Shown here: positions 1 through 64,000 of the stretch, piece by piece
Layout of the letters: each line of letters begins with the position of its first letter
Position numbering within the stretch: the stretch's first letter is position 1
Assembly: GCF_008642355.1 (NCBI RefSeq)
Contig: NZ_CP029193.1
Span: forward strand, 1,202,001 to 1,266,000
Reading direction: 5' to 3'
Length of the DNA: 64,000 bases
From: Streptomyces venezuelae
GTDB taxonomy: Bacteria > Actinomycetota > Actinomycetes > Streptomycetales > Streptomycetaceae
Notes under the pieces: generated by a model
The model's input: only the letters and a program-made list of their open reading frames with translations
Told to the model about the DNA's origin: nothing
The model's database searches: none
Position numbers and translations under genes: made by a program

Positions 1-421
1 CTCGCCGCTCACGTCCTACACCGGCATACCGAAGGACGGCTACAACTCCGACGCCACCATCAAGAAGCTCAAGGGCCTCGGCATCCCCTCGAACAAGCTG
101 CTGCTCGGCATCGGCTTCTACGGCCGCGGCTGGACGGGCGTCACGCAGAAGGCGCCCGGCGGCACCGCGACGGGCCCGGCGGCGGGCAAGTACGAGCAGG
201 GCATCGACGACTACAAGGTGCTGAAGACCAAGTGCCCGGCCAACGGCACGGTCGGCGGGACCGCGTACGCGCACTGCGGCAACAACTGGTGGAGCTACGA
301 CACCCCGGCGACCATCGCGACCAAGATGAACTACAAGAACCAGCAGGGCCTCGGCGGAACCTTCTTCTGGGAGCTCAGCGGCGACACGTCCAACGGTGAG
401 CTGATCAAGGCCATCAACTGA
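1..421 (+). CDS. GH18 chitinase, C-terminal part (5' end outside window)
   Basis: Reading from base 2, the frame gives about 139 residues ending in TGA at 419-421. The segment LLLGIGFYGRGW followed by the Trp-rich NNWWSYDTPATIATK and GTFFWELSGD is the C-terminal third of the family 18 glycosidase TIM barrel, where the last strands close the chitin-binding cleft. The catalytic DxxDxDxE motif would lie upstream, outside the window. The enzyme hydrolyses beta-1,4 bonds in chitin and is normally secreted. It has no C-terminal carbohydrate-binding module, so any such module must be N-terminal. By gene order it may correspond to chiD of S. coelicolor, but this is inference. Confidence 0.9.
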   Translation, partial: SPLTSYTGIPKDGYNSDATIKKLKGLGIPSNKLLLGIGFYGRGWTGVTQKAPGGTATGPAAGKYEQGIDDYKVLKTKCPANGTVGGTAYAHCGNNWWSYDTPATIATKMNYKNQQGLGGTFFWELSGDTSNGELIKAIN

Positions 422-440
422 CGTCACGTATGCGCCGGAC

Positions 441-469
441 GGGGCGGGGGCCGATGCGGCTCCCGCCCC
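441..469. terminator. Bidirectional terminator between chitinase and tetR
   Basis: GGGGCGGGGGCC (441-452) and GGCTCCCGCCCC (458-469) form a 12-position stem with one mismatch and a 5-base loop. It lies between two convergent genes, so it could serve both. Confidence 0.7.
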
Positions 470-484
470 TTCGCGTGCGCCCGC

Positions 485-1108
485 TCAGGGCCGCGCGGGC
501 GCCGGGTACGACGGCTCGAAGTACTCGATCACCCGCAGCGTGTCCCCGAGTGTCCGCACCAGGAGCGAGCCGACCGTCTCCCGCGCGAGGCCGGGGCGGT
601 CGATCCAGTCGAGCGTGATGCCCTCCACACCGCACAGCCAGCCGATGAGCGCCGTGCGCGCCAGCTGCGGGATGTCCTTGCGGCCGTACGCTCCCTCGGC
701 GATGGCCCCGATCAGCGCCTCGCGCACGCCGTCCCGTATCGCGTGCACCTCGGCGTCGAACCCGACGCCACCGCTGATGATGGTGCGGTACGCCGCCTGG
801 TGGTTTTCCGCGTAACGGAGGTAGCCGTCGACGGTGCGCCGCACCCGCTCCACGGGCGGCAGGTCGTCGTGGCGGCCCGCGCGGGCCACGAGGTCGGCGA
901 CGGAGTCCTCGATGATCGCCAGGTAGTAGCCGCGCTTGGACTTGAAGTAGTAGTAGATCAGCCCCTTGGCGACGCCCGCGTGCCTGGCGATGTCGTCCAT
1001 CGACAGCGCGTCGTAGGACGTGTCGGCGAACAACTTCCGGCCGATGGCGATGAGTTCGGCACGGCGCGCCGCCGAGCGGTCGCTGCCGCGCTGTTGACTA
1101 TTATTCAA
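485..1108 (-). CDS. TetR/AcrR family transcriptional regulator
   Basis: The protein has 207 residues. An N-terminal TetR helix-turn-helix spans about residues 35-57 (ALSMDDIARHAGVAKGLIYY, then YFKSK), the most conserved stretch of the family. The remainder is the all-helical ligand and dimerisation domain. The start is a TTG at 1106-1108, preceded by AGGG; there is no other start upstream of the HTH. The gene is divergent from the DUF6230-DUF6114-membrane operon, the usual arrangement for a local repressor, so that operon is its most likely target. An imperfect TTGA-N7-TCAA palindrome overlaps the start codon and may be an autoregulatory operator. The ligand cannot be told from the sequence. 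Confidence 0.9.
   Translation of the reverse strand: MNNSQQRGSDRSAARRAELIAIGRKLFADTSYDALSMDDIARHAGVAKGLIYYYFKSKRGYYLAIIEDSVADLVARAGRHDDLPPVERVRRTVDGYLRYAENHQAAYRTIISGGVGFDAEVHAIRDGVREALIGAIAEGAYGRKDIPQLARTALIGWLCGVEGITLDWIDRPGLARETVGSLLVRTLGDTLRVIEYFEPSYPAPARP
1094..1108. promoter_or_regulatory. Candidate TetR operator overlapping the tetR start codon
   Basis: TTGACTATTATTCAA is a near-palindrome (TTGA-N7-TCAA) in an AT-rich patch inside otherwise GC-rich DNA. It covers the TTG start of the regulator and faces the divergent operon. The role is inferred from position and symmetry. Confidence 0.35.
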
Positions 1109-1249
1109 TTTCGGCCCTAGTCTCCAACTGCCTCGGAATCGTCCGCAGTATGGCAGAGCGCCGCCTTCTCGCGGCCGGTTCGCGACGGCTCTTCACGCAC
1201 TCCCCTTACGCACGCTTGGCGACGCGGAACGACGTACGGGAGGAAGACA

Positions 1250-1864
1250 GTGAGCGCAGCACGCACCGCGTTACGCGAGGGCAGAACCTCTTGGAAGAAG
1301 ACGGCCGCCATGGCCCTGCCGGCCGTCCTGGCCGTCGGTGTGATGGCCTCCGTGATGGCCGAGGGCGCGCTCGCCGCGTCCTTCGCGGTCTCCGGGACCA
1401 GCTTCCAGGTGTCCTCCGGGAAACTGACCAGCCAGGGCCTCTCCTCCTACGTGCAGACGGACCGGGACATCGACGGCAAGGGGCACCCGGTGGCGCTCCT
1501 CGGGATCGGTGACGCGACCCTCTCCGACATCTGCCAGGCCGCCGAGGTCAAGACGCCGGTGGGCACCGTCGTCTTCAAGCTGACCGCGGGCGGCGACGCG
1601 GGCAACGTCACCGCGAGCAACCTCATCATCGACGGCGAGGACCTGGTGGGCGACGCCCGCTTCGGCACCGCGCAGATCGGCCGGGACGCCTCGACGCTCG
1701 ACGAGGTGCCGGGCATCAAGGGCGAGAGGGGCAAGTTCGGACTGCAGGCCGGGGACATCACGGTCTCCGGGGTGAAGTCGCACGCCTGGTCGGCGACCGG
1801 CGGCAACTTCCGGCTCAAGGGCATGCGGGTCGACGTCAGCCTGGGCGGCAAGAAGTGCTTCTGA
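1250..1864 (+). CDS. DUF6230 family exported protein
   Basis: The protein has 204 residues and starts with GTG after a strong GGGAGGAAG site. A signal peptide is visible at about residues 20-42 (hydrophobic core, then EGALA before ASFAVSG). The exported part is rich in short beta-forming stretches. It has two cysteines, one in SDICQAAEV and one in the C-terminal KKCF, which could form a disulfide. I recognise it as DUF6230, a Streptomyces family often mislabelled cholesterol esterase. No GxSxG or other esterase motif is visible, so I do not accept that name. The next gene, a DUF6114 protein, overlaps its stop, indicating translational coupling and a shared role at the cell envelope. Confidence 0.8.
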   Translation: MSAARTALREGRTSWKKTAAMALPAVLAVGVMASVMAEGALAASFAVSGTSFQVSSGKLTSQGLSSYVQTDRDIDGKGHPVALLGIGDATLSDICQAAEVKTPVGTVVFKLTAGGDAGNVTASNLIIDGEDLVGDARFGTAQIGRDASTLDEVPGIKGERGKFGLQAGDITVSGVKSHAWSATGGNFRLKGMRVDVSLGGKKCF

Positions 1865-2847
1865 CCGGCGGCGGCAGAAGCGGCGTCAGACCGTTCCGCA
1901 CGGACGGCGGCGGCCGGCTCGACCGGCGGCTGCCGTGGCCCGACCAGCGCCGCGTCGTCCGCAGGTGGCGCCGGACCCGCCCGTTCTGGGCGGGCCTGCT
2001 GCTGATCCTCGGCGGCGCCGAGCTGCTCCTGATACCGCTCTCCCCGCTGACCGTGCTCGTCAGCCTGGGGCTCGGCGGCATCGCGGCCCTCGGCATCGGG
2101 ATCGCACTGGTCGTGGCGGGCCTCTTCCTCTGGCTGCTGCCGCACACGCACCACTACGTGAGCGTCAACGCCATGATCCTCTCGGTGCTCTCCTTCGCGG
2201 CGACGAACCTCGGCGGGTTCCTCGTCGGCATGCTGCTCGGCATCGCGGGCAGCGCCATGGGGTTCGCCTGGACGCCGGTGCCGCAGGACGGCGAGGAGGA
2301 CCCCGGGCGCCCGAGGGTGCGTGACGGGCAGGGCACCCGGACGCTGGCCGTGCTGCTGCCCGTGGCGATGGCCGCCGGGCTCGTCGCGCACGGGAGCGGC
2401 CGGGCGGAGGCGGTCCCGGGGGCCGCGGCGGACGCGATCGTGGCGGCGCGCGTGCCGCCGACCGTCACCACGACGCTCTTCGCGCCGCGGGGCTTCCTCC
2501 TGGCCGGGGTCCGGGAGATCCCGACCGCGGACGGGCCGCTGAAGGTCATGGTGCTGCGGATGAAGGCCGCCTCGCTCACCGACTACCGGCTCAGGACACG
2601 CGACGGCAGCGACGAACTGGCTCTCGGAGCCGACACGTTGGACCTGAGCGGTGAGGTCACCCTCTACCTGACCAAGTTCAGGGGGTGCCTGGAGGGCATC
2701 CTCTGTCTGACCTTCACGCCCGACAAGCTGCCGGTGCCACCCGTGGTGCCGCCCTTCGTCTTCATGACGGACGTGAGCGCCGAGCAGGCCCTGGTCACCT
2801 CGGACTCGATCGTGGCGGGCGGGCTGACGCTGAAGGCCACGGCATGA
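1855..2847 (+). CDS. DUF6114 family membrane protein with exported C-terminal domain
   Basis: The protein has 330 residues. A basic N-terminus (about 1-42) precedes four hydrophobic segments at about 43-61, 63-80, 82-96 and 103-135, then a fifth at about 163-178. The last 140 residues form a soluble, beta-rich domain with two cysteines in FRGCLEGILC. The GTG start at 1855 overlaps the DUF6230 stop by 10 bases. The stop overlaps the next gene's ATG (ATGA), so three genes are translated as one unit. I recognise the membrane half as DUF6114, which commonly follows DUF6230. The C-terminal part resembles no enzyme I know. Topology suggests a membrane anchor presenting a beta domain outside; function unknown. 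Confidence 0.75.
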   Translation: MLLTGGGRSGVRPFRTDGGGRLDRRLPWPDQRRVVRRWRRTRPFWAGLLLILGGAELLLIPLSPLTVLVSLGLGGIAALGIGIALVVAGLFLWLLPHTHHYVSVNAMILSVLSFAATNLGGFLVGMLLGIAGSAMGFAWTPVPQDGEEDPGRPRVRDGQGTRTLAVLLPVAMAAGLVAHGSGRAEAVPGAAADAIVAARVPPTVTTTLFAPRGFLLAGVREIPTADGPLKVMVLRMKAASLTDYRLRTRDGSDELALGADTLDLSGEVTLYLTKFRGCLEGILCLTFTPDKLPVPPVVPPFVFMTDVSAEQALVTSDSIVAGGLTLKATA

Positions 2848-3758
2848 TCCAGATCCAGGCGGCGCTGTTCTGGGCGTACGCGATCGGCGCGACGTTCGCC
2901 CTCTCCGCCGGGCGGCAACTGCAGGTGTGGGAACGGATCAACGCGGGCGAGGGCCCGCGCACCCGCAGCCGCGCCGCCAACCCCTACCTGGCGCTCACCG
3001 CGCTCTTCGCCTCCGTCCTCATGGTGCCGACCGGGCTCTTCCTGCTCTGGCAGAACCCGTCCTGGTCGACCATGCACGTGGCGGACGGCCACGACGACGT
3101 GTGGGCGGGGTTCGTCCTCTTCTACGCCGGCGGCATCCCGGTCGCCGCGGTCCTCGGGTTCCTCGTGGCGCAGGGCCTTGTGCTCGCCGGGGTCGGCTAC
3201 TGGGCGTATCTGAACTGCGTCGCAGGGTATTTCCTGCTGTTCGGGACACTGATCCACGGGTGGGACGGCAGGGGGTACGAGCGGTTCTTCTCGTCCGGCG
3301 CCGGGGACTTCGCCGACTGGCGGCGGGACAGCGTCGTCAACCACGTCCTGGACTTCGCGACGTCCGGGACGTTCCTCGCGCTGCTGCTCTTCGGGGCCGC
3401 CGTGATCGGCGTCATGCTGATGACGGAGATCGGCTGGCTCATGGAGGGCTGGTCGCTGCCCGGCGCGGACGAGGACCGCAAGGTGCCGCGGCTGCTCGCC
3501 GTCGCCGTCGCGGCGGCGGGGGTGTACGGCCTGCCGTTCGCGGGCGCGTTCTGCGCGAGCGTCCTGGTGCGCCTGGTCGGCGGGTGGCTCGGGCTGCCGC
3601 TGTTCGCGGTCGTGGCGGGCCTCGTGCTGCTGCACGGGCGCTCGCCGGTGCGGTGGCTGTACGGCCTGGTGGGGGTGCCGGGACGGCACTGGCGGGCCGA
3701 CCTCGACGAGGCCGGCCGCGGTCAGGAGAGCGGCGTCACAACAGACCGGTCTGCGTGA
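2844..3758 (+). CDS. Polytopic membrane protein of unknown function
   Basis: The protein has 304 residues and starts at the ATG that overlaps the DUF6114 stop. About eight hydrophobic segments are visible: residues 5-22, 42-63, three between 88 and 140, one near 178-200, and two in the last 80. Short acidic and aromatic loops separate them, for example WDGRGYERFFSSG. I do not recognise a transporter signature or a catalytic motif. Overlap with the two preceding genes makes it the third member of the DUF6230-DUF6114 operon, so it probably acts in the same envelope process. Its 3' end runs 23 bases into the convergent small gene. Confidence 0.75.
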   Translation: MIQIQAALFWAYAIGATFALSAGRQLQVWERINAGEGPRTRSRAANPYLALTALFASVLMVPTGLFLLWQNPSWSTMHVADGHDDVWAGFVLFYAGGIPVAAVLGFLVAQGLVLAGVGYWAYLNCVAGYFLLFGTLIHGWDGRGYERFFSSGAGDFADWRRDSVVNHVLDFATSGTFLALLLFGAAVIGVMLMTEIGWLMEGWSLPGADEDRKVPRLLAVAVAAAGVYGLPFAGAFCASVLVRLVGGWLGLPLFAVVAGLVLLHGRSPVRWLYGLVGVPGRHWRADLDEAGRGQESGVTTDRSA

Positions 3759-3882
3759 CGAGCATCGCGAGGACGACGACGAGGGTCCAGCCCGCGAAGT
3801 GCTCCAGCAGGTTCGGTCCGTCGTCTTTGGGGCCGCCGGTGCGGGCCTTCGCGCGGACGGCGGTGGCAGAGGTCGCGGTCAT
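3736..3882 (-). CDS. Small single-pass membrane protein
   Basis: This is a 48-residue frame starting MTATSATAVR. A polar, basic N-terminal half (RAKARTGGPKDDGPN) is followed by one hydrophobic segment, GWTLVVVLAMLVTQTGLL, that runs to the C-terminus. The layout fits a small C-tail-anchored membrane protein. A purine-rich GAGAAAG precedes the ATG. A longer in-frame start exists at 3948 but adds an unlikely Cys-rich leader. The last 23 bases overlap the end of the convergent membrane protein gene. I do not recognise the family, and a chance frame in GC-rich DNA cannot be excluded. Confidence 0.45.
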   Translation of the reverse strand: MTATSATAVRAKARTGGPKDDGPNLLEHFAGWTLVVVLAMLVTQTGLL

Positions 3883-4098
3883 GTCTTTCTCACTGACGTT
3901 CGGCTGGCAGGGATCCCCCACGAGGTCCCGGTGACAGCTCCACCCCACGGGACCCCTCTACCTTGCCAGCAGGAAGCGCCCTTGCGGGCGAGACCTTGGT
4001 CACCCCACAACTACGGCGTCGCGCCGCGCGTCTAAGTACCGACGGCGGGGTGTCCCCCCGTCCGTCCGCCCGTGCACCGTACGACCGAGAGGTTTCCG

Positions 4099-5580
4099 AT
4101 GAGCACGAACCGGACGACGCCCCGCCGCGGGGCGCGGCTCGCCCTCGCCGCCGCGATCACCGCCACGGCCGCCCTCACCGCCCCGGTCTCGCAGGCCGCC
4201 CCGGCCCCCGAGGAGAAGCCGTCTCCGGGTGCGCCCGGCCTCGGCGACCCGATGTTCCCGCTGGACGGGAACGGCGGATACCGGGTGGAGCGGTATTACC
4301 TGGACTTCGACTGGCAGGCGCCGAAGACACCCTTCGAGGCGACGACGACGATCAAGGCCCGGTCCACGCAGGCGCTCTCGCGCTTCAACCTGGACTTCGG
4401 CGGCAACACCCTGCACAAGGTCACCGTCGACGGCTCCGCCGCCGGCACGTCGCGCGAGGGCGACGAGCTGACGGTGACCCCCAAGGCACCGATCGGCAGG
4501 GGCAGTTCCTTCACCGTCAAGGTCACCTACACCGCCGACCCGTCCCAGACCCGGCACCGCGACGACGCGATAGAGGACTACGGCTGGATACCCACGCCCG
4601 ACGGCACGGTGGTCTATCCGCAGCCGAACGGCGCGCGCCTGATCTTCCCCGCCAACGACCACCCCGGCCAACGGGCACCGATCACCTTCCGCATCACGAC
4701 ACCGGCCGACCGCACAGCCGTCGCCAACGGCAAGCTGGTCTCGCGCGCCGAGCGCCCCGACGGGCGGGTCCGCTGGACGTACGACTCCGAACAGCCGCTC
4801 TCCACGCAGCTGGTGCAGCTGGCCGTCGGCAAGTTCCAGCTGGTCGAGAGCGAGGGCCCCGGCGGCATCCCGCTGCGCGACGTCGTCCCCGACGCGCTGG
4901 TCGAGCCGACGGCGGCCTACCGCGAACTCACCCCGGACCACCTGAAGTGGCTCCAGGACAGGCTCGGCCCGTACCCCTTCAACCGCTACGGCCTTCTGGT
5001 GGGCGACACCGACCTCGGCGTGGCCCTGGAGACGCAGACGCTGTCGCTCGTCCCGAAGGCCGACCTGCTCGGCACGAAGGTCGACGCCGAGCGCGACATG
5101 GTGCACGAACTGACCCACCAGTGGTTCGGCGACAGCGTGGCGCTCAAGAGCTGGTCCGACCTGTGGCTGAGCGAGGGGCACGCCCGCTTCTACGAGAGGG
5201 AGTACTCGGAGCAGCACGGCGGGGACAGCTTCGAGGCCGCCATGAAGACCGCCTATCAGGCCCACGACCAGTGGCGCAGGGACTTCGGCGCGCCCGCGGA
5301 GCCGACGGAGCCGAACCTCTTCAAGCGCATGCGGTACGACGGTTCGGCCCTGGTCCTGTACGCGCTGCGCGAGGAAATCGGCGACGCGACGTTCCAGAGG
5401 ATCGAACGCGCCTGGGTGAACGGGTTCAAGGGACGCACGGCGAGCACGCGGCAGTTCGTCGACCTGGCGTCGAAGATCGCGGGCCGCGATCTGGAGGGCT
5501 TCCTGCACCCCTGGCTGTACGGGAGCAAGACGCCGCCGATGCCCGGACATCCCGACTGGGTCGTGGACCCGGTTACCTGA
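4099..5580 (+). CDS. Secreted M1 family zinc metallopeptidase
   Basis: The protein has 493 residues. The chosen ATG at 4099 follows GAGAGG; an ATG nine codons upstream lacks a site. A signal peptide covers about residues 1-32. The beta-sheet N-domain of M1 enzymes runs from about 50 to 240. The zinc site reads H336-E337-x2-H340 (HELTHQWFGD) with E359 in WLSEGHARF, the exact HExxH-x18-E spacing of the family. ALETQT replaces the GAMEN substrate-binding motif, as often seen in shorter bacterial M1 members. Family knowledge gives removal of N-terminal residues from peptides, here outside the cell. The protein is shorter than PepN-type enzymes and lacks their large C-terminal helical domain. Confidence 0.92.
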   Translation: MSTNRTTPRRGARLALAAAITATAALTAPVSQAAPAPEEKPSPGAPGLGDPMFPLDGNGGYRVERYYLDFDWQAPKTPFEATTTIKARSTQALSRFNLDFGGNTLHKVTVDGSAAGTSREGDELTVTPKAPIGRGSSFTVKVTYTADPSQTRHRDDAIEDYGWIPTPDGTVVYPQPNGARLIFPANDHPGQRAPITFRITTPADRTAVANGKLVSRAERPDGRVRWTYDSEQPLSTQLVQLAVGKFQLVESEGPGGIPLRDVVPDALVEPTAAYRELTPDHLKWLQDRLGPYPFNRYGLLVGDTDLGVALETQTLSLVPKADLLGTKVDAERDMVHELTHQWFGDSVALKSWSDLWLSEGHARFYEREYSEQHGGDSFEAAMKTAYQAHDQWRRDFGAPAEPTEPNLFKRMRYDGSALVLYALREEIGDATFQRIERAWVNGFKGRTASTRQFVDLASKIAGRDLEGFLHPWLYGSKTPPMPGHPDWVVDPVT

Positions 5581-5655
5581 CCCCGACGAATCGCCCGAGA
5601 TGCGCCCTTCGTCCACCGCTCATAGCGTGGAGGCATTCCTACCGAAGGAGCCGTC

Positions 5656-5841
5656 ATGGGCGAGAACGCCATGGACAAGGCAAAGGGCAAGGCCAAAGAG
5701 ATGATGGGCAAGGCCTCGGGCAACGACCGTATGTCGGCCGAGGGCAAGACCGATCAGGCCAAGGGCAAGGCCAAGGACGCCGCGGACGACATGCGCGACA
5801 AGGCCGAGGGCATGCGCGACTCGTTCCGCGAGGACCGCTGA
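5656..5841 (+). CDS. CsbD family stress protein
   Basis: The protein has 61 residues, with a clear GAAGGAG site before the ATG. It is made of short Lys/Ala/Gly/Asp-rich repeats (DKAKGKAKEMMGKASG, then KTDQAKGKAKDAADD), the hallmark of CsbD proteins, which are small, highly charged and expected to be largely disordered. CsbD of Bacillus is induced by the general stress response, but its molecular role is unknown. The gene stands alone between the M1 peptidase and a hairpin at about 5851-5884. I see no convincing stress sigma factor promoter upstream. Confidence 0.85.
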   Translation: MGENAMDKAKGKAKEMMGKASGNDRMSAEGKTDQAKGKAKDAADDMRDKAEGMRDSFREDR

Positions 5842-5850
5842 CCCCACGTC

Positions 5851-5884
5851 GTGTGCCACCCCTCCCCTGCGAGGGCGGGCACAC
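5851..5884 (+). terminator. Hairpin after csbD gene
   Basis: GTGTGCC (from 5851) can pair with GGCACAC (about 5877-5884), with CCCTC/GAGGG pairing inside. The gtgtgccaccccT motif recurs just downstream (about 5887-5900), so the element is partly duplicated. Confidence 0.45.
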
Positions 5885-5903
5885 ACGTGTGCCACCCCTT
5901 CCC

Positions 5904-5950
5904 GTGAGCGCAGAAGTCCCAGTGAGCGCAGAAGTCCCCATGAGCGCAGG
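5904..5950 (+). repeat. 18-bp tandem repeat, about 2.6 copies
   Basis: The unit GTGAGCGCAGAAGTCCCA occurs at 5904-5921 and almost unchanged at 5922-5939; a third partial copy TGAGCGCAG follows at 5941. It lies about 150 bases before the MmyB-type gene. It may be a binding array or a neutral slippage product. Confidence 0.7.
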
Positions 5951-6100
5951 AGAGATCCAGGGCAACTCCACGCCCCCTACAGACACGGTGGAGAGCCTGC
6001 CGGGCCACCCGCCACCGCGCCGCGGACGCTGGCTAGGCTTGCGCCACGAACTGTGATCGCGTTGATGCCGACCTGCGGGCGACACGAAGGGGACGGGCAA

Positions 6101-6658
6101 GTGCAGCCGGACGGGCAGGACTTAGAAGGTTGGACGCCGATGGGTGCGGTCTGGCGGACGGTCGTCGAAGGAGTCACCGGCTCGATGGCCTACATCGCCG
6201 ACAAGCACTGGAACGTCGTGGCGTGCAACGACGAGTTCAGAGCACTCATCCCGGACGGCGAGCCGCCGTCCAACATCATGCGGTGGATGCTCCTCGACGA
6301 CCGGGCCCGCCACGACGTCCTGATGAACTGGACCGAGGACTGGGCACGGGGCGCCTGCCCGGCCCTGCGGCGGGCCGTCACGAACCATCCGACCGACCCG
6401 ACGCTCATCGACCTGGCGAGCGACGTGCGGCGCGATCCCCTCGCGGGGCCCATCTATCTGGCGACCGCGAGCTCCCACGCCCTGCACCCCGACGGCGCCG
6501 TGCGGCAGGTCAACCACCCGACCAAGGGCCCCGGCTGGGTGATCGCGTCCGCCGCCAACCCCCTTCCCGAGATCGACGCGATGTTCGTGATGATGCAGTA
6601 CCGGCCGGGCGAGGTCCGCCCGCACCAGCCGCCACCGCTGAGCACGAACGCCCGCTGA
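6101..6658 (+). CDS. Stand-alone MmyB-like regulator ligand-binding domain
   Basis: The protein has 185 residues. GTG at 6101 is preferred because GAAGGGGA precedes it; an upstream in-frame GTG at 6053 has none. The sequence SMAYIADKHWNVVACNDEFR, then NIMRWMLLDDRARHDVLMNW and ALRRAVTNHPTDPTLIDLA, follows the PAS-like ligand-binding domain of MmyB-type XRE regulators. In those proteins it sits behind a helix-turn-helix of about 80 residues. Here no HTH is encoded in any frame just upstream, and the C-terminal third is divergent. It may sense a small molecule without binding DNA itself, or work with a separate partner. Function is inferred. Confidence 0.7.
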   Translation: MQPDGQDLEGWTPMGAVWRTVVEGVTGSMAYIADKHWNVVACNDEFRALIPDGEPPSNIMRWMLLDDRARHDVLMNWTEDWARGACPALRRAVTNHPTDPTLIDLASDVRRDPLAGPIYLATASSHALHPDGAVRQVNHPTKGPGWVIASAANPLPEIDAMFVMMQYRPGEVRPHQPPPLSTNAR

Positions 6659-6683
6659 CGAACGCCCCGGCACGCCCGGGACG

Positions 6684-8084
6684 TCAGCGGATGCCGACCG
6701 CCGCCAGCGCGGCGCGCTGACGCTCGGAAAGCGTCGTCGGGAAGTACAGATAGCAGACGCCTCCCGTACCCGACACGACCTTCCCCGAGGCGTTGTAGCG
6801 CTTCGTCCTCAGCCAGATGTTCTCCCACTCGCGCCGCTTGTAGACGCGGCGCACCGCGGCGTTGCTCGGCGACGCCGGGTCGTTGGCGATCACATCGCCG
6901 TCCGCGGTGAACCCGATGACGGTCATGAGGTGGCCCGCCGTGCCGTAGCCCGCACCGGTCAGCTCCTCCTTGAGGAACGACTGGGACGTTATGGCCGGCA
7001 GGCCCGCCGCGATCAGGGACTCCAGCTCCGTGAGCGAGGCGAGCCGGGTCACCACGCCCTGCAGGTCCTTGTACGTCGAGGCGTACGCGGCGTTGAAGGG
7101 CCAGTTGCCGCAGCCGTTGTACTGGTAGTCGAACGTGTACCGGGCCGCGTGGCACACCTGCGGGTCCGCGTAGGACGGGTCGACCCAGGCCAGGTCGTCC
7201 GCCGTCGGCCCGCGCCCCCAGTACTCGATGATCATCTGCGAGGACGTGGGGCTGCACCAGGCCTCGCCCCCGTTGTCGTACTCCGGGTACTGGCCCGCGT
7301 GGATCTCCTGCGAGTACCGCGGCACGGCCAGCTCCGCGGCCAGACCAGGCTGCGACGCCGGGACGGTGAACCGGTCGGGGACCGCGGAGGCCATCGCGCC
7401 GATCCGCCAGACCGTGGGGGTCTGCGTGGCGCCCGGCTTGCGGTAGAGGGTCAGGCGCAGCCGGTACGAGACGACGCGCAGGCCCGTGGTCGTGTCGTCC
7501 AGGGAGAGCGTGTCCGTCCAGACCGTGGACTTGCCGTCCGTCTGGTCGTCGACCGAGGTCCGCCGGATGTCGGCGTCCTTGTCGTCGCCCGAGGCCCAGC
7601 GGCCCATGACGTACCAGGGGGAATTCGTCCCGTCCGAGTACGTGCCGCGCAGCTCGGCCTGGAGCCAGGTCCCGGCCGGGGTGCGCGCGTTCCAGGACGC
7701 GATCAGCTCCGTGGCGGGGACGGCGGGGCGGTGCGCGGGCGTGGTCCAGCGGGCGTACTCCCAGGTGGCCGTCCTGCCGGTGTGCGGGTCCGCGTAGTCG
7801 GTGCGACCGGCGGGCTTGGCGATCCGCAGGCCGGGACGCGGGCCGCCGACGACGGCGGTGCCCTGGTGGGTGCCTGAGCTCCAGTCCTTGTGCGAGGTCC
7901 AGAAGCGGTTGTCCACGAGACGGTCCGCCTTGGGCCTGCGGGCGGCGGGCCCGGTGGCGGCCAGGGCTGGTGCGGCGGCGGTGGCCGCGAGGGCGGCGGC
8001 GGCCGCGGCGGCGGTGGCGAGCACGGTTCTGCGGGACATGTCATCAGCTCGGTCGGTTCGGTCAGATCGGTCAGCTCGGTCCAT
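6684..8084 (-). CDS. Exported C39-like (C39_2) cysteine peptidase
   Basis: From the ATG at 8084 the protein has 466 residues. An SRRTVLATAAAAAAA segment near residue 17 is a Tat-type twin-arginine signal. Residues about 60-260 form a beta-rich accessory domain. The C-terminal 200 residues carry a papain-like triad: C277 in GGEAWCSPTSSQ, H385 in GYGTAGHLMTVIGF and D402 in VIANDPAS. I recognise this as the peptidase C39-like 2 family; physiological substrates are unknown. The start is uncertain: 8039, at the twin-arginine itself, and 8105 are alternatives, and none has a strong ribosome site. The extra N-terminus DRADRSDRTDRADD is encoded by short TCGGTC-type DNA repeats. Confidence 0.82.
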   Translation of the reverse strand: MDRADRSDRTDRADDMSRRTVLATAAAAAAALAATAAAPALAATGPAARRPKADRLVDNRFWTSHKDWSSGTHQGTAVVGGPRPGLRIAKPAGRTDYADPHTGRTATWEYARWTTPAHRPAVPATELIASWNARTPAGTWLQAELRGTYSDGTNSPWYVMGRWASGDDKDADIRRTSVDDQTDGKSTVWTDTLSLDDTTTGLRVVSYRLRLTLYRKPGATQTPTVWRIGAMASAVPDRFTVPASQPGLAAELAVPRYSQEIHAGQYPEYDNGGEAWCSPTSSQMIIEYWGRGPTADDLAWVDPSYADPQVCHAARYTFDYQYNGCGNWPFNAAYASTYKDLQGVVTRLASLTELESLIAAGLPAITSQSFLKEELTGAGYGTAGHLMTVIGFTADGDVIANDPASPSNAAVRRVYKRREWENIWLRTKRYNASGKVVSGTGGVCYLYFPTTLSERQRAALAAVGIR

Positions 8085-8318
8085 GGAGGGACCCCCAGTC
8101 GACATGGTTTCCGGCGGGATCCGGAAAGCCGGGTCAGGTACGTTCGGGTCGGGTGCCGTCGGGTCAGGCGCACGGAAGTGGGGCAACTATGGCCGGTCCC
8201 CGCCGACTTCTGCCAGCACTTCGGGCACCGCCGTACGCATCAATATTGGCCTCAACCAATGGCATGACCTGCGACGGCGCGCGGAACACCTCGTTCCGTG
8301 CGCCGTACCCTTGCCGTG

Positions 8319-8927
8319 ATGACCGCACACCCGCACACGCCGCTCCCCCGTCTCGCCGACATCCTGCGCCGCCTGCCGCCCTCCTGCGGCCCCGTCCGGC
8401 TCGTCGCCGTGGACGGACACGCGGGCTCCGGCAAGTCGACCTTCGCGGGCCGCCTGGCCGAGGCCCTCGGCGGCGCGCCCGTCCTGCGCCTCGACGACAT
8501 CGCGAGCCACGACCGGCTCTTCGACTGGACGCGGCGGCTGCGGGAGCAGGTTCTCGAACCGCTCTCCCGGGGCGAGACCGCGCACTACGCGACGTACGAC
8601 TGGAACGCGCGCCGTTTCGGCCCCGCCGACCGGCCACTGCCGCCCGCGCCCGTGGTGATCGTCGAGGGCGTCGGCGCCGGCCGCCTCGCGCTGCGCCCGC
8701 GTCTCGCCGCCGTGCTGTGGATGGACGTGCCGCACGAGGAGGCGTGGCAGCGGGGGCGTCGCCGGGACGGAGCGGTCCAGCGTGATTTCTGGGACGGATG
8801 GGAACCGGAGGAACTCCAGCACTTCACCGGGGACCCCACGAGGCCCTTCGCGCACCTTCTGGTGCGCCAGAGTCCCGAGGGGTACGAGGTACTTCCGGGG
8901 CCCAATGTGACACTTACAGAGAACTGA
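8319..8927 (+). CDS. Uridine-kinase-like P-loop ATPase
   Basis: The protein has 202 residues. A Walker A motif AVDGHAGSGKSTFAGRLAE lies at about residues 30-48, followed by LRLDDIASHDRLFDW, the position where uridine kinases bind the nucleoside. VVIVEGVGAG fits the strand leading to the second catalytic site. This places it in the P-loop phosphotransferase group near Udk, but it is shorter and lacks clear nucleoside-specificity residues, so the substrate is uncertain. The ATG has no ribosome site; TACCCT sits 7 bases upstream, so the transcript may be leaderless. It is divergent from the C39-like peptidase gene. Confidence 0.75.
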   Translation: MTAHPHTPLPRLADILRRLPPSCGPVRLVAVDGHAGSGKSTFAGRLAEALGGAPVLRLDDIASHDRLFDWTRRLREQVLEPLSRGETAHYATYDWNARRFGPADRPLPPAPVVIVEGVGAGRLALRPRLAAVLWMDVPHEEAWQRGRRRDGAVQRDFWDGWEPEELQHFTGDPTRPFAHLLVRQSPEGYEVLPGPNVTLTEN

Positions 8928-9025
8928 ATCGTCACACTGAGTGAGCGATCATCGGCAGTCCGCTGAACCCCCGGAAAAACGCTTCCACTTGACCCGACGA
9001 GTTTCGGCGAGTGCCTCAACTCTGC

Positions 9026-9055
9026 TTGACCCAGGGCCCTTACAGGACTTACGTT
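9026..9055 (+). promoter_or_regulatory. Sigma-70-type promoter for a candidate small RNA
   Basis: TTGACC (9026-9031) is followed after 18 bases by TACGTT (9050-9055). No coding frame with a ribosome site starts within 200 bases downstream, so the promoter appears to serve an RNA. A second TTGACC at about 8989 has no good -10 partner. Confidence 0.45.
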
Positions 9056-9061
9056 CTGAAT

Positions 9062-9135
9062 GTGCGGTCTTGCGATACCGCCCGCAGACGCGAAGCCCCC
9101 GGTTGTTCCCCCGTGATCGGGGGCTTCGTTCTGCC
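9062..9135 (+). ncRNA. Candidate small RNA of about 70-75 nt
   Basis: A transcript starting just after the promoter would contain hairpin GCGGT-N8-ACCGC (9064-9081) and then a terminator stem CGAAGCCCCCG/CGGGGGCTTCG (9091-9101 and 9118-9128). CCCCCG at 9108-9113 can alternatively pair with CGGGGG at 9118-9123 across a TGAT tetraloop, so the two 3' structures compete. It could also be only a terminator for the upstream kinase gene. No known RNA family was recognised. Confidence 0.35.
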
Positions 9136-9410
9136 CTCCGAGCCCTGATTCCGGCCGCTGCGTGCCCCCATCCGCTCACCGTCGGTGACCGACGGGCAGC
9201 AGCCGCGGCGACGTTTTCCGGCCGATCGTCCGGTGCGGCACCCTACGGCCGACCGCTCCCCCGCAGGTACGATGCATCTCGGTACGCCTTTTCGGACGAG
9301 TGCTCTGCGCATCGCAACAACTCCCGTCCGCAGCACGATGGTTCAGCGCAGTCGCCGGCGGGCACCGGTCCGGCGGTACGCAAACGGGGGCACGGTTTGT
9401 GGGGGACCTG

Positions 9411-11366
9411 ATGGACTTCGACGCGGTGGGCTCACCCGCCCCGGCCGACCTCGCCTGGCTGAGGGGCGTCGACGCCTACACGATGGGCGCCTATCCGCAG
9501 GCGGAGGACGAATTCCGGACGGCGGTGCGGATGGATCCCGGGATGGCCGACGGCTGGCTCGGGCTGCACGCGCTGCGCATCGACACGACGACGGCGCTGC
9601 TGCGGATGTTCCAGCACCGGGAGCGGTTCGGGGAACAGCGCACCCGGCACGGCCGCGCCCTCAACTCCTGGTACTGGCTGGGCTGGTGGGTGCAGCCCGT
9701 CCTGGAGAGCACGCGCGACCTGCTGCTCGCGCACGCCTCGCACTGGCTCGACGGCCGTCATGTCCCGGAGCTCGACCGGGCGTTGGCGGGGCTGCCGCCG
9801 GTCGACGCGGACCCGCAGGTGCGCTTCCTGCACGCCTGCCGCTCCTACCTGGTCAAGGACTGGGAACAGCTGGTGCGGCACACCGACCCGCTGATCGACG
9901 ACCCGATGCTGGGCATCGAGGCAGGTCTCTTCGGCGGCATGGCGCGCGTCCGCCTGGAGACGTACGGCCAGGCGGAACCGCTGCTGTCCGCCGCCCTCAT
10001 GCGCTGCCGCAGCGAACAGCCGCAGCGCAAGGAGCTGCGCTACTGGCTGGCCCGCGCGCACGAGGGCACGGGCCGCACGGCCGCGGCCCTGCCCCTGTAC
10101 CGCGCGGTGCACCGGGTCGACGCCTCCTTCATGGACACCTCCGCGCGGCTCGCGGCGATCTCCGAGGGCGACGGGTACGACGAGGCGGCCGACCTGGCCG
10201 CCGCGATCAGCCTCACCGGGGCGGGACAGGACGTGCTCGAGGGGCCCGACGGCATCGACGTGCTGTTCGGCCCCGAGGGACGCGACGTGAAGGTCACCGG
10301 GCCCGAACTCCCGTCGAACGGCGGTCCCTCGGCCCCCAACGGTCCCGGTGGGCCCCCGGGCAACAGCGGTTCCACGGGCGCCCCGGGGCCGTCCGGTTCC
10401 TCGGTGCCCCCCGACCCCGACGCCGTCCGCGAGAAGGCGATCATCCCGATCAAGGCGGGCCCGCCGCAGCTGCCCCCGGGCCCCACCGACCCCGCGCTCC
10501 TGGAGGCCGCGCTCTCCGAACTGGAGGGCATGGTCGGCATGGAGCCGGTGAAACGGCAGGTCAAGGCGCTCTCCGCGCAGCTCAACATGGCCCGTCTGCG
10601 GGCTGCGCAAGGACTGCCCGTGCAGCCGCCGAAACGACACTTCGTCTTCTCCGGCCCCTCGGGCACCGGCAAGACCACCGTGGCCCGCATCCTCGGCCGG
10701 GTCTTCTACGCGCTCGGCCTGCTCGGCGGCGACCACCTCGTGGAGGCGCAGCGCGCCGACCTCGTCGGCGAGTACCTGGGCCAGACCGCCGTGAAGGCCA
10801 ACGAGCTGATCGACTCGGCGATCGGCGGGGTCCTCTTCGTCGACGAGGCGTACTCGCTCTCCAACTCCGGCTACGGCAAGGGCGACGCGTACGGCGACGA
10901 GGCCCTGCAGGTCCTCCTCAAGCGCGCCGAGGACAACCGCGACCACCTCGTCGTGATCCTCGCCGGGTACCCCGAGGGCATGGACCGCCTCCTCGCCGCC
11001 AACCCCGGGCTCTCCTCCCGCTTCACGACCCGCGTCGACTTCCCCTCGTACCGCCCCCTCGAACTCACCGCCATCGGCGAGGTCCTGGCGGCGGACAACG
11101 GCGATGTGTGGGACGAGGAGGCGCTCGAAGAGCTGCGCTCCATCGCCGGGCACGTCGTCGACCAGGCCTGGATCGACGAGCTCGGCAACGGCCGGTTCCT
11201 GCGCACGCTGTACGAGAAGAGCTGCGCCTACCGCGACCTGCGGCTCTCCGGCTACCCCGGCGAACCGGGCCGCGAGGACCTGTCGACCCTGCGGCTGCCC
11301 GACCTGATGCAGGCGTACGGCGAAGTGCTCTCGGGCCGCGGGCCGCAGGACACCCCGGGGATCTGA
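9411..11366 (+). CDS. TPR-AAA+ ATPase, EccA/CbxX-like
   Basis: The protein has 651 residues; the ATG follows GGGGGAC. Residues 1 to about 280 are helical TPR-like repeats. A Gly/Pro/Ser-rich linker (about 300-345) leads to an AAA+ module with Walker A GPSGTGKTT (about 415-423), Walker B VLFVDEAYSL (about 474-483) and SRF/R-finger region LSSRFTTRVDFPSYRP. This is the layout of EccA, the cytosolic ATPase of type VII secretion, and of CbxX/CfqX proteins. No other type VII component lies in the window, so it is either an orphan or serves a locus elsewhere. The linker is unusually collagen-like (GPGGPPGNSGSTGAPG). Confidence 0.82.
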   Translation: MDFDAVGSPAPADLAWLRGVDAYTMGAYPQAEDEFRTAVRMDPGMADGWLGLHALRIDTTTALLRMFQHRERFGEQRTRHGRALNSWYWLGWWVQPVLESTRDLLLAHASHWLDGRHVPELDRALAGLPPVDADPQVRFLHACRSYLVKDWEQLVRHTDPLIDDPMLGIEAGLFGGMARVRLETYGQAEPLLSAALMRCRSEQPQRKELRYWLARAHEGTGRTAAALPLYRAVHRVDASFMDTSARLAAISEGDGYDEAADLAAAISLTGAGQDVLEGPDGIDVLFGPEGRDVKVTGPELPSNGGPSAPNGPGGPPGNSGSTGAPGPSGSSVPPDPDAVREKAIIPIKAGPPQLPPGPTDPALLEAALSELEGMVGMEPVKRQVKALSAQLNMARLRAAQGLPVQPPKRHFVFSGPSGTGKTTVARILGRVFYALGLLGGDHLVEAQRADLVGEYLGQTAVKANELIDSAIGGVLFVDEAYSLSNSGYGKGDAYGDEALQVLLKRAEDNRDHLVVILAGYPEGMDRLLAANPGLSSRFTTRVDFPSYRPLELTAIGEVLAADNGDVWDEEALEELRSIAGHVVDQAWIDELGNGRFLRTLYEKSCAYRDLRLSGYPGEPGREDLSTLRLPDLMQAYGEVLSGRGPQDTPGI

Positions 11367-11391
11367 CGGCCCCCGGGGGTCCTGGCGCGGG

Positions 11392-12477
11392 TCAGCTCGC
11401 GCGGACGACGGCCAGCGCGGAGTCCCTGGCGTCCTCCGGTGGGGTCCTCGGCACCGTGACCCGGTGCGTCGGGTCGCGGACCTCGCCCACCAGGAGTTCG
11501 AGGACGTCCTCCAGGGCGACCAGGCCGAGCACCTTCCCCGACGCGTCGGCGACCTGCGCCAGGTGCGTCGCGGCGCGGCGCATCACGGTCAGGGCGTCGT
11601 CCAGCGGGAGCTCGGCGCCCAGTGTGGTCATCGGGCGCCACACCTGCTGTGGCACGGCACGCTCGGTCTCCTCCAGGTCCAGTACGTCCTTGACGTGGAG
11701 GTAGCCCATGAACGCGCCGTTCTCCGCGCGGACGGGGAAGCGGGAGTAGCCGGTCCGGCCGGTGAGCTCGATGACCCCGGAGGGGGTGACCGAGGGCCCG
11801 ACGGTGATCAGCGACACCGGGTCGAGCAGCACGTCGGTGACCGGGCGCGAACCGAGCTCCAGGGCGTCCTCCAGACGCTCCTTCTCGATGGGGTCGAGCA
11901 GTCCCGCCTGGCCGGAGTCCTCGACGAGGCGGCCCAGCTGCACGCTGGTGAACACCGCCTCGACCTCCTCCTTGGGCTCCACGCCGAAGAGCCGGAGCAC
12001 GACCCGCGCGCACGCTCCGAGGGCTACGGTCACCGGCCGGCACAGCCGCGCGAAGGCGACCAGACCCGGGCTGAACCAGAGGGCGGTCTTCTCGGGCGCC
12101 GCCATCGCGAGGTTCTTCGGGACCATCTCGCCGATGACGAGGTGGAGGAAGACGACGACGGCGAGCGCGATCACGTAACCGAGGGGGTGGATCATGCCCT
12201 CGGGCAGGTGGACCGCCGCGAAGACCGGCTCAAGGAGGTGCGCCACGGTCGGCTCGGCGACCGCGCCCAGCGTCAGCGAGCACACCGTGATGCCGAACTG
12301 GGCCGCCGCCATCATCTGCGGCAGATGCTCCAGGCCGTACAGGACCTGGCGGGACCGCTTGGTGTCCAGGGGCTCGATCTGGCTGCGGCGCACGGACACG
12401 AGCGCGAACTCGGCCCCCACGAAGAAGCCGTTGGCGAGCACGAGGAGGAGGGCGAAGACGAGTTGCAGCAGGCTCAT
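11392..12477 (-). CDS. CNNM/CorC family membrane protein (short form)
   Basis: The protein has 361 residues. The start overlaps the stop of the paralogous gene by ATGA. Residues 1 to about 190 form the CNNM (DUF21) membrane domain, opening LLQLVFALLLVLANGFFVG and including VIGEMVPKNLAMAAPEK. Two CBS domains follow (about 205-330; SLITVGPSVTPSGV and ALTVMRRAATHLAQV). The C-terminal CorC_HlyC domain is missing, unlike the upstream paralogue. The family is linked to Mg2+ or other divalent cation transport or tolerance; the hemolysin name is historical. The pair probably works as a heteromer, which I infer from the overlap. Confidence 0.88.
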   Translation of the reverse strand: MSLLQLVFALLLVLANGFFVGAEFALVSVRRSQIEPLDTKRSRQVLYGLEHLPQMMAAAQFGITVCSLTLGAVAEPTVAHLLEPVFAAVHLPEGMIHPLGYVIALAVVVFLHLVIGEMVPKNLAMAAPEKTALWFSPGLVAFARLCRPVTVALGACARVVLRLFGVEPKEEVEAVFTSVQLGRLVEDSGQAGLLDPIEKERLEDALELGSRPVTDVLLDPVSLITVGPSVTPSGVIELTGRTGYSRFPVRAENGAFMGYLHVKDVLDLEETERAVPQQVWRPMTTLGAELPLDDALTVMRRAATHLAQVADASGKVLGLVALEDVLELLVGEVRDPTHRVTVPRTPPEDARDSALAVVRAS

Positions 12478-13817
12478 CGGAGGGCCTCCGCGGCTTCCCT
12501 GACGGCGAAGGCGTCCTGGGTGCGCACGATCCGCACCCGCTCGGCGCGGTAGTGCCCGACCTGGCGCACCGAGAGCCGCCAGCCCGGGAGTTCGGCGCGG
12601 TCGCCGGGGGCCGGGATGCGGCCGAGCAGGTCGGCGACGAGTCCGGCCACCGTTTCGTAAGGCCCCTCGGGCACGTCGAGGCCGATGCGCTGAAGCGTGT
12701 CGACGCGGCAGCTGCCGTCGGCGTCCCACGCCGCGTGGCCGTCCTCGGCCGACGCCGGACAGAGCTCGGGCAGGTCGAAGTGGTCGTGCTCGTCGCGGAC
12801 CTCGCCGACGAGCTCCTCGACGATGTCCTCCAGGGTGACGACGCCCGCCGTGCCGCCGTACTCGTCCACGACGACGGCGATGGGCTGCTCGCTGCGCAGC
12901 CGCTCCAGGAGGGGCTGCACGGGCAGTGTCTCGGGGACGAGCAGCGGGGACTTGGCGATGCGGCCCACGGGCGTCCTGAGGCGTGCGTGGGCGGGCACCG
13001 CGAGGGCGTCCTTGAGGTGGACCATGCCCACGATCTCGTCGATCCGCTCGGTGTAGACCGGGAAGCGGGACAGACCGGTGGCGCGGGTCAGGTTCACGAC
13101 GTCCTCGGCGGTCGCCGACGACTGCAGCGCGCTGACCTTCACGCGCGGCGTCATGACGTGCTGTGCGGTCAGCTCCGCGAGGGAGAGGGTGCGCACGAAC
13201 AGATCAGCGGTGTCCTGCTCCAGGGCACCGGCCTGAGCCGAGTGCCTGGCCAGGGAGACCAGTTCGCCGGGGGTGCGGGCGGAGGCCAGCTCTTCGGCGG
13301 GCTCGACGCCGAGCGTGCGCACCAGACGGTTGGCCACGGCGTTCAGCAGGGCGATCACGGGCCGGAAGAGCCGCGCGAAAACGTGCTGCGGGCCCGCGAC
13401 GAACCGCGCGACCTGCAGCGGCCGCGACACGGCCCAGTTCTTGGGCACGAGCTCACCGATGACCATCTGCACGGCGGACGCGAGCAGCATGCCGACCACG
13501 ACGGAGACACCGCCGACGGCGCCCTCGGGGACGCCGACGGCCGTGAACGGGCCCGCGAGCAGGTGCGCGAGTGCCGGTTCGGCGAGCATGCCGACGACGA
13601 GCGAGGTGATGGTGATGCCGAGCTGGGTGCCGGAGAGCTGGAAGGACAGCTCCTTGAGGGCGTCGACGACCGAACGGGCCCTTCGGTCGCCGTCCGCCGC
13701 GGCCTTCTCCGCGTCCGGCCGCTCGACGGTGACGAGGCCGAACTCGGCCGCCACGAAGAAGCCGTTGGCGAGAATCAGCAGGAATGCCGCCCCGAGAAGC
13801 AGCAGGGACACTGTCAT
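12474..13817 (-). CDS. CNNM/CorC family membrane protein (full length)
   Basis: The protein has 447 residues, with GAGAGG before the ATG at 13817. The CNNM domain (about 1-200) includes AAEFGLVTVERPDAE and VIGELVPKNWAVSRPLQ. The CBS pair (about 215-335) ends in VVVDEYGGTAGVVTLEDIVE, and a CorC_HlyC domain follows (about 350-440; DGSCRVDTLQRIGLDVPEG). Such proteins sense nucleotide or Mg2+ through the CBS pair and support divalent cation flux across the membrane. It is the first gene of a two-gene unit with the shorter paralogue. A 174-base gap without a clear terminator separates it from the rib-his operon upstream. Confidence 0.9.
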   Translation of the reverse strand: MTVSLLLLGAAFLLILANGFFVAAEFGLVTVERPDAEKAAADGDRRARSVVDALKELSFQLSGTQLGITITSLVVGMLAEPALAHLLAGPFTAVGVPEGAVGGVSVVVGMLLASAVQMVIGELVPKNWAVSRPLQVARFVAGPQHVFARLFRPVIALLNAVANRLVRTLGVEPAEELASARTPGELVSLARHSAQAGALEQDTADLFVRTLSLAELTAQHVMTPRVKVSALQSSATAEDVVNLTRATGLSRFPVYTERIDEIVGMVHLKDALAVPAHARLRTPVGRIAKSPLLVPETLPVQPLLERLRSEQPIAVVVDEYGGTAGVVTLEDIVEELVGEVRDEHDHFDLPELCPASAEDGHAAWDADGSCRVDTLQRIGLDVPEGPYETVAGLVADLLGRIPAPGDRAELPGWRLSVRQVGHYRAERVRIVRTQDAFAVREAAEALR

Positions 13818-13991
13818 GCCGCCGCCTCTCCGGTCGAGCCGGTCCCGGTATGTCGGGAGGGGGCGGCGCAGGTACTGCAGGACGATCCGTCCATCGCCGG
13901 AGGGAGTCACTCCTCGGGTAGCAGGAGCCCCTGGGAGCCGGGCGGGCCCGTCAGGGGCGGGGCGGCACTCCGTGTGCGCCCCGCCACCAGA

Positions 13992-14456
13992 TTAATCAAG
14001 TCCGGGCTCGGAACGTCCAGTGGTGCGGGCGTCGACCAGGGCGCGGAGGGCGCGGGCGTCGCCGATGGCCTGCTGCTTGGCGATGCCCGGCTGGATGCCC
14101 AGGGCGGGCAGGCTGGTGCCGTCGCTGAGGTTCAGGAACACCCAGGGGTCGCCGGGCCGCAGGTTGACCTGAACGATCTCGGGCCAGGCGAGGCGGCGGC
14201 TCGTCGCGATGTTGACGACGGTGACGCCGGACTCGTCGGCGACGACCTTGGGCCTGCTGAGCAGCACGAGCACGCCGCAGAGCAGCGCGCCGGTGAAGAC
14301 GAAGCTGGTCCGCTCCCCCGGGCTGAGCGTGGGCAGCAGGAACGCGATCGCCGTGATGACCACGAAGATCGCGACGCCCGCGGTGAGCAGGACGGCCCGG
14401 GTCCGCGTCGGCCGGAAGGTGACGGGGAGGGCGGGGGCGGCGGGGCTTTCGGACAT
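13992..14456 (-). CDS. Membrane-anchored PH domain protein
   Basis: The protein has 154 residues. Two hydrophobic segments (about 22-43 and 51-68) precede a small beta domain, VVADESGVTVVNIATSRRLA then WPEIVQVNLRPGDPWVFLNL, typical of bacterial PH-like domains (bPH_6 type). The start lies 31 bases after hisG, so it is probably the last gene of the rib-his operon. The function of these domains in actinobacteria is not known. The topology puts the PH domain in the cytosol if the hairpin inserts with both ends inside. I see no enzyme motif. Confidence 0.8.
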   Translation of the reverse strand: MSESPAAPALPVTFRPTRTRAVLLTAGVAIFVVITAIAFLLPTLSPGERTSFVFTGALLCGVLVLLSRPKVVADESGVTVVNIATSRRLAWPEIVQVNLRPGDPWVFLNLSDGTSLPALGIQPGIAKQQAIGDARALRALVDARTTGRSEPGLD

Positions 14457-14487
14457 GCGGCGGGTGCTCCTGCCGGGTCGGGGCCGG

Positions 14488-15336
14488 TCAGAGGCGGCAG
14501 GCGTGGATGGCCGTGGTGAGGATGGCCCGCGCGCCGATGGCGTACAGGTCGTCCATGATCCGCTGGGCCTCCTTGGCGGGGACCATCGAGCGGACGGCGA
14601 CCCAGCCCTCGTTGTGCAGCGGGGAGATCGTGGGCGACTCCAGGCCCGGGGTGAGGGCGACGGCCTGCTCCAGGTGCTCGGCGCGGCAGTCGTAGTCCAT
14701 CATCACGTACGACCGGGCGACGAGGACGCCTTGGAGGCGGCGCAGGAACTGCTGCACCTTCGGGTTGTCGGTCTCGGCGCCGGTGCGCCGGATGACGACG
14801 GCCTCGGACTTCATGATCGGGTCGCCGAAGACCTCCAGGCCGGCGTTGCGCAGGGAGGTGCCGGTCTCGACGACGTCCGCGATGACCTGGGCGACGCCCA
14901 GCTCGATGGCGGTCTCGACGGCGCCGTCCAGGTGCACGACGGAGGCTTGGACGCCCTGCTCGGCGAGGTGCTTGGCGACGATGCCCTCGTAGGACGTCGC
15001 GACGGTCTTGCCCGCGAGGTCCTTGATGTCGTCGGCGGTGCCGGGCTTCGCGGCGAAGCGGAAGGTGGAGCGGGCGAAGCCGAGCGGCAGGATCGCCTCG
15101 GCGTCGGCGCCGGAGTCGATCAGCAGGTCCTCACCGGTGATGCCGATGTCGAGCCTGCCCGTCGCGACGTAGATCGCGATGTCCTTGGGCCGCAGGTAGA
15201 AGAACTCGACCTCGTTGTCGGGGTCGACGAGGACGAGCTCCTTCGACTCCTTGCGCTGCTGGTAGCCGGCCTCATGGAGCATCGCCGACGCAGGTCCGGA
15301 CAGTGAACCCTTGTTGGGGACGGCGATGCGCAGCAT
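14488..15336 (-). CDS. hisG: ATP phosphoribosyltransferase (long form)
   Basis: The protein has 282 residues, the length of the long, hexameric HisG that needs no HisZ. It joins ATP and PRPP to give phosphoribosyl-ATP, the first step of histidine synthesis. The N-terminus MLRIAVPNKGSLSGPA, the PRPP-site region VADVVETGTSLRNAGLEV and the C-terminal regulatory domain (RMVPAKEAQRIMDDLYAIG region) are intact. Histidine feedback inhibition is expected from the C-terminal domain. The gene follows hisE by 49 bases and precedes the PH-domain gene by 31, within the long operon that starts at ribD. The other his genes are not in the window. Confidence 0.96.
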   Translation of the reverse strand: MLRIAVPNKGSLSGPASAMLHEAGYQQRKESKELVLVDPDNEVEFFYLRPKDIAIYVATGRLDIGITGEDLLIDSGADAEAILPLGFARSTFRFAAKPGTADDIKDLAGKTVATSYEGIVAKHLAEQGVQASVVHLDGAVETAIELGVAQVIADVVETGTSLRNAGLEVFGDPIMKSEAVVIRRTGAETDNPKVQQFLRRLQGVLVARSYVMMDYDCRAEHLEQAVALTPGLESPTISPLHNEGWVAVRSMVPAKEAQRIMDDLYAIGARAILTTAIHACRL

Positions 15337-15385
15337 GAGGTCAGCTTCCTTGTCTGGTGGATACGGGGTGGGGTGAGCGTGCGGC

Positions 15386-15658
15386 TCAGAGGTGGGCGTA
15401 GACGTCGTCGAGGGAGATGCCGCGGGCGACCATCATCACCTGTACGTGGTACAGGAGCTGCGAGATCTCCTCGGCGGCTGCTTCCTTGCCCTCGTGCTCG
15501 GCGGCCATCCACACCTCGGCGGCCTCCTCGACGACCTTCTTGCCGATGGCATGGACGCCCTTGTCGACCAGCTCGGCGGTGCGGGAGGTCGCGGGGTCGC
15601 CGTTGGCGGCCTTGTGCTGGAGCTCGGTGAAGAGCTCCTCGAAAGTCTTCTTGGACAT
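15386..15658 (-). CDS. hisE: Phosphoribosyl-ATP pyrophosphohydrolase
   Basis: The protein has 90 residues. ATG at 15658 ([10 protein letters not shown]) is preferred, with GAGTGG eight bases upstream; an in-frame GTG four codons earlier is possible. It hydrolyses phosphoribosyl-ATP to phosphoribosyl-AMP, the second step of histidine synthesis, directly after HisG. The conserved [13 protein letters not shown] acidic helix and [14 protein letters not shown] segment form the Mg2+-binding all-alpha NTP pyrophosphatase fold. It stands alone rather than fused to HisI, as usual in actinobacteria, and lies between ribH and hisG. Confidence 0.95.
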
Positions 15659-15693
15659 GATGGTCGCCACTCTACGCGGCCGGGCGGTCCCCC

Positions 15694-16179
15694 TCAGCGC
15701 CAGGGTTCGGAGACGGTACGCAGCGTGGTCGCGGTGGCGACGGCGGCGGTGACCGCTTCGTGGCCCTTGTCCTCACTGGACCCCTCGATGCCCGCGCGGT
15801 CCAGTGCCTGCTCCTCCGTGTCGCAGGTCAGCACGCCGAAGCCGATCGGTACACCGGTGTCGACGGACACCTGGACGAGGCCCTGGGTGACGCCCTGGCA
15901 CACGTAGTCGAAGTGCGGGGTGCCGCCGCGGATGACGACGCCGAGCGCGACGATCGCGTCGTATCCGCGCCCCGCGAGGACCTTGGCGACGACGGGCAGC
16001 TCGAAGCTGCCGGGGACGCGCAGCACGGTCGGCTCGCTGATGCCGAGCTCGTTCAGGGCGCGCAGGGCGCCGTCGACGAGGCCGTCCATGACCTTGTCGT
16101 GCCACTGCGCCGCGATGACCGCGACCCGCAGGTCGCCGCAGTTCTTCACACTCAGTTCGGGTGCACCCTTGCCGCTCAC
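15694..16179 (-). CDS. ribH: 6,7-dimethyl-8-ribityllumazine synthase
   Basis: The protein has 161 residues from GTG at 16179, preceded by GAGGAG. It condenses 5-amino-6-ribitylaminouracil with 3,4-dihydroxy-2-butanone 4-phosphate to lumazine, the penultimate riboflavin step. The signatures [27 protein letters not shown] and [15 protein letters not shown] are those of the family; the His in the second is the catalytic acid-base residue. The enzyme normally assembles as pentamers or a 60-mer capsid. The gene follows ribBA by 26 bases and leads into hisE. Confidence 0.97.
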
Positions 16180-16205
16180 GTGCTTCTCCTCAAGGTGTTC
16201 TCGAA

Positions 16206-17504
16206 TTACTGGTTGCCGCAGGCGGACACGTCGGTGGCGTCCAGCCAGGGCAGGTCGTGCCCCATCCGGTCCCGCTTGGTGCGCAGGTACCGAAGATTGT
16301 GTTCGCCGGCCTCGACGGGCATCGGCTCGCGCCCGGTGACCTTCAGGCCGTGCCGCAGGACCGCGTCGGTCTTGTCGGGGTTGTTGGTCATCAGGCGGAC
16401 ACCGCGTACCCCCAGGTCGCGCAGGATCTGCGCGCCCGCGCCGTAGTCCCGGGCGTCGGCGGGCAGGCCGAGCTCCAGGTTGGCGTCGAGGGTGTCGCTG
16501 CCCTGCTCCTGGAGGGCGTACGCGCGCAGCTTGGAGAGCAGGCCGATGCCGCGGCCCTCGTGGCCGCGCAGGTAGACGACGACGCCGCGGCCCTCGTCGA
16601 TGATGCGCCGCATGGCCGCCTCCAGCTGCGGGCCGCAGTCGCAGCGCAGCGAGTGGAAGACGTCGCCGGTGAGGCACTCGGAGTGCAGGCGCACCAGGAC
16701 GTCCTCGCCGTCGCCGAGGTCGCCGTGGACGAGGGCGACGTGTTCGACGCCGTCGACGGTGGAGCGGTAGCCGTGCGCCGTGAACTCGCCGAAGGCGGTG
16801 GGCAGGCTGACCTCGGCTTCGCGGCGGACGGTGGGTTCCGCGGAGCGGCGGTAGGCGATGAGGTCCTCGATGGAGATGATCGTCAGGCCGTGCTTGCGGG
16901 CGAAGGGGATCAGCTCGGGCAGGCGGAGCATCTTGCCGTCCTCGCCGGCGATCTCCACGATGGCCCCGGCGGGACGCAGTCCGGCGAGCCGGGCGAGGTC
17001 GACGGCGGCCTCCGTGTGGCCGTCACGCGTGAGGACACCGCCGGACTTGGCGCGCAGCGGGAAGATGTGCCCCGGGCGCACGAAGTCGTCGGCGGTCGCC
17101 GCGCCGCCCGCGAGGAGCTGGAGCGTGGTGGCGCGGTCGTCGGCGGAGATGCCGGTGCTCACGCCGTGCGCGGCGGACGCGTCCACGGAGACGGTGAACG
17201 CCGTGCTCATCGACTCGGTGTTGTGCTCGACCATCTGCGGGAGCCGGAGCCGGTCGAGCTCCTCGGCCTCCATGGGCGCGCAGATCAGGCCCCGGCACTC
17301 GCTCATCATGAACGCGACGATCTCGGGGGTCGCCTTCTCGGCGGCGACGACGAGGTCGCCCTCGTTCTCGCGGTCCTCGTCGTCGACGACCACGACGGGG
17401 CGGCCCGCGGCGATGTCGCGGATGGCCTGCTCGACGGGGTCGAGGGAGAGGTCGAGGGTGTCTTGTTCGCTGGCGGTGCCGTGCCAGACGGGTGCCACAG
17501 TCAT
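16206..17504 (-). CDS. ribBA: Bifunctional DHBP synthase / GTP cyclohydrolase II
   Basis: The protein has 432 residues and starts in an ATGA overlap with ribM. The N-terminal half (about 1-215) is RibB, with [14 protein letters not shown] and the acidic Mg2+ site; it makes dihydroxybutanone phosphate from ribulose 5-phosphate. The C-terminal half (about 220-420) is RibA, with zinc ligands in [17 protein letters not shown] and the GHEGRGIGL loop; it opens GTP to start the pyrimidine branch. Both catalytic sets look complete, so the protein feeds both branches of riboflavin synthesis. The last residues CGNQ extend a little past the usual end. Confidence 0.96.
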
Positions 17505-18148
17505 GCCGGGGCTCCTTCCATGACGGGCTGCGAGGCGGCGGTGCGGGAGCGCAGCCACCAGTCGCGCAGGCCCCAGAGGACGAGGGCGAGGTAGACGACG
17601 TACACGAGTCCGGAGAAGGCGAGGCCGCTGCTGAAGGCGAGCGGCACGCCGACCACGTCGACGAGCAGCCAGGCGAACCAGAACTCGACGAGCCCGCGGG
17701 CCTGGGCGACCATCGCGGCGAGCGTGCCGACGAAGATGTACGCGTCGGGCCAGGGGTTCCAGGACAGGTCGGGGACGGCGCTGAACAGGGCGCCGACGGC
17801 GAGGGTGCCGACCGCGGTGCCCGCGACCAGGACGCCCCGCTCCTTCCAGGTGGCGAACCGGATGGCGATGGAGCCGTCCTGCGCCTGCTGCCTGCCGCGC
17901 GTCCACTGCCGCCAGCCCCACAGCGCGACGCCGATGACGAGGAGCTGCTTGCCGACGCCTCCGGAGAGCTGCGCGGAGGCGTACGCGGCGACGAGGATGA
18001 CGCCGGACAGGAACTGGGCGGGCCAGGTCCATATCGAGCGCCGCCAGCCGAGCGCGAGGGCGATCAGGCCGACGGTGTTGCCGATCATGTCGGACCAGAG
18101 GATGTGCTGGTCGAAGGCCGTGAAGGCTTCGGAGTTGAGCCAGTTCAC
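17501..18148 (-). CDS. ribM: Riboflavin transporter RibM (PnuC family)
   Basis: The protein has 215 residues with about seven hydrophobic segments and the PnuC-type motif region [22 protein letters not shown]. PnuC proteins carry nicotinamide mononucleotide or riboside, but members encoded in rib operons of Corynebacterium and Streptomyces davawensis (RibM) import riboflavin by facilitated diffusion. The position here, overlapping ribE upstream and ribBA downstream by four bases each, makes riboflavin the likely substrate. It lies downstream of the FMN riboswitch, so uptake and synthesis are controlled together. Confidence 0.87.
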
Positions 18149-18759
18149 TGTGCGGCCCCCTGCTGGTGTGCGCGGTCGCCGAGCAGGCGCTCGACGTACT
18201 TGGCGATGACGTCGACCTCGAGGTTGACCGGGTCGCCGGGCTGCTTGATGCCGAGCGTGGTCAGCGCGAGGGTCGTGGGGATGAGGCTGATGGTGAAGAA
18301 GTCGGGGCCCGCGTCGACCACGGTGAGGCTGACGCCGTCGACGGTGATGGAGCCCTTCTCGACGACGTAGCGGGAGAGACCGGCCGGGAGCGAGACCTTG
18401 ACGATCTCCCAGTTCTCGGACGGCTTGCGCTCGACGATCTCGCCGGTCCCGTCGACGTGCCCCTGCACGATGTGTCCGCCGAGGCGGGCGCCGACCGCGG
18501 TGGGGCGCTCCAGGTTGACGCGGGAGCCGACCGTGAGCGCGCCGAGGCTGGAGCGGTTCAGGGTCTCGGCCATGACGTCGGCGGTGAACTCGTCGCCCTC
18601 GTGCTCCACGACCGTCAGACAGACGCCGTTGACCGCGATGGAGTCGCCGTGCTGGGCGCCCTCGGTGACGACGGGGCCGCGCAGGCGGAAGCGGGAGGCG
18701 TCGGGGAGGTTCTCGACGGCGGTGATCTCGCCCAGCTCTTCGACGATTCCGGTGAACAC
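18145..18759 (-). CDS. ribE: Riboflavin synthase alpha chain
   Basis: The protein has 204 residues with the typical start [12 protein letters not shown] and two homologous lumazine-binding repeats (about 1-97 and 98-200; [12 protein letters not shown] and [14 protein letters not shown] mark the equivalent positions). It dismutates two lumazine molecules into riboflavin and the ribityl pyrimidine. The GTG start comes one base after the ribD stop, and the ribosome site AAGGAG lies within the end of ribD, so translation is coupled. The stop overlaps the ribM start. Also called ribC in some species. Confidence 0.96.
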
Positions 18760-18760
18760 T

Positions 18761-19846
18761 TCAGTGCTCCTTCGCTACGAGGGTCGCGGTGATGCGCAGG
18801 TCGGGGCCGATGCGGACGGTCTCGCTCACGTCGAGCCGCAACGCATCGGTGATGGTGGTGATTCCGCCGCCGTCCAGGGCGGCGGGACCCGCGCCGAGGA
18901 GGACGGGGGCGAGGTAGCCGACGACGCGGTCGACGCAGTCGGCGGCGACGAAGGCTCCGGCGAGGGTCGGGCCGCCTTCGAGGAGGACGGACCGCACTCC
19001 GCGCGCGTGGAGCACGTCCAGGAGGGTTCGGATGTCCAACCCGCCTGTCGCGCGCGGGAGGCGCACGGTCTCGCCCTCATGGGCGGGGGTGCTGTCCTCG
19101 GCGACGGCGATCAGCGTCGGGGCCGCGTCGTCGAGGACGCGGGCGTCCGGCGTGACGGCGGTGCCGTTCGTGTCGACGACGACCCGCAGCGGCTGCACGG
19201 CCCCTTCGATGCCGCGCACGGCGAGGTGGGGGTCGTCGGCGCGCTGGGTGCCGGAGCCGACGACGACGGCGTCGCACTCGGCGCGCAGCCGGTGCACGTC
19301 GGCGCGGGACTCGGCGGAGGTGATCCAGCGGCTGGTGCCGTCGGCGGCGGCGATGCGGCCGTCGAGCGTGGCGGCGTACTTCCAGGTGACGTGCGGACGG
19401 CCGAGCCGGACGGAGGTCAGCCAGGCGGCGTTCACCTCGGCGGCCTCGGCCTCCAGCAGGCCCTGTTCGACCGCGATTCCGGCCGCGCACAGGGTCTGTG
19501 CGCCGCCGGTCGCCGCGGGATTCGGGTCTCCGACCGCGTAGACGACACGGGTGACGCCCGCGTCGACGAGGGCCTGTGCGCACGGTCCTGTGCGGCCGGT
19601 GTGGTTGCAGGGTTCGAGGGTGACGAGTGCGGTGCCGCCGCGGGCCCGCTCGCCGGCCGCGCGCAGGGCGTGGACCTCGGCGTGGGGGCCGCCGGCGCGC
19701 TGGTGCCAGCCCTCGCCCACGGTCTCGCCCGCGGTGTCGAGGACGACGCAGCCGACGACGGGGTTGGGGCTGGTGGAGCCGAGGCCGCGGGCGGCCAGCG
19801 TGATGGCGCGCCGCATGGCGGCTGTTTCGGCTACGGCGGTGGCCAC
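18761..19846 (-). CDS. ribD: Bifunctional riboflavin deaminase/reductase
   Basis: The protein has 361 residues. GTG at 19846 is chosen because AGGAGG precedes it at the right distance; the open frame continues upstream through the leader but lacks a better start. The deaminase domain (about 1-145) has the zinc site PHAEVHAL and EPCNHTGRTGPC. The reductase domain (about 150-360) has WKYAATLDGRIAA and LLEGGPTLAGAFV. It deaminates and then reduces the ribosyl pyrimidine made by RibA. It is the first gene of the operon and lies about 190 bases after the FMN riboswitch. Confidence 0.95.
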   Translation of the reverse strand: MATAVAETAAMRRAITLAARGLGSTSPNPVVGCVVLDTAGETVGEGWHQRAGGPHAEVHALRAAGERARGGTALVTLEPCNHTGRTGPCAQALVDAGVTRVVYAVGDPNPAATGGAQTLCAAGIAVEQGLLEAEAAEVNAAWLTSVRLGRPHVTWKYAATLDGRIAAADGTSRWITSAESRADVHRLRAECDAVVVGSGTQRADDPHLAVRGIEGAVQPLRVVVDTNGTAVTPDARVLDDAAPTLIAVAEDSTPAHEGETVRLPRATGGLDIRTLLDVLHARGVRSVLLEGGPTLAGAFVAADCVDRVVGYLAPVLLGAGPAALDGGGITTITDALRLDVSETVRIGPDLRITATLVAKEH

Positions 19847-20034
19847 CGGGTCCTCCTGCCTCTTCGGGCACGGACTCCGGGGCGCTGTCGATGACGACAG
19901 AACGTACGGACGAAGACACCTGCGGCAACGCCTGCGCCGGATGACACCTGTCCCCGGAAATCCGGAGACCGTTCCGGGCCGAGGCCAGGAACGAGCCAAT
20001 ACGGCGGCGTGCACGGATGCCCGCCCGCCGCGCA

Positions 20035-20155
20035 CTGCCTCCCATCCGGACTTTCACCGTCGGTCCAGGAATTTCACCTGGTCAACCGGTCACTGGAGGT
20101 GACCGGGTCGCGGACTGTAACCGCCGGTTCGGAATTACACCGACCCCGGAGTGCG
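20035..20155 (-). promoter_or_regulatory. FMN riboswitch (RFN element)
   Basis: Read on the minus strand, the region shows the conserved RFN blocks in order: CCGGGGTCGGTG, AACCGGCGGTTACAGTCCGC, GTGACCGGTTGACC, GGTGAAATTCCTGGACC and GACGGTGAAAGTCCGGATG, closing on the basal stem. FMN binding in this family lowers downstream expression. The target is ribD and the genes behind it. CCGG-rich sequence between 19940 and 19980 may be the expression platform, by inference only. Confidence 0.95.
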
Positions 20156-20262
20156 CTGCTTCTGGTACGAGGCCAGTGTGCCATGACCGGATGTGGCCCA
20201 TACGAGTGAACGTGTGTGGGCTGGCTCACAGAGTGACCATTCAACATCACATTCAACCAACT

Positions 20263-20304
20263 TGGTCCAGACCTATTGACGCACTGGTCTAGTCCTCTTA
20301 ATCT
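20263..20304 (+). promoter_or_regulatory. Chitinase promoter with two DasR-type repeats
   Basis: Repeat 1 is TGGTCCAGACCT (20263-20274) and repeat 2 TGGTCTAGTCCT (20285-20296), 22 bases apart. They match the 12-bp direct repeats of Streptomyces chitinase promoters, which belong to dre sites bound by DasR. TTGACG (20276-20281) and TAATCT (20299-20304), 17 bases apart, form a strong promoter. Repeat 2 lies in the spacer, so a bound repressor would block RNA polymerase. Confidence 0.88.
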
Positions 20305-20425
20305 CACCGTCACCTCCGAGGAGCCGGAGCCGACGGCGTGCACGCCCGGGGCCCCAGAACGATCCACATCTCTGCCAGTTGTGTTGTTCCGCCGCTCGTG
20401 TTCCGCACCCGTCCAGGAGGCTCCC

Positions 20426-22762
20426 TTGCCGTCCCCCAACCGCGCGAGACCCACGCTGCTCGCGTCCGGCGCAGCCGTCGCAGGCCTGCTGATCAGCATG
20501 GTTTCCGGTGGCGCCGCCCCGGCTGCCGCCGCCGACGACACGTCCTGTCGCCCCGACGGCCTTTACCGGACGCCCGGGGTGAACGTCCCCTACTGCTCCG
20601 TCTACGACAGCGACGGCCGCGAGAAGATGGGCGCCGACCACAAGCGCCGCACCATCGGCTATTTCACGGGCTGGCGCACCGGAAAGAACGGCGAGCCCGC
20701 CTATCTCGCCAAGGACATCCCGTGGGACAAGATCACCCACATCAACTACGCCTTCGCGCACGTCGACAAGGACAACAAGCTCTCCGTCGGCTCCGACAGC
20801 GAGAAGAACGCCGCCACGGGCATGACGTGGCCGGGCGTCGCGGGCGCCGAGATGGACCCGGCGCTGCCCTACAAGGGCCACTTCAACCAGCTCACCAAGT
20901 TCAAGAAGCAGCACCCGGACGTCAAGACGCTGATCTCGGTCGGCGGATGGGCCGAGACCGGCGGCTATTTCGGTGACGACGGCAAGCGCGTGAACTCGGG
21001 CGGCTTCTACTCGATGGCCACCAACGCGGACGGCTCCGTGAACCAGGCGGGCATCGACACGTTCGCCGACTCGGCGGTCGCCTTCATCAAGAAGTACGGC
21101 TTCAACGGCGTCGACATCGACTACGAGTACCCGACCACGATGAAGGACGCGGGCAACCCGCTCGACTACTCGATCTCCAACGCCCGTCGCGGCGGCCTCG
21201 TCAAGGGCTACGCGGCGCTCATGAAGTCCCTGCGCGAGAAGCTCGACAAGGCGGGCGCGGCCGACGGCAAGCACTACATGCTGACCGTGGCGGCCCCCTC
21301 CTCCGGCTATCTGCTGCGCGGCATGGAGACCTTCCAGGTCCAGAAGTACCTGGACTACGTCAACATCATGTCGTACGACCTGCACGGCGCCTGGAACGAG
21401 TACGTCGGCCCCAACGCCTCGCTCTTCGACGACGGCAAGGACGCCGAGCTGGCGGCCGCCAACGTCTACGGCAGCTCCCAGTACGGCGGCATCGGCTACC
21501 TGAACACCGACTGGGCGTACCACTACTTCCGCGGCTCGATGCCCGCGGGCCGCATCAACATCGGCCTGCCGTACTACACCCGCGGCTTCAAGAACGTGCA
21601 GGGCGGCACCGACGGCCTGTGGGGCAAGGCGGCGGCGACCAGCTGCCCGGCGGGCTCCGGCCTCACCAAGTGCGGTGACGGCGCGGTCGGCATCGACAAC
21701 CTCTGGCACGACAAGGACGACAACGGCAAGGAGTCCCCGGCGGGCTCCAACCCGATGTGGCACGCCAAGAACCTGGAGAAGGGGATCGTCGGGGACTACG
21801 TCACCAAGTACGGCTTCCCCGCCGACACCAAGCTGACCGGCACCTATGCCCGCAAGTACAGCTCCACGCTGGTCGCGCCGTGGCTGTGGAACGCGGACAA
21901 GAAGGTGTTCCTGTCCACGGAGGACGAGGAGTCGGTGGCGAAGAAGGCCGACTACGTGGTCGACCGGGGCATCGGCGGCACGATGGTCTGGGAGATGGCC
22001 GGCGACTACGACTGGAACGCCGCCAAGGGCCAGTACGAGATGGGCGACACGCTCACCTCGCTGATGCACGACAAGTTCAAGAACGCGACGCCGTACGGCG
22101 CGAAGGTCTCCAACAAGGAGCTGCCCACCAAGGCCGTCCACATCGGTGTGGAGTTCGGCGACTTCAAGCTGGGCGACTCCAACTACCCCATCACGCCCAA
22201 GGTGAAGATCACCAACAACACGAAGACGGCGCTGCCCGGCGGCACCGAGTTCCAGTTCGACTACTCCACCGCGGCCCCCGGCAACGCCTCCGACCAGTCC
22301 GGTTTCGGTACGAAGGTGATCAGCAGCGACCACACGGGAAGCAACGTCGGCGGTCTGAAGGGAGACTTCCACCGGGTGTCGCTGAAGCTCCCGGCCTGGC
22401 AGTCCCTCGCGCCCGGCGCCTCCGTGGACCTCTCCTTCAACTACTACCTGCCGGTGTCCACGCCGTGGAACTGGACGGTGAACATCAGCGGCACGACGTA
22501 CGCGCTCGCCGGTGACCTGGCACGCGGCACCACCGTCGTCGAGCCGGGCGGCGGAACGGGCCCGACCGACCCGCCGGACCCGACCGACCCGCCGACGCCC
22601 GGCAAGTGCACCGCGCCCGCGTGGGCATCGGGCACCGAGTACGGCAGCGGATCGACCGTGTCCCACAAGTCCCACACGTGGAAGGCCAAGTGGTGGACGA
22701 AGGGCGATGAGCCCGGCGCCGGCGGCGAATGGGGGGTTTGGCAGGATCTCGGCGCCTGCTGA
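20426..22762 (+). CDS. Secreted GH18 chitinase with CBM5/12 domain
   Basis: The protein has 778 residues from a TTG start preceded by AGGAGG. A signal peptide covers about 1-35. The GH18 barrel (about 70-560) has the catalytic motif [11 protein letters not shown] with D230, D232 and E234; the Glu is the proton donor. Inserted loops ([17 protein letters not shown], then [14 protein letters not shown]) fit the ChiA-like subgroup. A beta domain (about 570-695) precedes a [12 protein letters not shown] linker and a C-terminal chitin-binding CBM5/12 module (about 728-778; [20 protein letters not shown]). It degrades crystalline chitin outside the cell. Control by N-acetylglucosamine through DasR is suggested by the promoter repeats. 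Confidence 0.95.
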
Positions 22763-22800
22763 CTGTCCGGAGTGCTCACGCCCGCGGGATTTGGCACCCT

Positions 22801-23697
22801 ATGGGCGTGAGCACTGCAGCGGCACTGGCCGAGGAGTTCGAGACCCACCGCCCCCGGATGTTCGGCCTGGCCTACCGGATACTCGGCTCCGCGCAGGAGG
22901 CGGAGGACGCCGTGCAGGACGCGTATCTGCGGTGGAACGGCACGCGGCGCGAGGACATCGAGCAGCCCGCCGCCTGGCTCGCCAAGACCGTCACGAACCT
23001 CTGCCTGAACCGGCTGACCTCGGCCCGCGCCCGTCGTGAGCAGTACGTCGGCACCTGGCTGCCGGAGCCGGTCATCACCTCGGGCGGCACTCTGGGACCG
23101 CTGGAGTCCGCGGAGCAGCGGGAGGCGGTCTCCATGGCCCTGCTCGTCCTCCTGGAGCGGCTGACGCCCAGGGAGCGCGCGGTCTACGTGCTGCGGGAGG
23201 CCTTCTCCTACAGCCACCGGGAGATCGCGGGCGTCCTCGACGCGAGTGAGGCGGGCTGCCGCCAGCTGTACCGCAGGGCGGCCAGGGCGCTCGCCGACGC
23301 GCGGCCCCGGTTCGCGCCGGGGCACGAGCTGCGGCAGCGGTTCGTCGAGTCGTTCGTCGCCGCGGCCCGCGAGGGCGACGTCGTCGGCCTGGAGAAGATA
23401 CTGGCCAGGGACGTCACGTGGTGGGGCGACGGCGGGGGCAAGGTCGCGGCGGCCACCACGCCGATCCTCGGGCGCGAGAACGTCCTGCGGTTCCTGGCGG
23501 GCGTCATGGCGAAGTTCGGGTCCGCGGAGGTCACGTACGCCGAGGTCAACGGCGCGCCCGCGATGGTCATGCGGACGGCGGGACACCTGACGGCCGTCGC
23601 CTCGTTCGAGGGGAGCGACGGGGTGGTGACCGGGGTCCGGTCGGTCGTCAACCCGGACAAGCTCGCCTTCGTGGAACGCCAGTTGGCGGCCGCATGA
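22801..23697 (+). CDS. ECF41-family RNA polymerase sigma factor (SigJ-like)
   Basis: The protein has 298 residues. Sigma region 2 (about 10-75; RPRMFGLAYRILGSAQEAED) and region 4 (about 110-165; LTPRERAVYVLREAFSYSHR) are followed by a SnoaL-like extension. Three ECF41 hallmarks are present: WLPEP (86-90) between the sigma domains, DGGGK (210-214) and NPDKL (284-288) in the extension. In this family the extension modulates sigma activity in place of an anti-sigma factor. The usual neighbour, a COE oxidoreductase or carboxymuconolactone decarboxylase-type gene, is absent. The next real gene is a convergent ROK regulator. Confidence 0.93.
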   Translation: MGVSTAAALAEEFETHRPRMFGLAYRILGSAQEAEDAVQDAYLRWNGTRREDIEQPAAWLAKTVTNLCLNRLTSARARREQYVGTWLPEPVITSGGTLGPLESAEQREAVSMALLVLLERLTPRERAVYVLREAFSYSHREIAGVLDASEAGCRQLYRRAARALADARPRFAPGHELRQRFVESFVAAAREGDVVGLEKILARDVTWWGDGGGKVAAATTPILGRENVLRFLAGVMAKFGSAEVTYAEVNGAPAMVMRTAGHLTAVASFEGSDGVVTGVRSVVNPDKLAFVERQLAAA

Positions 23698-23723
23698 CGA
23701 CGAAGCCCACGGCCGCCGCGTGA
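23694..23723 (+). pseudogene. Possible remnant start of a lost sigma-coupled gene
   Basis: An ATG overlapping the sigma factor stop (ATGA) opens a nine-codon frame, MTTKPTAAA. It may be the leftover beginning of the usual co-translated partner, or chance. There is no further homology to judge by. Confidence 0.2.
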
Positions 23724-23765
23724 CGGAGCGGCTGCGCGAGGGCACGCGTGGACGTCATGGGTGCG

Positions 23766-23790
23766 CCCCGCGCGGCCACTGCGCGCGGGG
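23766..23790. terminator. Terminator between sigma factor and ROK gene
   Basis: CCCCGCGCG (23766-23774) and CGCGCGGGG (23782-23790) form a perfect 9-bp stem with a 7-base loop, placed between convergent genes. Confidence 0.7.
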
Positions 23791-23888
23791 TGACGAGCGT
23801 GCCGCCGGTCATGCCGCTGCCCGGGGCGGGGCGGGCAGGCCCGTGAGGCGGCGCCGCGGGGCTCGGAGCCCGGTCGCGGCCCGCGCCC

Positions 23889-25064
23889 TCAGTGACCCGC
23901 GCGCGGTCCGAACAGCTCGTCCTGTGCCGCGTCCCGCGCCGCGAGCAGCGCCCCGCGCAGCACCGCGGCCCCGCCCAGCGTGCCGGCCCGCACCTCGGTG
24001 CGCAGGGGTGACATGGCGGTGACGCGGTCCGTGACGCGTGCCGCCAGTTCCGCGCCGCCCGCGCGGCCCACCTCGCCGCCGAGGACCACGCAGCCCGGGT
24101 CGAGGATCGCGGCCATCGCCGCCGCCCCGACGGCCACCCGGTCGGCGACGGCGTCCAGGAAGGCGTCCTCGCCGGTCTCGACCGCGCGCCGCACCACGTC
24201 GGCACCGGACATGCCGGGCTCCGGGATGCCGTGCTCCGCGCCGAGTTCGCGCAGGGCACTCGCGCAGGCCAGCGAGTGGAAGCCGCCTTCGCAGCTGGTG
24301 GCCGACGGGAGCGTGCTCGTGCCCGGCACCGGCAGGAAGCCGATCTCGCCGGTGCCGCCCGACGCTCCCCTGCGCAGCACGCCGTCGAGCACGACGGCGG
24401 CGCCGACGCCGTCGCCGAGCCAGAGCAGCACGAACGTGTCCCGGTCGTGCGCGGCGCCGTCCCTGCGTTCGGCGCGGGCCGCGAGGTTGGTCTCGTTCTC
24501 CACGAGGACGCGGGCGCCGAGCCGCTCGTGGAGGGCGCCCGCGAGGCGGCGGTGCCAGGCGGGCAGCGAGGACGTGTCGTGCAGGTCGCCGGTGGCGGGG
24601 TCGATGAGTCCCGGGGCGCCGATGCCGACGGTGTGCAGGCGCTGCACGCCGCCCTCCGCGGCGGTGCGCTCGACGAGGGCGACGGCCTGCTCGACGGCGG
24701 GTCCCGTGCCGGCGCCGCCGCCGATGGGCGCGGAGGCCTCGGCGAGGACCGCGCCGAGCAGGTCGGTGACGACGACGGAGACACTCTCGGTGCGCACGTC
24801 GAGCGCGGCGAGGTGGGCGCGGTCGGCGACTATGCCGTACAGGCGGGCGTTCGGGCCGCGCCGTTGGGCACCCGCCTCGCCGACGACCGTGATGAGCCCG
24901 GAGCCCTGGAGCCGCTCGACGAGATCGGCGACGGAGGGCCGTGACAGGCCGGTGAGCTGCTTCAACTGGTTCGCGGTGAGCGGCCCTTCGCTCTGCAGGA
25001 GCCCCAGCGCGAGCCGGTCGTTGATGGCTCGGGCGGTACTCGGTGAGGCGGGCGACACAGGCAT
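23889..25064 (-). CDS. ROK family transcriptional regulator
   Basis: The protein has 391 residues; GGGAGGA precedes the ATG. Residues about 10-70 form a winged helix (LTANQLKQLTGLSRPSVADL). The ROK fold follows, with LGAVLAEASAPI and GVGAAVVLDGVLRRGASGGT, then GEIGF. In ROK sugar kinases the catalytic residue is the Asp of an NDAN-type motif; here the motif reads NETN, so kinase activity is unlikely. The zinc-binding Cys cluster of sugar kinases is also reduced to scattered Cys residues. The protein probably represses the divergent MFS gene and itself through the palindrome at 25095-25115, with a sugar or sugar phosphate as inducer (inference). Confidence 0.9.
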   Translation of the reverse strand: MPVSPASPSTARAINDRLALGLLQSEGPLTANQLKQLTGLSRPSVADLVERLQGSGLITVVGEAGAQRRGPNARLYGIVADRAHLAALDVRTESVSVVVTDLLGAVLAEASAPIGGGAGTGPAVEQAVALVERTAAEGGVQRLHTVGIGAPGLIDPATGDLHDTSSLPAWHRRLAGALHERLGARVLVENETNLAARAERRDGAAHDRDTFVLLWLGDGVGAAVVLDGVLRRGASGGTGEIGFLPVPGTSTLPSATSCEGGFHSLACASALRELGAEHGIPEPGMSGADVVRRAVETGEDAFLDAVADRVAVGAAAMAAILDPGCVVLGGEVGRAGGAELAARVTDRVTAMSPLRTEVRAGTLGGAAVLRGALLAARDAAQDELFGPRAGH

Positions 25065-25079
25065 GGCCGGATCCTCCCA

Positions 25080-25115
25080 CAGGAACCTTCTATTTATCAG
25101 GCAGGGTTCCTGATA
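25080..25115. promoter_or_regulatory. Nested palindromic operator between ROK and MFS genes
   Basis: TATCAGG (25095-25101) and CCTGATA (25109-25115) form an inverted repeat with a 7-base spacer. CAGGAACC (25080-25087) and GGTTCCTG (25105-25112) form a second, overlapping inverted repeat. The region is the most AT-rich in the neighbourhood and probably contains both divergent promoters. Confidence 0.6.
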
Positions 25116-25160
25116 GTTTACGTCGCCGGATCGGGACAGCACTCGGGAGGGCGGAGCGGG

Positions 25161-26372
25161 ATGAGTGAAGTGGGCTACGACAAACAGCGGTTGAAGCGGG
25201 CGCGGCTCGCCGTCGCGGCCGTCTTCTGCGTGCACGGCGCGGTCGCCGGGTCTTTTGCCACGCGGGTGCCCTGGATCCAGGACCACGCAGGCGTCAGCGC
25301 GGGCATGCTCGGCCTCGCCCTGGCCTTCCCCGCGATCGGCGCGTCCGTCGCGATGCCGCTCGCGAGCCGCATCAGCCACCGCTTCGGGGCCCGCAACGCC
25401 CTGCGCGGCCTGCTCGTCATGTGGACGCTCGCGCTGATCCTGCCGGCGCTCGCGCCGAACCTGCTCACGCTCTGCCTGGCGCTCTTCGTGTACGGCGCGA
25501 CCTCCGGCATGTCCGACGTGACGATGAACGCGATCGGCGTCGAGACCGAGGCCCGCATGCGGAAGTCGATCATGTCGGGCCTGCACGGCATGTGGAGCGT
25601 CGGCGCCCTGATCGGCTCCGCGGCGGGCACGGTCGCCGCCCACCTCGGCTCGGACGCCCGCCTCCACCACCTGCTGGCCTCCGCCGCACTGACCGCGCTC
25701 GGCCTCGTCGCCTGCCAGGGCGTCCTCGACCTGCAACCCGAGCCGGAGGAGGAAGCGCCTCCCCGGTTCTCGCTGCCGCCGAGGTCGGCGCTGCTCATCG
25801 GCGCCGTCGGCTTCTGCGCGGTCTTCGCGGAGGGCGCGAGCCTCGACTGGTCGGCCGTCTACCTGCGCGACGTCCTGGACACGTCGGCCGGTGTCGCCGC
25901 CGCCTCCACCACCGGCTTCACGCTCACCATGGCCGTCGCGCGGCTCGCGGGCGACGCGGTGGTCGACCGGTTCGGGGCGGTGCGCACGGTGCGGGCCGGC
26001 GGTGTCCTCGCGGCGGTCGGCGGGCTGCTCGTCGTCCTCGCCACGCATCCCGTGATGGCCATGGGCGGGTTCGCCCTGCTGGGCCTCGGCATCGCGGTCG
26101 TGGTGCCGCTCGCCTTCGCCGCGGCCGGGCACAGCGGCCCCAACCCCAGCCAGGCCATCGCGGGTGTCGCCACCATCACGTACACATCGAGCCTCATCGC
26201 CCCCTCCGCGATCGGCGCGCTCGCCGAGGCCACGAGCCTCGTGACCTCCTTCGGCCTGGTGACGCTGCTCGCCTGCGGCCTCACGGTCTTCGCTGGCGTC
26301 CTGCGCACGGGCGGCCGCAAGGCCGCTCAGGCGGCGCCGGCGGACACGGCAGCCCATGGACCGAGGTCCTGA
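25161..26372 (+). CDS. MFS transporter
   Basis: The protein has 403 residues with twelve predicted membrane segments and the MFS loop 2-3 motif as SRISHRFGARNALRG. VAGSFATRVPWIQDHAGVS in the first loop resembles YbjJ-type MFS proteins. Substrate is unknown; a divergent ROK regulator suggests a sugar or sugar derivative, in either direction. GGAGCGGG precedes the ATG. Acidic EPEPEEEAPP marks the central cytosolic loop. There is no downstream partner in the same unit: the next gene starts 142 bases later with its own upstream region. Confidence 0.88.
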   Translation: MSEVGYDKQRLKRARLAVAAVFCVHGAVAGSFATRVPWIQDHAGVSAGMLGLALAFPAIGASVAMPLASRISHRFGARNALRGLLVMWTLALILPALAPNLLTLCLALFVYGATSGMSDVTMNAIGVETEARMRKSIMSGLHGMWSVGALIGSAAGTVAAHLGSDARLHHLLASAALTALGLVACQGVLDLQPEPEEEAPPRFSLPPRSALLIGAVGFCAVFAEGASLDWSAVYLRDVLDTSAGVAAASTTGFTLTMAVARLAGDAVVDRFGAVRTVRAGGVLAAVGGLLVVLATHPVMAMGGFALLGLGIAVVVPLAFAAAGHSGPNPSQAIAGVATITYTSSLIAPSAIGALAEATSLVTSFGLVTLLACGLTVFAGVLRTGGRKAAQAAPADTAAHGPRS

Positions 26373-26514
26373 GCCGCCGAGACGTACGTCCCGATCCCCG
26401 CGAGAACAGCCCTCGCGCGTCAGAACCCGCACTTACGTCGAACTAACATGGCGTCGATCATTTCCGGCCACCCGGCCGGCCCCGGCTCGGCGCACAGAAA
26501 GCGACTGACTCACC

Positions 26515-27903
26515 ATGGATCTCGGCGTGCGCTGGAAGCTGCACGGCGACGGGCGCACCCCCGCGCCCGGAGCCGTCGTCCGTCCCGACGAGCGGCTCTC
26601 CTGGCCGCGCACCTTCGGGCTCGGCGCCCAGCACGTGGTCGCGATGTTCGGCGCGTCGTTCGTGGCCCCCGTGCTCATGGGCCTCGACCCGAACCTCGCG
26701 ATCATGATGTCGGGCGTCGCCACCGTCATCTTCCTGCTCGCCACGCGCGGCCGGGTCCCCAGCTACCTGGGCTGTTCGCTCTCCTTCGTGGGTGTCGCCG
26801 CGGTCATCCGGGCGCAGGGCGGCTCCAGCGCGACGGTGACCGGCGCGGTCTTCGTCGTCGGCGCCGCGCTGTTCCTGGTGGGCCTCGCCGTGCAGAAGTT
26901 CGGGGCGCGGATCATCCATGCCGCGATGCCGCCGATCGTGACCGGCGCGGTCGTCATGCTGATCGGCTTCAACCTGGCGCCGGTCACGGCGTCGACGTAC
27001 TGGCCGCAGGACCAGTGGACGGCGCTCCTGGTGATGCTCTTCACCGGCCTCGCCGTGGTGTGCCTGCGCGGCTTCTGGTCGCGCATCGCGATCTTCCTCG
27101 GCCTGATCTTCGGGTACGGCATCTCCTGGGTCTTCGACCAGGTCTTCGGCAAGATCCACTCGGCGGACGCCTCGGGCAAGGTCGTCGACCACTGGCGTCT
27201 GGACCTGTCCGCCGTGGGCGACGCCGACTGGATCGGCCTGCCCTCCTTCCACGCGCCGAGCTTCGAATGGTCGGCGATCCTCGTGGCGCTGCCCGTCGTC
27301 ATCGCGCTGATCGCCGAGAACGCGGGCCACGTGAAGGCCGTCGGCGAGATGACCGGGGACAACCTCGACGACAAGCTCGGCACGGCGATCTCCGCCGACG
27401 GCGCCGCCTCCATGCTCTCCACCGCGGTCGGCGGCCCGCCCAACACCACGTACTCCGAGAACATCGGCGTGATGGCCGCGACCCGCGTCTACTCCACGGC
27501 CGCGTACTGGGCGGCGGCCTGCTTCGCCCTGCTCTTCGGGCTCTGCCCCAAGTTCGGCGCGGTCGTGGCCGCGATCCCCGGCGGCGTGCTCGGCGGCATC
27601 ACCGTCATCCTGTACGGCATGATCGGCCTGCTCGGCGCGCAGATCTGGATCAACGCCAAGGTCGACCTGCGCAATCCGCTGAACCTGGTGCCGGCCGCCG
27701 CGGGCATCATCATCGGCGTCGGCGGCGTCTCCCTGAAGTTCACCGACACCTTCCAGCTGAGCGGCATCGCGCTCGGCACGATCGTCGTCATCACGGGCTA
27801 CCACGTGCTGCGCGCCTTCGCCCCCGCCCACCTCAAGTCCCAGGAACCGCTCCTGGATTCGGGCACGTCGACGTACGACGAGGAGAACCGCGAGCGCGGC
27901 TGA
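26515..27903 (+). CDS. Uracil-xanthine permease (NCS2 family)
   Basis: The protein has 462 residues with about fourteen hydrophobic segments. The NCS2 signatures are present: ALIAENAGHVKAVGEMTGDN, with the substrate-binding Glu in helix 8, and GGPPNTTYSENIGVMAATRV in helix 10. SYLGCSLSFVG marks helix 3. The pattern is closer to uracil (UraA/RutG-like) than to urate carriers. It imports a nucleobase with protons for salvage. The ribosome site is weak. TAACAT about 70 bases upstream could be a -10 element, but no -35 partner is visible. Confidence 0.9.
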   Translation: MDLGVRWKLHGDGRTPAPGAVVRPDERLSWPRTFGLGAQHVVAMFGASFVAPVLMGLDPNLAIMMSGVATVIFLLATRGRVPSYLGCSLSFVGVAAVIRAQGGSSATVTGAVFVVGAALFLVGLAVQKFGARIIHAAMPPIVTGAVVMLIGFNLAPVTASTYWPQDQWTALLVMLFTGLAVVCLRGFWSRIAIFLGLIFGYGISWVFDQVFGKIHSADASGKVVDHWRLDLSAVGDADWIGLPSFHAPSFEWSAILVALPVVIALIAENAGHVKAVGEMTGDNLDDKLGTAISADGAASMLSTAVGGPPNTTYSENIGVMAATRVYSTAAYWAAACFALLFGLCPKFGAVVAAIPGGVLGGITVILYGMIGLLGAQIWINAKVDLRNPLNLVPAAAGIIIGVGGVSLKFTDTFQLSGIALGTIVVITGYHVLRAFAPAHLKSQEPLLDSGTSTYDEENRERG

Positions 27904-27908
27904 AACCG

Positions 27909-27939
27909 TTGGACGTGGTGCGTCACGCCTGATTAGGGT
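27909..27939 (+). promoter_or_regulatory. Promoter of the exporter leader
   Basis: TTGGAC (27909-27914) and TAGGGT (27934-27939) are 19 bases apart. The ATG of the leader ORF begins 7 bases after the -10 element, so the leader transcript is probably leaderless. Confidence 0.45.
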
Positions 27940-27946
27940 GCGCACC

Positions 27947-28015
27947 ATGTCCACTCCCGAGTCCGACAGACTCACGCCACCGGTCGTCCGGTGGCTTCTC
28001 GCGCCACAGCGCTGA
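27947..28015 (+). CDS. 22-residue leader peptide of the chloramphenicol exporter
   Basis: ATG at 27947 opens MSTPESDRLTPPVVRWLLAP followed by QR and TGA. It lies 91 bases before the exporter start and contains, within its codons, two segments of a GCCACCGG/CCGGTGGC hairpin. Leader peptides of this kind let a drug-stalled ribosome change downstream RNA folding, as known for other chloramphenicol resistance genes. No function of the peptide itself is implied. It is short, but the coincidence of start, stop and hairpins makes it credible. Confidence 0.6.
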   Translation: MSTPESDRLTPPVVRWLLAPQR

Positions 28016-28077
28016 CACGCCGGCCCCCGGGGCCGCCGCCGCCACCGGATCACCGCCCCCGTGCCCTGATCCCTTTT
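27976..28077 (+). promoter_or_regulatory. Attenuator with three competing RNA segments
   Basis: Segment 1 GCCACCGG (27976-27983) pairs with segment 2 CCGGTGGC (27988-27995) over a TCGT loop. Segment 3 (28041-28048) is identical to segment 1, so 2 can pair with 3 instead. Segment 3 runs into GGATCA (28047-28052), which pairs with TGATCC (28067-28072) ahead of CTTTT, a terminator-like hairpin. Segment 2:3 pairing would disturb that hairpin. Confidence 0.6.
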
Positions 28078-28106
28078 GATCCACATCGTGGTTGCGGAGT
28101 CCTGCT

Positions 28107-29297
28107 GTGCCCTTTGCCCTGTATCTCCTCGGGCTCGCCGTTTTCGCGCAAGGAACCTCGGAGTTCATGCTGTCGGGGCTGATCCCCGACATCTCGCGCG
28201 ACCTGTCCGTCACCGTTCCGGCCGCGGGCCATCTGACCTCGGCGTTCGCCGTGGGAATGATCGTCGGCGCACCGCTGATGGCCCTTCTGAGCCGCCGCTT
28301 CGCCCGCCGGAGCGCGCTCCTGGTCTTCCTCGTCGCCTTCCTGCTCGTCCACGTCGTCGGCGCGCTCACCACGAGCTTCGCCGTGCTGCTCGTGACCCGC
28401 GTCGTCGGCGCCCTCGCCAACGCCGGGTTCCTCGCCGTCGCGCTGGTCACCGCCACGGACATGGTCGAGCCCGACGCCAAGGGGCGCGCCACGTCCGCGC
28501 TGCTCGGCGGCGTCACCGTCGCCTGTGTCGCGGGCGTGCCCGCGGGCGCGCTGCTCGGCGAGGCCTGGGGCTGGCGCTCCGCGTTCTGGGCGGTGGCCCT
28601 GCTCTCGCTGCCCGCCGTGCTCGCCATCGCGCGAGCCGTGCCGGCCGGGGCGCCCGACCTCGGTTCCCCGCGCGCGCTCGGGGAGCTGCGGGCGCTGCGC
28701 GGCCCGCGGCTCCTCGTGACGCTGCTGCTCGGCGCGCTGGTCAACGGCTCGACGTTCTGCACGTTCACCTACCTCTCCCCCGTCGTCACGCGCGTCTCCG
28801 GTCTCGGCTCGGGCTGGGTGCCCGCGATGCTCGCCCTGTTCGGCGTCGGCTCGTTCGTGGGCGTCACCGCGGCCGGGCGCCTCGCCGACGTACGGCCCAT
28901 GCCGGTCCTGGTGTTCGGCTCGCTCGCGCTGCTCACCGGGTGGGCCCTGTTCGCGGTGACGGCGTCGCGTCCGGTGGCGGTGGTCGTCCTGGTCCTCGTC
29001 CAGGGGGCCCTGTCGTTCGGCGTCGGTTCCACGCTGATCGCGCGGGCCCTGTACGCGGCGGCGGAGGAGGCCCCCCACCTGGCGGGCGGGTTCGCGACGG
29101 CCGCGTTCAACGTGGGCGGCGCCCTCGGCCCGTGGCTCGGCGGCCTCGCGATCTCCGCGGGGCTGGGATACCGCTCGCCGCTCTGGCTCAGCGCGGCGCT
29201 GGTGGCGGTGGCGCTGGCCGTCGGAGGTACGGCGCTCGGGCTCGCCGGAAGGCGCCGCTCGCCGACGGAGGTCACCGAGGCCCGCGCCCGCTCGTAG
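28107..29297 (+). CDS. Cmx/CmrA-type chloramphenicol efflux MFS transporter
   Basis: The protein has 396 residues with twelve predicted membrane segments. GTG at 28107 is chosen because GGAG lies 7 bases upstream; a TTG five codons earlier is in frame. The N-terminus LYLLGLAVFAQGTSEFMLSG and GMIVGAPLMALLSRRFARR match, from memory, the Cml/CmlR exporters of Streptomyces and the Cmx proteins of Corynebacterium. DHA1-type drug-proton antiport of chloramphenicol is the likely role. The attenuator upstream supports induction by a ribosome-targeting drug. Another phenicol-like or endogenous substrate is possible. Confidence 0.87.
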   Translation: MPFALYLLGLAVFAQGTSEFMLSGLIPDISRDLSVTVPAAGHLTSAFAVGMIVGAPLMALLSRRFARRSALLVFLVAFLLVHVVGALTTSFAVLLVTRVVGALANAGFLAVALVTATDMVEPDAKGRATSALLGGVTVACVAGVPAGALLGEAWGWRSAFWAVALLSLPAVLAIARAVPAGAPDLGSPRALGELRALRGPRLLVTLLLGALVNGSTFCTFTYLSPVVTRVSGLGSGWVPAMLALFGVGSFVGVTAAGRLADVRPMPVLVFGSLALLTGWALFAVTASRPVAVVVLVLVQGALSFGVGSTLIARALYAAAEEAPHLAGGFATAAFNVGGALGPWLGGLAISAGLGYRSPLWLSAALVAVALAVGGTALGLAGRRRSPTEVTEARARS

Positions 29298-29428
29298 CCG
29301 CACGCGGGGGTGGGCGTGCCGGGTCGCGTCCACTCCCCGCCCGTCGCGCACGCCGCCCGTTCCCTCGTTTCGGGGAAGCGCCCGGTGCGCTGGCGTCCGG
29401 GGCGGGCCGGGGCTGGGAACCTGCCCCC

Positions 29429-30142
29429 ATGGCGCAGGTGGAGCGTTTCGCAGAGTTCAGGGCTCCGGCCCGCGGGGCCGACGACGTCGACGGCGTGCTG
29501 GCGCGGATGCGGGCGCTCGGCGCGGACTGGCCGCCGCGTGATGGGGTCGCCGTCTTCAACCGCGTCTACCTCACGGTGACCGAGGAGGTCGCCCGGCGCC
29601 TCGGCGGCGGCGCCTTCCCCGACGTACACGCGGCGACGACCCTGGCCGTCCGCTTCGCCGAGCGGTACCTCACGGCTGTCGACGCGGCGGCCGAGGGGCG
29701 CCGGCCGCCCGCCTGTTGGCGCCCGCTGTTCCAGTACCGGCGCCATCCCGGCGTCCATCCGCTGCAGTTCGCACTCGCGGGCATCAACGCGCACATCGGG
29801 CACGACCTCGCGCGTGCCGTCGTGGACAGCTGCCGCGTGCTGGGGTGCGAACCGGCCGATCTGGAGGACGAGTTCGACCGTGTGGGCGACTCGCTCGTCT
29901 CCCTGGAGGAACGCATCCGCGAGGAACTGATGCCCGGCCCCGACTTCCTCCAGGTCGGTGACCCGCTGACGCACCTCGCCGGTTCCTGGAGCCTGGAGCG
30001 GGCCAGGGACGGCGCCTGGGCGTCGGGGCGGGCCCTGTGGGCGCTGCGCGAACTCCCGTGCGTGGCGGAGGAGTTCGGGGAGCGGCTCGACGGGGCGGTG
30101 GGTCTGGTGGGCCGAATCCTGCTGACGCCCCTGCCGGACTGA
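29429..30142 (+). CDS. DUF5995 family protein
   Basis: The protein has 237 residues, starting MAQVERFAEF. It is predominantly helical, with the conserved-looking WRPLFQYRRHPGVHPLQFAL and AGINAHIGHDLARAVV segments; the two His-containing motifs HPLQFALAGINAHIGHDL could form a metal or ligand site. I recognise the DUF5995 pattern, which has no assigned function. It lacks a signal peptide and membrane segments, so it is cytosolic. It stands between the efflux gene and an LLM oxidoreductase gene, with no overlap to either. No ribosome site is obvious before the ATG. Confidence 0.7.
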   Translation: MAQVERFAEFRAPARGADDVDGVLARMRALGADWPPRDGVAVFNRVYLTVTEEVARRLGGGAFPDVHAATTLAVRFAERYLTAVDAAAEGRRPPACWRPLFQYRRHPGVHPLQFALAGINAHIGHDLARAVVDSCRVLGCEPADLEDEFDRVGDSLVSLEERIREELMPGPDFLQVGDPLTHLAGSWSLERARDGAWASGRALWALRELPCVAEEFGERLDGAVGLVGRILLTPLPD

Positions 30143-30218
30143 CGACGATCGTTGTACGTTGAAACGACCGTTCTCGACGTACCCGACGCGGACGTACCCG
30201 ACGCAAAGGAGCACCGGC

Positions 30219-31151
30219 ATGGCGACCCCACTGGGACTGAGCCTTCCGCAGGGCAGTCAGTACGCCATCGGACGCGACGTCCCCGCGGTGGCGCGGGCCG
30301 CCGAGGACATGGGCTACGAGAGCCTGTGGGTCTACGAGCGCATCCTCTACCCCGAGCCCGCCACGCAGGGCCTGTACGGAATCCCGGGCCGCCCCTGGCC
30401 CGACGCGTACCGCTCGGTCGCCGACCCGCTGATCACTCTGACGCTCGCCGCTGCGGCCACGGAACGGGCCCGCCTCGGCACCAGCGTGCTGGTCGCCCCG
30501 CTCCACGTCCCCTTCCAACTCGCCCGTTCCCTGGCGTCGCTGGACGCGGCGAGCGGCGGCCGGGTCGTCGCGGGCTTCGGCACGGGCTGGTCGCGCGACG
30601 AGTACGCGGCCGCCTCCGTCGCGCCCTATGAGCGGCGCGGCAGGACCCTGGACGAGCTGCTGGACGTCTGCCGCGCGGTGTGGGGCCCCGACCCGGTGGC
30701 GTACGAGGGTGAGCTGACCACCATCGCACCGTCCGTCGTGCGTCCCAAGCCCGCCCGGCCGATCCCCATCCTGCTGCCCGCCAACAGCCCCCGCGCCCTG
30801 CGCAGGCTCGTCGACCGCGCGGACGGCTGGATGCCGGTGGCCACCGGCCCCGAAGCCCTCGCCGAGCAGGCCCAGGCCCTGAAGGACATGGCCGCCGAGC
30901 GGGGACGCACCCGCCCGGTCCGGACCGTCCTGCGGGCCAACACGCGGTACACGCCCAAGGCGTACGAGGGCGACCGCCGTGCCCCCTTCCAGGGCAACGT
31001 CGCCCAGATCGTCGAGGACCTCGGAGCACATGCCGCCACGGGCGCGGTGGACGAGATCCTCATCGAACTCGCGGGCAGCACGAGGGACGCCGGGGAACTG
31101 AGGGACGTGGCGGCGGAGGTGTACGGGGCGGCGAGGGCCGCCGGGGTCTGA
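30219..31151 (+). CDS. LLM class F420-dependent oxidoreductase
   Basis: The protein has 310 residues; AAAGGAG precedes the ATG at 30219. The luciferase-like TIM barrel is seen in GLSLPQGSQYAIGRDVPAVA, LASLDAASGGRVVAGFGTGW and SRDEYAA, the typical F420-binding pattern of actinobacterial members. It should transfer hydride to or from F420 on an unknown substrate. Two tandem copies of GACGTACCCGACGC (about 30177-30204) stand just before the ribosome site and may be regulatory. The gene is convergent with the lysine monooxygenase gene, 18 bases away. Confidence 0.87.
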   Translation: MATPLGLSLPQGSQYAIGRDVPAVARAAEDMGYESLWVYERILYPEPATQGLYGIPGRPWPDAYRSVADPLITLTLAAAATERARLGTSVLVAPLHVPFQLARSLASLDAASGGRVVAGFGTGWSRDEYAAASVAPYERRGRTLDELLDVCRAVWGPDPVAYEGELTTIAPSVVRPKPARPIPILLPANSPRALRRLVDRADGWMPVATGPEALAEQAQALKDMAAERGRTRPVRTVLRANTRYTPKAYEGDRRAPFQGNVAQIVEDLGAHAATGAVDEILIELAGSTRDAGELRDVAAEVYGAARAAGV

Positions 31152-31169
31152 CCGGCGGCTCCAGGACCG

Positions 31170-32864
31170 TCAGTCCTCGGGCAGCTCGACCGGAGCAATC
31201 GAGTCGTACACATCCCCCGGCCCGGGGTTGGTCGCGTCCGTGGCACCGCCGAAGTGGTGCATGACGCCCCACACCGCGTTCAGAGCGGTCTGCACCGCCC
31301 CCTCGGCCCATCCCGCCGTCCAGGAGATGTCGTCGCCCGCGAGGAAGATCCCCCGCTTGTCCTCGGGCAACGAGTCCTGCATGAAGTGGGTGAACAGGCG
31401 CCGCTGGTAGCGGTAGTGACCCGGCAGGTTCGCCTTGAACGCGCCCATGAAGTAGGGCTCGTTCTCCCAGGACACGGTCACCGGGTTGCCGATGATGTGC
31501 TTGCGGATGTCGACCTTCGGGTAGACCTCGCCGAGCGACTTGAGCATGACCTCCATGCGCTCGTTCGCCGACAGCGGGAGCCATTTCAGGCTGTCGTCGC
31601 ACCAGGTGTAGGAGAGGCAGATGACGGCGGGCTTGTCCGGCCCGTCGTCGAGCAGGTAGGTACCGCGCGTCATGCGGTCGGTGAGCGTCATCGACATCAC
31701 GTCACGGCCGGTCTCCTCGTCCTTGTCCAGCCAGAACGGCCGGTCCACCGGGACGAACAGCTTCGACGACTCCATGTAGTGAGTCCGCTCCATCGCCGTC
31801 CAGTGGTCGATGGGGAAGAGCGAGTCGTCGCACTCGATCTTCGAGAGCAGCATCCACGACTGGGCGGTGAAGATCGCGGCCTGGTAGGTGCGGATGTCGC
31901 CGGACGCGTCGGTGACCGTCACGCGGTTCCCGGCGGTGCGGTTGAGGCGGGTCACGGCGGGCTTCGGCGCCCCGCCCTCGTGCAGCGAGGACAGGGACGT
32001 GCCCGGCTCCCAGTGCACGATCTTCTGCGGCTGGCGGTCCCACAGGCGCAGCGGCAGCTGCTGGCTGCCGCCGACGATGCCGCGGTGGTGGTCGTCGGCC
32101 TCGGTGTAGACGACGCGCAGGATCTCCAGGATGGAGTTCGGGAAGTCGGTGTCCCAGCCGCCGGTGCCGAAGCCGACCTGGCCGAAGATCTCGCGGTGCC
32201 GGAAGGACTTGAACGCCTCGGAGTCGCAGAGGAAGCCGTAGAACGTCTGGTTGTCGAGCTTCTCGACGAGCTTCGACCAGATCTCGCGGATCTTCGGCAC
32301 GTCGCGCTCGCGCAGGGCGCGGTTCATGTCGGAGAAGTCCGCGCCCTCTTCGAGGCAGTCGGCCCACGCCTTCGCGACGTCGCGGTAGACCTGCGGCAGG
32401 TCCTCGACGGTTTCGGCGTAGTGCGACTCGCCCTTGAGGTCCACGACGGTGGAGGGGGTCGACTCGGCGAGCGGGTTGGGGAACGGGCTGGTCTTGAGGC
32501 CCACCAGGTCGATGTAGTGCTGCAGCGCCGTCGACGACGGCGGGAAGCGCATCGCGCCCATCTCGGCGGTCAGGTCGCCGTCGCAGCCCTCGAAGCCGAC
32601 GGTGCGCAGCCGTCCGCCGATCTGGTCGGCCTCGTAGACGACGGGCTTGAGGCCCATCTTCATCAGCTCGTACGCGGCGATGATGCCGGAGAGACCGCCG
32701 CCGATGACGGCGACCTCGGTGCCGTGCTCGGTCGCGGGTATCTGGCCCAGGCCCGCGGGGTGGGCGAGGAAGTCGTCGTAGGCGTACGGGAAGTCCGGAC
32801 CGAACATGGTGATCGGCGGCTGGGCGTCGGTGTGCTGGATGGCCGTGGGCACAGTGGACGTCAT
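31170..32864 (-). CDS. davB: L-lysine 2-monooxygenase (DavB-like flavoenzyme)
   Basis: The protein has 564 residues. An FAD-binding Rossmann motif EVAVIGGGLSGIIAAYEL lies near residue 50 and a C-terminal FAD motif GIFLAGDDISWTAGWAEGAV near 515. From memory, the opening ITMFGPDFPYAYDDFLAHPA and the stretches EIFGQVGFGTGGWDTDFPNS and YLLDDGPDKPAVICLSYTW align almost without gaps to Pseudomonas DavB (560 residues), which converts lysine to 5-aminovaleramide, CO2 and water. Tryptophan 2-monooxygenase (IaaM) is the main alternative in this family. The neighbour upstream is a DavA-like amidase, which supports the lysine route. AAGGAG precedes the ATG at 32864. Confidence 0.8.
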   Translation of the reverse strand: MTSTVPTAIQHTDAQPPITMFGPDFPYAYDDFLAHPAGLGQIPATEHGTEVAVIGGGLSGIIAAYELMKMGLKPVVYEADQIGGRLRTVGFEGCDGDLTAEMGAMRFPPSSTALQHYIDLVGLKTSPFPNPLAESTPSTVVDLKGESHYAETVEDLPQVYRDVAKAWADCLEEGADFSDMNRALRERDVPKIREIWSKLVEKLDNQTFYGFLCDSEAFKSFRHREIFGQVGFGTGGWDTDFPNSILEILRVVYTEADDHHRGIVGGSQQLPLRLWDRQPQKIVHWEPGTSLSSLHEGGAPKPAVTRLNRTAGNRVTVTDASGDIRTYQAAIFTAQSWMLLSKIECDDSLFPIDHWTAMERTHYMESSKLFVPVDRPFWLDKDEETGRDVMSMTLTDRMTRGTYLLDDGPDKPAVICLSYTWCDDSLKWLPLSANERMEVMLKSLGEVYPKVDIRKHIIGNPVTVSWENEPYFMGAFKANLPGHYRYQRRLFTHFMQDSLPEDKRGIFLAGDDISWTAGWAEGAVQTALNAVWGVMHHFGGATDATNPGPGDVYDSIAPVELPED

Positions 32865-32919
32865 GGGGTACGGACTCCTTGCGGGGGAACTGGAGCAGAA
32901 GGCTGCGGGGGGGGGAGGC

Positions 32920-33723
32920 TCAGGCTCGGACGAGGGACGCGTACAGGCCGGGGCGGCGGTCGCGCAGGTACGGGTTGTTCTCGCGGGAGGCGCTCAGGAA
33001 CTCCGGGTCGACGTCGCCGAGGACGAGTTCCTCGCCGCGGCCCGCGCGGGCACGCGACACGCCGTCGGGTCCGACCAGCGTGGAGAGCCCGACGAACTCG
33101 AACTCGCCCTCGGGGCCGACCCGGTTGACGTAGGCGACGTACAGCTGGTTCTCGAAGGCGCGCACCGGCACGAGGGACTCGGCGACGAACTGGAACGGGT
33201 GCATCTGCGCGGTCGGCACGACCAGCAGGTCGGTGCCCGCGAGGGCGTGCGCGCGGACGTTCTCCGGGAACTCCACGTCGTAGCAGATCATCAGGCCGAC
33301 CCGGACGCCGCCGAGCTCGGCCTGGACGACGGCCTGCTCGCCCGGGGTGAAGGAGTCGCGCTCGAAGCCGCCGAAGAGGTGGGTCTTGCGGTAGTTCGCG
33401 AGGCGGGCCCCGTCCGGGCCGATCAGCTGGACGGAGTTGAAGACGAGGTCGCCCTCGCGCTCCGGGTAGCCGTAGGCGACGCCGACCCGGTGGCGGGCCG
33501 CGATCTCCGCGACGGCCTTCGCGGACTCCCCGTCGACGGGCTCGGCGAGCCGGGCGATCTCGTCCCCGATCGCGTATCCCGTGAGGTACAGCTCGGGCGC
33601 GATGAGCAGCCCGGCGTCCGCCGCGGCGGCGCGTCCGGCGGCCTCGTCGAGCGCCGCGAGGTTGGCGTCGACGGATCCGGGCCGCCCGGAGCTCTGGAGC
33701 AGGGCGGTGCGCAGCGCAGGCAT
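32920..33723 (-). CDS. davA: 5-aminovaleramidase, carbon-nitrogen hydrolase (DavA-like)
   Basis: The protein has 267 residues. The nitrilase-superfamily triad is complete: E44 in APELYLTGY, K113 in NYRKTHLFGGFER and C147 in LMICYDVEFPEN. GYPEREGDLVFNSVQLIGP and YRKTHLFG resemble, from memory, Pseudomonas DavA, which hydrolyses 5-aminovaleramide to 5-aminovalerate. It lies upstream of davB on the same strand with a 55-base gap that contains a run of nine G. Together the two enzymes would turn lysine into 5-aminovalerate. Indole-acetamide hydrolysis would be the alternative if davB acts on tryptophan. GAGG precedes the ATG. Confidence 0.8.
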   Translation of the reverse strand: MPALRTALLQSSGRPGSVDANLAALDEAAGRAAAADAGLLIAPELYLTGYAIGDEIARLAEPVDGESAKAVAEIAARHRVGVAYGYPEREGDLVFNSVQLIGPDGARLANYRKTHLFGGFERDSFTPGEQAVVQAELGGVRVGLMICYDVEFPENVRAHALAGTDLLVVPTAQMHPFQFVAESLVPVRAFENQLYVAYVNRVGPEGEFEFVGLSTLVGPDGVSRARAGRGEELVLGDVDPEFLSASRENNPYLRDRRPGLYASLVRA

Positions 33724-33807
33724 GGCGGAACCTCGGGGCGTACGAAGGGGAAGGCGGGGTCGGTAAGACGGTACGGTCGGCGGCTGTGCCCGGACAAGGC
33801 GCGACCG

Positions 33808-33866
33808 TTGCGGGCAGCTGCGTGATCCGTTGCGCGTGACGGGGTGGGCGCGGCGATTCGTTGCGT
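33808..33866. promoter_or_regulatory. Phased TTGCG repeats upstream of davA
   Basis: TTGCGG (33808), CTGCGT (33818), TTGCGC (33830) and TTGCGT (33861) all lie on the plus strand, 85-143 bases before the davA start. Spacings of 22 and 31 bases equal about two and three helical turns. The same motif recurs before the permease gene. Confidence 0.5.
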
Positions 33867-33959
33867 CCTCGCATGGGCCCCGGGTGTAAGGGGTGTCCTC
33901 CTGGGGGCGCAGGGCGCGGACGGGGCTCCCCGCCGTGCGGCGGAGGAGGAGTGCGGCCC

Positions 33960-34421
33960 GTGGCCGGACGTGCCGGATGCCCCTTCCGCGAGAACGTGAC
34001 GCCCGAGGACGTGACGTTCACGTTCGACGCTCATCTGGCGGCCGAGGACATCAAGGACCCCTCGAAGGCGACCGGCACCTTCCACTTCGTCCACCTCGAC
34101 GAGCCGGGCGGCGAGGGAGGCTGGGCGAAGGGCCGTATCGACTGCCTGATGACGGGCGGCAAGGTGGCCACGGCGACCGGAGTGATCACCGAGACGAACC
34201 TGCCGGACACCGAGGGCAAGCGGGTCGGCTTCACGGTCGACGACCGGGGGCGGCAGGACCGCGTCGGCTACAGCTGGGCGGCCTACGGAGCCACGCAGGG
34301 CCGGCCCGGCACCCTCGCCAAGTGCGCGAGCTCGGCCCCGTACGAGAAGGTCAGGAAGGGCGCGGGCGACTTCCACGTCGTCCCGTGGCAGGTCCCGTAC
34401 CCGGAGCCGCGGGGCTCCTAG
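33960..34421 (+). CDS. Hypothetical protein
   Basis: The protein has 153 residues from GTG at 33960, nine bases after GGAGGAGGA; an alternative GTG at 33951 lies too close to that site. The sequence GCPFRENVTPEDVTFTFDAH, AKGRIDCLMTGGKVATATGV and GKRVGFTVDDRGRQDRVGYS suggests a beta-barrel-like fold with alternating polar and hydrophobic residues. It has three Cys and no clear signal peptide from this start. I recognise no family beyond Streptomyces hypothetical proteins. It is divergent from davA and convergent with lrp, overlapping the lrp stop by four bases. Confidence 0.6.
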   Translation: MAGRAGCPFRENVTPEDVTFTFDAHLAAEDIKDPSKATGTFHFVHLDEPGGEGGWAKGRIDCLMTGGKVATATGVITETNLPDTEGKRVGFTVDDRGRQDRVGYSWAAYGATQGRPGTLAKCASSAPYEKVRKGAGDFHVVPWQVPYPEPRGS

Positions 34422-34873
34422 GCGGGCGAGCCCGAGGAGAAGCGGCGCATCAGGGGCGAGAGCACGAGCACGGACTTCGTCCGCTCCACGAACGGCTCCC
34501 CCGCGATGCGCTCCAGGACCCGCTCGAAGTGCCGCATGTCCGCGGCGAAGACCTGGACGATCGCGTCCGCGTCACCGGTGACGGTGGACGCGGACGCGAT
34601 TTCCGGGTAGCGCTCCAGGCCCCGCTGGATCGCCTCCGGTGAGGTGTTGCGGCGACAGTAGATCTCGATGAACCCCTCGGTCTCCCAGCCGAGGGCCGCC
34701 GGGTCCACGCGGACCGTGAAGCCGGTGATGGCTCCGGTGGCCCGCAGCCGGTCCACGCGCCGCTTCACGGCGGGCGCGGAGAGTCCGACCAGCTGGCCGA
34801 TGTCGGCGTAGGAGCGGCGGGCGTCCTCGGCGAGGGCGTGCACGATGCGTTCGTCGAGATCGTTCAGTCGCAC
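34418..34873 (-). CDS. Lrp/AsnC family transcriptional regulator
   Basis: The protein has 151 residues. The N-terminal HTH (about 1-60; RLNDLDERIVHALAEDARRS, then YADIGQLVGLSAPAVKRRVD) is followed by the RAM ligand domain (about 70-145; VTGDADAIVQVFAADMRHFE). Members sense amino acids and bind DNA as octamers at helically phased sites. The gene starts 10 bases after the amino-acid permease stop, so the two form one operon. Lysine or a breakdown product is the plausible effector, given davB and davA nearby. The phased TTGCG arrays are candidate binding sites (inference). Confidence 0.92.
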   Translation of the reverse strand: MRLNDLDERIVHALAEDARRSYADIGQLVGLSAPAVKRRVDRLRATGAITGFTVRVDPAALGWETEGFIEIYCRRNTSPEAIQRGLERYPEIASASTVTGDADAIVQVFAADMRHFERVLERIAGEPFVERTKSVLVLSPLMRRFSSGSPA

Positions 34874-34883
34874 GGGGGGTGGA

Positions 34884-36353
34884 TCACTTCTCTGCTGTGG
34901 CCAATCGGGAGCGGCTCATGCCGTACAGGAAGTAGAACACGAGGCCGACGACCATCCAGACACCGAAGACCTTCCAGGTGGCGGAGTCGAGGCTGAACAT
35001 GTTGTACGCGCAGAAGCCGAAGCCGAGCACGGGGAAGAGCCAGCCGAGCGGCACCCGGAAGGTGCGCGGCATGTCGGGGCGGGTCCTGCGCAGGACGATG
35101 ACGGCGATGTTGACCAGACCGAAGGCGAACAGGGTGCCGATGCTGGTGGCGTCGACGAGCTTGCCGAGCGGGATGACGGAGGCGAGGGCTCCGCAGAACA
35201 GCGAGACGATGACGGTGTTCACACGGGGCGTGCCGGTCTTCTTGCTGACCTTGCCGAATGTCTTGGGGACCAGGCCGTCGCGGGACATGGCGAACAGGAC
35301 GCGGGTCTGGCCGTAGAGGACGGTGAGGACGACGGAGGCGATGGAGATGACCGCGCCCGCGGCGAGCAGCGTGCCCCAGAAGCTCTGGCCGCTGACGTCG
35401 TTCATGATCGCGGCGAGCGTGGCCTCGGAGCCCTCGAAGTCCTTCCAGTTCCAGGCGCCGACGGCGACGGCGGCGACCAGGACGTAGAGGGCGGTGACGA
35501 TGACCAGCGACAGCATGATGGCGCGGGGCAGGTCGCGCTGCGGGTTCTTCGCCTCCTCACCGGCGGTGGAGGCGGCGTCGAAACCGATGTAGGAGAAGAA
35601 GAGGCTCGCGGCGGCGGCGCTGACGCCGGCCGTGCCGAGCGGCATGAAGTCCGCGTAGTTGCCGGACTTGAAGCCCATGAAGCCGATGGTGCAGAAGAGC
35701 ACGAGGGCGGCGATCTTCACGACGACCATGATCGTGTTGGCGGTCGCCGACTCCTTGGCGCCGCCGAGCAGGAACACCATGGCGAGCAGCACGACGAGCA
35801 GGCCGGGCAGGTTCATGATCGCGCCGTCGGCCTCGCCGGGCGCCGCGGAGAGCGCGTCGGGGATGGTGACGCCGATGGTCCCGTCGAGGAGCTCGTTGAG
35901 GTACTCGCCCCAGCCGACCGCGACCGCGGCGACCGAGACGCCGTACTCCAGGACCAGGCACCAGCCGCAGACCCAGGCGACGAGTTCACCCATCGTTGCG
36001 TACGCGTACGAGTACGAGGAACCGGCCACCGGGATGGACCCGGCCAGCTCCGCGTAGGACAGCGCGGAGAAGAGCGCGGTGAGTCCGGCGATCACGAAGG
36101 AGATGGTGACGGCCGGGCCGGCCTTGGGGACGCTCTCGCCGAGGACGACGAAGATGCCGGTGCCGAGCGTGGCACCAATGCTGATCATGGTCAGCTGCCA
36201 CATGCCGAGGGAGCGGCGCAGCGTGCCTCCGTCACCCTGGCCACCCTCCTCGACCAGGCGTTCCACCGGCTTGCGGCGCATGAGTCGGCCGGCGAGGCCA
36301 GGGGCGCCCGAGGGGCTTGGGCGGTTCTGCGGGGGTGCGCCTTGGTCGAGCAC
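34884..36353 (-). CDS. APC family amino-acid permease, CAT type
   Basis: The protein has 489 residues from GTG at 36353, with AAGGAG seven bases upstream. About fourteen hydrophobic segments are visible. The APC motif in helix 1, SIGATLGTGIFVVLGES, and FFSYIGFDAASTAGEEAKNP in helix 6 belong to the cationic amino-acid transporter (CAT, YfnA-like) branch. The N-terminus KPVERLVEEGGQGDGGTLRR is typical for this branch. The likely role is proton-coupled uptake of lysine or another amino acid, supplying davB; the exact substrate is inferred from the neighbourhood. Confidence 0.88.
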   Translation of the reverse strand: MLDQGAPPQNRPSPSGAPGLAGRLMRRKPVERLVEEGGQGDGGTLRRSLGMWQLTMISIGATLGTGIFVVLGESVPKAGPAVTISFVIAGLTALFSALSYAELAGSIPVAGSSYSYAYATMGELVAWVCGWCLVLEYGVSVAAVAVGWGEYLNELLDGTIGVTIPDALSAAPGEADGAIMNLPGLLVVLLAMVFLLGGAKESATANTIMVVVKIAALVLFCTIGFMGFKSGNYADFMPLGTAGVSAAAASLFFSYIGFDAASTAGEEAKNPQRDLPRAIMLSLVIVTALYVLVAAVAVGAWNWKDFEGSEATLAAIMNDVSGQSFWGTLLAAGAVISIASVVLTVLYGQTRVLFAMSRDGLVPKTFGKVSKKTGTPRVNTVIVSLFCGALASVIPLGKLVDATSIGTLFAFGLVNIAVIVLRRTRPDMPRTFRVPLGWLFPVLGFGFCAYNMFSLDSATWKVFGVWMVVGLVFYFLYGMSRSRLATAEK

Positions 36354-36504
36354 GCGCTGGCTCCTTCATCGCTGCCGGTCAGGGCGGCGAGGACCCGCGG
36401 CACCCGCGCTTGGCGACGGGAACCACCGAGCAGGCAGTCCCCGCCACACCACGTTCAGCGCCTGACTCTAGAGTCCATGGCTTCCCGACCGTAATGCAGC
36501 AACC

Positions 36505-36582
36505 TTGCGTACCGCCGAATGATCATTGCGCACTTCCGTCATATGCGTCTCTTCGTTGCGCGGTCCGTTTCGTCCGTTGCGT
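36505..36582. promoter_or_regulatory. Phased TTGCG repeats upstream of the permease-lrp operon
   Basis: TTGCGT (36505), TTGCGC (36526), ATGCGT (36543), TTGCGC (36556) and TTGCGT (36577) are on one strand. The spacings 36505-36526 and 36556-36577 are both 21 bases, and 36526-36556 is 30, close to two and three turns. They lie 152-230 bases before the GTG of the permease. Confidence 0.5.
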
Positions 36583-36605
36583 TCCGGCCCTGGACAGAGG
36601 AACGA

Positions 36606-36640
36606 CGAAGGCCCCCGCGGACGCACCGCGGGGGCCTTCG
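36606..36640 (-). terminator. Terminator after guaB1
   Basis: CGAAGGCCCCCGCGG (36606-36620) and CCGCGGGGGCCTTCG (36626-36640) form a perfect 15-bp stem with a 5-base loop, 16 bases beyond the guaB1 stop. Confidence 0.88.
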
Positions 36641-36655
36641 TGCAGGTCAGAAGGG

Positions 36656-38164
<1,509 letters not shown>

Positions 38165-38190
38165 TCATTGTCCCATGCCGCCGGGGTTGT

Positions 38191-38217
38191 GCCGCCTGGG
38201 ACGATCACCCAGGCGGC
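38191..38217. terminator. Terminator after the barstar gene
   Basis: GCCGCCTGGG (38191-38200) and CCCAGGCGGC (38208-38217) form a perfect 10-bp stem with a 7-base loop, between the barstar stop and the guaB1 leader. Confidence 0.65.
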
Positions 38218-38272
38218 CCGGTGGGGCCCTGGTCCGATCGTCCAAGAGCCACCCTGAAACGGAACAGATGGT

Positions 38273-38677
38273 TCAGCTGCCGCCACGCTCCGTGTCGGCG
38301 CCGTCGGCGGGACCGAGCGCGAGCACGATCTCGAGCCCGCCCTCCGTCGCCCCCCGCCAGTGCTCGACGGCCCCCGAGAACACTTCCTGGGCGATCCGCC
38401 ACTCCCCCGGCGCCGCATCGGCGTACTCCTGCCATCCGGATACGACGAGCAGCCTCCCGCGCGCGGGGGGCTGCCACGACAGATCGGTGAGGCAGTCGGC
38501 CAGCGCGTCCCAGTTGCGCCCGAACCAGTCGGGCAGGCCGAGCCCGCGGGCGCAGCGCTCCATGAAGGCGGCCTTGTCCGTCACTCCCGCGAGGGAGAGC
38601 GCCGTGGTGGCCCAGCCCGCGCCGCGCGCGGCCTCCAGCACGGGCGCGAACGGTTCCCCGCCTACGTCGTGGGTCAT
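38273..38677 (-). CDS. Barstar family RNase inhibitor
   Basis: The protein has 134 residues. The barstar signature is clear in CARGLGLPDWFGRNWDALAD followed by CLTDL, the helix 2 region that plugs the barnase active site with an Asp. The start overlaps the stop of the RNase gene by ATGA, giving tight coupling of toxin and inhibitor. No signal peptide is present, so it acts in the cytosol and should neutralise RNase that is not exported. The N-terminal 20 residues are longer than in Bacillus barstar (89 residues), and the C-terminus has a Gly/Asp-rich tail. Confidence 0.9.
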   Translation of the reverse strand: MTHDVGGEPFAPVLEAARGAGWATTALSLAGVTDKAAFMERCARGLGLPDWFGRNWDALADCLTDLSWQPPARGRLLVVSGWQEYADAAPGEWRIAQEVFSGAVEHWRGATEGGLEIVLALGPADGADTERGGS

Positions 38678-39069
38678 TGCCTCAGCACCGCCTTGAAGGA
38701 CGCGTAGTGATCGTCGGTGTAGTAGACCTCGTCGTGGCTGCCGGTGACGATCCGCCGGGCCCCGCGGTCCCGCTCGCCGGGCGTACGGACGGTGTACTCG
38801 TGGTAATAGCCACGCTTCCGCTCCGGCAGCTCACGCTCGTAGTTGCCGAAGACGGTGCCGTCCTTCGGGTACGGGAAGGGGCCGCCGTGGTCGATGAGGC
38901 GCAATGTCTCCCGCGCCTCGGCGGGCAGCCGGTCGTCCCGCACAGTGGCCATGCCGCGGGCCCAGTCGGGGACGTCCCGGTCACCGCCCCCGGACGAGCA
39001 TCCGGCGACGAAAACCGCAAGACAGACGAGCAGAGCCCCCACGACGCGGGGAACAAACCGGTGCACCAT
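38674..39069 (-). CDS. RNase Sa/barnase-type ribonuclease lipoprotein
   Basis: The protein has 131 residues from ATG at 39069. A signal peptide ends in the lipobox VAGC with C24 as lipid anchor. The remainder follows secreted guanyl-specific RNase Sa: GGPFPYPKDGTVFGNYE, YYHEYTVRTPG and DDHYASF. The catalytic residues correspond: E91, R106 and H121 for E54, R69 and H85. The two Cys that form the RNase Sa disulfide are absent, so the lipid-linked C24 is the only Cys of the mature protein. It would cleave RNA after guanosine at the outer membrane face. It is co-translated with barstar. Confidence 0.88.
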   Translation of the reverse strand: MVHRFVPRVVGALLVCLAVFVAGCSSGGGDRDVPDWARGMATVRDDRLPAEARETLRLIDHGGPFPYPKDGTVFGNYERELPERKRGYYHEYTVRTPGERDRGARRIVTGSHDEVYYTDDHYASFKAVLRQ

Positions 39070-39166
39070 GCGTCCGACCTTGCCACGGCGCCCCTTCAGG
39101 GGCGCGGGCAGCGACATGTGCGGCTCCGCCGCGTGGGCGCGAAAACCCCCCACGACCCGCAGACGC

Positions 39167-40195
39167 TCAGCTACCGTCCGGATCCGCCCGATTGAGCGCA
39201 GGCCGAGGCGCAGCGCCGGCAACAAGAAGCTGATCAGCCGCAGCCGTGTCCGTCACAAGGCTGGTGACAAGCCCGGACCGCAGCACCGCGTCGATCGCGG
39301 CAGCCTTCCGCTGCCCGCCGGCAATGGCGACAACTTCAGGAATCCGTCGGAGCCGGTCCGCTTCGACGGTGATGCACCGCTCCCCGAGGTCCCGCCCGAC
39401 CCGACGCCCCTCGGCGTCGAACAGATGGGCAGACATCTCCGCGGCCACTCCCAGCGACGCGTAATGCGCCCGCTCCTCGTCGCTGAGCATGTCGTGGACG
39501 GTGGAGATCCCCGGCTCCCAGGAGCCGATGGACACGCAGGCGACCGTGACCTTGTCGAAGTACTCGAAGGCGCGGGCGATGCCGGTCTGGTTGCGCAGCG
39601 CCGCCGCGGTCGCGGGGTCGGGCAGCAGCATCGGCGCGTAGATGGGGTGCGCCTCGCCGCCGGACACCTGGGCGGCGCGACGGACGGCCTCGACGGAGCC
39701 GCGCTCCGCGGTCCCGGCGTCGTACACCCCCGTCAGCTGCACGACCGTGCACGGCGGCAGCTGGTCGAGCGCGGCCGCCATGTGGATCGTGGAGCGGCCC
39801 CAGGCCAGGCCGAGGACGTCGCCCTCGTTGACCAGCTCGCCGAGGAGGTCCGCCGCGACCTCGCCGAGGTTCTCGGGGTCGGGCGAGTCCTCGATCTCGT
39901 CGGTCGGCGCCGGGGACTCCACGACGACGGCGTGCCGCAGGCCGTAGCGGGCGCGCAGCGCGTCCGAGCGCTCCGCGTCCAGCTCGGCGGGCACGCGGAT
40001 CTCGATGCGCACGAGATCACGCTCCAGGGCGGTCTCCAGGACCCGGGCCACCTTGAAGCGGCTGACGCCGAACTCCTCGGCGATCTGGATCTTGGACTTG
40101 CCCTCGAGGTAGAAGCGGCGGGCCATGGCCGCCGCCTGCACCAGCTCCGCGGGTCCCATCCGCATGGCTGACCGACCCGCCGACATGGCCGACAC
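39167..40195 (-). CDS. SorC/DeoR-type sugar-binding transcriptional regulator
   Basis: From GTG at 40195 the protein has 342 residues; GAGGAG precedes this start, while a GTG at 40219 lies upstream of that site. The HTH is at about residues 25-47 (KSKIQIAEEFGVSRFKVARV). The effector domain (about 70-335) shows the sugar-phosphate-isomerase-like motif LGLAWGRSTIHMAAALDQLP and a C-terminal VTDTAAADQLL loop, as in SorC regulators. These respond to phosphorylated sugars. It lies 102 bases downstream of rpe on the same strand, so a pentose phosphate is a possible signal, by inference only. Confidence 0.9.
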   Translation of the reverse strand: MSAMSAGRSAMRMGPAELVQAAAMARRFYLEGKSKIQIAEEFGVSRFKVARVLETALERDLVRIEIRVPAELDAERSDALRARYGLRHAVVVESPAPTDEIEDSPDPENLGEVAADLLGELVNEGDVLGLAWGRSTIHMAAALDQLPPCTVVQLTGVYDAGTAERGSVEAVRRAAQVSGGEAHPIYAPMLLPDPATAAALRNQTGIARAFEYFDKVTVACVSIGSWEPGISTVHDMLSDEERAHYASLGVAAEMSAHLFDAEGRRVGRDLGERCITVEADRLRRIPEVVAIAGGQRKAAAIDAVLRSGLVTSLVTDTAAADQLLVAGAAPRPALNRADPDGS

Positions 40196-40297
40196 GGCGC
40201 TCTCCTCACTGCTGTTCACAAACTGGATTCGCCGTTCATCCTTGCAGATCCGGCCTGGTCGATCAGCCCTGGCGGACTGCGTTCACGTTCCCGTGGC

Positions 40298-40984
40298 TCA
40301 GTGGTCGCACGCCCAGCTGCTTGACGCGGTCTTTGCCTCGGCTTGGGTGCGCAATGAACGTACCGCGTCCGCGGGATCCTTGGCGCCGTAGACGGCGGAG
40401 CCGGCGACGAAGACATCGGCCCCGGCCTCGGCGCAGCGCTCGATGGTCTCTGCCGAGACCCCGCCGTCGACCTGCAGCCACATCTCCAGGCCGTGCTTGG
40501 CGATCAGCTCACGGGTGCGGCGGATCTTGGGCAGCATGATGTCGAGGAACGCCTGGCCGCCGAAGCCGGGCTCCACCGTCATGATGAGCAGCATGTCGAG
40601 CTCGGGGAGCAGGTCCTCGAACGGCTCGATGGGGGTCGCGGGCTTCAGCGCCATCGAGGCGCGGGCGCCCTTGGCACGGATCTCGCGCGCGAGCCGGACC
40701 GGCGCGGCGGCGGCCTCCGCGTGGAAGGTGACGGATCCGGCGCCCGCCTCGACGTACTGCGGGGCCCAGCGATCGGGGTCCTCGATCATCAGGTGGCAGT
40801 CCAGAGGCGTGTCCGTCGCACGGGCCAGGGACTCTACGACCGGCACCCCGAGGGTGAGATTCGGGACGAAGTGGTTGTCCATCACGTCGACGTGGAGCCA
40901 GTCGGCGCCCTCGACGGCCTTTGCCTCCTCGGCAAGACGGGCGAAGTCCGCGGACAGGATGCTGGGGTTGATCTGCACGGCCAT
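40298..40984 (-). CDS. rpe: Ribulose-phosphate 3-epimerase
   Basis: The protein has 228 residues. It interconverts ribulose 5-phosphate and xylulose 5-phosphate in the pentose phosphate pathway. The family signatures [32 protein letters not shown] and [12 protein letters not shown] are complete, with the metal-binding His and Asp residues. The C-terminal extension after [20 protein letters not shown] has an unusual Ser/Cys-rich end ([10 protein letters not shown]). It supplies or drains the same ribulose 5-phosphate pool used by RibBA. The ATG at 40984 has a weak GGGG site. Confidence 0.95.
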
Positions 40985-41118
40985 GCCCCAAGCCTGCCAT
41001 GCCCGGCGCGCGTTGCTGACCGCAGTCCACCGCATGGGCACAGCGGCTCCCGCGACCGCGTGCCGAGTGCCATGCTGGACGGTCCAGCGGCACCGCGCAC
41101 GGCGAGCGGGGGGAAGCC

Positions 41119-43230
41119 ATGGCGGAGGAATGGCGGCGGGAGCGGCGCGGCGTCGCGTGGCTGGTGTGCGGGCGGCGCACCAAGTGGCTGGTGGTGCTGT
41201 TCTGGCTGGTGGTGATCATCGTCGCGGCGCCCCTGGCCCAGAAGCTCACCGACGCCCAGGAGAACGACGCGGAGTCATGGCTGCCCGGCTCCGCCGAATC
41301 GACCCAAGTCCTGGACATCTCGGCCGAGTTCAGGCCCGAGGTGGTCCCCGCGATCATCGTGTACGCCCGCGAAGGCGGCCTCACCGCGGCGGACCGCGTA
41401 CAGATCGCGCAGGACGTCCGCCAGGCCAAGGAGTTGCGCGTCCACGGCATCCGCGGCGCCGAGACCCGCGGTCCTCTGTACGACGAGAAGGCGGGCCCGG
41501 AGGCGGCCCAGGTGTACGTCCCGATCACCATGGACGCCGAGAGCTGGGAGCGCATCGGCCCCGCCGTCGACAGCATCCGGGAGCGGGTCGGGGACGGCGG
41601 CGACGGCTTGGCCGTGCACATCACCGGACCCGGCGGCACGGGCGCGGACTCGGCCGAGGCCTTCGAGGGCATCGACTCGACGCTGCTGCTCGCGGCGGCC
41701 GGCATCGTGATCGTCATCCTCCTGTTCACCTACCGCAGCCCGACCCTGCTGCTCGCCCCGCTGCTCTCCGTGATCACCGCGTTGTTCACCGCCCAGGCCT
41801 TCATCTACCTCCTCGCGGAGCACGCGGACCTGACGGTCAACGGGCAGAGCGCGGGCATTCTGACGGTCCTCGTCTTCGGCGCGGGGACCGACTACGCGCT
41901 CCTCCTGGTCGCTCGCTATCGCGAAGAACTGCGCCGCCACGAGGACCGTCACGAGGCGATGGCCCTCGCCCTGCACCGGGCGGGCCCCGCGGTCCTCGCG
42001 TCGGGCGCGACGGTCGTCCTGAGCATGCTCGTGCTGCTGGCCGCCGAGATGAACTCGACGAGCGGCCTCGGCCCGGTCGCCGCGATCGGCGTCACCGTGG
42101 GGCTCCTGGCGATGCTGTCGCTCTTCCCCGCCCTCCTCGTCATCTTCGGCCGGTGGTTCTTCTGGCCGCTGATCCCGCACGTCGGCTCCCCCGAGCCGAC
42201 CGAACGCGGCCTGTGGGCGCGCACGGGCCGCCGCATCGACCGCCGCCCGCGGCTGATCTGGGGCGTCACGGCGGCGGCCCTCGCCCTGCTCTCGCTCGGA
42301 CTCCTGCAGTTGCGGGCCGAGGGCCTCAGCAACGCGGACGCGTTCACCGACAAGCCGGACTCGATCACCGGCCAGGAGGTGCTCGCCCGGCACTTCCCCG
42401 CGGGCTCCGGCGATCCGCTGGTGATCGTGGCCGGCCAGGCACAGGACGACGCCGTGGCCCGCGCCGTACGGGACACCCGTGGCGTGGTGCCCGCGAGTGT
42501 CGCTCGGCCGCCGGGGACGAAGGCCGAGCACGACGGCAAGGTGCTGTTCGAGGCGACGCTGACCGACCCGTCGGACAGCGCGGCCGCGAAACGGACGGTG
42601 GAGCGGGTGCGCGACGCCGTCCACGCCGTGCCCGGCGCGGACGCGCGGGTGGGCGGCGGCACGGCGGCCCTTCTCGACATGGACCGCGCCACGGCCCACG
42701 ACAACAAACTGATCATCCCCCTGGTGCTGGCCGTGGTCCTGCTGATCCTCGCCGTGCTGCTGCGCGCGGTGGTGGCCCCGCTGCTCCTCATCGCGACGGT
42801 GGTCCTGTCCTTCGCGACGGCCCTCGGCCTCAGCGCGCTGGCCTTCCGCCACCTCTTCGACTACGCGGGCGAGCCCACGGACTTCCCGCTCTTCGTCTTC
42901 GTGTTCCTGGTGGCGCTCGGCATCGACTACAACATCTTCCTGTCCACCCGCATCCGTGAGGAGGCGGGCCGCCAGGGAACGCGCGCGGGCGTCCTGACCG
43001 GTCTCGCCGCGACCGGCGCGGTGATCACGTCGGCGGGCCTTGTCCTCGCGGGCACGTTCGCCGCACTCGGCACGCTCCCGATGGTGGCGTTCGCCGAGAT
43101 CGGCTTCGCGGTGGCGCTCGGCGTCCTGCTGGACACCTTCGTCGTACGTTCGGTCCTGGTGACGGCACTGTTCCTGGACGTCGGCCCGAAGGTGTGGTGG
43201 CCGCATCCACTGGCACGCCGTGGTGACTAG
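41119..43230 (+). CDS. MMPL family RND transporter
   Basis: The protein has 703 residues. Two repeats each hold one hydrophobic segment, a large exported loop and five further segments; the repeats are at about 20-350 and 365-690. The conserved proton-relay type motifs are seen as [18 protein letters not shown] and [17 protein letters not shown]. In mycobacteria MmpL proteins export lipids; in Streptomyces most are uncharacterised and some export natural products. It is divergent from rpe and convergent with an MFS gene. GGGGGGAAG precedes the ATG. The substrate cannot be inferred here. Confidence 0.92.
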
Positions 43231-44558
43231 GCCCTTTTCGCCGCCCGCACGGGGATGGTGAGGCGGCGCACCTGGGGCAGGACCAGCGGGAGCAGCGCCG
43301 CGGCCGTGACCACGGCCGCGGCCCACGCGAGGGTGGTGTGCAGCCCGAACCCGGCCGCGACGGGTCCGGTGAGGAGGTACGCGACGGGGACGGGCAGCAT
43401 CTGGCCGAGCGTCGAGTACGACAGGACCCTGCTGAGACGGTCGCCCGGGATGCGTTCCTGCAACAGGGAGAGCCATACGACCATGGCGAGTTCCAGGCCC
43501 GCGCCCGCCACGACGAACGCGGCCACGAGCGCGGGCAGCGGGGCGCGGACGGCCATCGCCGCGAGGGGCAGGGCCAGCAGCACGGTCCCGCCGCACACGA
43601 CGGCGCCCGCGGCGGACGGCCGCCACGCCAGGGCCAGTGCGGCCCCCGCGATCAGGCCGCCGGTGAACGCGGACACGACCACGCCCCACAGCGCGGCCCC
43701 GCCGAGGACCCGCTGCGCGTACAGGGGCCCCAGCATCTGATATCCCGCCAGCCACGCGGAGCCGGTCACGGCGGCCTGACACACCATCACCGCCAGCCAG
43801 CGCCGCTGCCACACCTCCTGCCAGCCGCGGCCCATCTCGCCCCGCAGACCCGTGCCCGGCCGCCCTTGCCGTGGCGACGCGACGTCCGGACGTACGGCCG
43901 CCCTGTCCACGTTGATCCGCGCGAACAGCACGGCCGACACCGCGAACGTGACCGCGTCCCAGACGAGCGCCAGGGCGGGGCCCGCCGCGGCGATGAGCAC
44001 ACCGCCGAGCGCCGGGCTGGCCATCTTCCCCACGTTCTGCCCGAACTTCAGGAGTGCGTTGGCCGTACGCCGCTGCTCGGCCGGCACCACCTGGACGACG
44101 GCGCCGTCCGCCGCCGGAGCGAAGAAGGCGCCCGCGGCACCGCAGACCCCCGACGTGACCGCGAGCTGCCACGTGTGGACGACGCCGGACCAGATCAGAC
44201 ACGCGGCCGCCGTCTCGGCGAGCGCGCAGACGACGTTGGACCACACCATCACGCGCACGCGGCGGTACCGGTCGGCGATCACGCCGCCGACCGGCAGCAG
44301 AACGATCTGCGGCAGGACACCGGCCGCGAGCACGATCCCCAGGGCCTGCGGTCCGCCGCCGGTGGCGAGCGCGGCGAACGCGAGAGCCAGCGGCGCGACG
44401 GCCGAGCCCGCCCACGACAACAGATAGCCGCACCAGTGCAGCCGGAAGCCGCGCCGGGCGAGCGGCACGACAGCCTCGCGCAGCCGGGCCCGCCACCTGT
44501 TCCGCACATCGGTCCGGGGCTCCGTCGGATCCGGCGGCGCCGCGCTGACCGGCTTCAT
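43227..44558 (-). CDS. MFS transporter (MFS_3/enterobactin-exporter-like)
   Basis: The protein has 443 residues with twelve predicted membrane segments. GGVIADRYRRVRVMVWSN is the MFS loop 2-3 motif, and AAGAFFAPAADGAVVQVVPA followed by EQRRTANALLKFGQNVGKMA is the pattern of the EntS/MFS_3 exporters. Substrate is unknown; many relatives export siderophores or drugs. The 3' end overlaps the MMPL gene by four bases in convergent orientation. No dedicated regulator lies next to it. Confidence 0.85.
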   Translation of the reverse strand: MKPVSAAPPDPTEPRTDVRNRWRARLREAVVPLARRGFRLHWCGYLLSWAGSAVAPLALAFAALATGGGPQALGIVLAAGVLPQIVLLPVGGVIADRYRRVRVMVWSNVVCALAETAAACLIWSGVVHTWQLAVTSGVCGAAGAFFAPAADGAVVQVVPAEQRRTANALLKFGQNVGKMASPALGGVLIAAAGPALALVWDAVTFAVSAVLFARINVDRAAVRPDVASPRQGRPGTGLRGEMGRGWQEVWQRRWLAVMVCQAAVTGSAWLAGYQMLGPLYAQRVLGGAALWGVVVSAFTGGLIAGAALALAWRPSAAGAVVCGGTVLLALPLAAMAVRAPLPALVAAFVVAGAGLELAMVVWLSLLQERIPGDRLSRVLSYSTLGQMLPVPVAYLLTGPVAAGFGLHTTLAWAAAVVTAAALLPLVLPQVRRLTIPVRAAKRA

Positions 44559-44667
44559 CCCGGTGACTCTAGGTCGGCGCCGGGCCCGCGCACGCCGGGC
44601 GCGCCAGCCTCCCCCGGACGGTCAGCCATCCGAGGGAGCGAGTCGTACGGCTCGGTCTCCGAAGCCG

Positions 44668-47948
<3,281 letters not shown>

Positions 47949-48036
47949 CCCCACCCCACCGACCGCTGCCCTCTCGCGCCTCCGCCAAGGACGAGGGGGC
48001 AGCTTCCTGCGCGGGTAACGTCCACGCACCCTCGGC

Positions 48037-50223
48037 TCACCCGATGTCCAATGGGTCCACCCGCACGCGCACAGGCTCTCCCCCCGCCTCCCGCGCGCCC
48101 TTCGCGCCCCGCGCCATCCGCGCGGCCTGTGCCGTCTTCAGCGAAGCGGCGAGTGCGGCCCCGCTGCCCGGCGGCACCCGGATGAGCACGCGTTCCCACG
48201 GCTCGGGACCGGGCGGCACACCGGCGCCGCGCCGCGCCGCTGCGGAACCGGTTGGGCCGGGCGCACCGCCCCGCACCGGAACCGGCCCCAACACCACCGC
48301 GTCCCCCGGCAGTTCGGCACCGCCCAGGAACTCCGCCAGCGCCTCCGGCGGGCCGGACACCGACGCCATGCGCGACACCGGCGGGAAGCCCAGCTCGGCG
48401 CGTTCCGCGAGCTCACGTACCGCGTGGCCCACCGGGTCCCACCGCACCAGCGCCTGCACGGGCCGCAGGGTCGGCTCGGCCACGACGACCACCGTGCCGC
48501 CCGCGCCCTGCGGCCGGACCAGTGACGCGGCGCCGACCCAGCGCCGCAGCGCGTCCTCGCCGGCCCGCAGGTCGGGGCGGCCCAGCATGGCCCAGCCGTC
48601 GAGCAGCAGGGCAGCCGCGTAACCGCCCTCGGCGACGGGCTCCGCGCCCGGTGTGCTCACCACCAGCGCCGGTGCCCCCGGAACCGTGTCGAGCACCTGC
48701 TCACGGCCCGACGTCCGCACCGGCACCGCGGGAAACGCCCGGCCCAGCTCCTCCGCGGTCCTGCGCGCCCCGACGACCTGCGCGCGCAGCCGGAACCCGC
48801 CGCAGGACTCGCAGTGCCAGGAAGCCTCCTCCACCCCGCACCAGCCGCATCGCAGCGCGGCCCCGCTCCCCTGCGCCTCCAGCGGCCCCGCACAATGCCT
48901 GCACCGGGCCGGCTCACGACACCGCTCACAGGCGAGCCGCGGCACGTAACCACGCCGGGGCACCTGCACCAGCACGGGTCCGTGCTTCAGCCCCTCCCGT
49001 GCGACCTGCCACGCCAGCGTCGGCAGCCGCGCGGCCCGCGCCGCCTCGTCGCGCGCGAGGTCCAGGTCGCCCACGGTCCGCACGAGCGGCGCGGCGCCCC
49101 GCACCTGCTCGCGGTCGGCGACGAGCGGCGCGGCCCACCCGCTCTCGACGAGCTGCGCCGCCTCGACCGTGCAGCTCCAACTCCCGAGCAGAAAACCGCA
49201 CTTGTCCCGCGTGGCCCGCAGCTCGAGCACTTCCCTCACATGCGGGAACGGTGCCCTGTCGTCGCTGTGGTTGGAGTCCCCGTCGTCCCAGACGACGACG
49301 AGCCCCAGGTTCCGCACGGGCGCGAACATGGCGGCCCGGGTGCCGACGACGGCCCGCACGGTCCCGCGCCGCACGGCCAGCCACTCCTGGTAGCGCCGTT
49401 CCTGCCCGGCGTCGGCGGTGAGCAGCGCATGCTGTCCCGGACCGAGCAGCCGGTTCAGCGCGGCGTCCACGCGCGCGGCGGGCCGCCCGGTCGGCACGAC
49501 GACGAGGGCACCCCGCCCCGACGCGAGGGTGGCCTGCACGGCTCGGGCGATCTCCTCGGCCCACTCGGGTCCGGGCAGCGCCGTCCACACGGCGCGGGGC
49601 GCGCCCCCCGAGGCAAGGGAGCGCAGGAATTCGACGCCGTGCCCGTACCTCCCCCAGCTCCCCGGTTCGGGCGCGGCCGGCGGGGCGGGCGGCTCGGGGG
49701 CCGCCTTGGCCTCGGCGCGCGCGTGCCGGGGCGGTACCGCGAGCTGCAGGACGTCGGCGAGGCTGCCCGCGTAGCGGTCCGCCACGGCCCGCGCCAGCTC
49801 CAGGAGCCCGGAGTCGAGCACCGGCTCAGGCGAGACGACCTGCGCCAGCGCCGCCAACGGTCCGTTGTAGTCGGTCTCCGCGCACCGCTCGACGATGAAC
49901 CCGTCGATCAGCCCGCCTCCCTCGCGGCGCCCCTCCCGCACGTTCCGCGACCCGGCCCCGAACCGCACCCGGACCCGCACCCCGGGCTGTGCTTCGGCGT
50001 CCAGTTCCTCCGGCACGGCGTAGTCGAAATAGCGGTCGAGATGCAGCACGCCCTTGTCCACCAGCACCCGCGCGACCGGCAGCTCCTTGGCCAGCGCGGC
50101 TCCCCGCCAGGTCCGGGGCTTGGCGCGCGGCACCTTGGCCCTGCGCACCGACTCCCGGATCAGCGCAAGCTGCTCCGGCTCCTCGGCCCCCCCACCCTCG
50201 AACCCCTCGTTCTCCCTGCTCAC
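48037..50223 (-). CDS. priA: Probable replication restart protein PriA, degenerate helicase
   Basis: The protein has 728 residues from GTG at 50223. The 3'BD region (about 45-150), the helicase-like core and the zinc-binding module (CERCREPARCRHC, CGWCGVEEASWHCESC) are in the PriA order. The Walker A motif GVTGSGKT of canonical PriA is replaced by ALPGPEWAEE, and the DEEH box by WDDGD. The protein therefore probably cannot hydrolyse ATP and may act as a structural loader at stalled forks. This loss is known for actinobacterial PriA. The zinc ligands are kept. It lies downstream of metK behind a strong terminator. Confidence 0.9.
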   Translation of the reverse strand: MSRENEGFEGGGAEEPEQLALIRESVRRAKVPRAKPRTWRGAALAKELPVARVLVDKGVLHLDRYFDYAVPEELDAEAQPGVRVRVRFGAGSRNVREGRREGGGLIDGFIVERCAETDYNGPLAALAQVVSPEPVLDSGLLELARAVADRYAGSLADVLQLAVPPRHARAEAKAAPEPPAPPAAPEPGSWGRYGHGVEFLRSLASGGAPRAVWTALPGPEWAEEIARAVQATLASGRGALVVVPTGRPAARVDAALNRLLGPGQHALLTADAGQERRYQEWLAVRRGTVRAVVGTRAAMFAPVRNLGLVVVWDDGDSNHSDDRAPFPHVREVLELRATRDKCGFLLGSWSCTVEAAQLVESGWAAPLVADREQVRGAAPLVRTVGDLDLARDEAARAARLPTLAWQVAREGLKHGPVLVQVPRRGYVPRLACERCREPARCRHCAGPLEAQGSGAALRCGWCGVEEASWHCESCGGFRLRAQVVGARRTAEELGRAFPAVPVRTSGREQVLDTVPGAPALVVSTPGAEPVAEGGYAAALLLDGWAMLGRPDLRAGEDALRRWVGAASLVRPQGAGGTVVVVAEPTLRPVQALVRWDPVGHAVRELAERAELGFPPVSRMASVSGPPEALAEFLGGAELPGDAVVLGPVPVRGGAPGPTGSAAARRGAGVPPGPEPWERVLIRVPPGSGAALAASLKTAQAARMARGAKGAREAGGEPVRVRVDPLDIG

Positions 50224-50275
50224 AGCTGCATTCCTACCAGACCGCACTGACACGGCCGCACGGCCGCGACAACGC

Positions 50276-50311
50276 CGAGGCCCGGCACCCCCGCAGGGGT
50301 ACCGGGCCTCG
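50276..50311 (-). terminator. Terminator after metK
   Basis: CGAGGCCCGG (50276-50285) and CCGGGCCTCG (50302-50311) form a 10-bp stem, with ACCCC/GGGGT pairing in the loop. It lies 25 bases beyond the metK stop and before priA, which therefore needs its own promoter. Confidence 0.85.
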
Positions 50312-50335
50312 ACCGTGACCTGGTGAGGGCGGGAA

Positions 50336-51544
50336 CTACAGCCCCGCCGCCTTCCGCAGCGCCTCCACGCGGTCCGTGCGCTCCCACGTGAAGTCGGGGA
50401 TCGCCCGGCCGAAGTGGCCGTACGCGGCGGTCTGGGAGTAGATCGGGCGGAGCAGGTCGAGGTCGCGGATGATCGCGGCCGGACGGAGGTCGAAGACCTC
50501 GCCGATGGCCGTCTCGATCTTGTCCGTGTCGATCGTGGCCGTGCCGAACGTCTCGACGAAGAGACCCACGGGCTCGGCCTTGCCGATCGCGTACGCGACC
50601 TGGACCTCGCAGCGGGAGGCCAGGCCCGCGGCGACGACGTTCTTGGCGACCCAGCGCATCGCATAGGCGGCCGAGCGGTCGACCTTGGACGGGTCCTTGC
50701 CCGAGAAGGCGCCGCCGCCGTGCCGGGCCATGCCGCCGTAGGTGTCGATGATGATCTTGCGGCCGGTCAGGCCGGCGTCGCCCATCGGGCCGCCGATCTC
50801 GAAGCGGCCGGTGGGGTTGACCAGCAGGCGGTAGCCCTCGGTCTCCAGCTTGATGCCGTCCTCGAGGAGAGCCTTCAGCTCGGGCTCGACCACGAACTCG
50901 CGGATGTCGGGGGCCAGGAGCGAGTCCAGGTCGATGTCCGAGGCGTGCTGGGACGAGACCACGACCGTGTCGAGACGGACGGCCTTGTCGCCGTCGTACT
51001 CGATGGTGACCTGGGTCTTGCCGTCGGGGCGCAGGTAGGGGATGGTCCCGTTCTTGCGGACCTCGGAGAGGCGGCGCGAGAGGCGGTGCGCGAGGTGGAT
51101 CGGGAGCGGCATGAGCTCCGGGGTCTCGTCGCAGGCGTAGCCGAACATCAGGCCCTGGTCGCCCGCGCCCTGCTTGTCGAGCTCGTCCTCGTCGCCCTCG
51201 ACGCGCTGCTCGTACGCCGTGTCGACGCCCTGCGCGATGTCGGGGGACTGCGAGCCGATGGACACCGAGACACCACAGGAGGCGCCGTCGAAGCCCTTCT
51301 TCGAGGAGTCGTAACCGATCTCGAGGATCTTGTCGCGCACGAGCTGCGCGATCGGCGCGTACGCCTTCGTCGTGACCTCGCCGGCCACGTGGACGAGGCC
51401 CGTGGTGATCAGCGTCTCCACGGCGACCCGGGAGGTCGGGTCCTCCCGCAGAAGCGCGTCGAGAATGGTGTCGCTGATCTGGTCAGCGATCTTGTCGGGG
51501 TGACCCTCGGTCACAGACTCCGAGGTGAAGAGGCGCCGGGACAC
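50336..51544 (-). CDS. metK: S-adenosylmethionine synthetase
   Basis: The protein has 402 residues from GTG at 51544. It makes S-adenosylmethionine from methionine and ATP. Signatures [19 protein letters not shown] and [19 protein letters not shown] with the catalytic Lys and Asp residues are complete; [16 protein letters not shown] is the second ATP-binding motif. The enzyme is cytosolic and tetrameric in known cases. In Streptomyces extra MetK stimulates antibiotic production. A -10-like TAAACT lies about 80 bases upstream. A terminator follows the gene. Confidence 0.97.
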
Positions 51545-51901
51545 ATCGCTCCCTGTGGTTGCAGCGGCTGCTGGCTGATCATGGGTGGACGGCCGGGAGC
51601 TGCGCCCGGCGTCGTCCGAGACCAGTTTATCGGTCACACTCGGCCGCCGGACCACATGTCTCGCCACTTGGGAGCCCTGTGACCTGCGACACTGCGTTGC
51701 GCGGTACGACGATCGGCCCTCGCCGGGAAACCTCGCGCCCGATTTTGCCGGGTTTGAGGCGCCCGATGAGGCGAAGATGACATTGAGCCCTGCCCGCGGA
51801 CACCTCGTCAAGACAGGTGCTCGAATATGACCGAGTTCCGGATGGTGAGACGGGTGCGACGGGGAGCACGGACAGCGCCCCGGGACAGTGCCGCGCCGCC
51901 G
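51545..51901. other. 357-base region between metK and coaBC
   Basis: It holds the metK leader with TAAACT (51624-51629, minus strand) as a possible -10 element. I looked for a SAM riboswitch and found none. The remainder is the region behind the coaBC stop, without a clear terminator. Confidence 0.5.
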
Positions 51902-53107
51902 TCAGGCGAGGCGCTGTGCGACCAGGTCCCAGACCGTGTCCGCGAGGGCCTCCTTGGGGCCGTGCGGCACCGGCGTCTCGCTGCCGTCCGCGCCGAGCAC
52001 GACGGCCTCGTTCTCCTCGGAGCCGAACGTCTTGCGCTCGCCGACCTCGTTGACGACCAGCAGGTCGCAGCCCTTGCGGGCGAGTTTGGCGCGGCCGTTG
52101 GCCAGCACGTCGTCGGTCTCGGCGGCGAAGCCGACGATCACCTGGCCGGGGCGGGGGCGCTCCCCGGCGATCTCGGCGAGAACGTCGGGATTGCGGACCA
52201 GCGCGATCGGCGCGGGCTCCTGGCCGTCCTTCTTCTTGATCTTTCCTGTGGCGTACGTCTCGGGGCGGAAGTCGGCGACGGCGGCGGCCATGACCACGGC
52301 GTCGGCGTCGGCCGCGGCCTTGATGACGGCCTCGCGCAGCTGCACGGCGGTGCCGACCGGTACGACGTCGACGCCTGCCGGGTCGGGCAGCGCCGCGTTG
52401 GCGGCGACGAGCGTGACGCGGGCGCCCCGGGCGGCGGCGCTGCGGGCGAGCGCGTAGCCCTGCTTGCCCGAGGAGCGGTTGCCGAGGAAGCGGACCGGGT
52501 CGAGGGGTTCCCGGGTGCCGCCCGCGCTGACGACGACGTGGCGGCCGGCGAGGTCCTGGGCCAGGTCTCCGCGGGCGAGGACGCGGCGTACGACCTCGAA
52601 GAGTTCCACGGGGTCCGGGAAGCGGCCCTTGCCGGTGTCGACACCGGTGAGGCGGCCGACGGCGGGCTCGACGACGAGGGCGCCGCGGCGACGGAGTGTG
52701 GCCACGTTCTCCTGGGTCGCGGGGTGCTCCCACATCTCGGTGTGCATGGCGGGGGCGAAGACCACCGGACAGCGAGCGGTCAGGAGCGTGTTGGTGAGCA
52801 GGTCGTCGGCGAGTCCGTGGGCCGCCTTGGCGAGCATGTCGGCGGTGGCGGGGGCGACGATCACGAGGTCGGCGTGCTGGCCGATGCGGACGTGCGGCAC
52901 CTCGTGGACGTCGGACCAGACCTCGGTGGAGACGGGGTTGCCGGAGAGCGCGGACCACGTCGCGGCGCCGACGAAGTGCAGCGCGGACGCGGTCGGCACG
53001 ACGCGTACGTCATGGCCGGACTCGGTGAGCCGCCGCAGCAGCTCGCACGCCTTGTAGGCGGCGATGCCGCCGCTGACCCCCAGGACTACCTTCGGCTTCT
53101 CGGCCAC
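51902..53107 (-). CDS. coaBC: Bifunctional phosphopantothenoylcysteine decarboxylase/synthase
   Basis: From GTG at 53107 the protein has 401 residues, with GGGGAG upstream; GTG at 53113 and ATG at 53146 are alternatives. CoaC (about 1-185) has the FMN-binding LGVSGGIAAYKACELLRRL, the catalytic His in SALHFVGAATWSALSGN and APAMHTEMWEHPA. CoaB (about 190-400) has VVSAGGTREPLDPVRFLGNR followed by SSGKQGYALA, and KKKDGQEPAPIALVRNPDVL. Together they turn phosphopantothenate and cysteine into phosphopantetheine for coenzyme A. The rpoZ terminator lies just upstream, so coaBC may have its own promoter. Confidence 0.95.
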   Translation of the reverse strand: MAEKPKVVLGVSGGIAAYKACELLRRLTESGHDVRVVPTASALHFVGAATWSALSGNPVSTEVWSDVHEVPHVRIGQHADLVIVAPATADMLAKAAHGLADDLLTNTLLTARCPVVFAPAMHTEMWEHPATQENVATLRRRGALVVEPAVGRLTGVDTGKGRFPDPVELFEVVRRVLARGDLAQDLAGRHVVVSAGGTREPLDPVRFLGNRSSGKQGYALARSAAARGARVTLVAANAALPDPAGVDVVPVGTAVQLREAVIKAAADADAVVMAAAVADFRPETYATGKIKKKDGQEPAPIALVRNPDVLAEIAGERPRPGQVIVGFAAETDDVLANGRAKLARKGCDLLVVNEVGERKTFGSEENEAVVLGADGSETPVPHGPKEALADTVWDLVAQRLA

Positions 53108-53152
53108 TGCCACTGTCTCCCCGCACTCGGATGCGTACTGCTCCATGACACA

Positions 53153-53187
53153 CCACAGGCCCGGCAGTCGTACTGCCGGGCCTGTGG
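53153..53187 (-). terminator. Terminator after rpoZ
   Basis: CCACAGGCCCGGCAGT (53153-53168) and ACTGCCGGGCCTGTGG (53172-53187) form a perfect 16-bp stem with loop CGT, 17 bases beyond the rpoZ stop. Confidence 0.88.
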
Positions 53188-53203
53188 TGAAGGTACGTGC
53201 TGC

Positions 53204-53476
53204 TTACTGCGCCGGGCCCTCGATGGCCTCGGACGTCAGCAGGCCCGCGTTGATCTCGCGGAGCGCGATCGAGAGCGGCTTCTCGTGGACGTGCGTGTCC
53301 ACGAGGGGGCCGACGTACTCCAGGAGGCCTTCACCGAGCTGCGAGTAGTACGCGTTGATCTGGCGCGCGCGCTTGGCGGCGTAGATCACGAGGCTGTACT
53401 TCGAGTCGGTGGCTTCGAGCAGCTCATCAATCGGCGGGTTGATGATGCCCTCGGGCGCGGTGATGGAAGAGGACAC
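53204..53476 (-). CDS. rpoZ: RNA polymerase omega subunit
   Basis: The protein has 90 residues from GTG at 53476, with GAAGG upstream. It binds and stabilises the beta-prime subunit during RNA polymerase assembly. The conserved helix [20 protein letters not shown] matches the Rpb6/omega fold. In S. coelicolor loss of rpoZ impairs aerial growth and antibiotic production. The gene follows gmk by 26 bases, the standard gmk-rpoZ arrangement, and is closed by a strong terminator. Confidence 0.97.
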
Positions 53477-53502
53477 TCTCTGCCTTCCGATGGGTGTAAA
53501 GA

Positions 53503-54096
53503 TCAAAGAACTTTCATCAAGGCTAGCAGCTCACGGGCCACGTCCTCGACGGAGGTGTTGACAAGCGTCGTATCGAACTCGGCTTCGGCGGCGAGCTCCA
53601 CCTTGGCGGCGGCGAGCCTGCGCTCGATGACCTCGGGCGCCTCCGTCCCGCGGCCGGTGAGCCGACGGACCAGCTCGTCCCAGCTCGGCGGGGCGAGGAA
53701 GACGAGCTGCGCCTCCGGCATCGACTCGCGCACCAGGCGGGCGCCCTGGAGGTCGATCTCCAGGAGGACGGGCTCGCCCGCCTCCAGGCGGTCGAGGACC
53801 GCGCGACGGGGGGTTCCGTAGCGGTTGCCCGCGAATTCGGCCCACTCCAGGAGCTCGCCGTTGGCGATGAGCTTGTCCATCTCGTCGTCGGAGACGAAGA
53901 AGTACTGGACACCGTGCTTCTCACCGGGCCGCGGCTTGCGAGTGGTGGCCGAGACCGAGAGCCAGACCTCGGGGTGTTCTTTGCGCATATGAGCGACGAC
54001 CGTGCTCTTGCCGACCCCGGAGGGGCCGGAGAGCACGGTCAGCCGCGGACGTACGTCCGGGGGCACGGGGGTCGTCCCCCGGGATGTTGCAGCCAT
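53503..54096 (-). CDS. gmk: Guanylate kinase
   Basis: The protein has 197 residues from ATG at 54096; a longer in-frame ATG at 54135 begins at the sIHF stop region and lacks a site. It phosphorylates GMP to GDP with ATP. P-loop [11 protein letters not shown] lies at about residue 23, followed by [20 protein letters not shown], the GMP-binding region. [20 protein letters not shown] forms the Walker B strand. It lies directly downstream of sIHF and upstream of rpoZ on the same strand. Confidence 0.96.
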
Positions 54097-54134
54097 GCAG
54101 CGATTATCCAGGTTCTCAGGAGTGCCTGAGAACA

Positions 54135-54461
54135 TCAGCCGGCGGCACCCCCACCGAACTCTCGCTCGAGCGACGCGATCTGGTTGGAGCCGAGACCGCG
54201 CACACGGCGGCTCTCGGAGATGCCAAGACGCTCCATGATCTGCTTGGCACGGACCTTGCCCACGCCCGGCAGGGACTCCAGGAGGGCGGAGACCTTCATC
54301 TTGCCGATGACATCGTTCTCCTGGCCCTGCTTGATGACCTCATGAAGCGAGGCACCGGAGTGCTTGAGTCGATTCTTGACCTCGGCCCGCTCCCGGCGAG
54401 CCGCGGCGGCCTTTTCGAGCGCGGCTGCGCGCTGTTCAGGGGTAAGGGGCGGAAGAGCCAC
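54135..54461 (-). CDS. sihf: Integration host factor sIHF (mIHF family)
   Basis: The protein has 108 residues from GTG at 54461, with GAGGTGA upstream. An N-terminal long helix rich in Ala/Glu/Arg ([20 protein letters not shown]) is followed by the helix-two-turns-helix domain [20 protein letters not shown] and [20 protein letters not shown]. The protein is a nucleoid-associated factor that bends and topologically constrains DNA; it affects sporulation and secondary metabolism in S. coelicolor. The sequence is unrelated to proteobacterial IHF. It precedes gmk on the same strand. Confidence 0.96.
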
Positions 54462-54508
54462 GCCTACGTCACCTCGGATGTCGAACTGTCGGATACGGAC
54501 CGGTGAGG

Positions 54509-54537
54509 AACCTAGTCGCCCCACACCTGGTGAGCAA
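54509..54537 (-). promoter_or_regulatory. Promoter of sIHF
   Basis: On the minus strand TTGCTC (54537-54532) and TAGGTT (54514-54509) are separated by 17 bases. Transcription would start about 40 bases before the sIHF start codon. Confidence 0.55.
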
Positions 54538-54656
54538 CGTGCAACGCGCTTGCCCGTTCGCTCTCGTCGGAGACTAGCGGGCATGGCCGCCAGAGTCAGC
54601 GAGAACAGACGAAAAGTCCTGGTCAGCCTGCGCCGAGCCGTACATATCGGGCATAT

Positions 54657-54678
54657 CTCCCCGGTTTTGGCCGGGGAG
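54657..54678 (-). terminator. Terminator after pyrF
   Basis: CTCCCCGG (54657-54664) and CCGGGGAG (54671-54678) form a perfect 8-bp stem with loop TTTTGG. It separates the pyr genes from sIHF. Confidence 0.75.
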
Positions 54679-54716
54679 CCGTCAAGGAAACATAAGGACA
54701 GGCCCTGTTCGCCCGC

Positions 54717-55562
54717 TCAGCGCGGGTCGACGGCCGCCCTGATCTCGTCCGCGAAGCGCGTCGCGGAGTCCCGCAGGCCCGTGACGTCGGGTCCGTGCCG
54801 CAGCACTCCCCGGCTGACGTTCGGGACGACGTTGCGCACCGCCGCGCCGAACACCGAGGGAAGGTCGGCCGGGGTCGCGCCCTGGGCGCCGATGCCGGGG
54901 GCGAGCAGCGGGCCGTTGATCGCCAGGTCGTACGAGGACAGGTCCCCGAGCGTGGCACCGACGACCGCTCCGAAGGATCCGAGGGGCTCCGCCCCCGCGT
55001 TCTCGGCGGCGAGGTGCCCGAGGACCGTGGCGCCGACCGTGCGGCCGTCCTCACGCACCGCGTGCTGCACCTCGGCGCCCTCGGGGTTGGAGGTGAGGGC
55101 GAGCACGAAGAGCCCGGCGCCGTTCTCGCGCGCCAGGTCGACGGCCGGCTTCAGGGAGCCGTAGCCGAGGTAGGGCGAGACGGTGAGCGCGTCGCTGAAC
55201 AGCGGCGAGTCCTTGTGCAGGAAGGTCTCGGCGTACGCGGCCATGGTGGAGCCGATGTCGCCGCGCTTGGCATCCATCACGATCAGGGCGCCGGCCGCCC
55301 GCAACTCCTCGACGGCCTTCTCCAGGACGGCGATGCCGCGCGACCCGAAGCGCTCGAAGAACGCGCTCTGCGGCTTGAACACCGCGACGGTCCCGGCGAG
55401 CGCCTCCACGACGGTGCGTGTGAACCGCTCAAGGCCCGCGATGTCGTCGTTCAGGCCCCACGCGGTCAGGAGCGAGGAGTGCGGGTCGATGCCGACGCAC
55501 AGGGGGCCGCGCTCGTCCATGGCGTGGCGCAGGCGCGTACCGAAGGGCTCCAGGGGGCTCAT
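54717..55562 (-). CDS. pyrF: Orotidine 5'-phosphate decarboxylase (type 2)
   Basis: The protein has 281 residues and starts in an ATGA overlap with pyrD. It decarboxylates orotidine monophosphate to UMP, the last step of the pathway. The catalytic motif appears as [19 protein letters not shown], with the Asp-Lys-Asp array; [19 protein letters not shown] is the type 2 N-terminal motif, longer than the E. coli type. The C-terminal [20 protein letters not shown] holds the phosphate-binding region. The partner pyrE is not in the window. A terminator follows. Confidence 0.96.
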
Positions 55563-56674
55563 GCGGTGACCTCGGGCTTCCGGACATCGGCGCCGACCGC
55601 GTCGGCGAGGGTGGCGTACGGGCTCGTGCGCAGGCGCGCGGCGAGGCCCTTGTGGACGGCTCGGCCCCAGAAGGGCCCTTCGTAGATGAAGGCGCTGTAG
55701 CCCTGGACGAGGGTGGCGCCCGCGAGGATGCGCTGCCAGGCGTCCTCGGCGTTCTCGATGCCGCCGACACCCACGAGCGTGATCCGGTCCCCCACGCGCG
55801 CGTAGAGGCGCCTGAGGACCTCCAGGGAGCGCTCCTTGAGGGGCGCGCCCGACAACCCTCCGGCCTCTCCGTAGAGGGCGGGTGCGGAGGCGAGGCCGAG
55901 GCTTTCGCGGGCGATGGTGGTGTTCGTGGCGATGATGCCGTCCAGGCCGAGTTCGACGGCGAGGTCGGCGACCTCGTCGATGTCCTCGTCGGCCAGGTCC
56001 GGCGCGATCTTGACGAGCAGCGGGACGCGGCGGCCCTCGACGCTGCGGTCGGCGGCCTCGCGCACGGCGGTCAGGAGGGGCCGCAGCGACTCGGTGGCCT
56101 GGAGGTTGCGCAGGCCCGGGGTGTTGGGCGACGAGACGTTGACGACGAGGTAGTCGGCGTGGCGAGCGAGCCGCTCGGTGGACTTCACGTAGTCGGCGGC
56201 CGCCTCCTCCTCGGGGACGACCTTGGTCTTGCCGATGTTCACGCCGACGACGGTCTTGAAGACGGGCGTACGGGTGGCCAGGCGCTCCGCGACGGCCGCG
56301 GAGCCCTCGTTGTTGAAGCCCATGCGGTTGATCAGCGCGCGGTCCGGGACGAGGCGGAAGAGCCGCTTCTTGGGGTTGCCGGGCTGCGGCTCGCCGGTGA
56401 CCGTGCCGATCTCGATGTGGTCGAAGCCGAGCATCGACATTCCGTCGATCGCGACGGCGTTCTTGTCGAAGCCCGCGGCGAGCCCGAAGGGGCCGTGCAT
56501 CCGCAGCCCGAGGGCCTCGGTGCGCAGCTCCTTGTACCGGGGCGCGAGGACGGCCGCGACGAAGGTGCGCAGCACGGGGATGCGGGCCGCGAGGCGGATC
56601 CAGCGGAAGGCCATGTGATGGGCCTGCTCCGGGTCCATGCGCTTGAAGACGAGATGGAAGAACAGCTTGTACAT
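55559..56674 (-). CDS. pyrD: Dihydroorotate dehydrogenase, class 2 (quinone)
   Basis: The protein has 371 residues. It oxidises dihydroorotate to orotate and passes electrons to quinone. The N-terminal helices (about 1-40; [20 protein letters not shown]) form the membrane-associated quinone tunnel. The catalytic Ser lies in [30 protein letters not shown] and [18 protein letters not shown] are FMN-site segments. Two tandem AGGGGTCCTC copies stand before the ATG. A strong terminator separates it from carB, so expression needs read-through or a separate promoter. Confidence 0.96.
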
Positions 56675-56709
56675 AGGGGTCCTCAGGGGTCCTCAGGTGT
56701 GCTCACCAG

Positions 56710-56738
56710 AAGGGGGACACCGTTTTGGTGTCCCCCTT
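56710..56738 (-). terminator. Terminator between carB and pyrD
   Basis: AAGGGGGACACC (56710-56721) and GGTGTCCCCCTT (56727-56738) form a perfect 12-bp stem with a 5-base loop, 9 bases after the carB stop and 36 before pyrD. Confidence 0.85.
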
Positions 56739-56746
56739 GTGGGCTG

Positions 56747-60047
<3,301 letters not shown>

Positions 60048-60055
<8 letters not shown>

Positions 60056-61190
60056 GCTGGCCCTCCATCAGGGTTACGAAGCGGTCGAAGAGGTAGGCGG
60101 CGTCGTGCGGGCCGGCAGCCGCTTCGGGGTGGTACTGGACGGAGAAGGCCGGCTGGTCGAGCAGCTGGAGGCCTTCCACCACGTTGTCGTTGAGGCAGAC
60201 GTGGGAGACCTCGGCGCGGCCGAAGGGGGTCTCGCTGGCCTTGTCGAGGGGCGCGTCGACGGCGAAGCCGTGGTTGTGCGCGGTGACCTCGACCTTGCCG
60301 GTCGTGCGGTCCTGCACCGGCTGGTTGATGCCGCGGTGGCCGTACTTCAGCTTGTACGTGCCGAAGCCGAGGGCGCGGCCGAGGATCTGGTTGCCGAAGC
60401 AGATGCCGAACAGGGGCGTCTTCCGCTTCAGCACGGCGGTCATGAGCGCGACGGGACCTTCGGCGGTGGCCGGGTCGCCGGGGCCGTTGGAGAAGAAGAC
60501 TCCGTCGGGGGCGACGGCGTACACCTCCTCCTCGGTGGCCGTGGCGGGCAGCACGTGGACCTCGATGCCGCGCTCGGCCATGCGGTGCGGGGTCATGCCC
60601 TTGATGCCGAGGTCGATGGCGGCGACGGTGAACCGCTTCTCGCCGACCGCGGGGACGACGTAGGCCTCCTTGGTGGCGACCTCCTCGTAGAGGCTGGCGC
60701 CCTTCATCTGGGGCTGGGCCTTGACGCGCTCGACGAGCTCGGCGTCGGCCGGCAGCGTCTCGCCGGAGAAGATGCCGGAGCGCATGGAGCCGCTCTCGCG
60801 CAGGTGGCGGGTGAGGGCACGGGTGTCGATGCCGCTGATGCCGACGACGTTCTGGGCGGCCAGCTCGTCATCGAGCGAACGCTTTGCGCGCCAGTTCGAG
60901 GGGATGCGGGCGGGGTCGCGGACCACGTAGCCGGAGACCCAGATGCGGGCCGACTCGTCGTCCTCGTCGTTCCAGCCCGTGTTGCCGATCTGCGGCGCGG
61001 TGGCGACCACGATCTGGCGGTCGTACGAGGGGTCGGTCAGGGTCTCCTGGTATCCGGTCATGCCGGTGGAGAACACCGCTTCGCCGAAGGTCTCCCCCAC
61101 GGCCCCGTAGGCGCGACCACGGAAGATGCGGCCGTCCTCCAGGACGAGTACGGCGGGAACCTTGCTGGCTCCCCTGGTGGAGGTCGTCAT
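60048..61190 (-). CDS. carA: Carbamoyl-phosphate synthase small subunit
   Basis: The protein has 380 residues. It hydrolyses glutamine and channels ammonia to CarB. The N-terminal CPSase domain (about 1-150) includes [20 protein letters not shown]. The class I amidotransferase domain (about 190-375) has the catalytic Cys in [17 protein letters not shown] and the His-Glu in [15 protein letters not shown]. The ATG overlaps the stop of the PH-like gene (ATGA), and the 3' end overlaps carB, so the genes are tightly coupled. Confidence 0.97.
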
Positions 61191-61780
61191 CGTGCGGTGC
61201 CTTCCGTAGTGCTGTTCTTGTCGTTCGTGTCGTGGGGCGAACCGACCATGTCGTTGAGCGCCTCGACCCACTCGGTCTGTTCGGCCGCCTGGTCCGAGCG
61301 GAAGCCCGAGTCGAGCAGCTTCCCGCCGTGTTCCCACGTGACGACCAGGAGACCGCCCTCCGTGAGGACCTTGCCCGCGATGCCCTTGTCGAGACGGGCC
61401 TCGCGCAGCTGTGCGACCGGGATGAAGAAGTCGGTCGCGCCGGGGCGTACGACGTCCAGGCCCGCGTCGGTGAGCGTCAGCTCGACGCGGCTGCGGGTGC
61501 CCAGGCCGTGCGCCACGATGCGGTCGAGCCACTGCCCGGCCGTGGTCGAGCCGTGGTACCGGCCGCTCAGCTCAAGTCTGGCCGGACCCGGGTCGCTCGG
61601 CGCGGTGGGCAGCTCGGGCAGGTCGCCCTGGAGCGTGCCGCGCCACTTCCAGCCCTCGCGCATCAGCCAGTAGACGAGCGCGATGAAGAGCAGGAGTCCG
61701 ACGACCCAGCCGAGGCGCGCGGCCCAGTCGGTCACCTCCGCCGATTCCTTGTCGGCGGCCAGTTCCAGAAGTGATGTCAC
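61187..61780 (-). CDS. PH-like membrane protein in the pyr operon
   Basis: The protein has 197 residues from GTG at 61780, which overlaps the pyrC stop. One membrane segment (about 20-40; [18 protein letters not shown]) precedes a cytosolic beta domain ([40 protein letters not shown]) with the bacterial PH-like pattern. The Mycobacterium tuberculosis gene at the same place between pyrC and carA (Rv1382) encodes a similar membrane protein. The role is unknown; strict conservation within the operon suggests a link with pyrimidine synthesis, such as membrane recruitment (inference). ATGA couples it to carA. Confidence 0.85.
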
Positions 61781-63063
61781 GTGAGCTTCCCGTCGACGAG
61801 CGTGGCCCGGCCCCGGAGCCACGTGTGCGTGACGCGGCCCGGCAGCTCACGGCCTTCGTAGGGCGTGTTGCGGCTGCGCGAGGCGAAGCCCGCGGGGTCC
61901 ACTGCCCCACGGTAATCGGCGTCGACCAGGACGAGGTTCGCGGGCTCACCTGCCGAGACGGGGCGCCCGTGACCGGCGGCTCCGCCGATGGCCGCGGGCT
62001 TGAAGGACATCCGGTCGGCGACGGCCTCCCAGGTGAGCAGGCCGGTCTCGACCATCGTCTGCTGCACCACGGACAGGGCGGTCTCCAGGCCGACCATGCC
62101 CATGGCGGCAGCGGCCCACTCGCAGTCCTTGTCCTCGTGCGGGTGCGGGGCGTGGTCGGTGGCGACGATGTCGATCGTGCCGTCGGCGAGGGCCTCGCGG
62201 AGCGCCATCACGTCGCGCTCGGTGCGCAGCGGCGGGTTGACCTTGTAGACGGGGTTGTAGGAGCGCACCAGCTCATCCGTGAGGAGGAGGTGGTGGGGGG
62301 TGACCTCGGCGGTGACGTCGATGCCGCGGGACTTGGCCCAGCGCACGATCTCGACGGATCCGGCGGTCGACAGGTGGCAGATGTGCACCCGCGAGCCGAC
62401 GTGCTCGGCGAGCAGCACGTCCCGCGCGATGATCGACTCCTCGGCGACGGCGGGCCAGCCGCCGAGGCCCAGCTCGGCGGAGACGACGCCCTCGTTCATC
62501 TGGGCGCCCTCGGTGAGCCGCGGCTCCTGCGCGTGCTGGGCGACGACGCCGCCGAAGGCCTTCACGTACTCCAGGGCGCGGCGCATGATCACGGCGTCGT
62601 CGACGCACTTGCCGTCGTCGGAGAAGACGGTGACCCCGGCGGCGGACTCGTGCATGGCGCCGAGCTCGGCGAGCTTCTTGCCCTCGAGGCCGACGGTGAC
62701 GGCGCCGATGGGCTGCACGTCGCAGTAGCCGGACTCCTTGCCGAGGCGGTAGACCTGCTCGACGACGCCGGCGGTGTCGGCGACGGGGAAGGTGTTGGCC
62801 ATGGCGAACACGGCGGTGTAGCCACCGGAGGCGGCGGCGCGGGTGCCGGTGAGGACGGTCTCGGAGTCCTCGCGGCCCGGCTCGCGCAGGTGGGTGTGGA
62901 GGTCGACGAGGCCCGGCAGGAGCACCTTGCCGTCGGCCTCGACGGTCTCGGCGCCGTCGGCGGAGAGTCCCGCGCCCACGGCCTCGATGGTCTCGCCGTC
63001 GATCAGGACGTCCTGCGTCTCGCCGCCGAGCACCTTCGCACCACGAATCAGGATCTTGCTCAT
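61777..63063 (-). CDS. pyrC: Dihydroorotase
   Basis: The protein has 428 residues, the longer class I type. It cyclises carbamoyl aspartate to dihydroorotate. Zinc-binding DLHTHLREPG and the later VATDHAPHPHEDKD with the catalytic Asp are present; VTAEVTPHHLLLTDE carries further metal ligands. The ATG at 63063 comes two bases after the pyrB stop. The stop overlaps the PH-like gene. The active-site set is complete, so it is not a pseudo-dihydroorotase of the kind that only scaffolds PyrB. Confidence 0.96.
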   Translation of the reverse strand: MSKILIRGAKVLGGETQDVLIDGETIEAVGAGLSADGAETVEADGKVLLPGLVDLHTHLREPGREDSETVLTGTRAAASGGYTAVFAMANTFPVADTAGVVEQVYRLGKESGYCDVQPIGAVTVGLEGKKLAELGAMHESAAGVTVFSDDGKCVDDAVIMRRALEYVKAFGGVVAQHAQEPRLTEGAQMNEGVVSAELGLGGWPAVAEESIIARDVLLAEHVGSRVHICHLSTAGSVEIVRWAKSRGIDVTAEVTPHHLLLTDELVRSYNPVYKVNPPLRTERDVMALREALADGTIDIVATDHAPHPHEDKDCEWAAAAMGMVGLETALSVVQQTMVETGLLTWEAVADRMSFKPAAIGGAAGHGRPVSAGEPANLVLVDADYRGAVDPAGFASRSRNTPYEGRELPGRVTHTWLRGRATLVDGKLT

Positions 63064-63065
63064 GC

Positions 63066-64000
63066 TTACTTGCTCTCCTCGGAACGGGTGTGGGTGACGG
63101 CGGGCTCGTTGCCGCCCAGAAGCAGGTAGAGGACGGCCATGCGGATGGAGACGCCGTTGGCGACCTGCTCGACGACCGTGCAGCGGTCGGAGTCGGCGAC
63201 CTCGGCGGTGATCTCCATGCCGCGGACCATCGGGCCGGGGTGCATGACGATGGCGTGCTCGGGCATCTTCGCCATGCGCTCGCCGTCCAGGCCGTAGCGG
63301 CGGGAGTACTCGCGCTCGGTGGGGAAGAACGCGGCGTTCATGCGCTCGCGCTGCACCCGCAGCATCATCACGGCGTCGGACTTGGGCAGCACCCGGTCCA
63401 GGTCGTAGCTGACCTCGCAGGGCCACTGCTCGACGCCGACCGGCACGAGGGTGGGCGGGGCGACGAGGGTGACCTCGGCGCCGAGGGTGTACAGCAGGTC
63501 GACGTTGGAGCGGGCGACGCGGCTGTGCAGGATGTCGCCGACCAGGGTGATGTGCTTGCCGGCCAGGTCCTGGCCGAGGCCCGCGTCGGGGCCGACGAGG
63601 CGGCGCCGCATGGTGAAGGCGTCGAGCAGGGCCTGGGTGGGGTGCTGGTGGGTGCCGTCACCCGCGTTGATGACGGCGGCGTCGATCCAGCCGGAGGTCG
63701 CCAGGCGGTAGGGCGCCCCGGAGGCGCCGTGGCGGATGACGACGGCGTCGACGCCCATCGCCTCCAGGGTCTGCGCGGTGTCCTTCAGGGACTCGCCCTT
63801 GGAGACGCTGGAGCCCTTGGCGGCGAAGTTGATGACGTCGGCGGAGAGGCGCTTCTCTGCGGCCTCGAAGGAGATCCGGGTCCGGGTCGAGTCCTCGAAG
63901 AAGAGGTTGACCACGGTGCGGCCGCGCAGGGCGGGCAGTTTCTTGATCGGCCGGTCGGCGACGCGCGCCATCTCCTCGGCCGTGTCGAGGATGAGGACGG
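63066..64000 (-). CDS. pyrB: Aspartate carbamoyltransferase, catalytic chain (5' end outside window)
   Basis: About 310 residues are visible up to the window edge, missing only the N-terminal start of the usual 320-330. It joins carbamoyl phosphate and aspartate. The phosphate-binding motif [13 protein letters not shown] and [19 protein letters not shown] are present, as are MHPGPMVRG and [10 protein letters not shown] near the aspartate site. No regulatory chain (pyrI) is nearby, as normal in actinobacteria. pyrR would be expected just upstream, outside the window. Confidence 0.96.

Follow-up and report, generated by a model that had tools for sequence, protein, structure and literature searches.

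The cat-86 leader is a chloramphenicol attenuator, trp-type attenuators work through mutually exclusive segment pairs set by the position of the ribosome, and in the CmlA leader the sequence KNAD is followed by K. Chloramphenicol-sensing leaders as a kind are already known from cat, cmlA and fexA, and the chloramphenicol attenuators on record in the available portion of PMC5418344 are translational. Chloramphenicol arrest works best when the nascent chain contains Ala, Ser or Thr, and the arrest motif of the CmlA leader is KNAD (PMC10192921, accessible sections). Leader ORFs combined with alternative terminator and anti-terminator forms of the RNA are likewise found, according to the accessible parts of the literature, at bmrCD, ermK, vmlR, lmrC and the wblC/whiB7 upstream ORF.

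We compared with these systems a locus of Streptomyces venezuelae, whose genome is a single contig of 8.02 Mb, within a stretch of 64,000 nucleotides (the window). As with the CmlA leader, a short ORF lies before a chloramphenicol-resistance gene and has a predicted arrest motif with Ala, Ser or Thr near the stall, its S-D before R resembling the A-D before K (accessible sections of PMC10192921 for KNAD). Unlike the CmlA leader, this one is predicted to be leaderless, and its peptide start, SPE(A/S), is different. A terminator is predicted in the window and a hidden ribosome site is not, which sets it apart from the known translational attenuators, while compared with bmrCD, ermK, vmlR, lmrC and wblC/whiB7 the genes, the peptide and the RNA differ, and the terminator is weak and non-canonical. 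In trp-type attenuators the signal is uncharged tRNA, whereas here the predicted signal is a drug-arrested nascent peptide. A search of positions 27700-28300 against Rfam 15 gave no match at gathering score, the single weak hit (E = 4, 10.6 bits against 45) being on the other strand. Four leader peptide strings matched no paper in the literature searched, and we recognised none on this leader under cmr, cmx or cml attenuation; most subscription journals lie outside that literature. Papers of the 1990s on cmr and cmx may mention leader-mediated induction. The locus comprises the following features.

27902 to 27939, forward strand: predicted promoter, with GAAACC at 27902-27907, a -35-like TTGGAC at 27909-27914 and a -10-like TAGGGT at 27934-27939
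27947 to 28015, forward strand: leader ORF MSTPESDRLTPPVVRWLLAPQR, predicted leaderless, 22 codons, ATG at 27947 and TGA at 28013-28015; an equivalent at 105/105 distinct close loci
27962 to 27970, forward strand: predicted stall site, with codon 6 Ser (penultimate), codon 7 Asp (P site) and codon 8 AGA Arg (A site)
27976 to 27983, forward strand: segment 1, GCCACCGG, from the sequence; starts at nt 30 of the leader in 96/99
27988 to 27995, forward strand: segment 2, CCGGTGGC, from the sequence
28041 to 28048, forward strand: segment 3, GCCACCGG, pairing with segment 2 by sequence, covariation and folding
28047 to 28077, forward strand: weak terminator-like hairpin by folding, GGATCA at 28047-28052 and TGATCC at 28067-28072, then CTTTT at 28073-28077
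28094 to 28099, forward strand: exporter ribosome-binding site GCGGAG, identified by eye; GCGGAG in most of 62 leaders compared
28107 to 29297, forward strand: Cmx/CmrA-family chloramphenicol efflux MFS transporter (NCBIfam NF033135), GTG start, 396 aa

The first-pass annotation had described the 22-codon ORF as holding segments 1 and 2, and had placed a segment 3 identical to segment 1 over the 5' arm of the GGATCA/TGATCC hairpin. Both statements were borne out when the sequence was read back base for base. The downstream gene, taken there for a chloramphenicol exporter, scores above the family cut-off (526.6 bits against 400, over residues 1-372 of 396) and is on that score a predicted Cmx/CmrA chloramphenicol exporter. 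It groups, by the exporter tree and the homologue search, with the exporter of Streptomyces atriruber, at 89% identity.

To follow the leader across homologues, 110 loci were fetched, namely the 80 best among 475 confirmed candidates together with the top 30 of a second search. Because they were chosen as best-scoring rows, these loci are close relatives; 105 of them are distinct in upstream sequence. A leader starting M-x-x-P-(E/K/D), usually MSSPEASR, was found upstream at all 105, the window's own included, so that the conserved short ORF expected directly upstream for a chloramphenicol leader-attenuator is present throughout. The comparison of exporter leaders, suggested at the outset as a check, recovered the leader at all of these close loci, and it recovered covariation of segments 2 and 3 as well. 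The genera involved include Streptomyces, Nonomuraea, Microtetraspora, Amycolatopsis, Micromonospora and Rhodococcus. Ninety-eight of the leaders came through a first filter, four more had K or D at residue 5 (L026, L041, L042 and L071), and a further three (L017, L059 and L110) escape the filter used for position counts and enter the 105 only. That filter, which yielded 99 leaders, allowed seven residues at position 3, P or C at 4, E, K or D at 5 and R or W at 8, and conservation at these four residues is therefore partly by construction; residue 6 and the choice of Arg codon were left free. Rows for L049, L052 and L062 were dropped as misassigned, and their true leaders were recovered for a set of 120.

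When 199 Streptomyces genomes were searched with a pattern combining the leader and segment 1, 58 of them gave a single match each, and the reversed pattern gave 0 matches. An exporter homologue follows 54 of the 58 matches, 50 by coordinates on the same strand and four by fetching (L151, L153, L154 and L155). Three others (G038, G079 and G125), with no exporter listed nearby, look like chance. L152 retains the leader, segment 3 and the beginning of the ribosome site, but no exporter follows. Among 30 class-wide exporter loci the leader is present at 23, a count in which L180-L182 repeat loci already counted and to which L189 was added later. It was not found at the seven loci L192 and L195-L200, six of which are 41-48% identical to the query; the match at L196 is partial and its upstream end was perhaps not reached. 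Across the phylum, a pattern requiring TAG at codon 10 had matches in 3 of 246 genomes, including a previously known Streptomyces locus, in a sample with few genomes of the class. Judged by its sequence, the window element is a conserved regulatory element.

The length of the ORF is less constant than its start. Nine codons (MSSPEASRR and a stop) make up the leader in 51 of the 99, the stop being TAG in 50 of these 51 and giving the first base of segment 1; in the other 48, codon 10 is a sense codon. The window's 22 codons are a lineage-specific run-on through the hairpin, and the conserved part is the first eight or so codons. At least 10 changes between stop and run-on are needed on a quick exporter tree built from 122 proteins, at least five of them forced by starred branches, with L176 and L186 wrongly labelled run-on in this count; the extension thus looks free to come and go. 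PPVVRWL was considered as a conserved peptide and rejected, since it represents the hairpin translated in frame, the end of the ORF varies and the two states exchange so often.

The leader mRNA probably begins at the ATG itself, as had been proposed. The -10-like TAGGGT lies 7 nt upstream of the ATG, and in 94 of 101 rows (two false rows among the 101) a T(A/T)nnnT hexamer begins 12 or 13 nt upstream of the leader start, although a strict sigma-70 promoter scan found no promoter at the window leader. Position frequencies across the leaders bring out a -10-like hexamer from -13/-12 and, at -44 to -42, an A-rich box, which in most leaders lies upstream of the -35. The WblC/WhiB7 box is given as GAAAWY in the available part of PMC7157823, to which the window's GAAACC bears an imperfect likeness, having C at the W position.

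Of the 99 leaders, 84 have Ala and 15 have Ser at residue 6, which the filter left unconstrained and which is written with seven different codons (two false rows removed). Over 120 distinct leaders it is Ala in 94 and Ser in 26 and Pro4 is invariant, Pro4 having been filtered for and residue 6 filtered for Ala or Ser in 26 rows. If the ribosome stalls with residue 6 in the penultimate position, its restriction to Ala or Ser in 99/99 matches the Ala, Ser or Thr expected there. By analogy, then, we infer a drug-dependent stall that reads Ala or Ser at residue 6 and Asp or Ser at residue 7, comparable to KNAD of CmlA. In the window peptide M-S-T-P-E-S-D-R this would place Asp7 in the P site of the stalled ribosome, followed by Arg8.

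Two rare codons stand out in the leaders. At codon 8, 96 of the 99 have AGA and the other 3 AGG, and in the same 99 exporter genes AGA makes up 0.56% and AGG 3.24% of Arg codons. Exceptions outside the 99 are CGC in L186, non-Arg codons in a set of leaders of another hairpin type discussed below, and, in L059, TTA, the rarest Leu codon of streptomycetes. Codon 11 of the run-on leaders is CCA in 48/48, and CCA amounts to 4.66% of Pro codons in the same genes. Pairing with the T of TGG accounts for this second preference, but not for AGA at codon 8. A pairing of AGACTC codons with GGAGTC of the ribosome site was dropped, since leaders with AGACGC did not follow it (by eye, no count).

The three RNA segments form a well-supported switch with mutually exclusive pairs. 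Among 200 dinucleotide shuffles, a single one folds as well as positions 27948-28085 (z -2.94). In L070, one of the three leaders whose hairpin starts elsewhere than at nt 30, the double change from CACCG/CGGTG to CATCG/CGATG keeps the arms complementary. Segment 3 recurs in the form GCCRCCGGATC at a variable distance. In 51 distinct triples, drawn from 62 of the 99 leaders (37 fall outside these counts), segments 2 and 3, said from the start to pair, make 9.0 of 10 pairs on average, a total reached by 9 of 2000 permutations with shared descent ignored. The search for segment 3 set out from its complementarity to segment 2 (28 seeds), so part of this pairing, and of that in the folding counts on the same 62 leaders, is built in. 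Clear compensatory changes are C-G to T-A in L021 and L031 and T-A to C-G in L064, and some triples lose pairs, as 7 of 51 do at two outer positions.

A ribosome holding codon 7 in its P site would have its 3' edge at about nt 34, and the stall was modelled by holding nt 1 to 34 unpaired. The probability of pairing between segments 2 and 3 then exceeds 0.5 in 61 of 62 leaders (mean 0.95), as against 20 of 62 for the free RNA (0.34) and 6 of 62 with the edge at nt 45 (0.28). In the window, the predicted terminator has a probability of 0.00-0.01 for edges at nt 30-35 and of 0.6-1.0 from nt 37 on. It is also low at nt 24 (0.02) and nt 27 (0.32), and the lower bound of the stall site is soft because of these low values at nt 24-30. 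Two clades, six members of the window clade and six others, agree in 12/12 cases, the terminator being lowest at about nt 33-34 and at least 0.94 at nt 42; in the six leaders tested from a third clade, the presumed terminator is weak or missing or follows another course. When nt 50-80 are covered by a ribosome, the situation at the run-on stop, the window's hairpin of segments 1 and 2 reaches 1.00 and the terminator 0.89. Mutually exclusive hairpins set by ribosome position, the mark of ribosome-mediated transcription attenuators, are thus present by folding and by compensatory changes.

These results moved the predicted stall. The first-pass annotation had the ribosome stall on segment 1, and this we rejected: in 51 of 99 leaders the ORF ends at codon 10, at the start of segment 1, the terminator is back from nt 37, and folding favours about codon 7. 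Furthermore, a stall on segment 1 would fail because the 3' half of that segment belongs to the extended anti-terminator. The stall site is accordingly modelled at about codon 7, upstream of segment 1.

We put the probability that the leader ORF is a chloramphenicol sensor, with a stall near codon 7 that turns the exporter on by way of the 2:3 pairing, at roughly 65%, and the part of the leader that matters would be its first 7 to 9 codons. A drug-bound ribosome would stall near codon 7 and cover the first half of segment 1; segment 2, so freed, would pair with segment 3, the weak terminator would be broken and the exporter would be switched on. In the absence of drug the ribosome would pass, segments 1 and 2 would form their hairpin, segment 3 would be left free, and the GGATCA/TGATCC hairpin with its CTTTT would form, so that many transcripts would probably end prematurely near 28077. 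Without any ribosome, the window leader folds into two states at 0.50/0.50, or 0.61 for the terminator with a slightly different 3' end, and in five relatives the terminator is at most 0.20; the off state must therefore rely on co-transcriptional folding or on translation.

The output step is where this reading meets its strongest competitor, in which the same stall and the same switch to 2:3 pairing would hide and release the exporter's ribosome site, as in cat and cmlA. We consider this unlikely, though with enough in its favour to be taken seriously. It would agree with the chloramphenicol attenuators on record (PMC5418344, available portion), and among run-on relatives with short leaders of the PPALRWL type the ribosome site is mostly almost fully paired without a ribosome (0.00-0.10), several of them carrying CUCCGC, complementary to GCGGAG, beside segment 3. 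On stalling at nt 34, the site opens by more than 0.2 in 13 of 62 leaders relative to the free RNA and closes in 4. When nt 34 is compared with nt 45, however, 7 of the 62 (leaders up to 260 nt, of 99) are more open by more than 0.2 and 4 are less so. For the window itself the predicted openness is 0.22 in the free RNA, 0.28 with the ribosome edge at nt 34 and 0.26 with it at nt 45, and no stem-loop of the cat or cmlA kind, hiding the site until a stall frees it, appears by folding; some relatives differ.

Since the stall hardly exposes the ribosome site, transcription termination is a plausible output at the window locus by this modelling. The first-pass annotation had set the locus apart from designs that only hide the ribosome site, and by the folding prediction this holds for the window, while some relatives may hide the site. 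Its wider claim of a full attenuation layout survives in part: the hairpin with CTTTT and the switch are present, but the terminator is non-canonical. The GGATCA/TGATCC hairpin alone amounts to -5.7 kcal/mol. A strict scan, limited to loops of 3-8 and requiring at least 5 T among 8 positions, called no intrinsic terminator at the window leader, where the loop is 14 and there are four T. A general terminator finder run over the full set of leaders was set aside as uninformative, since it calls hairpins almost everywhere in GC-rich RNA and admits non-standard closing pairs. The deep pairing of the site in PPALRWL relatives and its opening in 13 of 62 leaders suggest that the output step may differ between clades.

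The C-rich leaders leave room for Rho. In such a scheme the C-rich, G-poor leader past the ORF would load Rho, and 2:3 pairing or the position of the ribosome would limit its access. It would accommodate the empty strict terminator scan, and 51 of 98 leaders rank among the lowest 10% for GC skew within their loci, the window's leader falling below every background sample, but this background included more than untranslated leaders, which may be C-rich anyway. Rho-dependent attenuation would also leave the position of segment 3 beside a hairpin without explanation, and we regard it as improbable.

The conserved AGA raises a different question, that of what the leader senses. Other peptidyl-transferase drugs or a scarce AGA-reading tRNA could be the signal, with the exporter part of a wider response; wblC is said, in the accessible part of PMC12421871, to answer many translation inhibitors by attenuation, and the excess of AGA at codon 8, like the TTA of L059, would suit a codon-reading sensor. 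Yet position 8 may be Thr, Glu or Lys while residue 6 is still Ala or Ser, as in the leaders treated next, and it is CGC in L186. The leader is, moreover, tied to one exporter family (54/58) and was not found at 7 of 30 class-wide loci, and we give this alternative a small share only. That the leader is an inert conserved short ORF, with regulation by the promoter alone through WblC/WhiB7, is very improbable, for while the A-rich box and the place of CmlR2 (an S. coelicolor exporter, not necessarily the counterpart of the window's) in the WblC regulon (available part of PMC7157823) would fit it, the restriction to Ala or Ser at residue 6, the rare codons, the fixed hairpin position and the compensatory changes would be left without explanation.

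The chloramphenicol-sensor reading extends to leaders with a different RNA. Twelve cmx-type leaders keep the peptide start and have another hairpin (GGGG/CCCC), among them those of Corynebacterium striatum pTP10 and of a Rhodococcus fascians plasmid. The cmx of Corynebacterium and the cmr/cmrA of Rhodococcus belong to the same exporter family as the window's gene and share its leader peptide start, which reads MSSPESDR on pTP10, MTSPESDR on the R. fascians plasmid and MSSPKASRL on an R. qingshengii plasmid; the first two have the GGGG/CCCC hairpin, unlike the window, whereas the third has the window's hairpin type. The twelve exporters form one group in the exporter tree (support 98). Segments 2 and 3 stay paired in 95.7% of 70 cells, with both-side changes at two pairs; slid partners give 4.2-58.8%. 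L117 has one column altered in segments 1, 2 and 3 alike. With the edge at nt 34, segment 2 pairs far downstream, counting any partner at least 35 nt away, with P > 0.6 in 10 of 12, as against 2 of 12 when free (at least 0.5 in 3). The same stall opens the ribosome site by at least 0.1 in two of the twelve (L117 and L172), which speaks against translational output in this group. We tentatively suggest that an old, actinobacteria-wide arrest peptide, M-S-S-P-E-(A/S), on a leaderless mRNA may have outlived its RNA, serving at least two dissimilar three-segment switches, the GCCACCGG and GGGGC types, with a shared edge at about nt 34 and with AGA as a second timing input in the first type.

If the chloramphenicol-sensor reading is true, Cmx/CmrA exporters, some of them on corynebacterial and rhodococcal plasmids, have one common drug-sensing leader that can be scored directly from sequence. 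The leader would be a natural test bed for the reading of nascent peptides by chloramphenicol and for regulation on leaderless mRNA, and the ribosome edge at about nt 34 and the conserved AGA codon are sharp, testable claims. It would also lend itself to studying how a peptide sensor survives the replacement of its RNA switch.

The codon at position 8 of the leader, the short ORF preceding the chloramphenicol exporter gene, is strongly conserved. At this position (window 27968-27970), arginine is encoded by AGA in 96 of the 99 homologous leaders and by AGG in the remaining 3. AGA is a rare codon, accounting for 0.56% of the Arg codons of the same exporter genes. At locus L059 the leader lies 530 nt ahead of the exporter match; it is the sole close leader lacking Arg8 and carries leucine instead, encoded by TTA. 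This is the rarest codon in streptomycetes and is decoded by the bldA tRNA. The TTA of L059 is a second hint of a requirement for slow decoding at codon 8.

In the cmx-type leaders (L111, L112, L114, L115, L117, and L171-L177), the peptide start is unchanged and the hairpin behind it differs. By eye, a GTGGTGACGAGACG-like stretch around segment 3, the downstream rival partner of segment 2, is largely conserved among them, and the CGAGA/TCTCG-like hairpin within this stretch becomes CAAGA/TCTTG in L111 and L172. In the leaders of L092, L044, L018, L020, and their relatives, segment 3 is immediately preceded by CUCCGC, the complement of GCGGAG in the ribosome site; this placement suggests that the clade may conceal its ribosome site. 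The leader of locus L152 is an orphan: it is kept together with its promoter, its hairpin, segment 3, and the first part of the ribosome site, but has no exporter behind it, and the downstream ORF is, judging from its sequence, presumably of the trypsin-like protease type.

The region is bounded upstream by one neighbor:

26515-27903: membrane-protein-like ORF of 462 aa, separated by 5 bases from the -35-like element of the leader

Because of this close spacing, the control region is squeezed into about 200 bases in all. Most leaders carry an A-rich box 5' of the -35 element (27902-27907 in the window), and WblC/WhiB7 promoters likewise have an A-rich box before the -35 (PMC7157823). This likeness hints that the exporter is under double control.
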